Below, one piece after another: positions 1 through 64,000 of a DNA stretch of 64,000 bases. The DNA is from Theristus sp. LFF4_11 (taxonomy: Eukaryota > Nematoda > Chromadorea > Monhysterida > Xyalidae), in assembly GCA_030248135.1 (NCBI GenBank), contig JASANC010002777.1:51797-115796 (forward strand), given 5' to 3'. The stretch's first letter is position 1; each line of letters begins with the position of its first letter. The notes below the pieces were generated by a model, which saw nothing but the letters and a program-made list of their open reading frames with translations, had not been told where the DNA came from and did no database searches. The translations under genes and the position numbers were made by a program.

Positions 1-207
1 AACAAAACACGGATTTCCGAAAAAAATTAGTGCCCTGGGCTGGACACAAATAAAATGACATTAACTTGAGATTTTTGTCATTTCCGGTTGTTTTAAAAAA
101 ATCAATAAGTAAATTATAGTGCTGACAACTGTTAACAATATATTGTTCTATGAGTGTTAAATTTTTTAATTCAAAATAAGTAGTGCATTTTGATTTGCGA
201 CGAGTAA

Positions 208-1430
208 TTAGTCGGTGCTCTGGCTGTTCTGTGTAATGCTGAGGCGTTGCTTGCAGGCAGTTCGAATGTGCGTTATTAACCAGGTTGTTAAGCAACGCCA
301 GATGACCAGTGTTTCATCGGTTTGTAAGGTGCTCAGTCCAGCCTGTGAATAAAACGCAACTCAACAAAAGTACAATTCAGACGCCTTCATTTTAATATAA
401 GGTTGTGAACTGCATGCTTCTTCATAGCAGTTAACTGGGAGGAGTAAAAATTGGCCACCACATTCGGTCTATAAGAATGGTGAACTGGCAGCAAAGATCA
501 GTTGGCATCTTGTCAGAAAAAAAGTGTTCATGTCGTCGCACCTTGCGCAAATACTTCCGGAACACGAGCAAGGTGGCGTCTTCGAAAACGAACCAGTACG
601 AGTCTTGAAAGCCACGTGTGCCCACGTAGCGGCTGTGTATGGTGCCGAGGTTGCGTAGCACCGGAAGCACCCGGTCGAGGTCGTCCAGTGACGTGGCGGC
701 CATTTCAAAGAGCTGCGCCCGACAAAAGTTACTTCATCAAGCAAAACCATGGTCCATGGTCACTTGGAGAAAAAAAAACAAATCATCCAAATTGTATGGA
801 GGCTCTCTGCATTTCGGCCTGGCCAACATCAGATCAGCATGCGGTTGTCATCTAGCTCATGCTATGCTCTTCTCATTGCATGACGAAAACGTCAGCGTCA
901 TAGAGGTGACAAACGAAAACTGACCTGCATGAATCTGGATGCCTGGAAGCGTGCTTGATTGTTGAGAACGAGTTCACCATCAGCATCGTGCTGCACGAAT
1001 GGAAACATTCGCTTGGTCGCCGGTGCACACTCGAAAATGGTCTGGTAGATTTTCACCCCGACCTCGTCGCGATGCTTGCTAAGCAGACGCCACGAGGCGG
1101 ACAGAATCGTGCGTTGACGTGCGTTCAGGCTGGTTGCTGATGTTGGAATGGCGTAGAGTTGCGGTGGCTGGCTGAAATAAATCTGCGGTTTGTTGGTGTC
1201 CTTTAGGTCAACTAGAAGTTGCAAAGGTCACTGATCTATTTTAAGGGTCGAGTTTCCATTCAGTTTAACAAACGTTCCCAGAACCTTGGGTCTGCCTCGT
1301 CCTCGTCCTCGAGGAACAGTTCAGCCAATTGCCATATTGCGTCCACCGTGTTGTCGGACGAGTTTGCAGCAGCCGCATCGCCGTCAGGCTTGACGCGTTT
1401 CTTGATAGAATTAATCACAGCCTGCGTCAT
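208..1430 (-). CDS. Globin (nematode/neuroglobin-like)
   Basis: Heme-binding globin built from four exons: 1430-1285, 1171-925, 712-542 and 342-208, giving 232 aa with all phases matching. Exon 2 carries the A-C helices (LNARQRTILSASWRLL, then a CD region ending in MFPFV). Exon 3 carries the E/F region, with the likely proximal histidine in LGTIHSRYV. Exon 4 encodes the G/H helices and ends at TAA. The usual distal (E7) position appears to be Gln, in RFQASRF. The donor after exon 2 (CAG|GTCAGT) and the acceptor TTTATTCACAG before exon 4 are strong. The first junction is the weakest: a second, phase-compatible pairing joins a donor a few bases downstream to TTCTAG near 1213. About 50 residues precede the globin fold. 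The role is probably oxygen or redox sensing or storage; the exact ligand chemistry is not readable. Confidence 0.85.
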
Positions 1431-1573
1431 CGTTCACCTGCTGTAGTATTGTCGTATTGACGCAAGAAAATTATGGACTGACGCAGAAAGTTTTTTGACC
1501 GTTTGCGTCAATTGGCACAGAAAAAAAATTTGACAACAAAACTGCAACGCAACACGTGCCCAAATGTCATCTA

Positions 1574-2473
1574 CAGGGTGATCCAAAAAAACTACACGAC
1601 AAGAATCGGCTCTAGCTCGCCAACGGGTTGGACTGAAATTTCAACCAAGCAACACAAATAGCTTTTTATTTTTTTGAGTTAAAATTTCAGATGAATTGGT
1701 CCATTCTATAAGGAATGCGAAACGAAATACTGAAAACGCGAAAAAATTGACTTTTCGCGCCGAATACATTACGCTGCGCCTAGCGCACGTACTCCACCCA
1801 GCGCTCAAGGATATGTTTAGCTTTCTGCTGTGAATTTTTGTTTTTTTCAAAAAGAACAATGCATGAATCGCTTTTTGATGTTTTTGCTGGCACATTTTTT
1901 TCTGAAATCACTGTTATTTTGTTGCAGCAGAAGCCACCGATTTTACCTGGTTTTGCTGAATTTTGGACAACTGAGCAGCAGATGTTCTGTGTTGTTGCAT
2001 ACGAGCAAACAAAAAGCACAACAGTTATTCGTGCGAATTAAAAGAAATGATCGGCTTTGGTGTCCAAACAATCAACAGCAATCAATCGTTCCTTCAAAAA
2101 GTGCTGCAGAGTTTTCGACACCGCATAGCCGCTCTGATCGAGAATCGTGGCGCTCATATTGAGCAGTTCAAGCGTCTCCGACAAGACAGACACACTGATG
2201 GGGACGACAATGAAACGGAAGATGAACTGGTTAAACTCCCGGATGAAGGGGCGGATGATGGTGACGATGTGCACCCGGAATCATAAATTGAAAATTGTGT
2301 TTTCTGATTTTTAATAAAAATGCATATTTCAGGAGCTACTAATGACGGATTGCCATGAAATTTTAAAACAACAAATAAAAAACTATATCTGATGCTTGTT
2401 AAAACTTCAGCCCGAACCATTCGTCGACGAGCTAGAGCCGATTCTTATCGTGTAGTTTTTTTGGATTACTCTC
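1574..2473 (+). mobile_element. Decayed mariner-like element
   Basis: The left end is TA followed by CAGGGTGATCCAAAAAAACT. The right end, read in reverse, matches it with a few changes, so these are terminal inverted repeats at a TA target, as in the Tc1/mariner superfamily. A forward ORF at 2047-2286 contains SFLQKVLQSFRHRIAALIEN followed by GAHIEQF, resembling the C-terminal tail of mariner-type transposases (R...C/I...G.HIE). At 900 bp the element is too short for a whole transposase gene, and no DDE/D catalytic core is readable. It is a dead copy. Shorter relatives with the same ends lie at 47944 and 60399. Confidence 0.75.
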
Positions 2474-3344
2474 TAGCTCTAGCAGTGACCATGGTTCTCT
2501 AAAATATTATCTTTTCGTGCGAAGGATGCGGAGTAATGTTGAATGGTGTGTGGAAAAGCCGCACAGATGTAAAAATGTTCCGCGCCGATCGTAATTCGAA
2601 TATGAAATAAAATAAATTTATTTTGTGAGAAAAAAATCTGATTGGTTTTTTCTCAATTTCTTGCACAAATCTGCCGTCAAAATACGTTAAGTTCTGCTGA
2701 CTTCAAATTGCCGCTCAGCCATGAAACATTTTCTCTATCTGTGCGTGCAAACGCATATTGGGTCACGTTTCATAAGAAAGATAATAATATTGTGATGGCA
2801 CTTATCAAACGCTATTTTAATGAATTTACAATATATTAACGCGTAGGCGTTGGTTGGCTGAGAAGTTTTGTAAAAATGAAGCTAATCCCGGACCGCAAAC
2901 TGTCCACAACGAGTTGCGCTAGGATGGCAAAGTGAAAAACTGTCAAATGCAGCATGCATGCAAGGCACTCATCTAATTGCCTTTTGCCCGTGGGCATATA
3001 AAAACTAACGTATGAAGCACCAAAAAAATATTAGAAAAAAGTGCGCTGTCTCTGAGCATATAAAAAGGTGGAATATGAATGGCAAGTCTTAAAAGTTATA
3101 TGCCAGCTAAGAATACATAAATAGTAATTTACGTCTAAGAAAAGTTTTAGTTTGAAACAACGTTCAAACGATGCAAATTGGTGCCACTAATCCATTTTAC
3201 CAAGTATATTTGCGCCGAGTTGTGATTTTCACATCCAAGGCTGCGTTGTTCTTCTTCCAGAGTTTTCAGGCATTGTCCGTTTCACTGTGTCACAGATTAG
3301 ATCCGCACCAACATCAAAACTAAGTGAGTAAAAATGAAATTGAT
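2474..3344. other. Intergenic, no gene seen
   Basis: AT-rich sequence. The one ORF of any size (2642-2839, +) has no recognisable features and no convincing splice context. Nothing else is supported here. Confidence 0.5.
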
Positions 3345-3990
3345 TTACTTATTCTGCGTATCAATCTGCCTTACGTAGCATATGTGAAACAATTTTAGAC
3401 AGAAACTAAGAAGATCAACTAATTTTGGCCCAAAAAGGTTTGTGGGCAAAAATTGACCCAATTTTCCAAATCTACGTGTCGACTTACCCCGGATAAGTTT
3501 TGTTCGGTTGTGAGACGATTTCGATAAAAAATGAAAGGGCGAACACTTGTGACCGAACCAATCTAAAAATGAAATTACCCCAGGAAACATTTCTGTTCTG
3601 TTGTGAAAGCACTGCAGGTGAAATTTGAAAGGGTGAACATTTGCGACCGGGGAAACTCCTGCAAATTCTAAAAAACGGGTAAACATTGGCCCAAAAATGG
3701 TCCGGGGCAAAAAGGGGCTCAATTTTTTTACCTAGAACAAAAATTGGAGTCTGAACCAATTTTAGACTGAAATTGAAAGGGCGAAAACATATCAGCCGGA
3801 AAAATACTTTTTAAATGGCCCAAATTTTGCTCGTAAAAAGCATCTGGGCAAAAATTAGCCCAATTTTCAAAATCTACGCATAGAGTTACCTCACGAATCA
3901 TATTTGTTCGTTCGACTGTGAAGGTGTCGCAGGTAAAAATTGAAACAGCGAACACACAAACATGATTACAGAACTGAAAAAACCGCGACA
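3345..3990. repeat. Diverged direct repeat region
   Basis: Blocks recur in loose order: TTGGCCCAAAAA, then GGGCAAAAATT..CCCAATTTT, then a block around GTTCGGTTGTGA or GTTCGTTCGACTGTGA, then GAAAGGGCGAACA. At least three degenerate copies of a roughly 120-250 bp unit can be traced. The long minus-strand ORFs across it (3345-3722, 3728-3991) are by-products of the repeat. No coding function is proposed. Confidence 0.5.
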
Positions 3991-6826
3991 AGAATAAGTA
4001 ACTAGCTTTTCAGGATCCGATTTCTGTTTCTGCAACGGACGTCAAGACGTCTGAAAAACGCAACACACTAAGCAACTTTGCCGGCTACATCCGTGTGTAT
4101 ATGGAAACGCTATAGCTCATGTTGTGCTCTCTGCGCGATGCAAGTTTATTTGTAAAACGCGCGCGGTACAATAGCCATTCATATAATGCACAATGCGCTC
4201 ACGCGCAATGATTTCAATTTATTGTTTGGATTGAAAATATAGTGCACGCGCACGTGGAACAGTGGCGTTTATCATGACGCTGTCAACGTTTTTCATACTT
4301 TTTATGCACTCGACATTCTTCAATACAGCTGCGATTACTGATTACATCACATAGGCATTCGTTACATTCATATTTTTACCATTATTATATTACGTAGCAG
4401 TTTTTTAAAAAACAGGACATAAAAATTAACAAGCTGAAAGCGTGCGATAAGCACACGGTTAGAAACAGAACATTTCATTTTGTCAATAGTTGCAGAATTC
4501 CGTTTATCGGCTTTTTTGGTTTGTCCTAGCTCAAAAAATAAAATTTGTGTGTTGTTTTGGTCTAATATATAAACAAAAGATGCAACGTGTTGTTCGAATT
4601 TTGATTATGCAATAGAATGAATGCTTGTCATCGTTCATTTGGCTGACATGGTTCCATATGTGACAGTACATAGGACACACACGATACCTAAAAAACACTG
4701 ACAAGTATTACTTTAAGAGACCGACCCGACATAGTCTGTTCTCAGTTGCTGGCTATTTTAGTTCGAAAAAAGTAAAAAAGTTCTCGGTGGTGGTGTGTTC
4801 GCTGTTCAATTTGTAGCGATTCGTTTCTTCAAATTTAGAGTGTCATTTTGAAAACAGGCTTACGTGAACTAAATATACTAAATATGAACCACACACATCG
4901 ACTGACGCAGCGGTTGTTAATGATATTTTATTCAAGTAATTTATTTATTCAACAGACGTATGAATGAACACATTCTGCAAACGCAAAGGAACATGTGAAC
5001 TATTCAATGTTTTTTTCTGAGTTGCTCAGTGCAGTTGTTGGTAAATCCGTGCTTGCACAGATCTGTTCGTTAAATAATAATGGCAGACTGATGCAATTGC
5101 ACGAATAACAGATTGCCCAAGCGATGTGCCCCATGATTGTCAAGTGCTCAATGCACTTTGCCTTTAAAGTATACTGAAACAAAAGGAGAACGCCAGAATC
5201 AAGCACATGGTCACAAAACGAAACTCAAGATCGGCAATGGCCAGTTTGATCTATCGATCCAATTATTTTCAATGCTACTTTTAGGCATAAACGCTGTTTG
5301 TATTGTAATGGCTGTGGCCTTGACGGTCAACCGTTGTTCTTCCGTCTCCCGTAACGAAAAACGTGTATGCAAGAACAACATAAATTCGATTTGTTTCACC
5401 GTAGCTATATGCTGATAAGTTTTTGACTGGTGAAAATGCGTAGTTTTCGCGACTTGCTGCTTTTTTGTGGAGTGCACCCACTGCACAACAACAGCCCGCA
5501 AATTTATTTGCCTGCCGTAAATGGCGCGCCCCATGAGCCATGGGTCCTTCCGGCTCGCTGGAGCAAGCGGCTTATCTTTGTTCTCTGAACAGCAAAAATC
5601 TACAGAAAATTCATAGGTACGATTGTGGGTACCTTGTCAAAAGTCTTCGCCCGATTTAGAAACATGAAAAATTAGCGCGCGCAGAGATTTGTTGTTGACG
5701 CTGAGTGAGTGTGTCGACGGATGCAGCGGTCGTCTCACTGAGAACCTGCAGCATTGCCCTGTAGCGGTGGCTAGAGTTCGCTGAGTGGAACTTGGCTGAT
5801 TGGATTAGCCGCGATTACGCTGCACAGGAGCGCGCGCGCTGCCAATTCGTCACACTTTATTATTCAGTTAGCGTCGGTGTGTGTGCGTATTTCAGTTTCC
5901 GTCAATTCAGAAATAGTTTTGCCACGCTTCTTAACACACCGACCGAAGCTCCATTGCCACCGAAGCTCCCAGTGCGGGGCGTCCAACAATTTTTTGCACT
6001 CAAATTAGTTGAAAAAACAGGAAAAATCTATTGAGAAAAAGAAATAAATGTTATGTTGTGTGAAGGCGTGAAGCAACGAAAAACGAAATGAAGCTTACAG
6101 CTGATAATGTCGGACCACACCGACGAAAAGGAAACCACGCGGAGTAAAACAAGCTTGCGTGAAGACACAGAAGGTGTGGTTAAAATTGCTTGGTTAATAA
6201 CACTTTATTGATGCACAACATAGTCTTTTTGATGTGGTTTTATTGCCTCTAATCATAGAGGTTGTCATTTGGCTTCGCGTCAATGAATGGTCATTCGTTA
6301 GAGTCGTCATGGAGCGTCAGTAAAAAATGTGAAATGTTTCTTGTTCACTCTTTTTTGCAAAAAAGTACTGAGAGAACAACAACTTAGAAATATAGAGAGG
6401 CACCCAACAGTAACGAAACACAATTGATGGTGCTTGTGTGTGAGCGAATAGCGTGACATCTGTGAATCGACTTTGTCTTGTCACATGCGGTTAGCTAAGA
6501 CGACTAACTGCGCTGCTGAGGTTTTTGTGACCGGTTCAGAACTCGCCGCACAACTTTTGTTGTTGCCACCGTAAACATCATTCGCTGATTGTCTCGTTGT
6601 TTCATGATGCATTTTTTTGTTAAATCGTAATCAACGCAAAGAAGTGTTCAGCATATAACCATGAATAGGCAAAACGGAACCACAAAGGGCGTTCGTTGAA
6701 ACAGAAAACGTTTCGTTGCAACAATACTTGCTAACAACACAATTGAACTAGCTGTTAGTTGATGTGTATGCCAAAATTGTACGATTCATAAAATCTAACA
6801 TAAATTTCATCATGGACCGTTTTCAG
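3991..6826. other. Intergenic; upstream region of the GrpE gene
   Basis: No recognisable gene. Minor candidates: a minus-strand ORF from the ATG at 5541 (86 aa, MAHGARHLRQANKF..., with a hydrophobic stretch IYVVLAYTFF), which is unrecognised; a plus ORF at 5792-6034 of unknown identity; and a short plus exon-like piece from ATG 6108, preceded by CTTACAG and ending near GAAG|GTGTGG, which could be an early exon of the GrpE gene. None is strong enough to call. Confidence 0.35.
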
Positions 6827-7232
6827 ACTTGTGACGAAATGGCGTTGGCATTGAGCTCTGTCGAGGAGGCGCTGCTTGCTGAGAATGAGCCACTGAACAC
6901 ACTGCACTCTGGCGTACGCATGACACACAGAAATCTGCTGAAGACGTTCATGAAGCACGGCATCGTTCAGGTTGCAAAAAAGGCGTCTACAACTGGAATC
7001 AGAAAGTTTGAAATTTCTTTTATAAAATTTGCAGTCGTGGAGTTGTGATTTATAGGTTGATCCGGAGATCGGAACAAAATTCAATCCAAACCTGCACGAA
7101 GCTGTCACGCAGCTGCCAGCGTCAGACCAAGCTAAAAATGCCGGAGAAATCGCTGCGGTGCTGAAAATTGGCTATTCGCTGCACACTCGCCCGATACGCC
7201 CCGCACAGGTGGCCGTTGTCAGAGCAACATGA
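6827..7232 (+). CDS. GrpE co-chaperone, C-terminal exons (partial)
   Basis: Two consecutive exons, 6827-6970 and 7056-7232, joined in phase 0, encode about 106 residues of the GrpE head and beta-wing. GrpE is the nucleotide-exchange factor for mitochondrial Hsp70 during protein import and folding. Diagnostic stretches are LLKTFMKHGIVQ joined to VDPEIGTKFNPNLHEAV, and KIGYSLHTRPIRPAQVAVV just before TGA; these follow the family pattern of a KHG motif, P.G..F.P..HEA and a GY.LH.R.LRPA.V.V ending. The acceptors are TTTTCAG and GATTTATAG. The upstream coiled-coil (normally about 80-100 residues with an R.AD.EN.R signature) was not found in the preceding 3 kb on this strand. The gene therefore has very small or distant 5' exons, or is broken. 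Confidence 0.85.
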
Positions 7233-7863
7233 GGTTTGCTTGTCTTAAGAAACTTTGAACTGCGTTATTTTTACGAAAGGACAGTGGTGGATGGTTTTTT
7301 CTTCAGATGCGCTGCAACGTGTCGTCAACGCATGTTTATGAAGTTTCTTGTCATACAGGGAGTACTGTGGTGTGCTGATCAACAATTAGAATTCGATAAG
7401 GTTGTTCGGCACTTCTTTGATCTGTGGTTTGTTGTTGACCTTCAAAAACGTAGAAGCGATTATTTGTTTTGTTCTGTGGTTTGTTATGAACGATAAATAA
7501 ACTGAGCTATACCGTGACAGGAAATTTCAATTAATTTCAATTTCCATAACAGATCAAACCAAACAGAGATAACCCTTCAAAGAGACTTGATGAACGAAAT
7601 ACTGCCAAAAATCTGAAATAAATTTATCCATTCTTCAACCAAATAAGCACTGTACAACAGTCAAAATAGCTAGACAAATGTAGCGTTTGTAACTGAGCAC
7701 TAGTTTATTGAGCACGTTAATCAAAATAACCCTGTTTTTTTCTCAATGGAACACAACAACATTTTTCACAACAGCTGAACTTAACTTTACAAGTACGTCA
7801 TATAGCAAAGTAGAATCGAAGGTACAAAAGTTCAGGTGGTTTGAAATATGACTTGTCCTTCGA
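7233..7863. other. 3' region between convergent genes
   Basis: Probable 3' UTRs of the GrpE gene (+) and the large unrecognised gene (-). AATAAA occurs at about 7496 (CGATAAATAAAC) on the plus strand. The ORF at 7236-7496 has no recognisable content. Confidence 0.4.
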
Positions 7864-10800
7864 TCAACACGCACTCTCGTCCATCACAATGTCGTAGACT
7901 TCGTGGTCTTGCTCCGTATGTGTCACATGCGGATGCCTACAACAGAGTGCGTTGCTGAGTCGCTGTCTGAACGGCACTGTCCTGAGGTCACCCCACGTCA
8001 GTATGTCCAGCTCCGATTGCATGTACTGCGTCTCGAGTTGTTGTTCAACAAAACTCCCTGTTGCCAACGAGCCGAGATCGTCGAGTTCCCTCGAGACGAG
8101 ACTGCCCGTGAGGCCGTCACACAGTGCTGTTCTGCTGGTGTTGCGGCAGATGTGACTCTCGTGCGTGTGCGTTGCATCGTCGCAATGATTCTGAGCAACC
8201 ATTGATGTTGCAACGTTGTTGCAGCTCACTTGATTACAACTGCCACTGCCGCTGTTGTGCACTTTGATGGCGCTGTCCACACGCGATCTGTGCGATCGAA
8301 CTTCTGAAACATCATCGCTCGTCGTCTGCGGCGTCACGCGGCGAGCTGCACGATTTTTGAAATGAGACGGAACGGAAAGCGTTGCGTTGTGTCTTCCTGC
8401 AACGTGCGACTCGTCGTCCGTGCTGACTGCACGTCGCAGTACGTTCTGTTGCCGATGCTTCTGCTGCTCTGCCCGTTGTCGTATCAACTGGCGGTGGTAT
8501 TTTTTATCGAGCGTGTTCTGTTCTTGGGGCTCCTTGTTGTACAATTGGCCGAGACGGGCGCGGATTTGCGCAAATGGATTGTCGTCAGGCAAGAATAATT
8601 TTGTGCTCGTTGATGACAAACGGCGAGAATTTTGAACGCTGCGTTCATTTGCAGCAGCCGTTCGAGAGGCGGCTTCGTCGAACATTTGCTGGATTTTTTC
8701 GAGGTCATCTCTGAGCTTTGCAATCGCCGCTTCACTGCAACAAGTGACAAGGTTCCGCAATTCGTGAATGAAGGTTATTGAAGGGATTACAGAAGAACAA
8801 TGAACTTGACAGTCACACAGGTCAGACTTGCCTGAGCTTGATTCGGCGATGTATGAAAAATCGAATCCAAGTAAGACCAATAGTGATAGCAGTTTGTTGA
8901 AGCACCGTTATACGGTGGCGAATTGGAATTTGCATAGTTGCGTCCAAAAGTGGACGAACGATTTGAATGCGCAGCACATTTGCCATGCTGCACTTGCGGA
9001 GCTGCGAGCCTAAATCAAGGAAAATAGTTGTTTTTTTTGTTTTTAGTGTGCTCGAAAACAGACAAAAGCATTGAACAAGCCTCGTTTGGAAGTCCATACG
9101 CGTTTCGAAGGTGCTGCGCTTTGCAATCGTGCCGTCAAGGTGGTTGCGAGTTTGTCGGTCGCTTGCTGCTTCACAAAATGCACACGACGATCCGTGATCA
9201 ACGTGTCTCGCAGTGCGTATTCAGAATCGCCAAAGCACATCTGCAATTCAAGCCAATGCATGTGTAATAATTATTTGCAGCATTACGTTTACATTTCCAT
9301 TAACCAGCTGCAGTTTAGCATTGTTTCACACCGTATCAAAAAAAACTAAACTCGTACCTGCATAAAAAGCGACCAGCGGAACGATGCAAGCGGTCGCAGC
9401 GTCTCACTGGTCAACCACCAAGCGCAGAATTGACAAAGCGCTTCGAACGAGCTCGCTTGTAGACCGGCCGCATTCAGTTCGACCAGCAGTCGATCGACGT
9501 AGTGGCCGACGTGCGAGCGATACAGCGGACAAACGGGCACCACCGACAACGGACGATCGAGACAAACGCTCGTTAGCAAGCAGTCCGTCAGCGCTGCAAT
9601 CACAGCAGCTTGTTGTTTATCCAGCAACCGACATGCACATGCGTGCAGTGTACCCCAACGGTTTTAGAAAAGAAACGACAATAATTGATAAACTGACCAT
9701 TTTGTATGTCTTGTGATCGCCAGGCAAGGTCGAGAAATTGTTCGGTTTTGCCAACCGACGTAAATTTTGGCGGTAGAGGTACTAAAAAAATTTGCATCTC
9801 AGACTTTATAATTCCGTAGCAAATGATAAAATGTGAAAAAACTACTTGCTTTTCTTTACCTGATGTCGCGATGTCGCCGAAAATTCGGTTGATGGCAGCG
9901 TGTGAATCGGTTGGGCAAAATGATAATGCTGGTAAATTACCAGCACTCCTGCCGCACAACCACTGGCGAGTGAATTGCAACTGAATTTAATTTTTTAATA
10001 TTTTTTTAAAACGACGCAAAAAGTGTATTAGTAAAAGTTTTATTTCTCAGTTTATTTTCCTTCCACCAAATCCTTCCCACGATACATTGTTTGAATTGAA
10101 GACCTTTTGTTCAACTCATGCTGCGCAAATCAACTGATAAATGTTGGCACGAAAGTAGATCGTCAACAAAATTACGGTATAAGTGTACCTGCATATTTTT
10201 CACCATACTCCGCACGTAGCGACGCCAATATTTTCTTCGGCTGTGTTTCAAGCAGTCATCCAACCAACAGATTCGGCGATTTTCACGTTTTCGACTGGTT
10301 TTCGGTTTCGCCGCCTGATTCAAGCTGCGATGCGCAGACGCAGAGTCAATGAATGCCAAAAAGATCACGTATCGTTGTTCGAGGAACGTTGCAAACAGCT
10401 GCTCTAGGGCGTCTTGCAGCGCTGGCAATATGAAACGCAGTGACTCGTTGAAATTACGGCAGCAGTTTTCGATGAACAGCAGTTCAAATGAGAGACATCA
10501 GTTTCGTTTTTATCCAGCGCAAGCTGATTGAAATAACCACCAACCGAGACTTGGTGTTGTTGTGACGGTTAGCGCTGGCTGAGGTGTCGGCTGCAACACT
10601 GGACAAGACGCCGCAACGTTCGCTGCATTCAGAGCACCGGACGGTCGCCGCTGTCCGCTGTCGGGGCGAGTGCTCACAGAGGGCGGCGAAACAGAGCCGT
10701 TGCTCGCATCGCCATTCGCTTCTGCACTTTTCTCGGAGCCGCCTGATCCGCTGCAATTGCCGAATAACAGCCTCACCAAAAAAGTCAAAGTCAAACTTCG

Positions 10801-13800
10801 TTCAAGCAACCATTGAACGCCAACCATGGTCTTGAACTACATGTTGTACTTACATTATAGCCGAAGAAATTGGGCTGTCCTTGTTTTCTCAAGCAAGGCG
10901 AGATTAGTCGCAGACTAGGAGTTGCATTTCTTAAAAATGCCAAGATATTTGCCACTCGTGTGTGAAGTGGATAAAGAACAAACAGAATAGCACGAACTGG
11001 CACGAACAAATTGATCAGTTTAAAAAACGCGTCAAATTTGACACACAATGGGTCTCCGAATTTCATGCTGTTCATACAGTTTTGTCGGAGTTTTCCGCTT
11101 TTTTACGAAATGAAATGGATGGGTGGATGGACAATGGGGTTTCTGAACGTCTTTTTTATTCCAATTTCACGCGTTCCTTGCACCCTGAAAAACAGCTTGC
11201 CCTTGCGTATTTTTATCGGCCTCGGACTAATTTAAGCGAGGGACAGGTGTAGAATTTGCAATCTGTACAGGTGTAGATTTTGGCGCCATTGCCCGCTAAA
11301 AATAAAACTTTTTGTACCTGTAATAGTCAGACGTCGGCACCTGATCGTCTAATGAAACTCCTCGGAAAATTTTCACGTCGTTCGCTGATTTCGACCGTCT
11401 GCCTTGCACTCGCGTGCCGGCAACGCTAACCTGAATGTAAAAAAATAATAATAAATCGGTGTCAAAAATCTGACAGTGTTCATTGATTGATTCAGCATGT
11501 CATGCATGCCACCTTGCAGAGTTGTGCGTGCAGTGCGGCACCGACAATGGGCACCAGTTGTTCTGCCATGTGACGTCCGTCCGCATCGGCCATGCAGTCC
11601 AGGAAGGACTCCATCGAGAAGCGTTGCATGTTGCGCAGCTCGTCCACCACGTGACACTGCTCGACGGTGATCGCATTGACAATGGCAGTGCTCTCCGCAA
11701 ACGATTGCATGCTTTGCACGAGCCGATTGAACGCTGCACAACAATGAATTGATCACATTCTTGAAATAGAAAACTGAATCGAACAATAGTAATGAGAACA
11801 CTGAGAGAAATGATACGGCTACTGAAACGCGTTTCCTCTAACGCATGAAATACATCAAGTTTGCTGTTTGCGGTTTCGCCAGGTAGACGCATACCGCGGT
11901 GCCCCTGGACACCCAGCAGAACTGCCGAAAGTGCTTTACCACAGATCTATCTTATAGTCTGAGTCATCAAGAAACATGACAGAAAGCAAAATCTCACAAA
12001 ATCAAGCCGATTTTAGCAACCCGGCGGCTAACGGCTACTAAAACTCGTTTATTATGCTATAGCGCTCGGTAGCCGCTGTAGTGACCAATTTAGTAGCCCA
12101 GTTTTCTCAGTGCATACCCCCGAGCGCGTCTGCAATGCTGTCCGTGTAGGTGTCCCTCAGCTGCTGCGGTATCAGTCGGCTCAACATTGACAACGACGCA
12201 CTCAGCACCTTGCGACAGAAATCCGCTGTCTTCACAGCTGTCTGAAAAGAAAAATTCGATTACGGTCATGAAGGCAAATGCTTGCTTCATCTTCTAGATG
12301 AAAAAACTTTACACAGAAAAACCGTTTAGCTTTTTACTCGACCAACATTCAGTGCCCGCTGAGTGTCATGGTTGAACTCGTGCCGCAGCGTCGGCCATAC
12401 AGCGCGCAGCCAGCGGCTGTGAGCGGCGCCGTTGCACATGCGCAGCCAGTGCAGCAGCACGGCGCGTGTGGCCGCTGCGACGCCGTCCACCGTGTCGAAC
12501 GGGGTCACTCGCTCGTCCAGACGAATGTCGTGCGGCAGGTCAGCGGTGGTGGTTGCGTTCAGGCGCACCTGCTTGCACAAACCAGCTTGCAAAATCACAA
12601 GTACACTCGCCACACCACTGTAAGAAATAGTACACGGCAACACTGCTAAAAATGGTTGCTCTTCTTGGTTTTTGTGCAACAGTTGCGTTCTTTAGGTTGA
12701 TGTTGTTATTGTTGCGATTGCACGATAAACTGAAACTGAACAAACAAAAATAAACGACACGAAAAAGAGTTTTGCTATTTAGAAAATTAACAAAACGAAC
12801 AAGGTGCACAAAGCAAACCGCTGCACCTGTGTGGTTTGTTGCGCGTCGTACAGCACCGCTATGTCTTCGTACAACATCTGCAGCTGTTGCAAATAATAAG
12901 CCAACTGAAGTCGAAATCGAATCGACGCATTCTGCTCGCATACCTGACAAAATGAAAGGCCAAAAATGGTCTTTCCACGAATGTTGAATTTGGCTTTGCG
13001 GCCCACAGATACTGAAGAATACAGATACACAAGAATAAGATACCGCGTTGCTGCGAACTTTGCTACTAAAGTTGCTACTATTGATTACACATGTTTGTGA
13101 ATGGTTCATTACGTGAACGAGTTCCTGCAACTTTGTCGGCGACGCCTTGTCGGTTGTGTGCAAGCGTTGCTGTGCGTGTATCAATCGATGGCCGAACTCA
13201 ATGGCGTCGCCATCGGACTCGTCGGTGTCGTTGCCTGCGTCGCTCTCGTGCTCCTCCTCGTCGTCCACGTTGTAGTCGCGCCGTCGTCGCCGTCGCCGTG
13301 AGCTGCTGATCGTGCTGCCGTCGATGTTCGCAATCACGTGCGTCCCGATGCTCTCACCTGAATGTGCCACTCGATTTTTCTCGTTTCCATCTCTGACAGC
13401 TTCGTGGCGGCGCATTCTTAGACTCTTGTCCATGCGCTCGGGGTTACTCGATGAGCGCCCGCCCTACTTCAGTTGGCATTTCTGGGCCAGCCTTCATACC
13501 AGTGTTTACTCAACTTAAAAACTACATACATACCTTCCGTTTTGTTGTTGTCGTTGTTGTTTGTGCCAGAAGTCGTTGCACTTGCACATTCAGTTTCCTC
13601 GCTGCTGATACCATCCTCTTGTTTTGTTTCCACCTTAGTGGTGTTATTTTCAGACGACTGCTCTGTGTCTTTCATGTGAACTTCAATGTCTATAGGTGGT
13701 GCGGAACTACGATCAATAATGATACTTTCACATTGATCGACTTCACAACTCGTTGTTCGAATGCTGCAGTCTGCCACCGTTTCTTGCGCAGTTTGTACGT

Positions 13801-13858
13801 TTAGCGTTTCTTGGTCTTCCAAGTCCGTGAATGTCATTGTCGCTACTGCTTCTGTCAT
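7864..13858 (-). CDS. Large multi-exon gene, product unrecognised
   Basis: A chain of at least 14 exon-like segments on one strand. Segments with matching phase and good splice sites are 12943-12827, 12568-12338, 12241-12118, 11733-11513, 11430-11318 and 10887-10854, then a segment ending at 10189, 9962-9860, 9593-9358 and 9240-9100. The 5' part is ATG 13858 to about 13534 (acidic, S/T/E-rich) and about 13433-13113 (an Arg run SSSRRRRRRRDY, then acidic DDEEEHESD). A low-complexity Ser/Gly/Pro segment lies near 10780-10570. The last exon, about 8760-7864, starts with a coiled-coil-like stretch (KLRDDLEKIQQMFDEAA) and ends in a disordered, His/Ser/Thr-rich tail. The middle is alpha-helical, for example VCEQNASIRFRLQLAYYLQQ and SRLIPQQLRDTY, as in a helical-repeat or tethering-type scaffold. 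Joins near 13500, 10800-10450 and 9000-8760 are unresolved, so two genes are possible. No family is assigned. Confidence 0.5.
10896..11190. repeat. Interspersed repeat G, copy 1 (with an ~85-bp insertion)
   Basis: Shares long stretches with 57991-58207, including AGTCGCAGACTAGGAGTTG, CGTCAAATTT and CTGAACGTCTTTTTT, then a TCCTTGCACCCT end. Copy 1 carries an extra block of about 85 bp near 11050-11137 (CATGCTGTTCATACAGTTTT). The same block occurs at 33835-33900, so that block is itself a small mobile repeat. The whole sits in an intron of the large unrecognised gene. Confidence 0.6.
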
Positions 13859-14960
13859 TTTCTGGTGTTTTCTACCGATCCTGAATGTGCCAGTAGTTGG
13901 TCAACCAAAATCGAGCACGCAAATAATCATTGTACTGCTCTGAATTGAACTTCTATAAAAATACTTTTGAAATCAATGATAGAAAACGAGTGACTTTCAA
14001 ATGTTTTATAAGATGTTCAAGATTGTACGTACATATATTATAATTGCAGAACGAGCAACAAAATTAGTGTCAAGTCAGTTGACTAAAACAAACAGTGCTG
14101 ACGTACATTGAAAATGAAACCGACAGCAAGCGGCACATGTAAAACGTGTATGAAATTCTGTGAAAGGAAAACAAAATAGAAAACTATACGATCAAGCTTC
14201 CAGAACGAAGCGGAGATTTTAGGAGTGTGCTGTAAATTGTAACTCAAAGCATCGCCATGTTTGGCTGTCCAGGTCAGAGGCGCGCATACGAGCGTGATCG
14301 ATTCGAAGCTTTCATGAAAACTTAGCGCTCTGTTGCACTAACTATATAATGGAAAATTACGAGGAAAATTTCTCCACATAATTATGATTAAGAACCATCC
14401 CAGCTGTGTTAGAGTGACCCATGATACCATGTCTGTACTACAGTGTATCTTGTGTCTAACTAGTTAGTCCTAAAAAACGCATGAATTCCTTTTTGTTGAA
14501 ACAGAAATTTGAAAACTGCACGCAAACTCTGCGCATCATAAAAGCTAGGCATGCCAGCAAAAGTCGCTTCACCGTTGGCTGTTGGAATGAGCGATTATTA
14601 CCGCAAATTATAATGTATGCTCAACAAAAATGGTTCAACGCACCGCACCTTCCGTACTCATGTTCAGGAAGTTGCTTAGCAACTTGCCCACCGGAACTGT
14701 GGTGGTCGATAATGCTGTGCATATTGCCGTACTCTGTACTGGCTCTTGATGTAGTACTGCTTAGTTTTCTTTTTCAAACACCATTTTAATTGACACGCTT
14801 GAAAAAACAAATGCTGTAAAATAACAATAAATACAGTTGAATCAGGCTTGAATTGAACAAAAATAAGAAAATCATCTTACAACAAGCACAAACAATGGAA
14901 TCATGACCAAAAGCCAAAACAACACAAAGTAACCGTTCACCCAAAGGTAACTGCGTTCTT
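13859..14960. other. Intergenic, no gene seen
   Basis: AT-rich. It holds the probable 5' region of the unrecognised gene (transcribed leftward) and the 3' flank of the glutamate-receptor-like gene. The forward ORF at 14481-14789 has no recognisable domain. Confidence 0.45.
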
Positions 14961-16508
14961 TCAGAGCGACCATTGATTGCGTAGCTTGGCCAGGATGCAC
15001 TCGAATGCGCCAACAGCCACCGCGACTGTCACAGAGCCCAAGAACAGCACAAACACGCCCATCAAGTCGTGCATTCTGAGCGCTCGCAGCAGCCTGTGCG
15101 ACCCTGCGGCCGAGGCAGCCATGCTGCATTTGGCGTCTTTCGGCTGCAGAAACTTTCCATACCGTTCCGTGATCACTTCAAACAAGTTGCGATGTTTCTC
15201 AATTACGCCATTGATTTTGTCACGTGCTTTAAGTGACAGGTGTGAGCCGAATAAAATCGATTGATGCGTTCCCACGTGAAAGGCATGCAGCGGAACGTAA
15301 AACGAATCGCAGATTTTCCTGCCGAAAAAGCGAACTCCGTATTGATAGCCCAAATAGACAGCGCTTGGTCGATTGTAGCGGTGCTCGATAAGATGCGCCG
15401 TTCTTTTGTAGTCCAGTGGAAGTATGATTGGTGGGTTGTTTCGGAGAGCGCGACGAAAATGCTCCACAGGTGAACTGTTCGTCGCTCTTGAGAGGGTCAC
15501 AAGGTCAGTGCTGTACGTTACAATCGTTAGTTTGCCTGCAAAGATCTTTTCACTGTTGTCAATTTTTTGGGGTTCTGCGATTCAGTGCGTTTGCAGACGT
15601 AAAAAGGAAACTGGTTTCAATCTTTGTGTGGCAATTCAAAATAGTGACCAGGATCTATTTAGAAACTCGTATCACATTGCCATTATTGAATTCCTACGTC
15701 ATGCATAAAACTGTTTAGCACATTGAGTTCCGGAATCAAACTTCAATCAAAATGCGCGTTAAAAAAATTGTAAATCGAATGATAACGAACCACTTTGAAG
15801 GCCTTCAGCGAGCGAACCGAGGTCAGTGAACGCTTGCCGCGGCGGATTTATCAACAGACGGGATAAGAGGCCGCCGCGGTACAACGCGATGCACAACGCC
15901 AAAAAGAATGCAAGCCAGGCGAGTGCTGACTTGTGTGATTTGTAGAGAGCCAACTGCGCAGCGTGCCGTCGAGTGGCGAGATGCACGTACAGTTTGTGCA
16001 CTGAGACGAGCACAAACATTGCCAGCCACGTGTAGCGGTCGAGAACGCCCAGGAACGCAAACGATTCTTCAATAAAACCACCGATTGGGTGCAGCGTCAG
16101 GCGACCCATCGCAGCGTACTCGCCGATCTGAAAAGAAACAACAAGTCCTGAATGAAGGGTCCCGCTACATTTTAGCAAATTTTGATGAGTTTAAACCTGT
16201 GTAACAATAGGCGAGGAAAGAGTAAAATTCGTCAACTGCAAATGCGACGAGACGAAACCAGCGGCCAAGTGCACAGCACCGTTGCGGAGTTTCTCGAGTG
16301 ATTCGTCCCAAGCATTCCAACCGCTACCACCAATTTCAATCACTTCGTACTCGTAACCGGCCAAACGAATAATTTGATCGGTTATTTCAGCCATAACACC
16401 AGGATACTGACAGTAACGACTGCTGAAGAGCCGTCTGGTCTTCACGGCACATGGGTAGATGAATGGAGGCCAGACTCCAGCAGCGACTCGAAGTTTTGTT
16501 GATGACAT
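14961..16508 (-). CDS. Ionotropic glutamate receptor-like protein
   Basis: Three exons, 16508-16197, 16127-15791 and 15535-14961, give 407 aa with consistent phases (0, then 1). The order of parts is that of a ligand-gated channel without the amino-terminal domain. S1 ligand-binding lobe: LRVAAGVWPPFIYP, then PGVMAEITDQIIRLAGYEYE and the LSSPIVTQIGEYAAM region. Then membrane segments (YTWLAMFVLVSVHKLYV; ALAWLAFFLALCIALYRGGL). Then the S2 lobe in exon 3, and a last membrane helix LMGVFVLFLGSVTVAVAVG near the C-terminus. The canonical SYTANLAAFLT gate motif is absent; the matching place reads ALYRGGLLSRLL. No signal peptide is visible after the chosen ATG, so an upstream exon is possible. Known relatives are chemosensory or synaptic channels, but ligand and gating here are unknown. 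Confidence 0.75.
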
Positions 16509-17502
16509 GTTCAAAAAGCTTTTGTAAAATTATTCAAATTATGTTTCTATTTCAACTCAACAGAACTAAATGACGTTGTTCTGTATAAAAAACGATAATT
16601 CAGCTTTTGTGATTTTTGAAAAATTAACATACACGCAAGTTTTAGTTTAAAAGCCGCAACCTGAAATCCGAGTCGGAGTCAGAGCGCTCCAAACGCCATG
16701 TGCCATTAGCCACGTGACGTGTGGTGTCGAATGACATCTGTTGAATAAACACAACGTTTGAAAGATACTGGTGCAAACAATTATCATGCCCATTTGTGAG
16801 CGAAGCCGACAGCGGATGTCGGCATAATATGGATACCCCGGTCGCAACGCTTTATTATGAAAATCACCTCCACGGCATCGGCATGCTCATTGCTCATGAT
16901 CCAATCGCGCGCCCCTTGCACACGACACGCACCATTTTTCTTTTACAAAATAGCTTGACTTAGACTTAGGAACATCGATTTAACTTAGGATTAGGCGTAG
17001 GATCATGTTTAGGCACAGCTTAGGTTTAGGGACCAAAAAAGCAAGATGTTGAAGAACAAAAATAAAAAAACTGGAGCGTGGATTTCGCAATTATTTTTTG
17101 AAGCGTATGCGTATTATTATAAAAACGTGCCAACCGACCAAGATTTCACTTTTTTTCGAACCCTCCCAACTTCCAGCAGTTTATTGGTCGTTCTAGGGAA
17201 AATTCGCCTGGCCGGAATCGTCCGGACCAGAAATATTTGGGCGGAAATCGTCCGGGCCAGAAATATTCGAACCGGAATCGAACGGGGCGCAACTCTTCGA
17301 GCCAGAGGCCGCAATGATACCAAGAAAAACGGGCAAAGAAGAAGAAACCAGTAAAGAGCGTGAAGTTAACTGTAATTAACGCCCTATATATTTTGTGACT
17401 TATATAGGCCAACCTTAAAAAAATCCCGATTTTTTGGTTGCCCTTCTTTTCTAAAAACCAACACGCTCGTTGTCAGACATTGCTTAAACGGACCTTATTC
17501 TA
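16509..17502. other. Repeat-rich intergenic region
   Basis: Contains scattered TTAGG-like runs (CTTAGGATTAGGCGTAGG near 16985-17030), a short minisatellite near 17205-17300 built on GGAATCGTCCGG.CCAGAAATAT, and TATAGGCCAACC at 17404, which also ends element E1. No gene is supported; ORF 17046-17354 is repeat-derived. Confidence 0.5.
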
Positions 17503-17870
17503 ATTTTAATCCTAAAGCCTAATCTTAAGCCTAACATGATCCTAACCTAATCCTTACCTAAGCCAAGCCTTTTCACAAAGGAAGATGTCTGAACAATTGC
17601 GTTTTGAACAAGTTTTTGTTGGGGCCGGAGCGTGTGCACGCGCGCTAGCCTGGCGCTTCTTTTTTAAAACGCACGCGCACGTGGCATCGGCATGCTCATG
17701 CTCATGATCCACTAGCGCGCGTGCACACGCTCCGGCCCCAACAAAAAACTTGTTCAAAACGCAATTGTTCTGACATCTACCTTCTTTAAAAGGCTTGGCT
17801 TAGGTTAGGATTAGGTTAGGAATAGGTTTGGCTTAGGATTAGGCTTTAGGATTAAGACTAGCCTATTGAC
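17503..17870. repeat. Foldback inverted repeat with telomere-like arms
   Basis: The left arm (about 17503-17649) runs through degenerate CCTAA units, CAAGCCTTTT, GAACAATTGCGTTTTGAACA and a GGGGCCGGAGCGTGTGCACG block. The right arm (about 17712-17870) is its reverse complement. The 60-bp loop contains GCATGCTCATGCTCATGATC. Single-arm relatives occur at about 16870-17030 and 19175-19430, so this is a dispersed family. It is not a true telomere, because the units are mixed TTAGG/TTAGGA/TTAGGT rather than a clean array. Confidence 0.75.
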
Positions 17871-18040
17871 CCGAGCGTATGTGGCTTAATCAATGCCAAG
17901 CCTTTTTGGTGAAGTGGCATTGACTTAGAAAGAAAAAAAGTAACGTTTACTGAATAATAACCCTGAAGAAAATTTACCTTGTGCTGCCGTGAAGTCGCCT
18001 ACAATACAATATTTTTTAATGTATTTAAATAAATAAAAAA

Positions 18041-18600
18041 TGCGAAGTTTATGATTTTGCTATTGTTACCCGTTTACCCTAACCGAAGGCAAGCCTTTTT
18101 GCAAGTGAAGTAAAATTGAATAAAAAATATAAAAACTAACGTTTTTTTCATTTTCCCGTTTTAAAAAGCTAATGCTTTTTTACCCGTTTACCTAAGCCAA
18201 GCCTTTTTTGTAAAGTGAAAATGCGAAGTTTATGATTTTGCTATTTTTATCCGTTCACCCTAACCTAAGTCAAGCCTTTTTGTAAGTGAAGTAAAATTGA
18301 ATAAAAAATATAAAAACTAACGTTTTTTTCATTTATCCGTTTTAAAAAGCTTATGCTTTTTTTACCCGTTTTCCTAAGCCAAGCCTTTTTTGTAAAGTGA
18401 AAATGCAAAGTTTATGATTTTGCTATTTTTACCCGTTCACCCTAACCTGAGTCAAGCCTTTTTGTAAGTTAAGTAAGATTGAATAAAAAATATAAAAATT
18501 AACGTTTTTTTCATTAAAAAATACCCGTTTTAAAAAGCTAATGCTTCTTTTACCCGGTTACTCTAACATAAGCCAAGCCTTTTTTCTAAAGTGCAAATGA
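18041..18600. repeat. Tandem array, period about 181 bp
   Basis: TGCGAAGTTTATGATTTTGC starts copies at 18041 and 18222, with TGCAAAG at 18404, so the spacing is 181 then 182 bp. A partial fourth copy follows. Each unit includes ACCCGTTTACC, CAAGCCTTTTT and AAAACTAACGTTTTTTTCAT. The CAAGCCTTTT motif links it to the foldback family next door. Confidence 0.85.
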
Positions 18601-19527
18601 ATAGAAGAAACAAAAAAGTGACGTTTATAATTTCGTTTTGCAGCCATTGCTTCTTTTTACCCGTTAACCCCAACATGACCCAAACATTTTGCAAAGTGAA
18701 AATGAATGGTAAATACCATTTCGACCCAATTAAAAAACTAACTTTTTTCAAACACGGTTTTGTTACATCTTTCCCAGTCGATCATCAAGTTTTGATCAGC
18801 CACGCTTCCATTTGCCTATGCTGTGCTGAACTGTCGCTGTTGACCAAAGAGTATCATGATGACTCCAGTTATATGAAGAGCGACGTTTTGAGAAAACAAT
18901 CTCAACTGGCATTAATAAAAAAATAGGTTAAGGAAATTGAGATGGAGTTTTTTTAAGTAGCAAAAATGGGCGCCAATTCAAATTGCAAAAAAGTGCCACG
19001 CACAGACAGACACTTTGTAAATTTAATAATATAGATTTGAATCAAGTCCGTTTTAGCAATGTCCGACAACGCGCGTGTTTTACCTGAAGCGGATTTTAGA
19101 AAAAAAGGGCAGCCGCGCGCTAGTGGATCATGAGCATGAGGGTTGCCCTTCTTTTCTAAAAACCGACACGCTCGTTGTCGGACATTGTTTAAACGGACCA
19201 AATACTAATCCTAATCCCAAAGCCTGATCCTAAGCCTAACGTGATCCTAACCCAATCCTAACCTAAGCCAAGCCTTTTTAGAAAGGAAGATGTCAGAACA
19301 ATTGCGTTTTAAAAGAGTTTTTGTTGAGTGCGGAGCGTGTGCAGGCGCGCTAGTGGATCATGAGCATGAGCATGCCGATGCCCGTGCGCGTGCGTTTTAA
19401 AAAAGAAGCGGCAGGGAGCAGGAGCATGCTGAATCTGAATGCTGATGCCACGTGCGCGTGCGTTTTAAAAAAGAAGCTCCAGCGATTTTTTTGATTTTTT
19501 GAAATTTTTAAATTTTAAATTTATTTG
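18601..19527. other. Repeat-derived intergenic sequence
   Basis: A partial extra copy of the 181-bp unit at the left, then about 500 bp without recognisable features. From about 19175 to 19430 there is a single arm of the telomere-like foldback family (CCTAAGCCAAGCC, GAACAATTGCGTTTT, GGATCATGAGCATGAGCATG). No gene. Confidence 0.5.
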
Positions 19528-19727
19528 TACGCGCGCCGGTTCCGGAAACCCGAAGGAACCAAACTCCGGCGGAGACGGGCAATACTGCCCCGAGCCCAAT
19601 TTTACCCTCGGCAATAGACCATTAGATTGGTCACTCTAATTTTCCACGAGTATGTCTTGTCCACAGCGAGGTTCGAACCCGGTACCTACAGAACTGTAGG
19701 CCGAAATTCTACCGCTACGCCATGGAC
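19528..19727 (-). mobile_element. tRNA-derived SINE
   Basis: The 5' end, read leftward from 19727, folds as a tRNA-like head of 69 nt ending at 19659. GTCCATG pairs with the closing TGTGGAC, the A box is TAGCGGTAG, the B box is a textbook GGGTTCGAACC, and an anticodon-like stem CCTAC/GTAGG closes a 6-nt loop. The loop is one base short, so it is not a functional tRNA. A tRNA-unrelated body of about 130 nt follows, down to an AT-rich tail around 19480-19530. These are the parts of a Pol III SINE. No second copy was seen in the window. Confidence 0.7.
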
Positions 19728-19845
19728 GCGACAACGAAGTTAAAATTCAAAAAAGTTAAAATTTTTCAAAATTTAAAAAAGACAACGAAGTTAAAAGTTA
19801 AAAAAAACGAAGTTAAATTTTTTTTTGAACCTTACCCCCCCCCCT

Positions 19846-20376
19846 CCAGTTGCGAAAGCGGGACCTCGGGTGAGGGGGGGGGGTGTTTGCCTAATTTTAG
19901 AGGGGGGGGTCAGGTGCCTTCTCGGTGAGGGGGGGTGCACGGGCAGCAAATTTTCCTGAGGGGGGGTGCACTGGCAGAAAAATTTCGTGAGGGGGGGGGG
20001 TGCACGGGATCGCACGGGTAATACCAAATTTTTGCCTTAGAAAAACACAGAAATTCTTGTAAAATACAGAATATTTTGTGCAAACAAGCTGCTTGTTTGG
20101 TCAGAAACAACAAAATCTATGCAGTGACAGACACAAACGTCAAGAAAAATGCAAAAATTACGGTATTTTTGGAAAAAATTGAGATGAGATTGACCACCGT
20201 GAGGGGGGGTGCGATCCCGTGTTTTCTCGCGGAGGGGGGTGGGGGGGAGTCTAGTACCCGTGTCGAGGTAAAGGGGGGGAGGGGGGTACACGGGTATCTG
20301 CCCGTGCACGGGCAGGATTTTCGGCTGAGGGGGGGGTGGGGACCCCCCCCCCCCCCCCCCCGCACTTTCGCTACTG
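19846..20376. mobile_element. G-rich hAT-like element, family B' copy 1
   Basis: Ends are CAGTTGCGAAAGCGG... and ...CTTTCGCTACTG, an imperfect inverted pair. Both sides carry CCCCCCTC, an 8-bp duplication in low-complexity sequence. The interior has many runs of 6-10 G separated by GTGCACGGGCAG-type blocks. It is non-autonomous with no transposase ORF. A second, damaged copy starts at 39528. Confidence 0.7.
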
Positions 20377-20403
20377 CCCCCCTCCCTCCCTCTGCCCCTA
20401 CGC

Positions 20404-21113
20404 TAGGGTTGTTAAACAAAAATCAATTTTTTTTTAAAGTGATTAAAAAAAAACAAAAATGCCGATTTAAAAAAAAAATTCGAAAATTTTTTCTCTAATA
20501 TGCTCTGAATGAAATGAAAACCTCAATTTTGGCACAATTTTTCGAAAGTTCAGCAAAAATTTTTTTTGATATTACCTCGTAAAACCTTTAGCAGTCGATT
20601 TTGGACCGTTTTACCGACTGATTTCAGGCTTATACAACATCTGCGATGAAGTTTTTGAGCGTCCCAAAGGTTGGCTTACCATTTCCGATGCAGATAAGCT
20701 GACGATTCGCCTCGCAATCTAAATTTGAGCGTCCAAGCTGCTCCGTTTGCAATCGTTACGTTGTCTGGTTGCCGTTTCGTGTCCTGCCGTCGCGACGCGA
20801 CACATCATCAGATTTGATCGAATTTCAAGCCGTTATGTGTATTTTCACTTGGGCTGGGTACAATAAGTGACGTTTTGGGGGTCAAAACACTAGAAGAGGC
20901 ATGGTAACGGTTTGGAAAAGGGGTAATTGAGGTCACCAAAACAAAATCTCCAAAGTTCCGCCATACGGGAGTCATTCCGGAGGCGCTTGCATATCATATG
21001 TGGTTCTTCGAACTCCCTGATTGATTTAGCACAACTTTTATTTTTGAAATTAAAAAAAAAATTAAAAAAACAAAAAAACAAAAATGACGATTTTTGTTTT
21101 TTTAACAACCCTA
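20404..21113. mobile_element. hAT-like MITE, family A copy 1 (intact)
   Basis: A 710-bp element with ends TAGGGTTGTTAAACAAAAAT and (reversed) TAGGGTTGTTAAAAAAACAA. It is flanked by a perfect 8-bp duplication, CCCTACGC, at 20396-20403 and 21114-21121. The interior holds a stable non-coding core (e.g. CCTCGTAAAACCTTTAGCAG; GGCATGGTAACGGTTTGG) found again in the copies at 37784, 40448, 41048 and 43287. The 8-bp TSD and short TIR are hAT-superfamily hallmarks. No transposase is encoded. Confidence 0.88.
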
Positions 21114-21121
21114 CCCTACGC

Positions 21122-21527
21122 GGATTTGTATACATACTTAAAAGTGATTTTTTTGATTTCTGATCAGTGGTTGCTTGCAATGAGTCGTTGTAGGTTCCTA
21201 ATCCTAAACCTAATCCTAATCCTAAGCCAAGCCTTTTTTATAAGGTGAAAATGATCAATTTAGTTTTTGCATTTTTTTCTTTCCTGTGTTAAAGGGCAGG
21301 GGCCACCGCTACTGCACATGCACCTGTTTTAATAATGATGCATTACGCCCTACGCGCACGTTTAAAAAAATTTTTGAACCCTATTTCAGTTCAGCTGAAA
21401 CGGCTGTTTTGTCTTGTGCGTTTTGTTGAAGTAAATAATTGTGGTGGAGCGTCGTGAACGTTAACTAATTCATTGGCTCAATTTTAAGAGTATTCCGTCG
21501 AAGAAATCGATTAAACTGAGGAGAAAG
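21122..21527. other. Upstream region of COPA
   Basis: The left part (GATTTGTATACAT... GGTTGCTTGCAA) is repeated at 61110-61175. Then TTAGG-like runs reading CCTAATCC, and a CAAGCCTTTTTTATAAGGTG block shared with the 18-kb array. The remainder to 21527 is the putative COPA promoter and 5' UTR; no TATA box is obvious. Confidence 0.5.
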
Positions 21528-24500
21528 ATGTTGAAAAAGTTTGAAACAAAATCGGCCCGCGTGAAAGGTTTGTTCACTGATCACTGTCCGGTTTTTGTTT
21601 TAGTTTTCTTTCATCACCACGTCTTTATTTTGATCACTAGCAATCGCGTTGCTGCGAAGTACCTTTTTAAATCAGACAACTGTTCAACGTGAACGTACAC
21701 AGGCATTTCGTTCAACGGGAGCCGTCCGTGGGTGCTGTGCAGTCTGCACAACGGCGTCGTCCAGCTCTGGGACTACCGCATGTGCACGCTGATTGAAAAG
21801 TTTGAGGAGCACGACGGGCCGGTTCGCGGCATCTGCTTCCACACGCAGCAGCCGATATTCGTCAGTGGCGGCGACGACTACAAAATAAAGGTCAGCTGCT
21901 CGCGCGGACGCGACACTCGCACGCTTTCACAATAAAGGGATCGTAGAAATTAATGCTGAAACGCGATGACACTGTCGTGCACGTTATCGTTGCAAAATGA
22001 TACTGTACCCACCCGGTTGGGTGTGGCCTTTGTGCTGTACGTTGGAAGTTGGAAGCTGTTGGTTTTCCCGTTTTTGAATTTGTTGTTTCCCTTCCCCAGT
22101 TCTGGAAAACGCAAAAGGCCGAAAGGTGCCAAACTGCTCTGATTTGTGTTTGTGCCGTGGACTCGTGGTGTGTGTAGGGTGGCGCTGAGCTGAGCGTCCG
22201 CGTCCGACGAAACAAGACAACCCTCGAGCGCAATGTGATTCTATTACTTTTACTTTTACAGGTGTGGAACTACAAGCAGCGTCGTTGCATATTCACGTTG
22301 CTCGGCCACCTTGACTACATTCGAACGGTGTTCTTCCATGTCAAGTATCCGTGGATCGTGAGTGCGTCCGACGATCAAACCATTCGAATTTGGAACTGGC
22401 AGTCGAGAAACAGCATCGCCATACTAACTGGTACGCTTTGTGTGGCATTTTGGTCATATATGTCTGATAATGGAACGTGGAAACAACTCTATAGCCTGTT
22501 TTGAATGTTCATATGTGACTGTTTCGCAGGCCACAACCACTACGTGATGTGCGCGCAGTTCCATCCAACGGACGATCTTGTTGTCAGTGGGTCACTCGAT
22601 CAGACCATTCGCATCTGGGACATCAGGTTCGTTGGTTGTTGTTGTTGTGTAGATACAAACGAAGATTGTGTGTTTCACAAAAACTGGTCAACAAAATACA
22701 GCCGGTTTTCCAGCGGTCTGCGCAAGAAGAACGTTGCACCCGGTCCGGGCGGGCCGGAAGAGCGCACGGTGCGGAGCCCAACGGCGGCGGCCGCGGGTCA
22801 AACGGACCTGTTTGGGCAGCCTGATGTGGTCGTGAAGCACGTGCTCGAGGGACACGACCGCGGCGTCAACTGGGTCTGCTTCCATGCGTCCGTGTCGCTG
22901 ATCGCATCCGCTGCTGATGATCGACAGGTGGTGATTGGCTGGGCCATGCAAAAACTCACCAATCAGCGTTCACCTTCAAACAGTGCAGCTCGGCTAACAT
23001 TCATTGAGAAGGCTGTACCTGTATCTGTATGAAAGTAACAAATAGAAGGTGGGCGCGCGCACTCCGCCTAAACGTGGCTTAAGTAAGATTACTCAACTTG
23101 TCTGTGTTTCATGTTACAATTCAGGTGAAACTGTGGCGGTACACGGACAGCAAGGCGTGGGAGGTTGACTCGTGCCGCGGCCACTACAACAACGTCTCTG
23201 CGGTCGTGTTCCATCCGCGTGCGGAGCTGCTCTTGAGCAACGCGGAGGACAAAAGCGTCAAAGTGTGGGACATGAACAAACGCACCTGCCTGCATACGTT
23301 CCGGTGCGATGCATGCTGCGTTTGGATTGTTTGCTCACCAGATTAGTAGCATGCCAACTGCGAATTGAGTACTGGCTGGTGACTGTGTACAGTCAATCTC
23401 GCTAATATATGCAACTAGCTGATTGGTTGATCATAGCAACTCTCAGCGCTGACTGGTTAATCATGAGGTGTTCTCAGCGCTGATTGGTTGGTCATCACGT
23501 CATGTTCGCGTCATGTTGCATACATTTTCCAGATGGACTGTGTATGCGTGCAGTGGGGCTGTAAATCGTAGGAAATCAGCTGGTTGGCTGTATTTGAGTT
23601 GGGCTCATTCTAATTTGCTGGTTTAGCCAGCTTGATAAAGCCGCTCAACAGCATGCCACATTCTGATGGCAGACTGCGCAAATTGTGTATGTGTTCATGT
23701 TGACTCCAGGAGACTCCAATGTGTGCATTTCATTGTTTAATTTGCTCAGCGGTTGCATTTTGTTGTTTTCAGTCATGACAACGACCGTTTCTGGGTGCTT
23801 GCGGCGCATCCAAGTCTGAATTTGTTTGCTGCTGGCCACGACTCAGGCATGGTCGTGTTCAAGATTGACCGAGAACGACCAGCCTATGCGACCTATCAGA
23901 ATCTGCTGTTCTACGTCAAGGTCAGTCGGCGATGTCCTATACGAGCTTTTCTCACAATAGTACGTTTCAAAAAACGTTTTTTTTTTGTTTCTAGGATCGA
24001 ATTCTGCGTCGACTGGACTTGACGAACGCCAAAGATCTACCAATGATGCAAATCCGCGGCGGGAAACAGGTAAACGCGCTTCAGTTCAGTCAATGGAAGG
24101 CTTGCTTGAAAATGAATGAATGCTAACATTTGAATTGATGTAAAGAGTTGCTGTTCAGCACGTGAGAAGGTCTGACACGCTTCAACATAAATGCCCTTGA
24201 AGCAAGTCTGTACATATTTCTCAAGCCTTGTGTGTTTTGTGTTGCTGCAGCTGTACCCGTACTATGCGCTGATGTACAACCCAGCAGAGAGCGCTGTCAT
24301 TCTGACCACGCGTCCGCCGACGCAAGAGAACGCTCACTACGATCTGTACAGTGTGCCGCGAGATCCGGCCGAAGCTGGGTCAACGCCGGATGCACCAGAA
24401 GGAAAACGGTCGGTGATGTTTGGCACATGGCCGCTGTCTGAATACAAGTGTCCGAGTGGTTGACTGCATGCAATCAGTGTGTTGCTCGTGCAACGTGCTG

Positions 24501-27500
24501 ACAGTGACTGGCGCCAGTGTGCATGGCGTTCCATCACGTCCTCGCACTGTGTGCCACGAACACCACCAAAATGCAAGCCGCCGTGTTTTGCAGTTCCACC
24601 GGTCTGAACGCGGTGTGGGTGGCGCGCAATCGCCTGGCGGTGCTCGACCGCAATCAGTCGATCGTCATCAAGAATCAAAAGAACGAACAGACCAAGAAGA
24701 TCGACGTGCAACTTGCGGTCGAGGACATCCACTACGCCGGCACCGGCCTGTTGTTGTTGAAGACGGCCGATGCGGTGCATCTGTTTGACCTGCAGCAGCG
24801 TGTCGTCATGGCCGTCGTGAAGGCGGCAAAGGTACAGCCCATTGATTCAAACCTGCCGGACAGAGATGACGTCATGTGCTGTAAAAGTGTGCTCTTGTCA
24901 TACATAGCACTTAAGTTTATCTGATCCCTTCACATAAAAAGTGTACAGGGTGGGCCAAAAAAAGGTTCCATTTTCAAACTGCTGTCACTGGCTGGTATTT
25001 CAATATTATGAGCTGAAATTTTCAGCATTGGTAAAACATGTGATGCCATTTTTCTGACAAAATTTTTTGCCAGTTTGGTCAAGTAGATTCAGTTTTACAG
25101 CCCAATGTTTAAAAATTCCCAAATTTTCAAAAAAACGGATTTTTAACCAAGAATTTAACAACGAATCATTGCTCATAGACATCCAAATCATCATCAAGGT
25201 TTGTCGTCCGGCAGCGGCTGGATGGCATTTTACGCGAAACTGGCGAGTCACTGCAGAAAAACTTTGAGATTGCTCCCACCAGATAGCACACCAGACCCGT
25301 TGTTCTGCTGTCCACTTAACCATGACGAAATTGCAGAAAACTGAAACTGAAACACTGTTTTAATTCAAACCGCAGAAAAACTTTTCAAAAGAAACAAATT
25401 AACAGACAGAGCAACACAGAAAACAAAAAAATCAACTGAACAATTCTTTCTGTCGCAGTCGCATGGCTGCTGACTCGAGTCCGTTGTGAAACATCAGAAT
25501 TTCGCTCGAGGTGCTCAAATGCAATTCAAGTGTGAGACCTTTCCACTCTGAGCGCATGATTTGAACTATCACGGGTATCCAAAAAGACCAATTTGTCACC
25601 TTCGCAATAGTTTCAAAATTGAATCACGCATCTTGATACTAATTTTTTCTTGCACTCATTTCAGTCAATTTGTTGATTTTTCGAGCTTTTTAGAAAATCT
25701 GCCACAGTGAGCGCTAGGAATTATATATCGAAAAAAAAATTTTGTCAGTAAAATGGCAACGCATGTTTTATCAGTGCTGAAAATTTCAGCTCATAATAAT
25801 AAAACACCAGCCAGTGACAGCAGTTTGAAAATGGAACCTTTTTTTGGCCCACTCTGTAGATGTTCTGGTATGGTATCAGTGCATTACAAACGGATATTTT
25901 TAAAGCATATGACGTCATTTCGGTCCGACACATCGTAATACAGAGGGTTGAGGGAGGGCTCGCACTCGCTTACTATTTTACCCAGAATATTTGTTGAACA
26001 TTGAAAAATTTTGAAATCGCGCACAGGTGAAATACGTGATTTGGTCGGCGAACATGGAGTACGCAGCAATGTTGAGCAAGCACAACGTCACCATCGTGGA
26101 TCGGCAGATGAAGACGCTCTGTCAGGTGCACGAGTCGACACGCGTCAAGTGAGCGTTCAACAATGGAATGCAGAACCATTTGAGATTTTAAAACGTCCTG
26201 CACTAAAACTCCTCTATATTTCCGATGCGTTTTTTTCTTCCCAAAATGTTCTTCGCTCCGTGAAAACGTTTCAGAACCCAATATTTCCATTAAATTTTAC
26301 GGTCAACGTGAGCTGCCAATCAAAACGCGGTACTATTCAGACTTGCTTCTCTGAAATGCATTACTATCGTGCATTTTCAGTGCTGTTGACGCACATTTCG
26401 GGGCAGTTTATTTTTAAAATTTTTGGAAGTTCCAAAAGTTTTGTCAGACGAGACACCTAAACGTTTTCAGTTCAGGTGTAAAGATCTAAGAAAGAACTGC
26501 TCACGGTGAGTTGTTGTGTTGGTTGGATGAAGCGAGTTGATGTGATCAATGTGGCTGCCAGCCAATGCAATCGGTGGTGTGTTTTGTTGGGCAAGTGTTT
26601 GCGTGTGTGCAGGAGTGGTGCATTCGACGAGCACGGTGTCTTCCTGTACACCACCTCGAATCACATCAAGTACGCGCTGACTGCTGGCGACCACGGCATC
26701 ATACGCACGCTCGATGTGCCCTTGTACATCACGGCCGTCAGGGCGAACAAACTGTTCTGTCTCGACCGCGATGTCACACCGAAGGTCCGCTCAAAGTTCA
26801 TCTTAAATCTTTTAACCCCGCGCCGTTTCAAGGTTACGCTCAGGGTCGTGGCTTAACCAGTGGGTCGCCTGAGTTTCAAGGAGCGGTGTGTGTTTTTTCC
26901 TTACATAATCAGGTGGCGAGCCATTCCAAGTCACCTGAACACATGGAACAAGACATAACTGGTATAGTTGTTCACGATTGAAATTGACTTGCAGGTTGTA
27001 GCGATCGATTCAACCGAGTACCGTTTCAAGCAAGCGCTGATCAACCGACGTTACGATGAAGTGCTGCACATGGTGCGCAGCAGCAAACTCGTCGGACAGT
27101 CCATTATTGCTTATCTGCAGAAGAAAGGTTGGGGCGCAGAGTAACTACACACATCTTGCTTTAATCAAATTAAGCACAGCAAAGAAATGGACTGCATCGC
27201 AAGTGGAAATGAAAAAACTCAGTTTCTTTGTTAACCTATGAGTTTTTAAACAACGGCGTGCCAAAAGTCAAACCTTTGTGGAAATTATCGATAAACTGCA
27301 GGCTATCCGGAAGTTGCCTTGCATTTTGTGAAAGATGAGAAGACACGCTTTGGTTTGGCGTTGGAATGCGGCAATCTTGACGCGGCCCTTGAGTCCGCGA
27401 AAGCACTTGATGATAAAGCCTGCTGGGAGGCGTTAGGAGAGGCTGCGCTGTTGCAGGTTTGCTTCAACAGTAACTTTGTTGTTTTTTGTCTCTAAAACAT

Positions 27501-30500
27501 TTTTACAGTAGGGTTTGATTGCAGGGCAACCACCAAGTGGTCGAGATGGCTTATCAGCGGACGAAGAACTTTGAGAAGTTGACCTTTTTGTACTTGATCA
27601 CCGGCAATACGGAGAAACTGTCGAAAATGATGAAGATTGCTGAGATACGCAAGGACTTCAACGGTAACATCGAGTTGTGCGCTTATGGAAATGCGTTCAT
27701 TGTGGTGAAAACATCATACTGGTTCGCAAATTGCGCGTAGGCCAATACCAAACGGCGCTTCTGTTGGGCGACGTGAGCGAGCGTGTGAAAGTGCTGCGTG
27801 GCGTCAACCAAACGGCGCTGGCCTACTTGACTGCGTCCACGCACGGACTCACGGACGAGGCTGCTGAACTGGCGGAACAGCTGAACGCACACGGCAAGCC
27901 GTTGCCACCGATTGACCCAAATGCTCGGTGAGGCCTCACAGTTTGGTGACACCCTGTTCGTTGTTACGGTTGCAAACGTTGATTGCAAAGCGTTATTACG
28001 CGTATTATTTTGTTTGCGTTGTGTCACAATTGCTTTTCGTCATAATTGTTCTGTTGCCAGCTACTTGGTGCCACCGCCGCCGGTGCAGCCGATGACCGAC
28101 AACTGGCCTTTATTGGCCGTCAGCCGTGGCGTGTTCGACTCGCACCTGGCCGAGGCGGCTGCTGCTGGTGCCGGTCTGTTTGCTGAATTGTTGAAGAAAT
28201 GTGAAATCGAAAAGAAGCGAATCGAATCTTTTGAAATGCGTTTCTGTAGCGGGCAAATCCAACGTGGTCAGTGCAGCCGGCGCTGGTGCGTCTGCGTTCG
28301 CTGCCGAGGACGCTGCGGCCGTGGCAGGCTGGGGCGACGACGATGAGCTGGTGCTCGATGAAGACGCCCAGTTTGCTGATGCAGCTGCAGGTCATTCTTG
28401 TCGGTGCCCAGCCCACTTCGCTTGCGAGCACTGGCAACGCGAAAGTGGCGAAAAATTTTCTGTGATAAAAATAAAATATGTTTTTCAGAAATTTTTTATT
28501 GAAAATCTGTTTTTTTCATGAGCACCACCATCATTTCAAGTTGCGTCCGACAAGATTTCCTGAAAAAATTTTCACTTCTTATTAGCGACTAAAAAAACAG
28601 GCAAGATTTACTGGAGTAAACCAAAGAAAAGTACAATTGATTCCAACAAGAGAACAGTGTCATTTTGTGAGCGACTTCAGGGGGCGCGGCGTCTGGCGGC
28701 TCCGGTGACGAAGAGGGTGCCGGTTGGGACGTTGAGGAGGAGCTCGAGCTGCCTGCCGAGCTGCTGGACACGTCGGGCGCTGGTGGTGCGGGCGAGCACG
28801 AGGCGACCTTCGTGGCACCGGTGCAGGGGCAGCCGGCCAGCCAGCTGTGGACGCAGCACAGCAGACTCGTCGCCGACCACGTGCTCGCCGGCTCGTTCGA
28901 CTCTGCTGCCAGACTGCTCGCCGATCAGTTGGGCGTGGTGAGCAGGCCGATCAGTGGTGTACACTGGCTGCTCTGTTCGCAGTAGACAGCACGTCAGCAG
29001 CATAGAACTCTGCAAGTGCACGCACACGCACATTCGAGGCAACTTCTCAGCCGGTGTGGTCGAGCGTGCTTCGGCTGCGTCCATTTGCGTGTTGCAACAG
29101 CCACATCGTGCTCCAGCACACCATCGCACACGCTTGCTCTATTCTAATTTCTCGCGGCCAACTACACACACGAAGCGCTGAAGAAAATTCTGGACAGCTA
29201 GCAACTGGTGTTTCTGTGTGTTTTGCAGGTGCAAATGAGCGCGTTCCGTCCGTTGTTCCTGTGGACGTACGCTCGGTCGCAGTGTGCGTTCGAGGCGCTG
29301 CCGTGCACGGACGCGATGCTGGCGCTGCCGCTGCGCAACTGGAAAGACGCCGGCGCGCCACGACACGCGCTGCCCGCAGTGCCTGTGACGCTCGCTGAGC
29401 TCGCCAATCGCTTGCAGGCTCGTCGCACACACTGAATACTAGCAATAAGCGTGCTCGCGTTCGTGGCCACTGGTGGTATTCGCATGTTGTGACTTGCACT
29501 TGGACAGAGCACTGTATGCCGTGAACATGCACGGCACTTTGCAACGATTGCAATTTACTATGCAGGCGTGCTACCAACTGACAACCGGGGGCAAGTTCAA
29601 TGATGCCATCGAGAAATTCCGCCAGCTGCTTCTCAGCGTTCCGTTGCTCGTCGTTGACAACAAGCAGGAGGTTCGTGTTTGTTTTTGTTTCGTTTTCAGC
29701 AACAGACTAATCATGCAATAGAATTTCGATTTGAATGAGCCAGGTTGCCGAGGCGCAACAACTGCTCGAGATTTGCCGTGAGTATCTCGTTGGTCTGATC
29801 ATGGAGACGCATCGCAAGACGCTGCCAAAGAGCGATATCGCCGATCAAGTATGTCCGCTAGTTTCTTGGTGCTTGCTTCACTCGGTGCAACTAGCACTAG
29901 AACTGCGGTAAACCGTTGATTGGTCTCATGATGAGATGATAAGCTATCCCAGATCACAACATCCAAATCCATGTCATTCTTTTAGTCCATAATAACATCA
30001 TCCTGTAGATTAAAAAACGTTTTTGAAACGAAACCTTTTCAGAAATTTCACAAATATATCTGCGTCAACTCTGTTCGCATGCTCACAGGTGCGTCAAACG
30101 GAGATGGCGACTTACTTCACGCATTGCCGTCTGCAGCCGGTTCACCAACTGTTGACCCTGCAAATCGCCATGAACCTCAACTTCAAACTTAAGAACTACC
30201 GCACGTGCGCGTCCATCTGTCGGCGGGTATGAAAAACAGCAAGGGCTAAAGAATGATGGAACGGATCACTCGTCTATTAAAGAAAATGGCTGGACTTGAA
30301 TTAGCTGAGTTGTTGGCAGACTGACCGTTTGCACGCATTCGCAGGCACTGGAGCTCGGCGCCAAGCCGGACGTTGCGAGCAAGCTGCGCAAGGTGTTGGC
30401 GGCGTGCGAGAAGGCCGGTGCGAGCGCCGATGCGAGCCCGCTCGAGTACGACGAGTTCAACCCGTTCGTGATCTGCTCGTGCGAGTACAAGCCGATCTAC

Positions 30501-30644
30501 CGCGGCAAGCCGGTGGCGCAGTGCCCGTTCTGCGGCGCCTCGTATCGCCCGCAGCACCGCGGCGCACTCTGCCACGTGTGCCAGGTCGCTGAGATCGGCC
30601 GTGACTCGATCGGCCTGCGCATCAGTGCGCACCAGTTCAAGTGA
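21528..30644 (+). CDS. COPA: Coatomer subunit alpha (alpha-COP)
   Basis: Scaffold subunit of the COPI coat for retrograde Golgi-to-ER transport; its WD40 head reads KKxx cargo signals. Exon ends in order: 21528-21567, 21703-21890, 22262-22430, 22530-22626, 22714-22927, 23125-23303, 23773-23920, 23995-24069, 24251-24408, 24594-24831, 26027-26148, 26613-26784, 26995-27127, 27302-27456, 27525-27663, 27741-27927, 28061-28167, 28250-28390, 28681-28937, 29229-29417, 29566-29670, 29744-29848, 30089-30226, 30345-30644. All phases agree; the protein is 1,251 aa against about 1,224 in vertebrates. The start [14 protein letters not shown] is the family start. WD repeats fill roughly residues 1-320, then a second propeller and helical solenoid ([20 protein letters not shown]), an acidic linker ([15 protein letters not shown]), and the C-terminal domain ending [11 protein letters not shown]. 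Intron 20 has a GC donor; intron 10 holds a mariner element. Confidence 0.97.
23403..23530. repeat. CTGATTGGTT repeats in COPA intron 6
   Basis: Three imperfect copies of a roughly 38-bp unit built on CTCAGCGCTGA.TGGTTAATCAT. They are preceded by TATATGCAACTAGCTGATTGG and followed by ATGTTGCATACA. The first part matches the palindromic element at 51006, so this looks like an expanded relative of that MITE. Confidence 0.5.
24946..25856 (-). mobile_element. Mariner-like element with DUF4817-type HTH fragment
   Basis: Inserted in COPA intron 10 at a TA. The TIRs begin CAGGGTGGGCCAAAAAAAGG (left) and CAGAGTGGGCCAAAAAAAGG (right, reversed) and stay similar for over 100 bp. On the minus strand, 25323-25006, an ORF begins [20 protein letters not shown] and continues with [15 protein letters not shown]. 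This matches the helix-turn-helix that precedes the transposase in many mariner-like elements (a Y/W.....S...V.R.FR pattern). The catalytic domain is missing, and at 911 bp the element is an internally deleted copy. Confidence 0.75.
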
Positions 30645-31436
30645 GAGCATGCGGCGCGTCTAGGTGCAGCGTTTCCATTGTTGTTGTTCGTGGCTTAGGT
30701 TGTTTCTGGTTGTTATAAGGGAAATATTCACACGAGGATACGCTTTGTTGTGTCGTGTTGTTTGTGTTTACAGTGCTCGTGTGATCAAAGGACTCTGCCT
30801 GGTTTATCTTGAATTTTTTTGCTGTTGGGTGTGTGACTCGCGAAATGTGATTGGCTGAGTTTCTGTGAGAATTTTGGTGATTATTTTTTATTTTGGTTTT
30901 TTTGGTACTGGTGATCACTGGCCTTCGTTTAACGTCCATGTTGTTCCAACTGTTTTTCTTGTATTTCAGCGGGGTTTTGTTATAACAAACGGGGTGGTAA
31001 AATTTTTCCAGTTCCTTTTTACTCGCATGTTTTTGTTGACTTTGGTTATTTGGTTATTTATTGCACTGGAATTGATAATGTTTCGCTGTGTTTTGTAATT
31101 CACATCATAAATCCGTTGAATTGTTTTGTTTCAAAGATAGCATTTTGATAAGATTTCGTTGGGGTATTGTTGTGGTGTGGGTCAACGGTCAACAAACATT
31201 CTATACGAAGTGAAAACTTTTGTCTCACAGTTTTCTATTCTTCTCAAAATGGTTGTTGAGGATGTTTTTGCCCATTTCAGAATAAAAGTGTCCATCGTTT
31301 TTGTGATACGTATTTGTTTGGAGGCACGGTGTTCGCATTTGCCACGCCATTCCCAAATGTTACTTTTGTCAGTCCCAATTTTTCACGTCGCGTTTCTTTA
31401 AAAAAGATACCTTGTAATTGTTTCATTCAGCCAGCA
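30645..31436 (+). promoter_or_regulatory. COPA 3' UTR, poly(A) signal and putative trans-splice acceptor
   Basis: The T/G-rich 3' UTR of COPA contains AATAAA at 31281-31286. About 145 bp later, TTTCATTCAG at 31421-31430 ends 6 nt before the C1D ATG. Such an acceptor directly before a start codon, 100-150 bp after an upstream poly(A) signal, is the usual layout of a downstream gene in a nematode operon that receives a spliced leader. It could equally be the end of a 5' UTR intron. Confidence 0.45.
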
Positions 31437-32746
31437 ATGTCAGCAGAACAGCAGCAAGTTGCAGAGAGGCCAGCAGAGACGAGTTCAAGCTGCTCCATCC
31501 CGCTGGTTGTCCTTGGACGGGCGCAAGCATTCGACCAAGCACTGACCACCGTTGAATCACACGTCAATGCTGAGTGTGCCCGTTGCAGTTATGCGCAGCA
31601 TTTGAAGGTGATTCGTACGTTGCACCGAATTTTGTTTCTAGCCAGCTGCCCATGGTTGGTGGTTCCTGCCGTCCAAATAACATCGTTTTTTCGAGAACAA
31701 CAAAGCTCAGCTCACCGCGCCAGCTCCAAGCTGATTCAGCAGAACACGTGCATTTGTAATTTTCATTCCACTTCCGTTTGAACTTCCGTGTCATTCATTT
31801 CGAACACGTTAACAAATTCAGAGACCAGCGATTGATCGAGCGCGTGTCGATCTGACCTGGTTGTACGCTGGCAATTCGTTGTTTGCGATGACATTGAACA
31901 CGCGCGGTGAACGCATCGACAAATACCCGGACCTCAAGCAGGAACTCGTCTGTGTTTGCAACAACTTTGCCGTTTCGTCGTCTGGCGTTTTATTTGCAGG
32001 CAGTTTGCCAACACATTCAGTCCTCATCAATCGTTCGTTGACACTGAATTTCAGCAACGAGTGAAGCAGAACTTTGAGCGTTTGAGACAAATCGAGGACC
32101 GAGCGAAGATGCCACGAATGAACAAAACAGCTGCGAAGAGCTTCGTGCGCAACGCACTGTTTGATGTGGACAAGGCAAATGAGCAACGCACACAAAATGA
32201 AATGCTCGAGAGCGAGACACAAAAGGTTGATGACAGTCAAACTGGATGGATACGATCGATTGTCGCCAATTGTACAGTACGTTTGTTTAAACCTGTCACT
32301 TTTTCCACAGAACACGGAGCTCGCAAAACAAGGAACAACCGAATCCATAGTTGCAAGGAAAATATATTCAGCCATACAACACATTCATTTCAACCAAACC
32401 CAATACATTTGTTCTGTTCTACATAAGTTTCCCATGTTCTGTTCTGTATTCGCGAAAAAGTGGCAGGTTCAAACAAACATGCTTTAACACGGACCATAAC
32501 CGTGCGACAGTGCTGCATCAAGCGCCTTGTGATGAACAATACCACAAATCTCCGTAGCACGTGCTCAACTCAGCACATGCTGGCAGACACACCGCCATAC
32601 GGACATGACAAAAACCGAATTTTAATTTGCTGGTCATTCATCCATGCATGCGACTTTTTCAGGCCTGTTCAGCATCTAACCGTCTGAACAAACGTTCGTT
32701 GGACAGTGCTGCTGATGACAACGCAAAGTGCAAACGTGACAGATAA
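31437..32746 (+). CDS. C1D: Nuclear nucleic-acid-binding protein C1D (exosome cofactor)
   Basis: Sas10/Utp3/C1D-family protein, homologous to yeast Rrp47/Lrp1, that partners the exosome nuclease RRP6 in nuclear RNA processing and has been linked to DNA repair. Four exons (31437-31607, 31822-31947, 32055-32225, 32663-32746), all phase 0, give 183 aa, longer than the roughly 140 aa vertebrate form. The family core is clear: RARVDLTWLYAGNSLFAMTL, then YPDLKQEL spliced to QRVKQNFERLRQIEDR, then NKTAAKSFVRNALF (compare the family pattern of G/T.AA.RFVKNALW). The last exon gives a basic tail ending CKRDR. Its stop lies 161 bp from the stop of convergent PTPMT1. AATAAA motifs near 32874-32890 probably serve this gene. 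Confidence 0.93.
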
Positions 32747-32907
32747 TTGTTGGTGCTATTTCTTGTTGAACTGTTTTCTGTTGTTTTCATTTCATGTTAT
32801 TTCGCAAAAAACTTGTTCAATGATGCGCATTCGACTAGCTTGGTCTGTTTGTTGAGTGTTTGTTTGTTCACTGAATAAATCAATAAAATAAAATCGATTG
32901 ACATTTA

Positions 32908-35900
32908 TCACCGCGGTGGCTCGATTTTATAAATTCTGCGAGCGTACTCGTTCAGTGCGAGCCAGTGCAGGTCACGGAATTGAATTTGGTGCCGCTTGTG
33001 GTACATCTGATCCCAGGCAACGTTCGGGAACCATCGATGACGCTGAAACAGAAAAAAAACCGCTGAGTGTCTACGAAAAAACGCTAACCCCACAAACATG
33101 ATTGCACTGTCGCAGCCCCATATCCACAGCGACTTCAGACCTGGTCAATTGCTAAAAGTAAATGCGTACATGAATGAAGGCAAAGCAGGCGGTGGTCAAA
33201 CCTGATACGCCGTGTCATCATAAAAAGGCTTAGGCTTAGGAGATCTGGGCAACAGTACTGGTTAGGTCAGGTGCCGGATGTTTCACCTGATGAATGAGCG
33301 AACGCCAGCTCTAGCAATAGAGACAGCGACTTTGCCACTGGCGTCATAGTTGTTCTGGGGGGGGGGTGAAACTGTTATTCATCAAAAATTCTCACCCAGC
33401 TATCCATCAGAATTTTTTTTCATCAGAATCAGAATCAATATTTTCGAAGACATGAACTGAATTTTTGCTAAAACTCACCATTTTTACACGACATTTTTGT
33501 AAATTTAGTTAGGTAATTTTAGATCAAATACGCGTTTTTCTAACTTTGAGCGCATTTTTAATCATAATTTAGCTGTTTTTATCGCTTTTCAACGTTTTAG
33601 TTATCTATCTTTTTTCAAAATTTTGACCGACCCTCCCCCCCACAAAATTTTGCAGCTGATTATCTATCTGGAAAAGTTGCTCCAGCTGTGTAATCAGCGC
33701 CCACCAAAACCCTCAGCTCTAGAACAACTGTGCCCAGCGTCACATCATGTTTGCAATCATTTTCTTAGCTACTGACGTTGTCGTCAGTGTAATAAACACG
33801 TAAACCGACTGCAATAATTTGACAATCACAATGGTCTCCAAACTACATGCTGTTCATACAGTTTTATCGGAGTTTCCTGCTTTTTCGCGAAATAAAATGG
33901 GGGTCGTGACAAAACACCAACCCAACCCAACCCAACCCAACAGTGAAAAACGTGACAAAACACCAACCCAACCCAACCCAACCCAACACACGCGTGACAA
34001 AACACCAACACCAACTGTTGGTGTTTTTTAAAAAATTTTAAAATTTAAAAAATTGGGTTTTGGGAGTACGGTAACGACTCCTAGGATGACGGTAACGACA
34101 CCACGGGTTACGGTAACCCTGTAGTGGGTCTTGACACGATTTTTCTAAACTCACCCTGATCGTCACGAAAACTTACTAGAATGTTGGAAACCATTCAGAT
34201 AATGGCGGGAAACATTCGTATGTTCAAAATACAAGGGTTACGGTAGTTTTTGGGTCTTGACACGAAGTTGCTGAAACTGCGTTTTTTCTTTGAAATAGCT
34301 GTTAAATTTGTGTCAGAAACATGCGGCATTGTCATAAAACGTCAAATTTTGAGTTCAAGGATTACGGTAACCCTGTAGTGGGTCTTGACACGATTTTTCC
34401 AAAATCACCCTGATCGTCACGAAAACTTACTGGAGTGTTGGAAACCGTTCAGATAATGGCGGGAAACACTCGTGTGTTCAAAATACAAGGGTTACGGTAG
34501 TTTTTGGGTCTTGACACGAAGTTGCTGAAACTGCGTTTTTTCTTTGAAATAGCTGTTAAATTTGTTTCAGAAACATGCGGCATTGTCATAAACCGTCAAA
34601 TTTTGAGTTCAAGGATTACGGTAACCTTGTAGTGGGTCTTGACACTGTGACGTAATAACCTTTTCTAAGAACCACACACCCCCACTGACAAGTTTCTATC
34701 TCTGACGCAAATCCCGGACTAACATGTTTGTTATTTTGTCTTGCATTGTTTTTTAAACTTTCTGATTTGTTTTTGTTTCAACATATTTCGTAATTTCAGA
34801 AACCTATATAATGCCGTGATTTTCTTGTTTAATGAGTTGTGTTTTCAGTTGATTTTCTTATTTGTGTGTTGACGTTGTTTTTGTAACGCGGACTTCGCCT
34901 CTCGGATTTTTCGATGTTTTGAAATAAAATTAGAAAGTGAGTGAGAAACTTGGGACTTGTAACATCGTGCAAACGGGAGACACGGACATCTCTTAGACGT
35001 CCCCCGTTTGTAACAACACGATTTTTCCAAAATCACCCTGATCGTCACGAAAACTTACTAGAATGTTGGAAACCGTTCAGATAATGGCGGGAAACACTCG
35101 TATGTTCAAAATACAAGGGTTACGGTAGTTTTTGGGTCTTGACACGAAGTTGCTGAAACTGCGTTTTTTCTTTGAAATAGCTGTTAAATTTGTGTCAGAA
35201 ACATGCGGCATTGTCATATAACGTCAAATTTTGAATTCAAGGATTACGGTAACCCTGTAGTGGGTCTTGACACGATTTTTCCAAAATCACCCTGATCGTC
35301 ACGAAAACTTACTGGAGTGTTGGAAACCGTTCAGATAATGGCGGGAAACACTCGTACGTTCAAAATACAAGGGTTACGGTAGTTTTTGGGTCTTGAAACG
35401 AAGTTGCTGAAACTGCGTTTTTTCTTTGAAATAGCTGTTAAATTTGTTTCAGAAACATGCGGCATTGTCATAAACCGTCAAATTTTGAGTTCAAGGATTA
35501 CGGTAACCTTGTAGTGGGTTTTGACACGATTTTTTCAAAATCACCCTGATCGTCACGAAAACTTACTAGAATGTTGGAAACCGTTCAGATAATGGCGGGA
35601 AACACTCGTATGTTCAAAATACAAGGGTTACGGTAGTTTTTGGGTCTTGACACGAAGTTGCTGAAACTGCGTTTTTTCTTTGAAATAGCTGTTAAATTTG
35701 TTTCAGAAACATGCGGCATTGTCATAAAACAAATTTAACAGCTATTTCAAAGAAAAAACGCAGTTTCAGCAACTTCGTGTCAAGACCCAAAAACTACCGT
35801 AACCCTTGTTTTTTGAACATACGAGTGTTTCCCGCCATTATCTGAACGGTTTCCAACACTAGTAAGTTTTCGTGACGATCAGGGTGATTTTGGAAAAATC

Positions 35901-37342
35901 GTGTCAAGACCCACTACAGGGTTACCGTAATCCTTGAGCTCAAAATTTGACGTTTTATGACAATGCCGCATGTTTCTGACACAAATTTAATAGCTATTTC
36001 AAAGAAAAAACGCAGTTTCAGCAACTTCGTGTCAAGACCCAAAAACTACCGTAACCCTTGTATTTTGAACATACGAGTGTTTCCCGCCATTATCTGAACG
36101 GTTTCCAACATTCTAGTAAGTTTTCGCGACGATCAGGGTGATTTTGGAAAAATCGTGTCAAGACCCACTGCAGGGTTACCGTAATCCTTGAACTCCAAAT
36201 TTGACGTTTTATGACAATGCCGCATGTTTCTGACACAAATTTAACAGCTATTTCAAAGAAAAAACGCAGTTTCAGCAACTTCGTGTCAAGACCCAAAAAC
36301 TACCGTAACCCTTGTATTTTGAACATACGAATGTTTCCCGCCATTATCTGAATGGTTTCCAACATTCTAGTAAGTTTTCGTGACGATCAGGGTGATTTTG
36401 GAAAAATCGTGTCAAGACCCACTACAGGGTTACCGTAACCCGTGGTGTCGTTACCGTCATCCTAGGAGTCGTTACCGTACTCCCAAACCCAATTTTTTAA
36501 ATTTTAAAATTTTTTTAAAAAAACACCAACAGTTGGTGTTTTGTCACGTTTTTCACTGTTGGGTTGGGTTGGGTTAGTGTTTTGTCACGACCCATAAAAT
36601 GGATGGATGGTCAGACTAACATCAATCAGATAGCAGCCAACGATCAATGCACTTCTGGAGCGTCCAGCTTTGCAATGCACATAGACCCGTTTGTCAGTGT
36701 TCTCGAATGAGCGAATGAACTTTACGGCTGAACGAATGTCGGCCAACGACGGCGACGCCGTGAAATCTGGGGTGGGCAGCCAGAAATACTGAACACCGGC
36801 AGCTTCCCAGTCGGTTTTTCGTGCCAACCAGTCGTGTTCAATCTCATGACGCTCGTTCATGCACACCACACCACCCACTGATTCTTCCTCGATCAGCTGA
36901 CATTGAATAAAATAAAATTTAATAAAATAAAATGCAACAGAAAAACAATTTTACACATCATGAAAAGCACATGCAGTTAAGCATGTGCAATTTGTGCATT
37001 TGAACCAGGCATGCAGTTGCTGGGTGGTTGGTTGGACCAATGAACCAATAAAAGTGAGCCTAAATTTAGACGCAACCAACTGATGTCTATGATTTCCTGT
37101 TCGACTGTGCTTCTGCACTGAAATGATACGGAAATGAAACCCATTCACTGATTGTTCATTGCCTAAAGGTTAAACAAAACTCCAACTCCAACTTTGTTGA
37201 TCATGGATTTGAATGGGATGGCTCCAAGCACCACTGTGTCATCGATGCGACTGTACCACGGCCACCATTTGTTGTTCCAGCGATTTCTGACCAGATTGTA
37301 CGCCAAGGTCGGATAAAATGCCAAATTTGTGATGAAAGTCAT
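32908..37342 (-). CDS. PTPMT1: Phosphatidylglycerophosphatase / PTP mitochondrial 1
   Basis: Dual-specificity-type phosphatase that converts phosphatidylglycerophosphate to phosphatidylglycerol for cardiolipin synthesis at the inner mitochondrial membrane. Three phase-0 exons, 37342-37193, 36896-36621 and 33042-32908, give 186 aa (human 201). Exon 1: MTFITNLAFYPTLAYNLVRN and WYSRIDDTVVLGAIPF, the family N-terminus with its Trp/Tyr-rich lead. Exon 2: the catalytic loop HCKAGRSRS, with the CX5R nucleophile Cys near residue 125 and Arg near 131; the likely general acid Asp near 94 lies in PTPDF. Exon 3: helical tail NVAWDQMYHKRHQIQF then WLALNEYARRIY. Splice sites are strong (ID|GTTAGT; TTCTGTTTCAG|CGT). 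Intron 2 is 3.6 kb because it holds a D-family element and a large foldback element carrying a solo LTR. Confidence 0.95.
33345..33732. mobile_element. hAT-like MITE, family D copy 2
   Basis: Ends CATAGTTGTTCTGG and (reversed) CACAGTTGTTCTAGAGCTGA, with a G run after the left end and a C run before the right. Flanking 8-mers ACTGGCGT and CCCAGCGT are similar but diverged. The interior shares CAAAATTTTG and TATCTATCT.. blocks with D copy 1 at 37997. Lies in PTPMT1 intron 2. Confidence 0.65.
33901..36593. mobile_element. Mutator-like foldback element (long inverted arms, 9-bp TSD)
   Basis: The tips read GGGTCGTGACAAAACACCAA on the left and its reverse complement on the right. They are flanked by a perfect 9-bp duplication, ATAAAATGG, at 33892-33900 and 36594-36602; 9 bp is typical of Mutator-like elements. 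Inside the tips are (CCAACC)-type runs and a shared AT-rich block, then tandem copies of a 254-bp unit: five on the left (markers GTAGTGGGTC at 34121, 34375, 34629, 35257, 35511) and about three in reverse on the right. The arms meet near 35730. No transposase. It lies 27 nt inside PTPMT1 intron 2. Confidence 0.88.
34646..35015. mobile_element. Solo LTR inside the foldback element
   Basis: A 370-bp insertion that interrupts one 254-bp unit. It starts TGTGACGTAATAACC and ends GTTTGTAACA (TG...CA). It is flanked by a 4-bp duplication ACAC at 34642-34645 and 35016-35019, which restores the unit sequence when removed. It has a possible TATA box (CCTATATAATG, about 34804) and a later AATAAA at 34922. 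Size, termini and TSD fit a solo LTR left by recombination of an LTR retrotransposon. No coding sequence remains. Confidence 0.8.
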
Positions 37343-37598
37343 TGCTCGTGAAGTTTAGTGACTTATGTTATGTGTAGGCCAACCAATTTTTATAATAAAT
37401 AATGTTTAACAACCCTAGTCGTGTCGTGGCGTCGTCATCATAATTGATTGAATTTCAACCCTCCCGGTAAGCTTTCTTTCACTTGAGCTGGGGGTAATTA
37501 GTGGCGTTTTGAGGGTCAAAACGCAAGAAGAGGCATGATAACGGTCTGGACAAGAGGTTAATGAGGTCACCAAAACAAAATCTGAAAACGGGAGCATA
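37343..37598. other. Upstream flank of PTPMT1, repeat fragments
   Basis: GTGTAGGCCAACC at about 37372 matches the end of element E1. From about 37405 there is a piece of family A-like sequence in the order GTTTAACAACCCTAG, CACTTGAGCTGGGG, GAGGCATGATAACGGTCTGG. No gene. Confidence 0.5.
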
Positions 37599-37783
37599 GT
37601 TGTTCCAGTGGCCAGTTTTATAAAAGTGAGGAGTTGAGGAGTGAGGGAGGACTGTGGCCAGTTTTATAAAAGTGAGGAGTTGAGGAGTTTTACTCACTTT
37701 TTCTCTCTACTGAGAAGAAAATGGGTTTTATAAAGGTGAGGAGTTGAGGAGCGAGGAGTTGAGGAGTTGAGAAGTGTTTTGAG
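37599..37783. repeat. Minisatellite, GTTTTATAAAAGTGAGGAGTTGAGGAG
   Basis: Begins with CATAGTTGTTCCAG, the family D terminus, then gives three imperfect copies of a 27-60 bp unit (TTTTATAAAAGTGAGGAGTT, GAGGAGTGAGG, and so on). The matching right half (CTCCTCAATTTTT ... TTTTATAAAAGATTCCTCAA) lies beyond family A copy 2, near 38970-39030. A single older repeat was therefore split by the insertion of A2. Confidence 0.65.
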
Positions 37784-38953
37784 TAGGGTTGTTAAAAAAA
37801 CAAAAATCGTCATTTTTGTTTTTTTTAAAGAAAAAATTAAAAAAAAAAATTTCAAAAATCAAAGTTGTGCTAAATCAATCAGGGAGTTCGAAGAACCACA
37901 TATGATATGCAAGCGCCTCCGGAATGACTCCCGTATGGCGGAACTTTGGAGATTTTGTTTTGGTGACCTCAATTACCCCTTTTCCAAACCGTTACCCATA
38001 GTTGTTCTAGGGGGGGGGGGCCTGGGGGGGCCGGCCCCCCCCCCAAAAAAATTTTCGAATCTATCTCTATCAAACAGGTTTTTTTCGGCTCAGCTATTAT
38101 CTATCTAAAAAAATTTCTCAGCCAGCTATCTATCTGAAAAATTTTGTCTTCGAGGACATAAAATGAGTCAATTTTTGAGCAAAATTGACCATTTTTGCTC
38201 GTAATTCTTGAAAATTTCGCTACATTTAGGTAAAATACGCGCTTATACTTGATTTTTAGTGTATTTTTAGCATTATTTTGCTGTTTTTATAGCTTTTTAT
38301 TGTTTTAGCTATCTATCTATCAAATTTCAAAATTTTGACCGCCCCCCCCCAAAGTCACATGGCCCCCCCCCCAAAATTTTCCAGCTATCTATCTATCTAG
38401 AAAATTTGCTCCAGCTATCTATATCGCCCCCCCCCCAACCCCTCGGCTCTGGAACAACTATGCCGTTACCATGCCTCTTCTAGTGTTTTGACCCCCAAAA
38501 CGTCACTTATTGTACCCAGCCCAAGTGAAAATACACATACCGGCATGAAATTCGATCAAATCTGATGATGTGTCGCGACGGCAGGACACGAAACGGCAAC
38601 CAGACAACGTAACGATTGCAAACGGAGCAGCTTGGACGCTCAAATTTAGATTGCGAGGCGAATCGTCAGCTTATCTGCATCGGAAATGGTAAGCCAACCT
38701 TTGGGACGCTCAAAAACTTCATCTCAGATGTTGTATAAGCCTGAAATCAGTCGGTAAAACGGTCCAAAATCGACTGCAAAAGGTTTTACGAGGTAATATC
38801 AAAGAAAATTTTTGTTGAACTTTCGAAAAATTGTGCCAAAATTGAGGTTTTCAGAGCATATTAGAGAAAAAATTTTCGAATTTAAAAAAAAATCGGCATT
38901 TTTGTTTTTTTTAATCACTTTTTTTAAATTTTGATTTTTGTTTAACAACCCTA
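37784..38953. mobile_element. hAT-like MITE, family A copy 2 (interrupted by D1)
   Basis: Reverse orientation relative to copy 1. The ends TAGGGTTGTTAAAAAAACAA and (reversed) TAGGGTTGTTAAACAAAAAT are both present. A perfect 8-bp duplication, GTTTTGAG, lies at 37776-37783 and 38954-38961. Removing the nested element at 37997-38462 gives about 700 bp, the length of copy 1. Confidence 0.9.
37997..38462. mobile_element. hAT-like MITE, family D copy 1 (nested in A2)
   Basis: Ends CATAGTTGTTCTAG and (reversed) CATAGTTGTTCCAGAGC. A perfect 8-bp duplication, CCGTTACC, lies at 37989-37996 and 38463-38470; the uninterrupted family A sequence (20902 region, reversed) has this 8-mer once. Long G run after the left end, C runs before the right. 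Confidence 0.9.
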
Positions 38954-38961
38954 GTTTTGAG

Positions 38962-39480
38962 AAGTAAATTTTCTCCTCAATTTTTGTTCGGTTTTATAAA
39001 AGATTCCTCAACTCTTCAACTACTCAAAAAATCTTACAAGTTATCTTACAAAAAATTTAATTTAAATTTATTTAAATTTAAATTTAAAATTTAAAAGTCA
39101 AATTCGACTTGTAAAAATTTGAATAGCATGTTTTTTGGCGGTTTGGTTTGATTTTGTCGCCGGTTTTGATGAAAAAACACGATAATTTTTGGTTTTCTTT
39201 CATTCAGACTTGGTTTACAAGCAGAAACAGCAACAGTGAGACGGAAAATTCACCGCTGAAAAAACGAGAATCGCGCTCTCGGTAGTTTTGAGAAGTGAAT
39301 TTTTAACACGTGTTCAATTCACTCCTCTCTTAGGGGGGGGGTGTACCCCCACCTCACCCCCCGCCCACGGTACTGTTCGTGTCGTGTCTTCGCGACATCA
39401 TCAGAATTAATCGAATTTCAAGCCGGTATGTGTGTTTTCACTTGAGCTTAGGACAATTAGTGATGTTTTGGGTTAGGGGG
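38962..39480. other. Repeat fragments, no gene
   Basis: Right half of the TTTTATAAAAG minisatellite, AT-rich sequence with short palindromes of TTTAAATT, a G/C-run fragment ending GCCCACGGTACTG at about 39375 (a family B end), and a short piece of family A core (CGCGACATCATCAGAATTAA ... GACAATTAGTGATGTTTTGG). Confidence 0.5.
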
Positions 39481-40447
39481 CAGTACCGTGGGCCCAAAAA
39501 AAATTTCGAAAGGGGGGGGGTATGGTACAGTAGCGAAAGCGGGACCTTGGGTGAGGGGGGGGTGTTTGCCAAATTTTAGAGGGGGGTGTCAGGTGCCTTC
39601 TGGGGGGGGGGGTGCACGGGCAGCAAATTTTCCTGAGGGGGGGTGCACTGGCAGAAAAATTTCGTGAGGGGGGTGCACGGGATCGCACGGGTAATACCAA
39701 ATTTTTGCCTTAGAAAAACACAGAAATTCTTGTAAAATACAGAATATTTTGTGCAAACAAGCTGCTTGTTTGGGCAGAAACAACAAAATATATGCAGGTA
39801 CAGACACAAACGTCAAGAAAAATGCAAAAATTACGGTATTTTTGGAAAAAAATAAGATGAGATTGACCACCGTGAGGGGGGGTGCGATCCCGTGTTTTCT
39901 CGCGGAGGGGGGTGGGGGGAGTCTAGTACCCGTGTCGAGGTAAAGGGGGGGAGGGGGGTACACGGGTATCTGCCCGTGCACGGGCAGGATTTTCGGCTGA
40001 GGGGGGGGGGTGGACCGTGGACCCCCCACCCCCCCGCACTTTTTATTAATTTTCTGTGGGGGGTCCACCCCTCCCACCCTCCATGATGTTTTTTCGCTTA
40101 AATTTTGAAGGAAAAACGCTAAATTTTGCTGCAAAATCTTTGAAATTACGATGAAGGTGGTCAAGTTATCATATATTCAGCTTATATTATGGACGTTATA
40201 GACAAAAAATCATGATTTTCGAAAAAAAATTTTAGGGTGTGCAAAAAATTTGGGGGGGGTCTCCGCCAGACAAAATTTCATGGGGGGTGTGGCGGGTGTC
40301 GGCCAAATTTTCGAGGGGGTGCCCGGTTTTAGGGGGGGTGGCACGGTGCCGACCGTCGGGGGCGGCACCGTGCCACCCCCCTAAAACCGGGCACCCCCCC
40401 CCCATCGGACCCCCCCCTCGAAATTGGCCGACACCCCCCCCCCACAC
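39481..40447. mobile_element. G-rich elements B copy 2 and B' copy 2 (damaged, nested)
   Basis: Family B end CAGTACCGTGGGCCCAAAAA at 39481, then at 39528 the B' end CAGTAGCGAAAGCGGGACC. The B' interior matches 19846-20376 closely, including TGCAAACAAGCTGCTTGTTT. The B' right end is lost (CGCACTTTTTATTAA instead of CGCACTTTCGCTACTG), and the text continues directly into B interior sequence (TTTTCGCTTAAATTTTGAAG). A deletion or gene conversion joined them. ORFs here are proline- or glycine-rich artefacts of the C/G runs. Confidence 0.65.
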
Positions 40448-41047
40448 TAGGGTTGTTAACAGTACCGTGGGCGGGGTACACCCCCCCCCCCAGAGCACCA
40501 GAGACCGTCGGGTGGGGGGGGGTGGGAGGGGGCACCGTGCCCCCCCCCCTAAAACCGGGCACCCCCCCCCCCCCCAGAGCACCAGAGACCGTCGGGTGGG
40601 GGGGTGGAGGGGGGGCACCGTGCCACCCCCCTAAAACCGGGCACCCCCCCATCGGACCCCCCTCGAAAATTTGGCCGACACCCCCCACACCCCCCATGAA
40701 ATTTTGTCTGGCGGAGACCCCCCAAAATTTTCCGTACACCCTAAAATTTTTTTCGAAAATCATGATTTTTTGTCTATAAAGTCCATAATATAAGCTGAAT
40801 ATATGATAACTTGATCATCTTCATTGTCATTTCAAAGATTTTGCAGCAAAATTTAACGTTTTTCCTTCAAAATTTAAGCGAAAAAATATCATGGGGGGTG
40901 GGGGGGTGGGGGGGTGGACCCCCCACAGAAAATTTTGAAAAAATGCACCCCCCCATGGGACCCCATGGGGTGGGGGTCCCACGTTACCATAGGTTGGACC
41001 CCCCTCACTTTTTGGTCGGCACCCCCCCCCCCCCACGGCACCATACC

Positions 41048-42808
41048 TAGGGTTGTTAAACAAAAATGAAAATTTAAAAAAAAAATGATAAAAAAAACAA
41101 AAATGCCGATTTTTTTTTTAAATTCGAAAAAATTTCCTCTAATATGCTCTGAAAACCTCAATTTTGGCACAATTTTTCGAAAGTTCAACAAAAATTTTCT
41201 TTGATTATACCCGGAGTGCTACATTATGAAAGAAATGCACATGCATCTTCATCAAAAATCCATTCCACTGGTACGGGTGCAGCGGCTGCACACGCACAGC
41301 ATTTTACTCATCTGTGGAGAAGTGTCGGAAACCTATCTGTAATACTTGTCGATGTGGAAACTGGATCAGAAAACAAACTGGAACGATGGACTGATTCCAT
41401 TTAGCGTTGCGTTATCAGTCTCTCCTTCAATTCACCAGTTTTTTATTGTTTCAAAGGCTGTTAGCTCTGTATCTGTTTGTCTGTCTGTTCTCCCTGCTGT
41501 GCCACAGTGCAAGCAAAAAAAGTGACGATGTGTGCTGTTCTGTTTGACGTGAGTCGTGAGGCATACAATTAAACTTGATTGATTTATGAAAATCGGCTAA
41601 AATCACTTTTTTCAGTGATGTTTTCGTGTCTCTTGTTCAGTTCGTCCGATTTCCGTCTGCGATTGCTGCCTGATTGGATTGTACTGTGCCATGAGTGAGT
41701 TTAGCTGCCACAAATTTTTGATAGGGCACAAAGTTGTTCTAGCCACAACCGCTCGAATGTGCGTCCAGAAATTGTTCGTCGTTGTAGCCTGGTCTGGTGG
41801 TGATATCACCAATCAACGTGCCCGATTCATTTTTCATTTGTTTTTCTGGGCAAGCCAATCAGGGCGCGATCAACCAACCGACCTTTATTTCGATCTTCAT
41901 TTTAAGATTTCTGTTTATGGTCATCATGGTCTTGTGCACCATGCAACCAATCATTTGTTTGTGTCTCTGAGTCAACCAATCAGAATCTCTGGCATCTCTG
42001 AGATCGCGAACAACGGCCGAAAGCACACGAATGGCGCCGCTTCAGCTTCTTCACTACGTTCCTTAATTCAAGAAGTTGCAACAAGGAATTGCTTTTTCTC
42101 TCTTTGATTGAAAAACTAAACGACAGAAAACTAAATGAGTTTGGCTGCCACACCTTTTTAAAACGTCTTTTTCTTTTTGTAAAGCGTGAGTACTTATAAT
42201 TCACGCTCCGGTTTTTTTGCTGTTTAGTACAAATTATTTCTTTCCCTATGTAGGCCAACCGATTATACCTCGTAAAACCTTTAGCAGTCGATTTTGGGCC
42301 GTTTTACCGACTGATTTTAGGCTTCGACAACATCTGCGATGAAGTTTTTGAGCGTCCCAAAGCTTAGCCTACCATTTCCGATGCAGATAAGGTGACGATT
42401 CGCCTCGCAGAGCGTCCGATTGTGCTCGCTGCTGCGTTTGCAAGCGCTACGTTGTCTGGTTGCTGCTTCGTGTCGTGTCGTCGCGACACCATCAGAAGAA
42501 TTGATCGAATTTCAAGGCGGTATGTTTGTCTTCACTTTAGCATTAGCTTAGCTGGGGACAATTAGTGACGTTTTGGAGGTCAAAACACAAGAAGAGGCAT
42601 GGTGACGGTTTGGAAAAGGGGTAATTGAGGTCACCAAAACAAAATCTGCAAAGTTCCGCCATACGGGAGTCATTCGGGAGGCGCTTGCATATCATATGTG
42701 GTTCTTCGGACTCCCTGATTGATTTAGCACAACTTTGATTTAAAAAAATTTAAAAAAAAAAATTTTTTTAAACAAAAATGACGATTTTTGTTTTTTTTAA
42801 CAACCCTA
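41048..42808. mobile_element. hAT-like MITE, family A copy 3 (nested in B3)
   Basis: Ends TAGGGTTGTTAAACAAAAAT and (reversed) TAGGGTTGTTAAAAAAAACA. A perfect 8-bp duplication, ACCATACC, lies at 41040-41047 and 42809-42816. Interrupted by E1; without it the element is about 710 bp. Confidence 0.9.
41212..42260. mobile_element. Element E1 (nested in A3), with possible captured sequence
   Basis: An insertion of about 1.05 kb flanked by GATTATACC at 41203-41211 and 42261-42269. Ends CGGAGTGCTACATTA... and (reversed) CGGTTGGCCTACATAGGG are weakly similar, so an 8-bp TSD (ATTATACC) with short TIRs is plausible. The TAGGCCAACC end recurs at 17404 and 37372. Near the left end an open frame reads HLWRSVGNLSVILVDVETGS and stops after WTDSI at 41403, followed by a 3'-UTR-like tract. 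A further ORF (41679-42107) is unrecognised. Confidence 0.65.
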
Positions 42809-43018
42809 ACCATACCCCCCCTTCGAAAATTGTTTTGGGCCCACGGTACTGGTTGTTAAACAAAAATGAAAATTAAAAAAAAAAGTGATTAAAAAAAACA
42901 AAAATGCCGATTTTTTTTAAATTCGAAAAATTTTCCTCTAAAATGCTCTGAGCGTTACGTTGTCTGGTTGCCGTTTCGTGCCCTGCCGTCGCGACACATC
43001 ATCAGAATTGATCCAATA

Positions 43019-43286
43019 AGCTTTGCCTACATTACTAAACCAAAGCCCAGTTTACAGTCTGTTTTGTTGTTTAGTTCGGTTTCAATGAAGTCGTTGTAGG
43101 TTCCTAATCCTAAGCCCAATCCTAATCCTACTGAAGTCGTTGTAGGTTCCTAATCCTAAACCTAATCCTAATCCTAAGTGAAGCCTTTTTAACAAAGTGA
43201 AAGTGCCTTGATTGACAGCTTTGTTGAAGGGGTGAAACATTGGGATCAGGGATCAGCTCCGACTCCGGTTTAGCTTTGTAGTTTTA
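43019..43286. repeat. TTAGG-like runs and fragments
   Basis: GTTCCTAATCCTAA.CC units repeat twice (about 43090-43180) with AAGTCGTTGTAGGTTCC, matching 21183-21240. Part of the dispersed telomere-like family. Confidence 0.5.
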
Positions 43287-43557
43287 CGGAATTTCAAGCC
43301 GGTATGTGTATTTTCACTTGGGCTGGGGACAATTAGTGACGTTTTGGGGGTCAAAACACTAGAAGAGGCATGGTAATTGGTAACGGTTTGGAAAAGGGGT
43401 AATTGAGGTTACCAAAACAAAATCTCTAAAGTTCCGCCATATGGGAGTCATTCCGGAGGCGCTTGCATATCATATGTGGTTCTTCGAACTCCCTGATTGA
43501 TTTAGCACAACTTTGATTTTTGTAATTAAAAAAAAAATTTGTTTTTTTAACAACCCT
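43287..43557. mobile_element. Family A copy 5 (left-truncated)
   Basis: Begins inside the core (GGAATTTCAAGCCGGTATGTG) and runs to the family end TTTTTTTAACAACCCT. It is followed by CCCTAC, and by GC after the B4 insertion, so its right flank resembles the CCCTACGC target of copy 1. Confidence 0.7.
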
Positions 43558-43563
43558 CCCTAC

Positions 43564-44887
43564 CAGTACCGAAGACGAGGGGGGTGGGGGGGTACACCTA
43601 GAGATGTAAGGGTCAAAAAAAATTTTTTTTTTTTAAATTTTTTTTTTAAAAAAAAGTAAAAAAAAATGAGCATTTTTTTTTTATTTTTTTTATTAAAAAT
43701 TTTTGAAATTTTTTCTTTAATGTGCCCTGAAAATGCCGTTTTTGGCATAATTTTTCGAAAGTTCAACAAAAATTTTCTTTGACTTTACCTTGTCACTTAG
43801 TCTTCAACGCTGCAGGTGGTATTCTGGATTGATTTATCGACTGTTTTCAGCCTTGGTGAGTGATGATCGACTCGCGCATTGAAGTACTTGAGCGTCGCAA
43901 AGGCTAGTTCAACAAATTCCGATGTCGCTAAGGTGAGATAGAAGCAGAGAACTCACATTTACGCATCGTTTTTCAGGATCTCGAAAGGTGGAAATTGCAC
44001 TGTCTGCCACTGCAAGCGTAACTTCGTTGGTTGCTCGTTGCTGTTTCGCCTCGTGTCGTCAGCGTGATCACACCGGTTTGTTGTGGAACTTGTTTCCATG
44101 TTATTTGAGGTGAATTGAGAGGCAAAACACGAGACGTGATGTCGTCGGTGGGAAAATGGGGTCGCCGAAACCAAGTCTGAAATTTTCACCCTCCTCCCAT
44201 ATGAGTGGGGGTCATATGGTAAGTCGGTGGCTCCTCAGATGGTGATATTCGGACTCCCTGAAAAATTCTGAACAACTTTCATTTTTAAAAAAAAAAATTT
44301 AAAAAAAAAATTTTTTTTTTTTAAAAAAAGAAAAAAAATAGAAAATTTTTTTTTTCTTGACATCTCTAGGTACACCCCCCCCAGAGCACCCGAGACCTCC
44401 GCGTGGGGGGGGGGTGGGGGGGTCACGCGACACCCACCCCCCAAAACCTGACACTGGACCATCCACACCCCCCCTCGAAATTTGCTAGACACCCCCCCCA
44501 CCCCCCCCCCTAGATGGACCTAAGTAACAGTGACACCCCCCAAAAATTTTCTCGGACCACTCAAAAATCATGAATTTTTGCTCAAAAATCATGATTTTTT
44601 GTCTTTAAAGACCATAATATAAGCTAAATATATGATAACTTGACATTCTTCATTGTAATCTCAAAGATTTTGCAGCAAAATTTAGTGTTTTTCCTTCAAA
44701 ATTTAAGCGAAAAAATCTCATGGGTGGGGTGGGGGGTGTGCACCCCCCCCCAGAAAATTTTCTACAATAGTGCACCCCCCCCATGGCCCACGCCTGGGGG
44801 GGGTGTCACTGTACCATGACTGACACCCCCCCCACTGAAAAAATTTCGGCACCCCCCCTCGAAAATTTGCTTTCGCCTTCGGTACTG
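43564..44887. mobile_element. G-rich hAT-like element, family B copy 4 (interrupted by C1)
   Basis: Ends CAGTACCGAAGACGAGG and (reversed) CAGTACCGAAGGCGAAAG. A perfect 8-bp duplication, CTCCCTAC, lies at 43556-43563 and 44888-44895. The interior includes ATATATGATAACTTGACATT, TTTTCCTTCAAAATTTAAGC and the usual C/G runs. Confidence 0.9.
43599..44368. mobile_element. hAT-like MITE, family C copy (nested in B4)
   Basis: Ends TAGAGATGTAAGGGTCAA and (reversed) TAGAGATGTCAAGAAAAA. A perfect 8-bp duplication, GGTACACC, lies at 43591-43598 and 44369-44376. The layout (T/A-rich arms, TTTTTCGAAAGTTCAACAAA, then a unique middle) parallels family A, so C looks like a diverged sister of A. Confidence 0.9.
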
Positions 44888-44895
44888 CTCCCTAC

Positions 44896-45275
44896 GCACG
44901 CCCAGCGTTTACCCAAATTTTCAAATTCACATTTTCTTTCAGCAAAATAATATTTGTCATTGGTAAAAGAAAGAGAAGCGGACTCGGGCGGGAGCTTGTG
45001 TGATAATGGCGTTTCAAAATCATGGTGATTCGGTATGTCTGTCTTTGTCCTCGGTGTCAGTCAACTGTGACCTGACCTGTTTTATTTTTTGTTCAGTGAA
45101 AAATTAGCTGTGTTCGTTCGTCTGTGATTTGTCGTTTTGTGTTGTTTTTATCTTTTTCGTTTTTTTTGCTGAAATCGCAACTCGTGTCAAGTCATCCGTT
45201 GCGTAGTATGGTTTTTTGTCAAACAAAACCTAACCAGCAGACTTGAAAAATTAAATCAAATAAATTTAATTACGG
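44896..45275 (+). promoter_or_regulatory. Upstream region of PDCD4
   Basis: Contains a short ATG-led piece at 45006-45032 ending TTCG|GTATGTCTG, a good donor. If spliced to the acceptor AACCAGCAG near 45240 it would meet a TGA, so it is more likely a 5' UTR exon with an upstream ATG than coding. Confidence 0.4.
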
Positions 45276-48200
45276 ATGAATCAATTAAAGACGTTGGACG
45301 ACCCGGAACTGGCAGCGGAGCGCGAGTTGCAGCAGCAGGAGGCGGCGGTGATCAAGCAGCTGGCTGACGAGGAGTCACGTGATTCGAACACGTTGGCTGC
45401 TGCGCATCAAAAACAGCCAATGACCACTGAGCAAATGGCGCATCTCGCAAAGGCGCGCCATGCGCGACGCACTAAAAGCACGGAAGGTAACTGGTATGCT
45501 CTATTCAGGTTTTGTCTGGAAAATTCAATTCCTCCGTTGTTGTTGCTGTTGTCCAATGTCTGTTGTTGTGTTTGAAAGAAGATATTATTAACAGAGCCGG
45601 TTCATATCAACGGTGTGATCACGGTGCCGAAGTCGCAGAAGAATGCCCGCAAGTCGCGTGCCAAAACCGGCCGTGGCGAGCCGAAGAAGGAAGGCGGAGG
45701 TCGGTACTTCATTGGTCGTTTTCTGCAAATGCAAATTGCATTTGTCTCCGCGAATCTTGTAAAAGTCGCACAATAAAACCGATCGTTCAGGTGGAAAGTT
45801 CGTTTGGGGCAAAGCGAATCAGGTTTACGAAGAGCGCGAGTTCATGGACCAGGACGACCCGAACTACGACTCGGACGCACAGGTCCGCGGCTTGCTGCTT
45901 CTTACTTTTGTTCAATTTCAAGTTTCAGTTTCAAGAAACAACGGCACGCTTCATTCCAATCCAGGCGGCCGATGTGACGTTCGAGGAGATGGACCCTGTG
46001 ATACAGTTGGACCAGTTGAACAAATACGCGGAGCCGATTCTGCTCGACTTTTTCGCGAATCGCGATCTCCGTGAAGCTGTGGTTGGTATTGCGTTTGTCG
46101 TTTGCTCGATTTTATCCATCTTTGAAGACTTGTTGTACTGGTGTGGAGCGGTGACGCCGATTGTTTATTTACTGATGTTCCGGCACAATCACACCACAAC
46201 ATGTCACGAGCAAGCTTGTTTTGCTGTGCAGTCGCAACTGGCTGAGCTCGGCATGTCGCCCGAGTGTCGTTCCATGCTGGTGCGTCTGCTGATCACCCAA
46301 GCTCTCGACCGCAAACCGTCCGTCCGTGAGCTGTCCAGCAATCTGCTCGCTGAGCTCGTATCACGACGCGTCATCGCGTCCGCAGCGGTATGCGTTGAAG
46401 TCGACTGATAAAAATTATGCACAATGGAAAATATGCCGTTGTTGTTAATCGGTTGTACAGGGTGGCCCAAAAGTCATTAGACAGCTTCGGTTCGATTTTC
46501 CCCTATCAAATCATTAGGCGTTTATTAGCAAAATCGGTACACGTAAACTAGAGAAGTTGGGAGGTATGTTTGGTTTTTAAATGGCTGAAATCCAAGCGCC
46601 AAATCAAAGGCTACGGACATTTCAATTTTCATCTCATTTTCGTTACGATTTCGCAGATAATTGATCGCACACAATCAAAAATCGCGTGCGCTTGCTTGAA
46701 AAATGAAGCAAAAGTTCTAACGTATCGTGTGCATCCTAAACTAAGAAGATTTCGGTTATTTAAAAATACAAATATTCCATGTCTCCAGTTTAAGTGTACC
46801 AATTTGGGTGGTCAGAAACGGTTTATGATTGATAGGGGAAAAATAGAATTAAAACTGTCTACTGACTTTTGGGCCACCACCCTGCTAATATGAAGTTTTA
46901 GACGTTGTTTGTTCGTTTCGCATGAATGACACCATCAGGTTTTCTTCCCGTAAGCATCCCCCTCGGCCGCCACGATTCAGCTTAGCTGCGATTGCGAATG
47001 TGAATGTGTCCTTCAGACGGCAGCTGGCATTCGCGCGTTGCTGCGAGAGGACTTGGCTGACTTGCTCGTTGACTGTCCGCTCGCCGCCGAGTACATTGGC
47101 AACTTTGTGGCTCGTGCCGCCGCTGACATGGCCCTCGACAAGCTGGACCTAAGGAATCTGCTCGATGACAAATTGACGTTCGAAACACCGGCTGCTTGGT
47201 GAGAGCAAACTTCACCAAGTTTACCAGTATTTATAACCCTGACGCTTCGAATATCTCACTTATTGTTGCTGCTCGTAGTCGCCAGCGGAGCGGACGGGCA
47301 TTGCAGCAGCTAGCTCAGCTTAGCGATATTCTCGACCGCCGCAGAACGTGGTTGCAGGGCAGCAGAGCAGGTGTTCCTCAACTTCATTCTTTTCACATTG
47401 CTGTTTTAGCGAGGCGATCGAGCGCGCAGAGTTGCTGATGACGAATCCGCACCGTCTACACGACATCTGGGGCGTCGGCGGTGGCCAGCGACCCGTCAAA
47501 CAGCTGCAACACGAGATGCAAATGATATTGAAGGTGCGCCAATGGCGCCCTGCATCGTTTGAAAGCACCTGACCTCGACATAAACAGTAGAACTGTAACA
47601 CAATAGAACTATTTGGCGTCCTTTGAACTGCAGTTTCCGACTTTGGTTCAATCAGCTCTATTCAGCTAATCACCACGCCAGAATCAAGTATTGTGGATTT
47701 ATTCAAACGTGTCCGGACTAACGTGAGGTCATTTTATTTAAAAACGCCCGTTTGTCAAAGTACAGGCACTAAAATTTCAATTTGGTGTGACTGATTCGAC
47801 ATTCACCATTTGTTTACGGGAAGAAATCGGCTAAACGGATAGTCTGGTTTGCTGCGGACGACAAGCGCATGTTTTGTGGCACATGACGTCATTTCAGTGG
47901 GACACGTTTAAAAAATAGGCCATACCAACATACGCGAATTGTACGGGGTGACCCAGCAAACTACACTATAAGAATCGGCTGTATTTGGCGCGAAAATTCA
48001 ATTTTTTGCGTTTTCACTATTTCTTTTCGCATTTATTAATTTGTCTGAAGTTTTAACACAAAACATGAGAAGTTATGGGTGATGTGTGATTAAAATTCTA
48101 GCCGAAACCATCCACCCGTTGGCGAGCTAGAGCCGGATTCTTACGTGTTTTTTTTTGCATCACCCTGTATAACAGTTTGACTCCAACAACAACTTGAATT

Positions 48201-49149
48201 TTTAGCTGGCGGTTTTCTTTGCTGCTCACTTTACACTGCAAGGTAGGCGCAGTTCTACTCTTGCAGGAGTACCTGATATCGTCGGACGCACAGGAGGCGG
48301 CGCGCTGTCTACGCGAGCTCGAGGTGCCGCATTTCCACCACGAGTTCGTCTACCAGGTAAACTGCGTGTTTCCAACGTTGACACCCCACCTGACAGCTGT
48401 GCCCATGGTGACGTTCGCAATTGTTCGTCCAGTTGGTCGTGTCGCTGTGTTGCAGTTGTGTATGTGCTGCAGGCCGGTGTGACGTGCATCGAGTCGATGA
48501 ACCAGCGCGTGTGCACGACGGTCGCACTGCTGCTGCATCGTATGCACGGCGAGGGCGAGCTGACGGACGACCAGGTGGCCACCGGCTTCCAGCGACTCTT
48601 TGACGCGCTCAGCGACATCGCCCTGGACGTGCCGCCGGCGTACGCGATGGCCGAACGCTGGCTGGCCGCGTGCAAACAGCACAACGCGCTGCTCGCTGAC
48701 AACGTCGCACGGCGCATGCCGCATCGGTACGCATCCACTTGGTTTGCGGCGCAGCCATCGCTGTGTCTGCGCCGGTGTGCTCCGTGGCACGTGCTGCGTT
48801 TGCTGCCACATGCCACATGCACACGTGCGCATTGCCGCAAGTCTCCGTCAGGCGGCCTAGCACCACCACGTTCCACCTCATCGTCGCCGTGCTTCCGCCT
48901 TTTTTATGTGGCTGTGGCACACAACAACTTGTTCTGTCCGGCTAACCATTCGATTGTAAACACGTAGATACTGATTGGTTGGTTTTAAACAGGCTGCTTT
49001 AGTGGTACAATGAGTGAGCGTGCGTTTGGCAGCAGTTTGACTGTGTGTCGTAAATGTGGCGTTGTTGCAGTGGCCGCAAGCGTTTCCTGTCGGAGGGCAA
49101 TGGTGGGCGCCTTTGCGTGGTGGAAGACGCCGTGCACCCGTTGGTCTGA
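45276..49149 (+). CDS. PDCD4: Programmed cell death protein 4 (two MA3 domains)
   Basis: Translation repressor that binds eIF4A through its MA3 domains. Ten exons, 45276-45486, 45595-45699, 45791-45882, 45929-46081, 46232-46387, 47017-47198, 47410-47533, 48267-48356, 48473-48726 and 49071-49149, give 481 aa (human 469) with consistent phases. After an acidic/basic N-terminus comes GGGKFVWGKANQVY, the family Gly-rich motif, and DPNYDSDAQ. MA3-1 occupies about residues 145-320 (YAEPILLDFFANRDLREAV; PSVRELSSNLLAELV). A Gly-rich linker, DIWGVGGGQRPVKQL, leads to MA3-2 (EYLISSDAQEAARCLRELEV, PHFHHEFVYQ). The end GRKRFLSEGNGGRL keeps an RxRxxS Akt/S6K-type site. The vertebrate beta-TrCP degron is not obvious. 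Introns 5 and 7 hold small DNA transposons. Confidence 0.96.
46457..46884. mobile_element. Mariner-type MITE in PDCD4 intron 5
   Basis: At a TA: left end CAGGGTGGCCCAAAAGTCAT, right end (reversed) CAGGGTGGTGGCCCAAAAGT. The TIR similarity extends about 45 bp to TTTTCCCCTA. 428 bp, non-autonomous, and different from the 1574 family beyond CAGGGTG. Confidence 0.75.
47690..47925 (+). mobile_element. MITE N, copy 1 (PDCD4 intron 7)
   Basis: About 237 bp, from TTGTGGATTTATTCAAACG to AAATAGGCCATA. An inverted, nearly identical copy is at 53054-53291. The two ends share AAACGTGTCC and TGACGTCA-like motifs in inverted order, giving short imperfect TIRs. No coding capacity. Confidence 0.75.
47944..48167. 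mobile_element. Mariner-type MITE, same family as 1574 element
   Basis: Starts CGGGGTGACCCAGCAAACTA at TA; the right end (reversed) is CAGGGTGATGCAAAAAAAAA. Both ends continue into AAGAATCGGCT, shared with the elements at 1574 and 60399. 224 bp, ending just before PDCD4 exon 8. Confidence 0.75.
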
Positions 49150-51005
49150 TCGCAAACAACAACACCCAACGGTAATCGCCATCAGTTGTTGTACAAAGAG
49201 CTTGTATGTCGTTGTTACCCCTTCATTTCATAATATTGTTTGGTTTCTTGTGCTCATTTCTCACCACTTTCAAGTGTCGACCAGCCCACCCCACCGCGCA
49301 TCCCCTGTACATTTACTTTTTTCTGCTATTTGAAAAGTTGTTGATACATGGCAAATTGCGAGTTTTGGATATGGAGTGCACAGCTGATTTTGACGGTTAT
49401 GAGCGTTACGGATCGTTTGTGTTGCTTTTTTCAGTTTGGTTGCTTTCCATTCTAAAAACACATTTGACTGACTCGCCATGTTTTTGAAGAAAAGTTCCTA
49501 TAAAAACGCTTGTATACATATTAATACTGTACAGTTGGTTGGTTCACGCGATTTGCGGTTACGCCTTTGTGTTTTTCTTAGCTGTTGTCTGGGTTGGTTA
49601 CTTTTTGTCGTTCTATTTGGTTTGTTCGTTGTTTTTTTGTTGCGTTTCGTTGTTTATGGTTTTTCAGTGTTGCTTTTTCTTTTACACCGACTAGAATAGA
49701 ACAATGCAAAACAAAAATTGTTAAAAAAACCGCTTTGATGGTTGGAAATTACTGGGAGCTTTGTTGCTGGAGTGTTTGTGGTTGCAGCCAGTCAAGTGGG
49801 GCTGGGCTGGCTTAATGCTGTATCGTGATTTGTTTGTTTGTACATAAAAAATCATACTGCTAGAAAATTTCGAAAGAAATCGTGGAAACTTTATGTTTAG
49901 TGTTTTTTTCAGTAGTGGTCGTTTTCGGTAGTCTTCCCTCCCTAGTCTCAACAGTTTAGTTGACCGTGAAATGTTAATTCTGTGTTGATGTCGTTGTTGA
50001 CTGGCTCGCTGTATTTTCCATCAGCTTGAAAAGAGTGAATATCATAGAATTATTTAATTGGGGCTTTGTAACGGGTGATTCGGTAATATCGGTTTTGTTC
50101 GCCAATGAACGTTGGTCTTTGTATACGTTGACTTCCGGTTAGTTCATCAAGTGGTTATCACGCCTAAATTGTGTTTGGACTATTTTATTGGTCGTTGGTT
50201 TACAGTTATCAAGATCGAAAGTTCAAAGCGCCATTTTTTCCGGCTTCTGCGTTTTTGCATTCTGGTTTTTTTACTAAACACTTCGTGAGTGAATGAGATG
50301 TGAATTTTGTTATATTTGTTTGCAAAAAACGAAGATGAGGCAGAGTTATGTTGAGTGATAGATAGATAGAAGTGTTTTTGACGATATGTGATTTCTTTGC
50401 TTATTCATGGGAGAAATTGAAAAAGAATTTGAAAGCTATTCATACTATCGATCAGATGGAGAGAAATTGTCCAGTTCTGTGTGATTTTTGTTTCACATCA
50501 TGGTATGCCTATTGAATAACAGCTCGGTTACCCTGATTTGACATGATTTGTTCGTTCGTTTTGGGGACGGTTTCTTCGACCAGTAGAACTTTGATTTTCT
50601 TTCGTTTGTCTCGAGTTTGTGTGTTGGCAAGGCGCCTGCGTTTTTTTTTAAGTTCAAAGGTTTGGCGTTTTCACGGGTTTTTAACTTCACATTACTCACT
50701 AATTTACTAAGTAAACTCAGTTCATCAATTTTGTTGTGTTCTTTTTCATTTTTTGGTTGTTGAAATTGCAGTCAGACTGAGCAGATGCATGTGTACATTT
50801 TTTGTGCTTGTTTAATTTTTTAATAACCCGGTTTTTCATTGTTTGAAGGTTTGTTTCTACGTTGCTTCTTTTCAAGTTTCTGGCCTATCTTTTTTCGCCT
50901 GGCACTGATCCGAGAACAGCATAACGTTTGATATCATTCTTTCTGGGAGATCGCAATTTTGTTCATTTTCTTCACCATGAAATAAAGATTTACAGCCCAA
51001 CGGTA
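49150..51005 (+). other. Long T-rich 3' region of PDCD4
   Basis: No gene seen. Strongly T/G-biased on this strand, as in a long 3' UTR. AATAAA at 50981-50986 is the best poly(A) signal. Small ORFs (e.g. 49478-49699, Phe/Leu/Val-rich) reflect the T bias. Confidence 0.45.
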
Positions 51006-51141
51006 TAACATATGCAACTAGCTGATTGGTTGGCGGTCACGTGGTGCATGAATTCTACGCAAACCAAACTCTGCCTCCACAGCAATTCATGTACAAAATG
51101 CATGCATCAACCCTACAGCTACATAGTAGTTGCATATGTTA
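51006..51141. mobile_element. Small palindromic MITE
   Basis: Ends TAACATATGCAACTA and (reversed) TAACATATGCAACTACTATG, 136 bp. The left part (ATATGCAACTAGCTGATTGG) recurs at 23407 in COPA intron 6. Confidence 0.6.
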
Positions 51142-51518
51142 TGGAGTTAGAATGTACATATTATCGTTACAGGAAGACCGCGTGCACAAAAGTTTCACGC
51201 GTTGGGGAAAAGCCGGACACCAAACCAGACGCATGACGTCATCCGACGTCTTTCGTCAGCTACCGTAACCCAATTTTGAATTCCCGCGGATTCTTGAAAC
51301 GTTTTTCCTATCCCTGTGTGCAAAGGCATAGAGAACCGGGACCAAAATGAAAGATAATATATATTTCAAAATTCGACTGAAGTTGAATTTGGCAATCGTG
51401 GTTCCTGGCAATATCGTTTCGGCTGTAAACCAACGGGTAAATCAGCCCGTACGACATGATAATGACTGGTTGATGTGGAACGCATGAGTTTTGTTGAGTA
51501 TTGTGCAGATGCACTGGT

Positions 51519-54083
51519 TCATTGGTACGTGGGGTAGTGCCATCGTTCGTGCGCACACATCTGCAACACCAACGCGTCCATGTTGTGCCGGCCACACTTG
51601 TAGTGACGCATCAGCACACGTGCACTCACTGCGGCCGCCTTCAACACGCGCACACCGGAGGCATCGTGGAATTCGCTGGGGCATTCGCACAGCTGCAACA
51701 TAACCCTTGCACTTCTTTTGATGTTGATCAGCGTAATCACATTTAAAACTACAGCTCTGAATCGGCCCGGTTTGACTCCACTACTGCAATTCAGCGGATT
51801 CGTAGCATCGCCAGTCAGCCATTTCTGTGGTGGTCTGTGCGTGCTGCACATCCACAGCCGTGCGTCAGTGCAGTGGATTGGATGGAGATTTGAGCAAATC
51901 TGTGCACGTTGCGCCACTCCGTCGCACTGGTCGTACATACTTTACATGTCACATGTACCTTGTGCCACATTTGAGCGGGCTCTAATATTTTATTGACGCT
52001 TTCGTCCTCTGCATGTTCGCCGTTCATTGCGCGCTCGGCACAGTTGCACTTGTGCGCTAACATTTTTTCGTACGACCAGTGATGGCAGCCACTAAAACAA
52101 TGTCGATGGTGGTGGCACGTGCTGGTGCGATCACATTTGGCAATCAGCATTGTGATGCTCGCCTGTTCCGCTGTGCGAACGCAGCCGCCACACAGTCGCT
52201 CAGTTGGTCGCATTCATGAACGCAACTGTGATCGGTGGTGAGCTCCGGTCGAAACTGAAATGCAAATGAAACGGTGCATATGAAACACACCACAACTGCA
52301 CAAAACCGTTTTGTCTTCAACCACGACTAAAAAAGAGCGCAGTTCAAGACAGTCAATTAGGACTAAAGAAGGATCACAGTGCAAAAGTTGCCATTCAGTG
52401 ATTCTCCAGCCAGACACACAGCAAGACAACCAACTCAAACAAAAACCACTGATCTCACCAACCGTCCAAAAATTGTTGCACAGCGACAGCTTTCTGTAAT
52501 TTTTCGGCGGGTGCCGCACACGACCGTGCTCTGTTGTCTGTGTCACCGCACCAAATGGGCACACTGAAGCGTCAGTGTTGCAAAAGTTCGAAATCTATTT
52601 CATAAAAAATACATCGACTAAAAAACTAACAACTTTTCCCCAAGTGTAGTTTACTTTTGCCGTGCTCCGTGTGCCACGAGTATCGCACCGGCTGCACCGT
52701 GTGGCTTGGCTGCCAATTGTGGCTGAATGCGGACACACGATCTTCCAGTTGCCTGCGGTCGGCTAAATCATGAAAAACGCAAAAACGTGTTGCTTGAAAA
52801 AATATTCACTTTCTGATTGAACCGAAGTATCATGTTTTATTTTGGCTCTGCGACTTGACGCGCGCATAGGGATGCAAGCAGATTTGTGCGTGACGACGGC
52901 AACTCAAAAGTGTCCCTGTGTGACCCGTGTCTCTATGACAGAGATACGGTTATGAGTCACAACGGTCATTTTGAATTGCCGCATCAACGATGAAACTGGT
53001 TTTCTTTCGATGCCTGCAAACGCATTGAGTCGCAGAACTAAAAGAAAGCAAGATATGGCCTATTTTTTTAAACGTGTCCCACTGAAATGACGTCATGGGC
53101 CGCAAAACATGCGCTTGTCGTTCACAGCAAACCAGACTATCCGTTCAGCCGATTTCTTCCCGTAAACAAATGGTGAATGTCGAATCAGTCACACCAAACT
53201 GAAATTTTAGTGCCTGTACTTTGACAAACGGGCGTTTTTAAATAAAAATGACGTCACGTTAGTCCGGACACGTTTGAATAAATCCACAATAATATAAAAG
53301 TCTGTTGCAGTGAAAGATGTGTGACACGAACGGAGCGCTTGCAAGTCGTGTGGATCAGTGTTGAACTTGAGTGTGATGGCCGGCTGTGTGTTGTTTGCAA
53401 TCAAATGGTCATGCAGACGCTGCAGCGCCACACGACGCCCGTTCAACTTGACAACCAACTGGCCGAACACTTCGAACATGTGCGTCTGCGGGAAACGCTT
53501 GGTGTGAGATGTATGCTACATGACTATCAAAACACAAACGTTGCGATGGAATTAGTCAGCAACTCTACAAATTAGTTGAGTTTTTAGTGGGGTAATTTAT
53601 GTGGTGCAGAGTAAATCTTCATAATGGTGCAAAAGAATACAATTGATGAAACACTGCTTTTTTCAGCAAGCGAGAAGACCTTGAATTGAACTTGAATTGT
53701 TGCATTTTAGTTAAACCATCAGATCTGCTCTGACCGACCACATCGCGACATAGTCGTTTGCCATCTTCAGAAATCTCCGTGGGACATTGCTCATTGCTGC
53801 GATTGGGTATCGACGACTTTTGAATCGACTTTCCAGTCAACATTCCGTCAGTGCGGTTCCATTGTACGGCAACAAAAAAAGAATTCAGGAACGGTTGACT
53901 TCCAGTAGCTTCGTATGCATTATCAGTTTCATCGCCACAGTTTATACAATCGTCAGTAAAAGCAACGTTTGTGGAAGCAAAGTCTTCGTGTTTATCACAG
54001 GAACCGTTCTCGAGTAACAAAAACAATAATACCAGGCAGACACACGAATTATTTTCATGATTTGCTGTGATTTGTGGCGGCAT
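51519..54083 (-). CDS. Putative secreted cysteine-rich protein (model uncertain)
   Basis: Probably one gene in several exons. An ATG at 54083 opens a frame with a hydrophobic N-terminal stretch CVCLVLLFLLLENGSC, resembling a signal peptide, then an acidic region to a donor near 53742 (GTGGTCG|GTCAGA). A further exon at about 53488-53300 begins after CCCGCAG with THMFEVFGQLVVKLNGRR. Then come a Cys pair segment at about 52760-52650 (IVCPHSATIG, CSRCDTRG), a Cys/His-rich segment at 52213-51975 (KCDRTSTCHHHRHCFSGC; LAHKCNCAERA), and a terminal frame at 51938-51519 (MYDQCDGVAQRAQICSN; LCECPSEF) ending TGA. The spacing loosely recalls GDNF-receptor/GAS1-type cysteine modules, but that is only a guess. 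A MITE at 53054-53291 abuts the second exon. Frames between segments were not fully reconciled. Confidence 0.3.
53054..53291 (-). mobile_element. MITE N, copy 2 (inverted)
   Basis: Reverse complement of 47690-47925 with few differences, from TATGGCCTATTTTTTTAAAC to TCCACAATAA. It immediately follows the exon-like segment ending near 53300. Confidence 0.75.
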
Positions 54084-54394
54084 CGTGCACGGTGATTTTG
54101 AAATCAGAAAGAACTTCTCAAAAACATTAAAAATGTGAATGATTTTCAAAAAGAGTTGTCATGTTTTGCAAATGATCGATGATTGGTGATTGGTTTTAAA
54201 ACTTTATCACAATTCGTCTGTCAAAAAGCGTGTTTCCTGATAAACGCAATACCATCAGTCACTACATTGTGTCCATTTCATTGGCAACTTTGGCATTTAT
54301 CACATATTTCCCGTATTGTGTGTAAAGCCATACATGAGTACCTTGTCGTCGTCGTCACCATATTGGAATAAGTAGCTAGGCCAATGTTGCACGT

Positions 54395-57300
54395 TCAAAC
54401 ATGTGGCAAGATCAGCTGCAACAGCATGTCGGTCTCTTGCGACTTCTGCTAGAATGAAAAAGACATCAATCGGTTTGTCTTCACTTTCATCGAAAAAGCC
54501 TTCACTTTTTAAAGAAACGAACCTCGTTTGCCAACTCTGCGTAATCCTCTTCCGTTATGAACCCGTCACAATCACGGTCAAGTTGCTGAAAAAAAACTTC
54601 GATAATTGTTCACCAAACAAAAAAATATTGTTGAAGACAGCTGCGCAATTAATCAAAGACGTGAATGTTTGATTCCTTGCAAAATGTTCGTCTACTCTGC
54701 AGAAAAGTGCAGACCTGAAAGAGTTCGTTCGCGAGTCGTTGTGCGTCCTTTGACTTTGCCGCGTTCACATTGTCCGTGACGACGCGTTCAGCGAGTGTCG
54801 ACTGACCCGGCCAGAGTGTCTCATCATCCTGGCAAGCACCATTCAGCGCATACACGGACTCGACAAACTCCGCAAACTCTTTACAGTTCACTTTGCCCTT
54901 GCGCTCGAGGTCGACGAATCGGAACGCCCAGCGGAGACGGTAGCCGATGGATGAGGAACGAAGACGGGCGACGCACGCAAGCATGTCCTGTGAAGTGAAG
55001 TAAGCCGCGGCTTAGGCCAGTGTTGCTCAAGAATGCACGATTCTTTCCCAACAGAATCCCGCTAAAAAGTTTCCGAACAGGTAGGTGTCGATGCGGTTCG
55101 CCTGGCTGGCCCGCAGTGGCTGAAAACGTCGACTGTGATGGGGTGTCACTAATTTTGTTTCCGGGACACCACGGCGACAGACACCGGACACCTGTTCGGG
55201 CACATTTTCTTCGTCACAGCAAATTCTCTTTTTCGGTCTTTCAAAGCCTTGAAAATGTTTGTCACAAAAATCCGCAACGGCCAAAGTTCCCGACTTGTGT
55301 GATGACGAGCAACAGATTTATCGCTTGCTCATCTCACCAGATTCACTGTTTTATCACGCAAATTTTTTGAAAACTGTTCAACAATTCCAAATCTAACTGT
55401 TTAGATGACGGGTGTCACGCACGAGACACATCTCATTTCGACTTGGGATTTTATTCTGCATCCATCAGGTCAGCCCATTAGCCAGCCGAAGTGAGTGTGC
55501 ATCTTGTAAACAAACGTTCCAACCGAGAAGCGAATATCGATTGCATCTGGCGTCGGTCGCATCGCAGCGAAGGCACGCTTGGCGTATTCGTCGTTGGTGG
55601 CCCGCGGGAAGCAGCCCCGGTAGACCCGCCGGAAGTCTTCCTCTGAGGCGGCGCCGGACGGGCATTGCTGCTTGTAGCCGCGGTACATGATCTTCAACTG
55701 AGCCTTCGTCAGGCCGGACTGTGCCGAGAGCTCGCTGAGCGACTGGAACGCACGTCGTGCCACTGGCAGGTCGTCGTCGATCTCAAGTGGCGGGTCTGAA
55801 AACACGGCCGTTTTGTGAAACAAATAAATGTGTTATAATTCACTGACGCAACATGTTTGGAGTTAAAAGAATTGAAACCCAGTGGCTGCTTCATTTTTCC
55901 GTGAACAAGCACCAAGCATTCATCATGCGACCAACATTATTTAACGAGCACCTCATGGGCGGCGACAGAAGGTAACACACCATGATTACCTTGCGAGTTG
56001 TTGTGATGCTCTGATTTATGTTGACCTGCTTCCATTGAGCTGAACATTTTGTCAAAACGTATAGTCTTCAACCACGATGAGTTTCAAAACTCTACGTTTC
56101 GTCAAAAGACTTTCGTTCTAACGACAAAGCAGCAGACCCGGAAGCATTAATGAAAACACCTACCAAATGTTGAATTGTCATAGACATAACGAGGCTCAGC
56201 ATTGAACATGCTGGTAAAAACGCAAACACTAAAGTGCCACTAACAATATGCAACAAGAATCAAGCTTTCATGGCTACTTTAGTTTTTTGGCTAAAAAAGT
56301 GATGGGTTCCGAACAAAGAACGGTCACCATCATAAACAAAGAAAATGTTGTTAAAACTTGATGAGCGTTGGGGTGTTGTTACTATTTTTCATGAATTTTC
56401 AGTGAGCTTTCCCTGAATGTTCAGAAACTATCAGAAAACTGGTGTTTCGTGAATTGTGCGCGCTTTCTAATGCAAAGCGACAGATGCGTGAATGAAAATA
56501 ATTTACGAAAAATTCGTTCGAATTGCAGGCATGGAAATTCTGAATCGGTTCAATTTTGCGTTTCTTCAACCATTGTTTCGTTGCGGTTTTGTACGGAAAA
56601 GCGTAGATTCGTCGGAAATGGTCAGAACGATGAAGCACGCTAGCTGCACACAGTCCCCACAAGCAATATTTGCTGCAGTATGTTCGTGTAAACCTGTTAG
56701 TTTTTTTCAAAGAATGCAGAGCACGCGAAAGAAGAAAGAACAGTGTCGGCATGGTCTGTATTTGGCGAAAAAAGTGACAGGTTCAAACAAACATAGTGTA
56801 TCATAAATCTAAATCTGAAGTCTGCCACATCTGCAGGCGGCCTCCTGCTCACCTGGTAGTTTTGCAATGAGTTTGCTGTCCACCTGTGCAACGCTGACGA
56901 GCAGTTTGTTCGGCAGAAACAGACTTTTCAATGCTTTTGACATCGCTTGAATTTGCAAACCGTTAACCGTTTCAAAAAATCTTAATGACTCTCTGAAATG
57001 GCAGAATTCAACTTGCAAACAACGCTCAAATTTGTTTTGTTTTCGGATGCTAAAAATGTTAAAACAATCAAACAAGGTGAAAGATGTTTATTGTCACATG
57101 ATGGTTGAAATGCTGCCAGCACTGCAGGGATACAAACAGCTTTGTGCACTTGACTTGCATAAAAAGCTTAGCTTGAAGGCATCAAGTATAAATTTGTACA
57201 GGAAACACAGGGAAGTCGCAGTGTGTCGTTGCAGCAACATTGTAAAATTCACTGTTCTTAATTTTCAGCATTCTGGAAAGCAAAGAATCAAGCAAGTGGC

Positions 57301-58769
57301 CAGGCAGACACAGTTTTTTATTTGGTACTCCCTCCACTCCCATTACGGGGGTAATGTCGCTTAATGTTTATGGCGGTTGACATATGTGCTTTTTTTCTAC
57401 GGAACATCGGAAGCGAAATCGAAAATGACAGAAACACATCTTATGCAGTGATAACAAATATGGCGCCAACTGGTCAAACGGCAAAGTTTTGTGCAGGTTT
57501 CTGATACAGAAACCGGAGGTTCGATTGTTGCTCCATTTCTTACAGCTGGCATTGCATTGTATCTATCATTTTTAAGTTGCTCGAATAGAAGAAACTCATT
57601 GCACAGATTTTTATTTTAGTTTTTGAAATAATGGGGAAATAAGTTCAAAATATGTCGAAGTAAGGTCAGACTACGTTGGGCATTTGAAAATGTACAGGCC
57701 CTTATGTGCGCGTATGATCCCAAAGGAAATCAGAAAAAGTCTCAGTTACAGTGCATTGTATTGAATCCGTGCACCGTATCGCTGCTTCCATCTGCTTTTG
57801 AATAATTCGGAATTTGAAAATAAAGTTTTAGAACTTGAGTTATGAGGACCCTCTGCGGAGCCGTTCGTAAATCTCTGGCATTAGAACAAGTCTGTATGAA
57901 GAGCTGTGGAACCGCTGTTGGTCTGTGCCCGTGTGACGGAGGAAGTACAGTATGGCAGAATAAATAAGACAGTTCTTGTATTCTCCATCAAGGCGGAATC
58001 AGTCGCAGACTAGGAGTTGTCTTTTTCAAGAACGCCAAGGCACTTCCAGATCGTGTGTTCATTGCAAGGGAGAAAGAATGAACAGAATGTAGCACGGAGA
58101 ATCAATTAGTTTAAAAACAACACGTCAAATTTCACATACAATTGGAATTGGGTTACTGAACGTCTTTTTTGTTTCATGCAAATGTCGCGCGCTCCTTGCA
58201 CCCTATAAAAGCGGTCATGTTTAATTGGCCATTCTGCACATGCCACTCAACGTGTTACAAAATTTGAATGACAACAGAAAGCATGCGTTTTCTGGATGAA
58301 AATACAGAGAACTAGATGCGTACCGGTGAACTCATAGCAGATCCAGAACTGGAATCGCCGCAGCATCCAGTACATGTCGTCGTAGAGGCGTCGCGCCCAG
58401 CCGTAGCGGTGCACGCCAAGCGCACACACGGGCAGCTCGCCGGGCGGCCGATATCTGCGCAAAAACACGAGCGCCACACTTGCAGCGACAAACTTTGCAG
58501 CGGTGCCGCTTTTAGGGCTGTCAACATTTCATGTGATCTCCAGTCGAATATGAAAAACTGTGTTTGCTTGCACGATCCTGAACGTGAAAAGGCAAACACG
58601 TTCAACATTGCAATTTGCAATTGATCGGATGAAGTAAAAATAATAAAAACAGAAACGGCTACAACGAAACCAACTTTGACTTAACGGCTGCCTCCAGCCG
58701 CTGTCGCTCAGCCTTCTCACTGCTCTCGTGTCGCACGGGGATCGGTGCACCTCCGCCGCCGCCGTACAT
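54395..58769 (-). CDS. Kv channel-interacting protein-like EF-hand sensor
   Basis: Neuronal calcium sensor family, KChIP branch: cytosolic calcium-binding partners of Kv4 channel N-termini. Exons 58769-58681, 58454-58324, 55795-55524, 54987-54715, 54585-54523 and 54445-54395 give 292 aa with all phases consistent. The variable N-terminus is Gly-rich, then Arg/Trp/Tyr-rich (ARRLYDDMYWMLRRFQFW). The conserved core starts LTKAQLKIMYRGYKQQCPSG, the KChIP EF1 signature, then DEYAKRAFAAM. EF3 is DLERKGKVNCKEF, and EF4, DRDCDGFITEEDY, is the most intact loop. The loop after AFAAM (RPTPDAIDIRFS) lacks ligands. The C-terminus ETDMLLQLILPHV replaces the usual helix. A second first exon exists at 56943-56853. 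Confidence 0.87.
56853..56943 (-). CDS. Alternative first exon of the KChIP-like gene
   Basis: ATG at 56943 opens MSKALKSL then FLPNKLLVSVAQVDSKLIAK and reaches LP at a strong donor, CCAG|GTGAGC. The exon is 91 nt, ending in phase 1, exactly the phase needed to join exon 55795-55524 (giving a Asp codon across the junction). The resulting isoform is 249 aa. KChIP genes are known for alternative promoters that swap the N-terminus. The promoter would lie just right of 56943 within the 2.5-kb intron. Confidence 0.6.
57991..58207. repeat. Interspersed repeat G, copy 2
   Basis: Matches 10896-11190 without the 85-bp insertion: AGTCGCAGACTAGGAGTTG, AAGGCACTTCCAGATCGTGT, CTGAACGTCTTTTTTG, TCCTTGCACCCTATAAAAG. 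In the first intron of the KChIP-like gene. Family unknown. Confidence 0.6.
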
Positions 58770-60398
58770 TTCTTCTTTGATTTTTAGTTCGTTAATCAAT
58801 CAGAGAACCATTGAACGCTTGCTAAACGAGTGCAGTCCGTTTTCATCATTCAAAAGATCAGACATTTATTCAAAACGCGCGCAGCGTCGTATAATACTGT
58901 CGCTTATTATGTCGTCACCGAGCTTTCGAGGCAAAAAACGCACGGAATATGACGTGACGCGTGCGCTAACAAGACTGTGAAGGACAAAGACGGCAGCTGT
59001 ACGTAATCGTCAGTATTAGAGAATAGCTAAACACAAATGATCATAATTGGAGCACGTGTGTGTGCACAAGGCTGCAGCATTGTCTCTGCACGTGTTGGTC
59101 ATCTTGTTTCGTGTGTCGCGCGTTTTGCCACCGGGGCAACGAGCATAATCACATATTGCGATACTGTTTCCTCTCTCCTTGGTCGATGTCAAACACAAAA
59201 TTCAATATACGGCCACAAATAATCGTACAAAGAGACGTTATATTTTGCCACATGGACGTATTATTTTCGCTGATATGCACAGTATGCTGAACGTTGATGA
59301 AATATTGATGACGCACTAATGTGCATTGTGTGTGCTTTGCTCAGTTTTGCGCCGCGCGCACCAACCAGCCAACCAGCAACACTGTCGCGCTATCACACGC
59401 AACAGTGTTCCCAGTTTCCCTATCTATTTGCCTTTCCATGTTTTATTTAGCGCCCCTGAACACATGCATGCATTTGGAAAAAATACACAAAAACAAATCG
59501 AGCCCAAAAACAAGAGTGGGACAGCCGTGGTCGCGTCGGCGTCCGCCCTAAAAACAGAAGCAGACGAGCGGAAAAAATTGCGTGTGGCGTTCAGCTTCAG
59601 CAAAACGCGCGTATCGTTTGTTTTGTTTTTGTTTTCTCGTCTCCAACGACGCATTGTTGATTTGGACGCGCATTTCACTCTGGGTGGCGAACGAACGAAT
59701 ATAAACGGGCGGCGAGTTCACATGGACAAAAGAAGGTGGCGACTTTTAACGAATGCAAAATTATGAAAGCCGTTTCTGCAAAGCTTTCAGAAAATTACAA
59801 GCTTGGCTGGAATGTTGGTTGTGGGAGTTAGACAAAAACTAACAGACAAAATCAAAATAGGGGTTATGTTTGGCAAAAAAGTTCTAAAATAATAAAAAGA
59901 AAGAATGCTTTCATGGGCGTCGAGCGAAAGATAAAAGCATGTCAAGCACGCAGAGTTGCACAGAGATAAGCATGTAAAAAATTCAACGATGATGAAAATG
60001 AAAGCCAGGTAATCTAGACAGGTCATGTTACTTTGAATTTCAAAGGAGGCTGCCGAGGCGTGCTATCGCGTGAATGCAATTCAGCTTCTATATTCCCGCG
60101 TGACGTTAACTCTTTACCACGGAGGACACTATCATTTGAGTTTCATCATACACAGAGACAGAGCCAACAGAATGCAAATTTTCCTGGCACCGCCGGTGCA
60201 AGAAATGTGAGAGAGCATTACGTTGTGAAACAGCGAGGATGGAATTACGGATGGATTCTTATTTGCTACTGGAAAACAAACTGCGTTGGATAATGTCAAA
60301 TTTGAAATATGTTAGGATAAATAGATGAACTGCCATGGAACCGAAGCAAAGATGCGGCAAATGCAAAATACAGCCTGGATTTTTAAAACTGGCATGTA
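58770..60398. other. Upstream region of the KChIP-like gene, no other gene seen
   Basis: Contains GC-richer patches around 59500-59720 within otherwise AT-rich DNA. ORF 59326-59766 (+, 146 aa) has no recognisable domain and no splice or homology support. Nothing else is supported. Confidence 0.4.
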
Positions 60399-60520
60399 CA
60401 GGGTGATTAAAAAAATACACGATAAGAATCGGCAGTAGCTCACCAACGGGTGAATGGTTTGGGCTGTGGATGGTATATATTAAAAATTACTTTTTAATCA
60501 TAAAACTATCTTTCTTTAGA
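60399..60520. mobile_element. Mariner TIR fragment
   Basis: TA then CAGGGTGATTAAAAAAATAC and AAGAATCGGCAG, as at 1574; homology fades after GAATGGTTTGG. One end only. Confidence 0.65.
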
Positions 60521-60555
60521 TAGTAAAAAATAATCAAATAATCAAAAGTACGAGT

Positions 60556-60851
60556 CTTAACATCTTAACCTATTAACCTCTTAACCTCTCAACCTCTCAA
60601 CCTCTTAACCTCTTAACCGCTTAACCTCTTAACCTCTTAACCTCTTAACCTCTTAACCTCTTAACCTCTTAACCTTTTAACCTCTTAACCTCTTAACCTC
60701 TTAACCTCTTACCTCTTAATCTCTTAATCTCTTAACCGCTTAACCTCTTAACCTCTTAACCTCTTAACCTTTTAACATCTTAACCTCTTAACCTCTTAAC
60801 CTTTTAACCTTTTAACCTCTTAACCGCTTAACCTCTTAACCTCTTAACCTC
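60556..60851. repeat. Microsatellite-like array (CTTAACCT)n
   Basis: About 35 tandem copies of an 8-bp unit (TTAACCTC and variants TTAACCTT, TTAACCGC, TTAATCTC) over about 296 bp. The unit is close to a telomere-type C-strand repeat but 8 bp long. Confidence 0.9.
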
Positions 60852-61176
60852 GCGTTTTATGGCAAACCGGACCAATCAGCATGCGGTACATCAATTGAGT
60901 AACGTATTATCCAATCGAATATTTTGGTAAATTTTGTTAATTTTAAACAAAATATGCAATTATAATGAATTTTTTTAGCATTTTTAAGTAAAATTTAGCT
61001 TTTTTATCCTTTTTAGCGTTTCTGCTATCTATCGACCTAATTTCAAATTATGGGGCGTGGGGGTGTCTCTCGTCTCCCCCAACCAAATCGACATCTTCCC
61101 TCATCTGGAAATAAACGATTTGTATACATTCGTGAAAGTGATTTTTTTTTATTTTTGATCAGAGGTTGCTTGCAAG
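60852..61176. other. Intergenic, repeat flank
   Basis: AT-rich, then from about 61097 a block GATTTGTATACAT...GGTTGCTTGCAA shared with 21122-21180. No gene. Confidence 0.45.
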
Positions 61177-62771
61177 CAGTTCCGTGGGCCCAAAACAATT
61201 TTCGAAGGGGGGGTATGGTGCCGTGGGGGGGGGGGTGCCGACCAAAAAGTGAGGGGGGGTCCAACCTATGGTAACGTGGGACCCCCATGGGGGGGGGGGT
61301 GCATTTTTTTCAAAATTTTCTGTGGGGGAGTCCACCCCCCACCCCCCATGATAATTTTTCGCTTAAATTTTGAAGGAAAAACGCTAAATTTTGCTGCAAA
61401 ATCGTTGAAATTATAATGAAGATGGTCAAGTTATCATATATTCAGCTTATATTATGGACTTTATTTAAAGACAAAAAGTCATGATTTTCAAAAAAATTTT
61501 TAGGGTGTACGGAAAATTTTGGGGGGGGTCTCCGCCAGACAAAATTTCATGGGGGTGTGGGGGGGGGTGTCGGCCAAATTTTCGAGGGGGAGGGGTCCGA
61601 TGGGGGGGGTGCCCGGTTTTAGGGGGGATGGCACTAGGGTTAGGTTTTTTTCCACACAAATCCGGATTTTTTTTAAATTAAAAAAAAAAATTTTTTTAAT
61701 TTTTTTACAAGTTAGGTTTGTTCGAAGCGTCTCGTCGAGCTGAGTTCATCTAGACTATTTTCAGAACGATCCGAAAAACTATAAGAGCGAAAATCGTGTT
61801 TTATTGAAATTATGTCCATTTCATAGAGGGAAAGTTGCATTTTCAACAGTAAAACAGGACAATTTTCGACGTGTACTTGAATATTGAACCGTTCTTAGTT
61901 GTTCCTCTTTAGAAAATTACCAAAATTTGACTGTGTTCAAAAATTCCTGTTTGCTGTAGCTAAGTCGGCAACCCCTGTCGACCCGGTCGCCCCCCCCCCC
62001 AAGACACTTACTTTCAGGTTCAACCAGCTATGCTATCTGCCACATGGCGAGAGCCCACTCTTCAAATCATCGTATCGAAAACACGTACCATGATTTCGCG
62101 ATCACGTTGCGGGCAACTGACAGACGCAAGTTTAACATGTTAGTTTAGCTCAGCACGCAAGTTTTAACATGTGGCCATGTTATCGGGTATCTGAAAAACG
62201 GTCGTGTGATGTGGTATTAACCAACATCTCCGCTCCAATTGTTTAACAATATATCGCACAACTCCATTGTAGACCTATAACATACGCCAATCAACAAGAT
62301 ATCATGTTCATCTCATGGCCTACCGACTGAAAAACATGTTCTAAGTTGCAAGAAAACGATTTCTGAAACGATATTTCAATTCAGTTAAGTCATTTCAACG
62401 CTAAAAATTGACTCTAGAAGTCATCCAAATCGAAAAACATAGAGTACGTCGGTCAAAATGACCAAATAATGACATTTACCTAAGCACACAAAGAAGTTGG
62501 GAAGAAAATTTGGTTTGAACTTTCAAAAAATTATGCCATAAATCGAATTTTCAGAGCAAAGTATAAGGAAAAATTTTTCAAATTTTTTTTAAGTTTGAAA
62601 AAAAATCCAAATTTAAAAACAAAAACAAAAAAAAATAAAAAAAATTTTTTTTCAAAGCCCCTAACCCTAAGTGGCACGGTGCCCACCACCCCCCCCCCCA
62701 CCCGACGGTCTCTGGTGCTCTGGGGGGGTGTACCCCCCCCCCCCCACCCCCCCTCGCCCACGGTAGTACTG
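61177..62771. mobile_element. G-rich hAT-like element, family B copy 5 (interrupted by F1)
   Basis: Ends CAGTTCCGTGGGCCCAAAAC and (reversed) CAGTACTACCGTGGGCGAGG. The interior has the B blocks (CCATGGGGG, ATATATTCAGCTTATATTAT, CGGCCAAATTTTCGAGG). No clear TSD was found; the flanks CTTGCAAG and CAAGGGAA differ. Interrupted at 61635. Confidence 0.75.
61635..62669. mobile_element. hAT-like element, family F (nested in B5)
   Basis: Ends TAGGGTTAGGTTTTTTTCCA and (reversed) TAGGGTTAGGGGCTTTGAAA. Flanking 8-mers GATGGCAC and AGTGGCAC agree at six positions. 1,035 bp. T/A-rich arms as in families A and C. No transposase ORF. Confidence 0.75.
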
Positions 62772-63349
62772 CAAGGGAAGGGGGCAGTAGTACCAAAGCT
62801 GATGAAGCTTTCTTTCGTGTTTTTTTGGAGGTGAACTCAGCGCGGACGAAAACTACTGTTTTGTTTTCTGTCAGGTTTGACAACTGAGGGAGGTTACGGG
62901 GAGCTACGTCGCGCAGCACCTCGGTTGGAAGATACCAAATTTTCACAAATGAAATAAAAAATACTTTGAAATTTCGAACATTTCAATTGACTGACTGAAA
63001 CAGATCCTCAAAAGTTCGTGCACTGCTCTGGCACTTTTGTAGGGTGTAATGTATTTGTATTTGAAATCGCGCTGCGCATGTGCAGATGGTAAGCACATTT
63101 TATTTTGCAAATTACAAGTGGTACAGGCAACCAGGGTTTTTGACGCGAAATTGTGCGCCAATGACGCAAAATAATTTGGGATGACGCAAAAAATTGGTCG
63201 TTTGCTGCGTCAGTTTTCTGTTTCGAAGCTGTTTTCTCAATTTTCAAAGATTTAAGAAGACTGTTTTATTTAAAGAAATTTTGTGTGAGCTTATTTACAT
63301 TTTTTACAGCTTATTTACTTATTTACAGCTCTGAGTGACAAGAACTGGT
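62772..63349. other. Intergenic, no gene seen
   Basis: A GACGCAAAA..GACGCAAAAAATT..GCGTCAG block at about 63160-63215 resembles 1455-1515 (TTGACGCAAGAAAATTATGG). No coding support. Confidence 0.45.
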
Positions 63350-63830
63350 TTATGTTTCTTTTGGAAGGGTTTTCAAACCGTTTTTTAATCTCATCTGAGT
63401 ATTCAGGAGTCGTTGAAGAGCTGGGCTCCAGGTTTGCTGTCTGCCTGATCGATTGGATATTCTAGCGATTGGAACAAAAGAGCGTATGAGGAAACGACAA
63501 GTTTCTTCGAACTTCCAGCACATGGAAGTTGCATCCGGACAATTACTGAAAAACAGGGACCAACTACCCAGTACATTTTCGCCTTGCTCATTTTGCGGAT
63601 CTGGTGAAATTTGCGACGTCAGGAAATGACGCAAATCATCCCAGTTGGTTTTTTTGAAGTCCCGAAATCGTGTCATTTGGGACTTCTCACTCGGACAAAT
63701 AGTGAGTGCAGAAATGAATCTAATAGATTGATGGTCGCTGAACGAATCATCCGGTCCAAAGGGGCTTGCCAACTCCAAATGGCCCACAAAACATTTCGAC
63801 GACAAAAAAACGAGATCGTGGGTTCCATGG
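63350..63830 (-). mobile_element. LINE (non-LTR retrotransposon) ORF2 fragment
   Basis: The minus frame reads FSDHQSIRFIS, the conserved SDH.S/I motif at the end of an AP-type endonuclease. It continues with RDFKKTNWDDLRHFL, a long spacer ending SFVPIARISNRSG, and QTWSPALQRLLNTQMRLKNG, the W(S/N)..L..L...K..L segment that leads into the reverse transcriptase of Jockey/CR1/RTE-type LINEs. It is cut at both ends: the frame stops at 63350 before any RT motif, and upstream it meets G-rich family B sequence. Confidence 0.75.
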
Positions 63831-63962
63831 GGAGATCGTGGGCCCCATGGGGAGGGTCCCACGTTACTATAGGTTGGACCCCCCTCACTTTTTGGTCGGC
63901 ACCCGCCCCCCACGGCACCATACCCTCCCCCCTTCGAAAATTGTTTTGGGCCCACGGTACTG
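63831..63962. mobile_element. Family B end fragment (copy 6)
   Basis: Reads leftward from 63962 as CAGTACCGTGGGCCCAAAAC, then TTTTCGAAGGGGGG, a G run and CACTTTTTGGTCGGC in reverse, as in B3 and B5. It abuts the LINE fragment at about 63830. The last 38 bases of the window (ACATGGACCTAGGTTACAGT) resemble 44512-44533 inside B4. Confidence 0.75.
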
Positions 63963-64000
63963 ATACAAATCCCTACATGGACCTAGGTTACAGTGACACC

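What the first reader, a model, noticed from the sequence alone, without database searches (positions are those of the whole stretch)
40448..43018. Four-level nest of hAT-like elements with readable TSDs
A4 contains B3 (TSD GTTGTTAA), which contains A3 (TSD ACCATACC), which contains E1 (duplication GATTATACC). Each interruption can be removed to restore the host element. The order gives relative ages: A4 oldest, then B3, A3 and E1 youngest. Two copies of family A on both sides of B in one stack show that A and B were active in alternation.
Basis: seen in the sequence. Interest (0 to 1): 0.75.

Follow-up and report, generated by a model that had tools for sequence, protein, structure and literature searches.

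The report
Nested non-autonomous DNA transposons (MITEs)
Four short mobile DNA pieces sit one inside another like Russian dolls, each inner one flanked by the small duplicated footprint that its insertion left; similar stacking turns up elsewhere in the same genome, so the case is real and readable but largely ordinary.

Summary
The nest is real. B3 (40460-42851) lies in A4's left terminus between two GTTGTTAA copies, A3 (41048-42808) lies in B3 between two ACCATACC copies, E1 (41212-42260) lies in A3 between two 9-bp copies of GATTATACC. The same element ends recur across the genome with differing flanks; excising E1 and A3 gives elements 98.0% and 94.1% identical to consensuses of other copies. 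A and B are high-copy, short, terminal-inverted-repeat elements with 8-bp duplications. Corrections: (1) E1's family makes 9-bp duplications, so it is not hAT-like but within the Mutator-like range. (2) A4 does not end at 43018: a 269-bp repeat interrupts it (43020-43288) and A4 runs to 43557. (3) A4 cannot be cleanly restored: outer flanks agree in 6 of 8, and its left and right parts resemble different A subfamilies. (4) Nesting is common: 23 of 100 sampled A targets and 25 of 79 sampled B targets are 8-mers of A or B (column-shuffled means about 3.0 and 2.2). Some target sites recur, and one A+B composite may have moved as a unit, so nesting order is only a limited clock. New families of known kinds.

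The parts
40448..43557 (+). A4: outer A element, interrupted, internally deleted and possibly chimeric (left ~100 bp nearest A-I, right part A-II); ends TAGGGTTGTTAA...TTAACAACCCT
40440..40447 (.). left flank of A4, CCCCACAC, continuous with B-family sequence on its left
40452..40459 (.). 8-bp duplication GTTGTTAA, left copy (in A's terminal repeat)
42852..42859 (.). 8-bp duplication GTTGTTAA, right copy
40460..42851 (+). B3: B element (CAGTACCGTGGGC...GCCCACGGTACTG), 2392 bp with its insert, 623 bp without
   Evidence: 94.1% to B consensus over 543 aligned bases after excision
41040..41047 (.). 8-bp duplication ACCATACC, left copy
42809..42816 (.). 8-bp duplication ACCATACC, right copy
41048..42808 (+). 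A3: A element (TAGGGTTGTTAA...TTAACAACCCTA), 1761 bp with E1, 703 bp without
   Evidence: 98.0% to A consensus after excision
41203..41211 (.). 9-bp duplication GATTATACC, left copy
42261..42269 (.). 9-bp duplication GATTATACC, right copy
41212..42260 (+). E1: 1049-bp element of a family with 9-bp duplications (Mutator-like by duplication length only)
43020..43288 (+). M2: 269-bp repeat interrupting A4; 9-bp duplications, read by eye, at 3 of 3 other copies; left duplication degenerate here (2/9)
43564..44887 (+). B5: B-type element (CAGTACCGAAG terminus) inserted at A4's right edge, duplication CTCCCTAC
43599..44368 (+). D: TAGAGATG-ended element inside B5, duplication GGTACACC
39482..40447 (.). 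B-derived, partly palindromic sequence left of A4, with a partial F element at about 39527-40038; possible fifth, outermost level seen on this side only

Best explanation
A stack of cut-and-paste, non-autonomous DNA transposons. A (about 709 bp) and B (about 561 bp) are short terminal-inverted-repeat elements, presumably moved by transposases encoded elsewhere; each insertion duplicates 8 bp of target. A B element entered the terminal repeat of an A element, an A of another subfamily entered that B, and an E element, which duplicates 9 bp, entered that A. The outer A was further changed by an internal deletion or a fusion with another A copy, a 269-bp insert, and a B-type insert at its right edge. 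Shown here: boundaries, duplications, uninterrupted sites, end counts, target bias, recurring junctions. Inferred: transposase supply, superfamily names, the A4 fusion, arrival one by one.
For: Identical duplications 8/8, 8/8, 9/9. Genome-wide 2,199 A left ends and 2,813 B ends with a non-T eight bases before; 0 for the backwards control pattern in both; of 15 A right ends found (30 loci), 8 had a left end with identical 8-bp flank, 2 with one mismatch, 3 did not match, 2 had no left end found; 42 of 100 listed B ends formed 21 pairs with identical flanks. A3 98.0% and B3 94.1% to consensus after excision (consensuses from 24 A and 9 B copies picked for exact duplications; one A at 9.8% and one B at 23.8% are outliers). 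E: 5 of 10 copies read have exact 9-bp duplications. A target majority letters GTCCGGAC, close to the hobo motif GTNCGNAC (PMC3276498 Table 4, passages seen).
Against: No transposase was tied to A, B or E termini. A4's outer duplication does not match (6/8 at best). 5 of 10 E copies lack an exact 9-bp duplication. 58 of 100 B ends found no partner with the same flank in the list (partners with T at -8 or a changed terminus are missed by design). GTCCGGAC is also the P-element motif in the same table. Assembly error in a G/C-run-rich contig cannot be excluded without reads; a nest of the same kind on contig C950 makes it less likely.
Confidence: 0.92

Rival explanations
1. Parts of the nest arrived ready-made: a host element that already carried its insert moved as one unit, so the order of arrival at this locus differs from the order of nesting.
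For: An A with B at GTTGTTAA is present at C950 (A duplication CCCCACAC) and C640 (A duplication GGCGTGCT). The two A copies differ by 1.29% (each 3.3-3.6% from consensus) and the two B copies by 3.6-3.8% (7-8% if their distances to consensus were unshared), so that composite may have moved or been copied. B at this site leaves A's outer 12-bp terminus intact.
Against: Even there A and B distances are unequal (1.3% against 3.6-3.8%), and C651's A is as close to C640's A (1.30%) while its B is of another subfamily (16.9% away), so relatedness of the A hosts alone does not show a joint move. For this window: B3 is no closer to the C950 or C640 B (4.6-5.0%) than to two other B copies (2.6 and 5.0%), and A3 is no closer to the A copies at the same B site in C3372 or C2163 (substitution identity 96.0-98.2%) than to others (up to 98.4%). 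Full-length E relatives are at most 92% identical (one 211-base piece 96%). Other copies of the whole A[E1] or B[A3] unit were not searched for directly.
Confidence: 0.12
2. All four elements are hAT.
For: A: TAGGG terminus and 8-bp duplications; in 6 of 10 loci read, hAT-domain elements of this genome begin TAGGGATGGA with 8-bp duplications (two of the six share one flank). E1's flanks could be read as an 8-bp duplication with CGG...CCG ends, and 1 of 10 other E copies fits 8 better than 9.
Against: 5 of 10 E copies, and E1 itself, show exact 9-bp duplications. B begins CAGTA, which misses the last base of the terminal motif YARNG (given for hAT from memory; the one paper seen, PMC2820524, passage, gives it for P elements).
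Confidence: 0.08
3. The apparent duplications are parts of the elements, or the nest is an assembly artefact.
For: G- and C-run-rich sequence is expected to assemble badly (inference); C-run lengths vary between copies.
Against: Flanks differ from copy to copy; nests of the same families lie on other contigs.
Confidence: 0.03

Closest known systems
hAT-superfamily MITEs, e.g. Mar and Vege of Drosophila (PMC3517528, passages seen)
   Same: Short, 11-12-bp terminal repeats, 8-bp duplications; Mar 610 bp, Vege 884 bp against A 709 bp and B about 561 bp
   Different: Sequences were not compared. Mar's target consensus is nnnTAnnn (Buster type), A's is GTCCGGAC-like; B is rich in G and C runs; no autonomous parent was found here
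Mutator-like elements (PMC10741241, passages seen: duplications of 7-12 bp)
   Same: E and M2 families make 9-bp duplications
   Different: Terminal repeats of E are short and imperfect, no transposase seen; the assignment rests on duplication length alone
Nested transposons in plants (PMC10741241, passages seen); interruption analysis (PMC2517846, search listing and start of abstract only)
   Same: Elements inserted in elements in several layers, used for relative order
   Different: Here short DNA transposons of a few families insert into one another, with recurring target 8-mers

Membership tests
hAT superfamily (element A) | 8-bp target-site duplication | tested here: met
   8 of 15 exact plus 2 with one mismatch; window copies at 20404, 37784 and 41048 exact
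hAT superfamily (element A) | short terminal inverted repeat beginning YARNG (motif recalled for hAT) | tested here: met
   TAGGGTTGTTAA / TTAACAACCCTA
hAT superfamily (element A) | target motif nTnnnnAn | tested here: met
   position 2 T in 46 of 100, position 7 A in 53 of 100, both in 25 of 100. The P element has a like motif (PMC3276498 Table 4), so it is a bias and not exclusive
hAT superfamily (element A) | mobilised by an hAT transposase | tested here: inconclusive
   150 scored hAT dimerisation domains in the genome; in the 10 loci read (about 3 kb each) no pair of A or B termini brackets the domain. The other 140 were not read for this
hAT superfamily (element B) | 8-bp target-site duplication | tested here: met
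   21 end pairs with identical flanks among 100 listed ends
hAT superfamily (element B) | terminal motif YARNG (recalled for hAT) | tested here: not met
   CAGTA: last base differs; so B is not filed as hAT, only as an 8-bp-duplication terminal-repeat element
hAT superfamily (element E1) | 8-bp target-site duplication | tested here: not met
   9 bp in the window and in 5 of 10 other copies; 8 in 1 of 10; none exact in 4 of 10
Mutator-like elements (element E1) | duplication of 7-12 bp | tested here: met
   range from PMC10741241. Other superfamilies with such lengths are not excluded
Mutator-like elements (element E1) | Mutator-type transposase in E1 or a related full-length element | not tested
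   the one E1 frame given to Pfam (41619-42107) matched nothing; the genome was not searched for the domain
MITE (A and B) | short, high copy, terminal repeats, no coding capacity | tested here: met
   consensus 709 and 561 bp, thousands of ends. One search lists no frame of 150 aa or more confined to A sequence of A3; one G/C-run frame (40329-40814, minus) lies across B sequence and was not searched. Coding is judged from length, not from a family search of A or B frames

The most novel reading that the evidence does not exclude
A and B are reciprocal preferred targets: B repeatedly enters one 8-mer inside A's terminal repeat (leaving A's outer terminus intact, so that the composite may still move), while A repeatedly enters a few 8-mers of B, so the two families use each other as landing sites and build self-propagating composites.
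Probability: 0.2. Interest if true: 0.55.

Novelty: new member of a known kind. Interest (0 to 1): 0.3.

Why it matters
A genome with thousands of short, cleanly bounded elements and many readable nests is a good natural test bed for target-site choice and for ordering bursts of transposition; the recurrence of the same nested junctions also warns that nesting order can reflect preferred sites or moved composites, not only time.

Tried and rejected
Rejected: that the flanking 8-mers belong to the inserted elements (flanks vary between copies); that A4 ends at 43018; that this nest is a copy of the C950 nest. C950 shows the same order B > A > B with the same duplications CCCCACAC and GTTGTTAA, which first looked like common descent, but its B copies are not close to B3 and its A is not close to A4's left part or A3, and CCCCACAC next to an A terminus occurs at 6 places (besides C950 and the window the other four were not read), so recurring target sites explain it better. 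An empty site for the whole cluster was sought with its right flank: only the window itself matched. No tRNA, and no Rfam match at the gathering threshold, in the window. Literature searches for nested or self-inserting hAT elements (titles and abstract starts seen) showed nothing on these families; that covers only the open-access library held. The organism was not identified.

Results against my reading: A4's outer duplication fails. The A4 left part has only one clear diagnostic site, and of the 23 sites from position 345 on, 19 are A-II and 4 are A-I, so an intermediate subfamily with an internal deletion remains possible instead of a fusion. Of 10 E copies read (ends of 10 of the 50 match rows), 5 lack an exact 9-bp duplication. 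M2's left duplication is degenerate here. The window's B copy at 61177 has no matching flanks. In the target sample some events may be two ends of one element or copies of one locus (e.g. CTGGGGAC twice on one contig, ACCACATA twice), and the two consensus pairs L016/L031 and L020/L025 share flanks, so independence is not complete. Of the five one-mismatch places, four were read and show no clear A beside B; they are not counted.

Full report
What the window is. It lies in a 159.4-Mb assembly of 3,744 contigs, G000:C1791:51797-115796. Of nine open frames given to Pfam one matched WD40 above cut-off and one MA3 below it; no tRNA and no Rfam match was found. I take it for a eukaryote; the organism was not identified.

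The observation. B3 is 40460-42851, flanked on both sides by GTTGTTAA; A3 is 41048-42808, flanked by ACCATACC; E1 is 41212-42260, flanked by GATTATACC (9 bases). A copies begin TAGGGTTGTTAA and end TTAACAACCCTA; B copies begin CAGTACCGTGGGC and end GCCCACGGTACTG.

Is it more than chance? Yes. An exact search for A's left end with any base but T eight positions before it finds 2,199 places, and for B's ends 2,813; the backwards control patterns find none. In the first A sample of 30 loci, 15 right ends were found: 8 have a left end with identical 8-bp flank, 2 with one mismatch, 3 do not match and 2 have no left end found (one of these is A3 itself, whose left end lies out of reach) (14 of the other 15 loci lay in the reverse orientation and one was clipped by a contig end). 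A scan of both strands that keeps only pairs with at most one mismatch lists 33 A pairs, 28 exact and 5 with one. Of the first 100 B ends listed, 42 form 21 pairs with identical flanks. The A consensus from 24 copies is 709 bp; 23 lie 0.1-2.7% from it and the window copy at 20404 lies 9.8% away. The B consensus from 9 copies is 561 bp; 8 lie 1.6-5.1% away and one 23.8%.

Excision. Removing E1 and one duplication copy gives an A3 of 703 bp, 98.0% identical to the A consensus; removing A3 gives a B3 of 623 bp, 94.1% identical to the B consensus over 543 aligned positions with 98 gap columns. The three target sites occur uninterrupted in other copies: E1's site at 67 places, A3's at 40, B3's at 44, counted over overlapping loci; within the window 63907-63962 is a B right end without A.

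The outer element. A4 does not stop at 43018. A 269-bp repeat, with 39 other places scored out of 1,157 first-look candidates, interrupts it at 43020-43288; at 3 of 3 other copies read, this repeat sits in a 9-bp duplication, read by eye. A4 then runs to 43557. It also lacks about 230 bp internally. Its left 100 bp are nearest to A-I copies (98% at best, 92% to the window's A-II copy), its right part to A-II-like copies (91-93%, against about 85% for A-I copies), and its outer flanks, CCCCACAC and CCCTACGC, agree in 6 of 8. The left flank is B sequence, the right is not. I read A4 as a rearranged, possibly fused element; an intermediate subfamily with an internal deletion is not excluded. A fifth, outermost B level is visible on the left side only.

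E1. Ten copies from the match rows were read at both ends: 5 show exact 9-bp duplications, 1 fits 8 bp, 4 have none exact. With the window's own 9/9 this speaks for a Mutator-like and against a hAT-like element, on duplication length alone.

How common is nesting? Of 100 A targets, 16 are 8-mers of the B consensus and 7 of the A consensus (column-shuffled means 1.5 and 1.5, maxima 6 and 5); of 79 B targets, 18 are 8-mers of B and 7 of A (means 1.1 and 1.1, maxima 4 and 5). The sample is the first listed places in contig order, T at the first position excluded; 8-mers made of G or C runs may lie in other G-rich families, and some rows may be two ends or two copies of one event. By majority the A targets spell GTCCGGAC, near the hobo motif GTNCGNAC and equal to that given for the P element (PMC3276498, Table 4, passages seen).

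Recurring junctions. TAGGGTTGTTAACAGTACCG (B in A's terminal repeat) occurs exactly at 4 places and with one mismatch at 5; of the 8 places besides the window, 6 were fetched, C950 was already in L066, and one on C3444 was not read. C640 and C950 carry closely related A copies and B copies that share part of their divergence, so one composite may have moved; C651 carries a B subfamily 16-17% different; B3 here is close to none of them. That makes at least three separate entries at one 8-mer. ACCATACC next to an A terminus occurs exactly at 3 places and with one mismatch at 6; at C2163 the A lies in the opposite orientation to A3 relative to the B on its right side, while its left side is another A, so at least two are separate. 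CCCCACAC next to an A terminus occurs at 6 places. These recurrences fit hot target sites; how far they exceed the general motif and copy number was not measured.

Meaning for ages. Nesting gives the order of junction formation if inserts arrived one by one. The C640/C950 case suggests that an element may travel with its insert, so the order is not a strict clock. Here B3 and A3 are not especially close to copies at the same sites elsewhere, so one-by-one arrival is the better reading. 'Alternation' reduces to overlapping activity.

Transposases. 150 hAT dimerisation domains were scored in the genome. In 6 of the 10 loci read a domain lies in a 1.5-1.7-kb element that begins TAGGGATGGA and has an 8-bp duplication (two of the six share one flank); in none of the 10 does a pair of A or B termini bracket the domain. 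Which enzyme moves A or B is unknown.

Verdict. A genuine, well-resolved nest of new families of known kinds, apparently typical of this genome; interest modest, raised a little by recurring, reciprocal target sites.

Noticed in passing
L066 (G000:C950, reverse strand 1-2515): A second nest, possibly five-deep: A containing B containing A (CCCCACAC duplication) containing B (GTTGTTAA duplication) that itself seems to hold another B.
   Followed up: partly
19847-20376: A third 8-bp-duplication family (F, CAGTTGCGAAAG...CTTTCGCTACTG), flanks CCCCCCTC on both sides; a partial copy lies at about 39527-40038 inside B-derived sequence.
   Followed up: partly
37997-38462: A 466-bp element with CATAGTTGTTC...GAACAACTATG ends and duplication CCGTTACC, inside an A copy (37784-38953, duplication GTTTTGAG).
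   Followed up: partly
43564-44887: B-type element with duplication CTCCCTAC, containing a TAGAGATG-ended element (43599-44368) with duplication GGTACACC: a further two-level nest beside the one reported.
   Followed up: partly
61177-62771: B copy interrupted by a TAGGGTTAGG-ended element (about 61635-62669) whose flanks GATGGCAC and AGTGGCAC, read by eye, agree in 6 of 8.
   Followed up: no
40036-40946: Large inverted repeat (164-nt arms, 94% complementary, plus neighbouring arms) made of two opposed B segments, a possible site of rearrangement.
   Followed up: no
L071 2539-3210: Open frame that by eye resembles the GIY-YIG end of a Penelope-like element; no search was made.
   Followed up: no
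22505-23032: Open frame with WD40 repeats (Pfam), probably an exon of a host gene.
   Followed up: no
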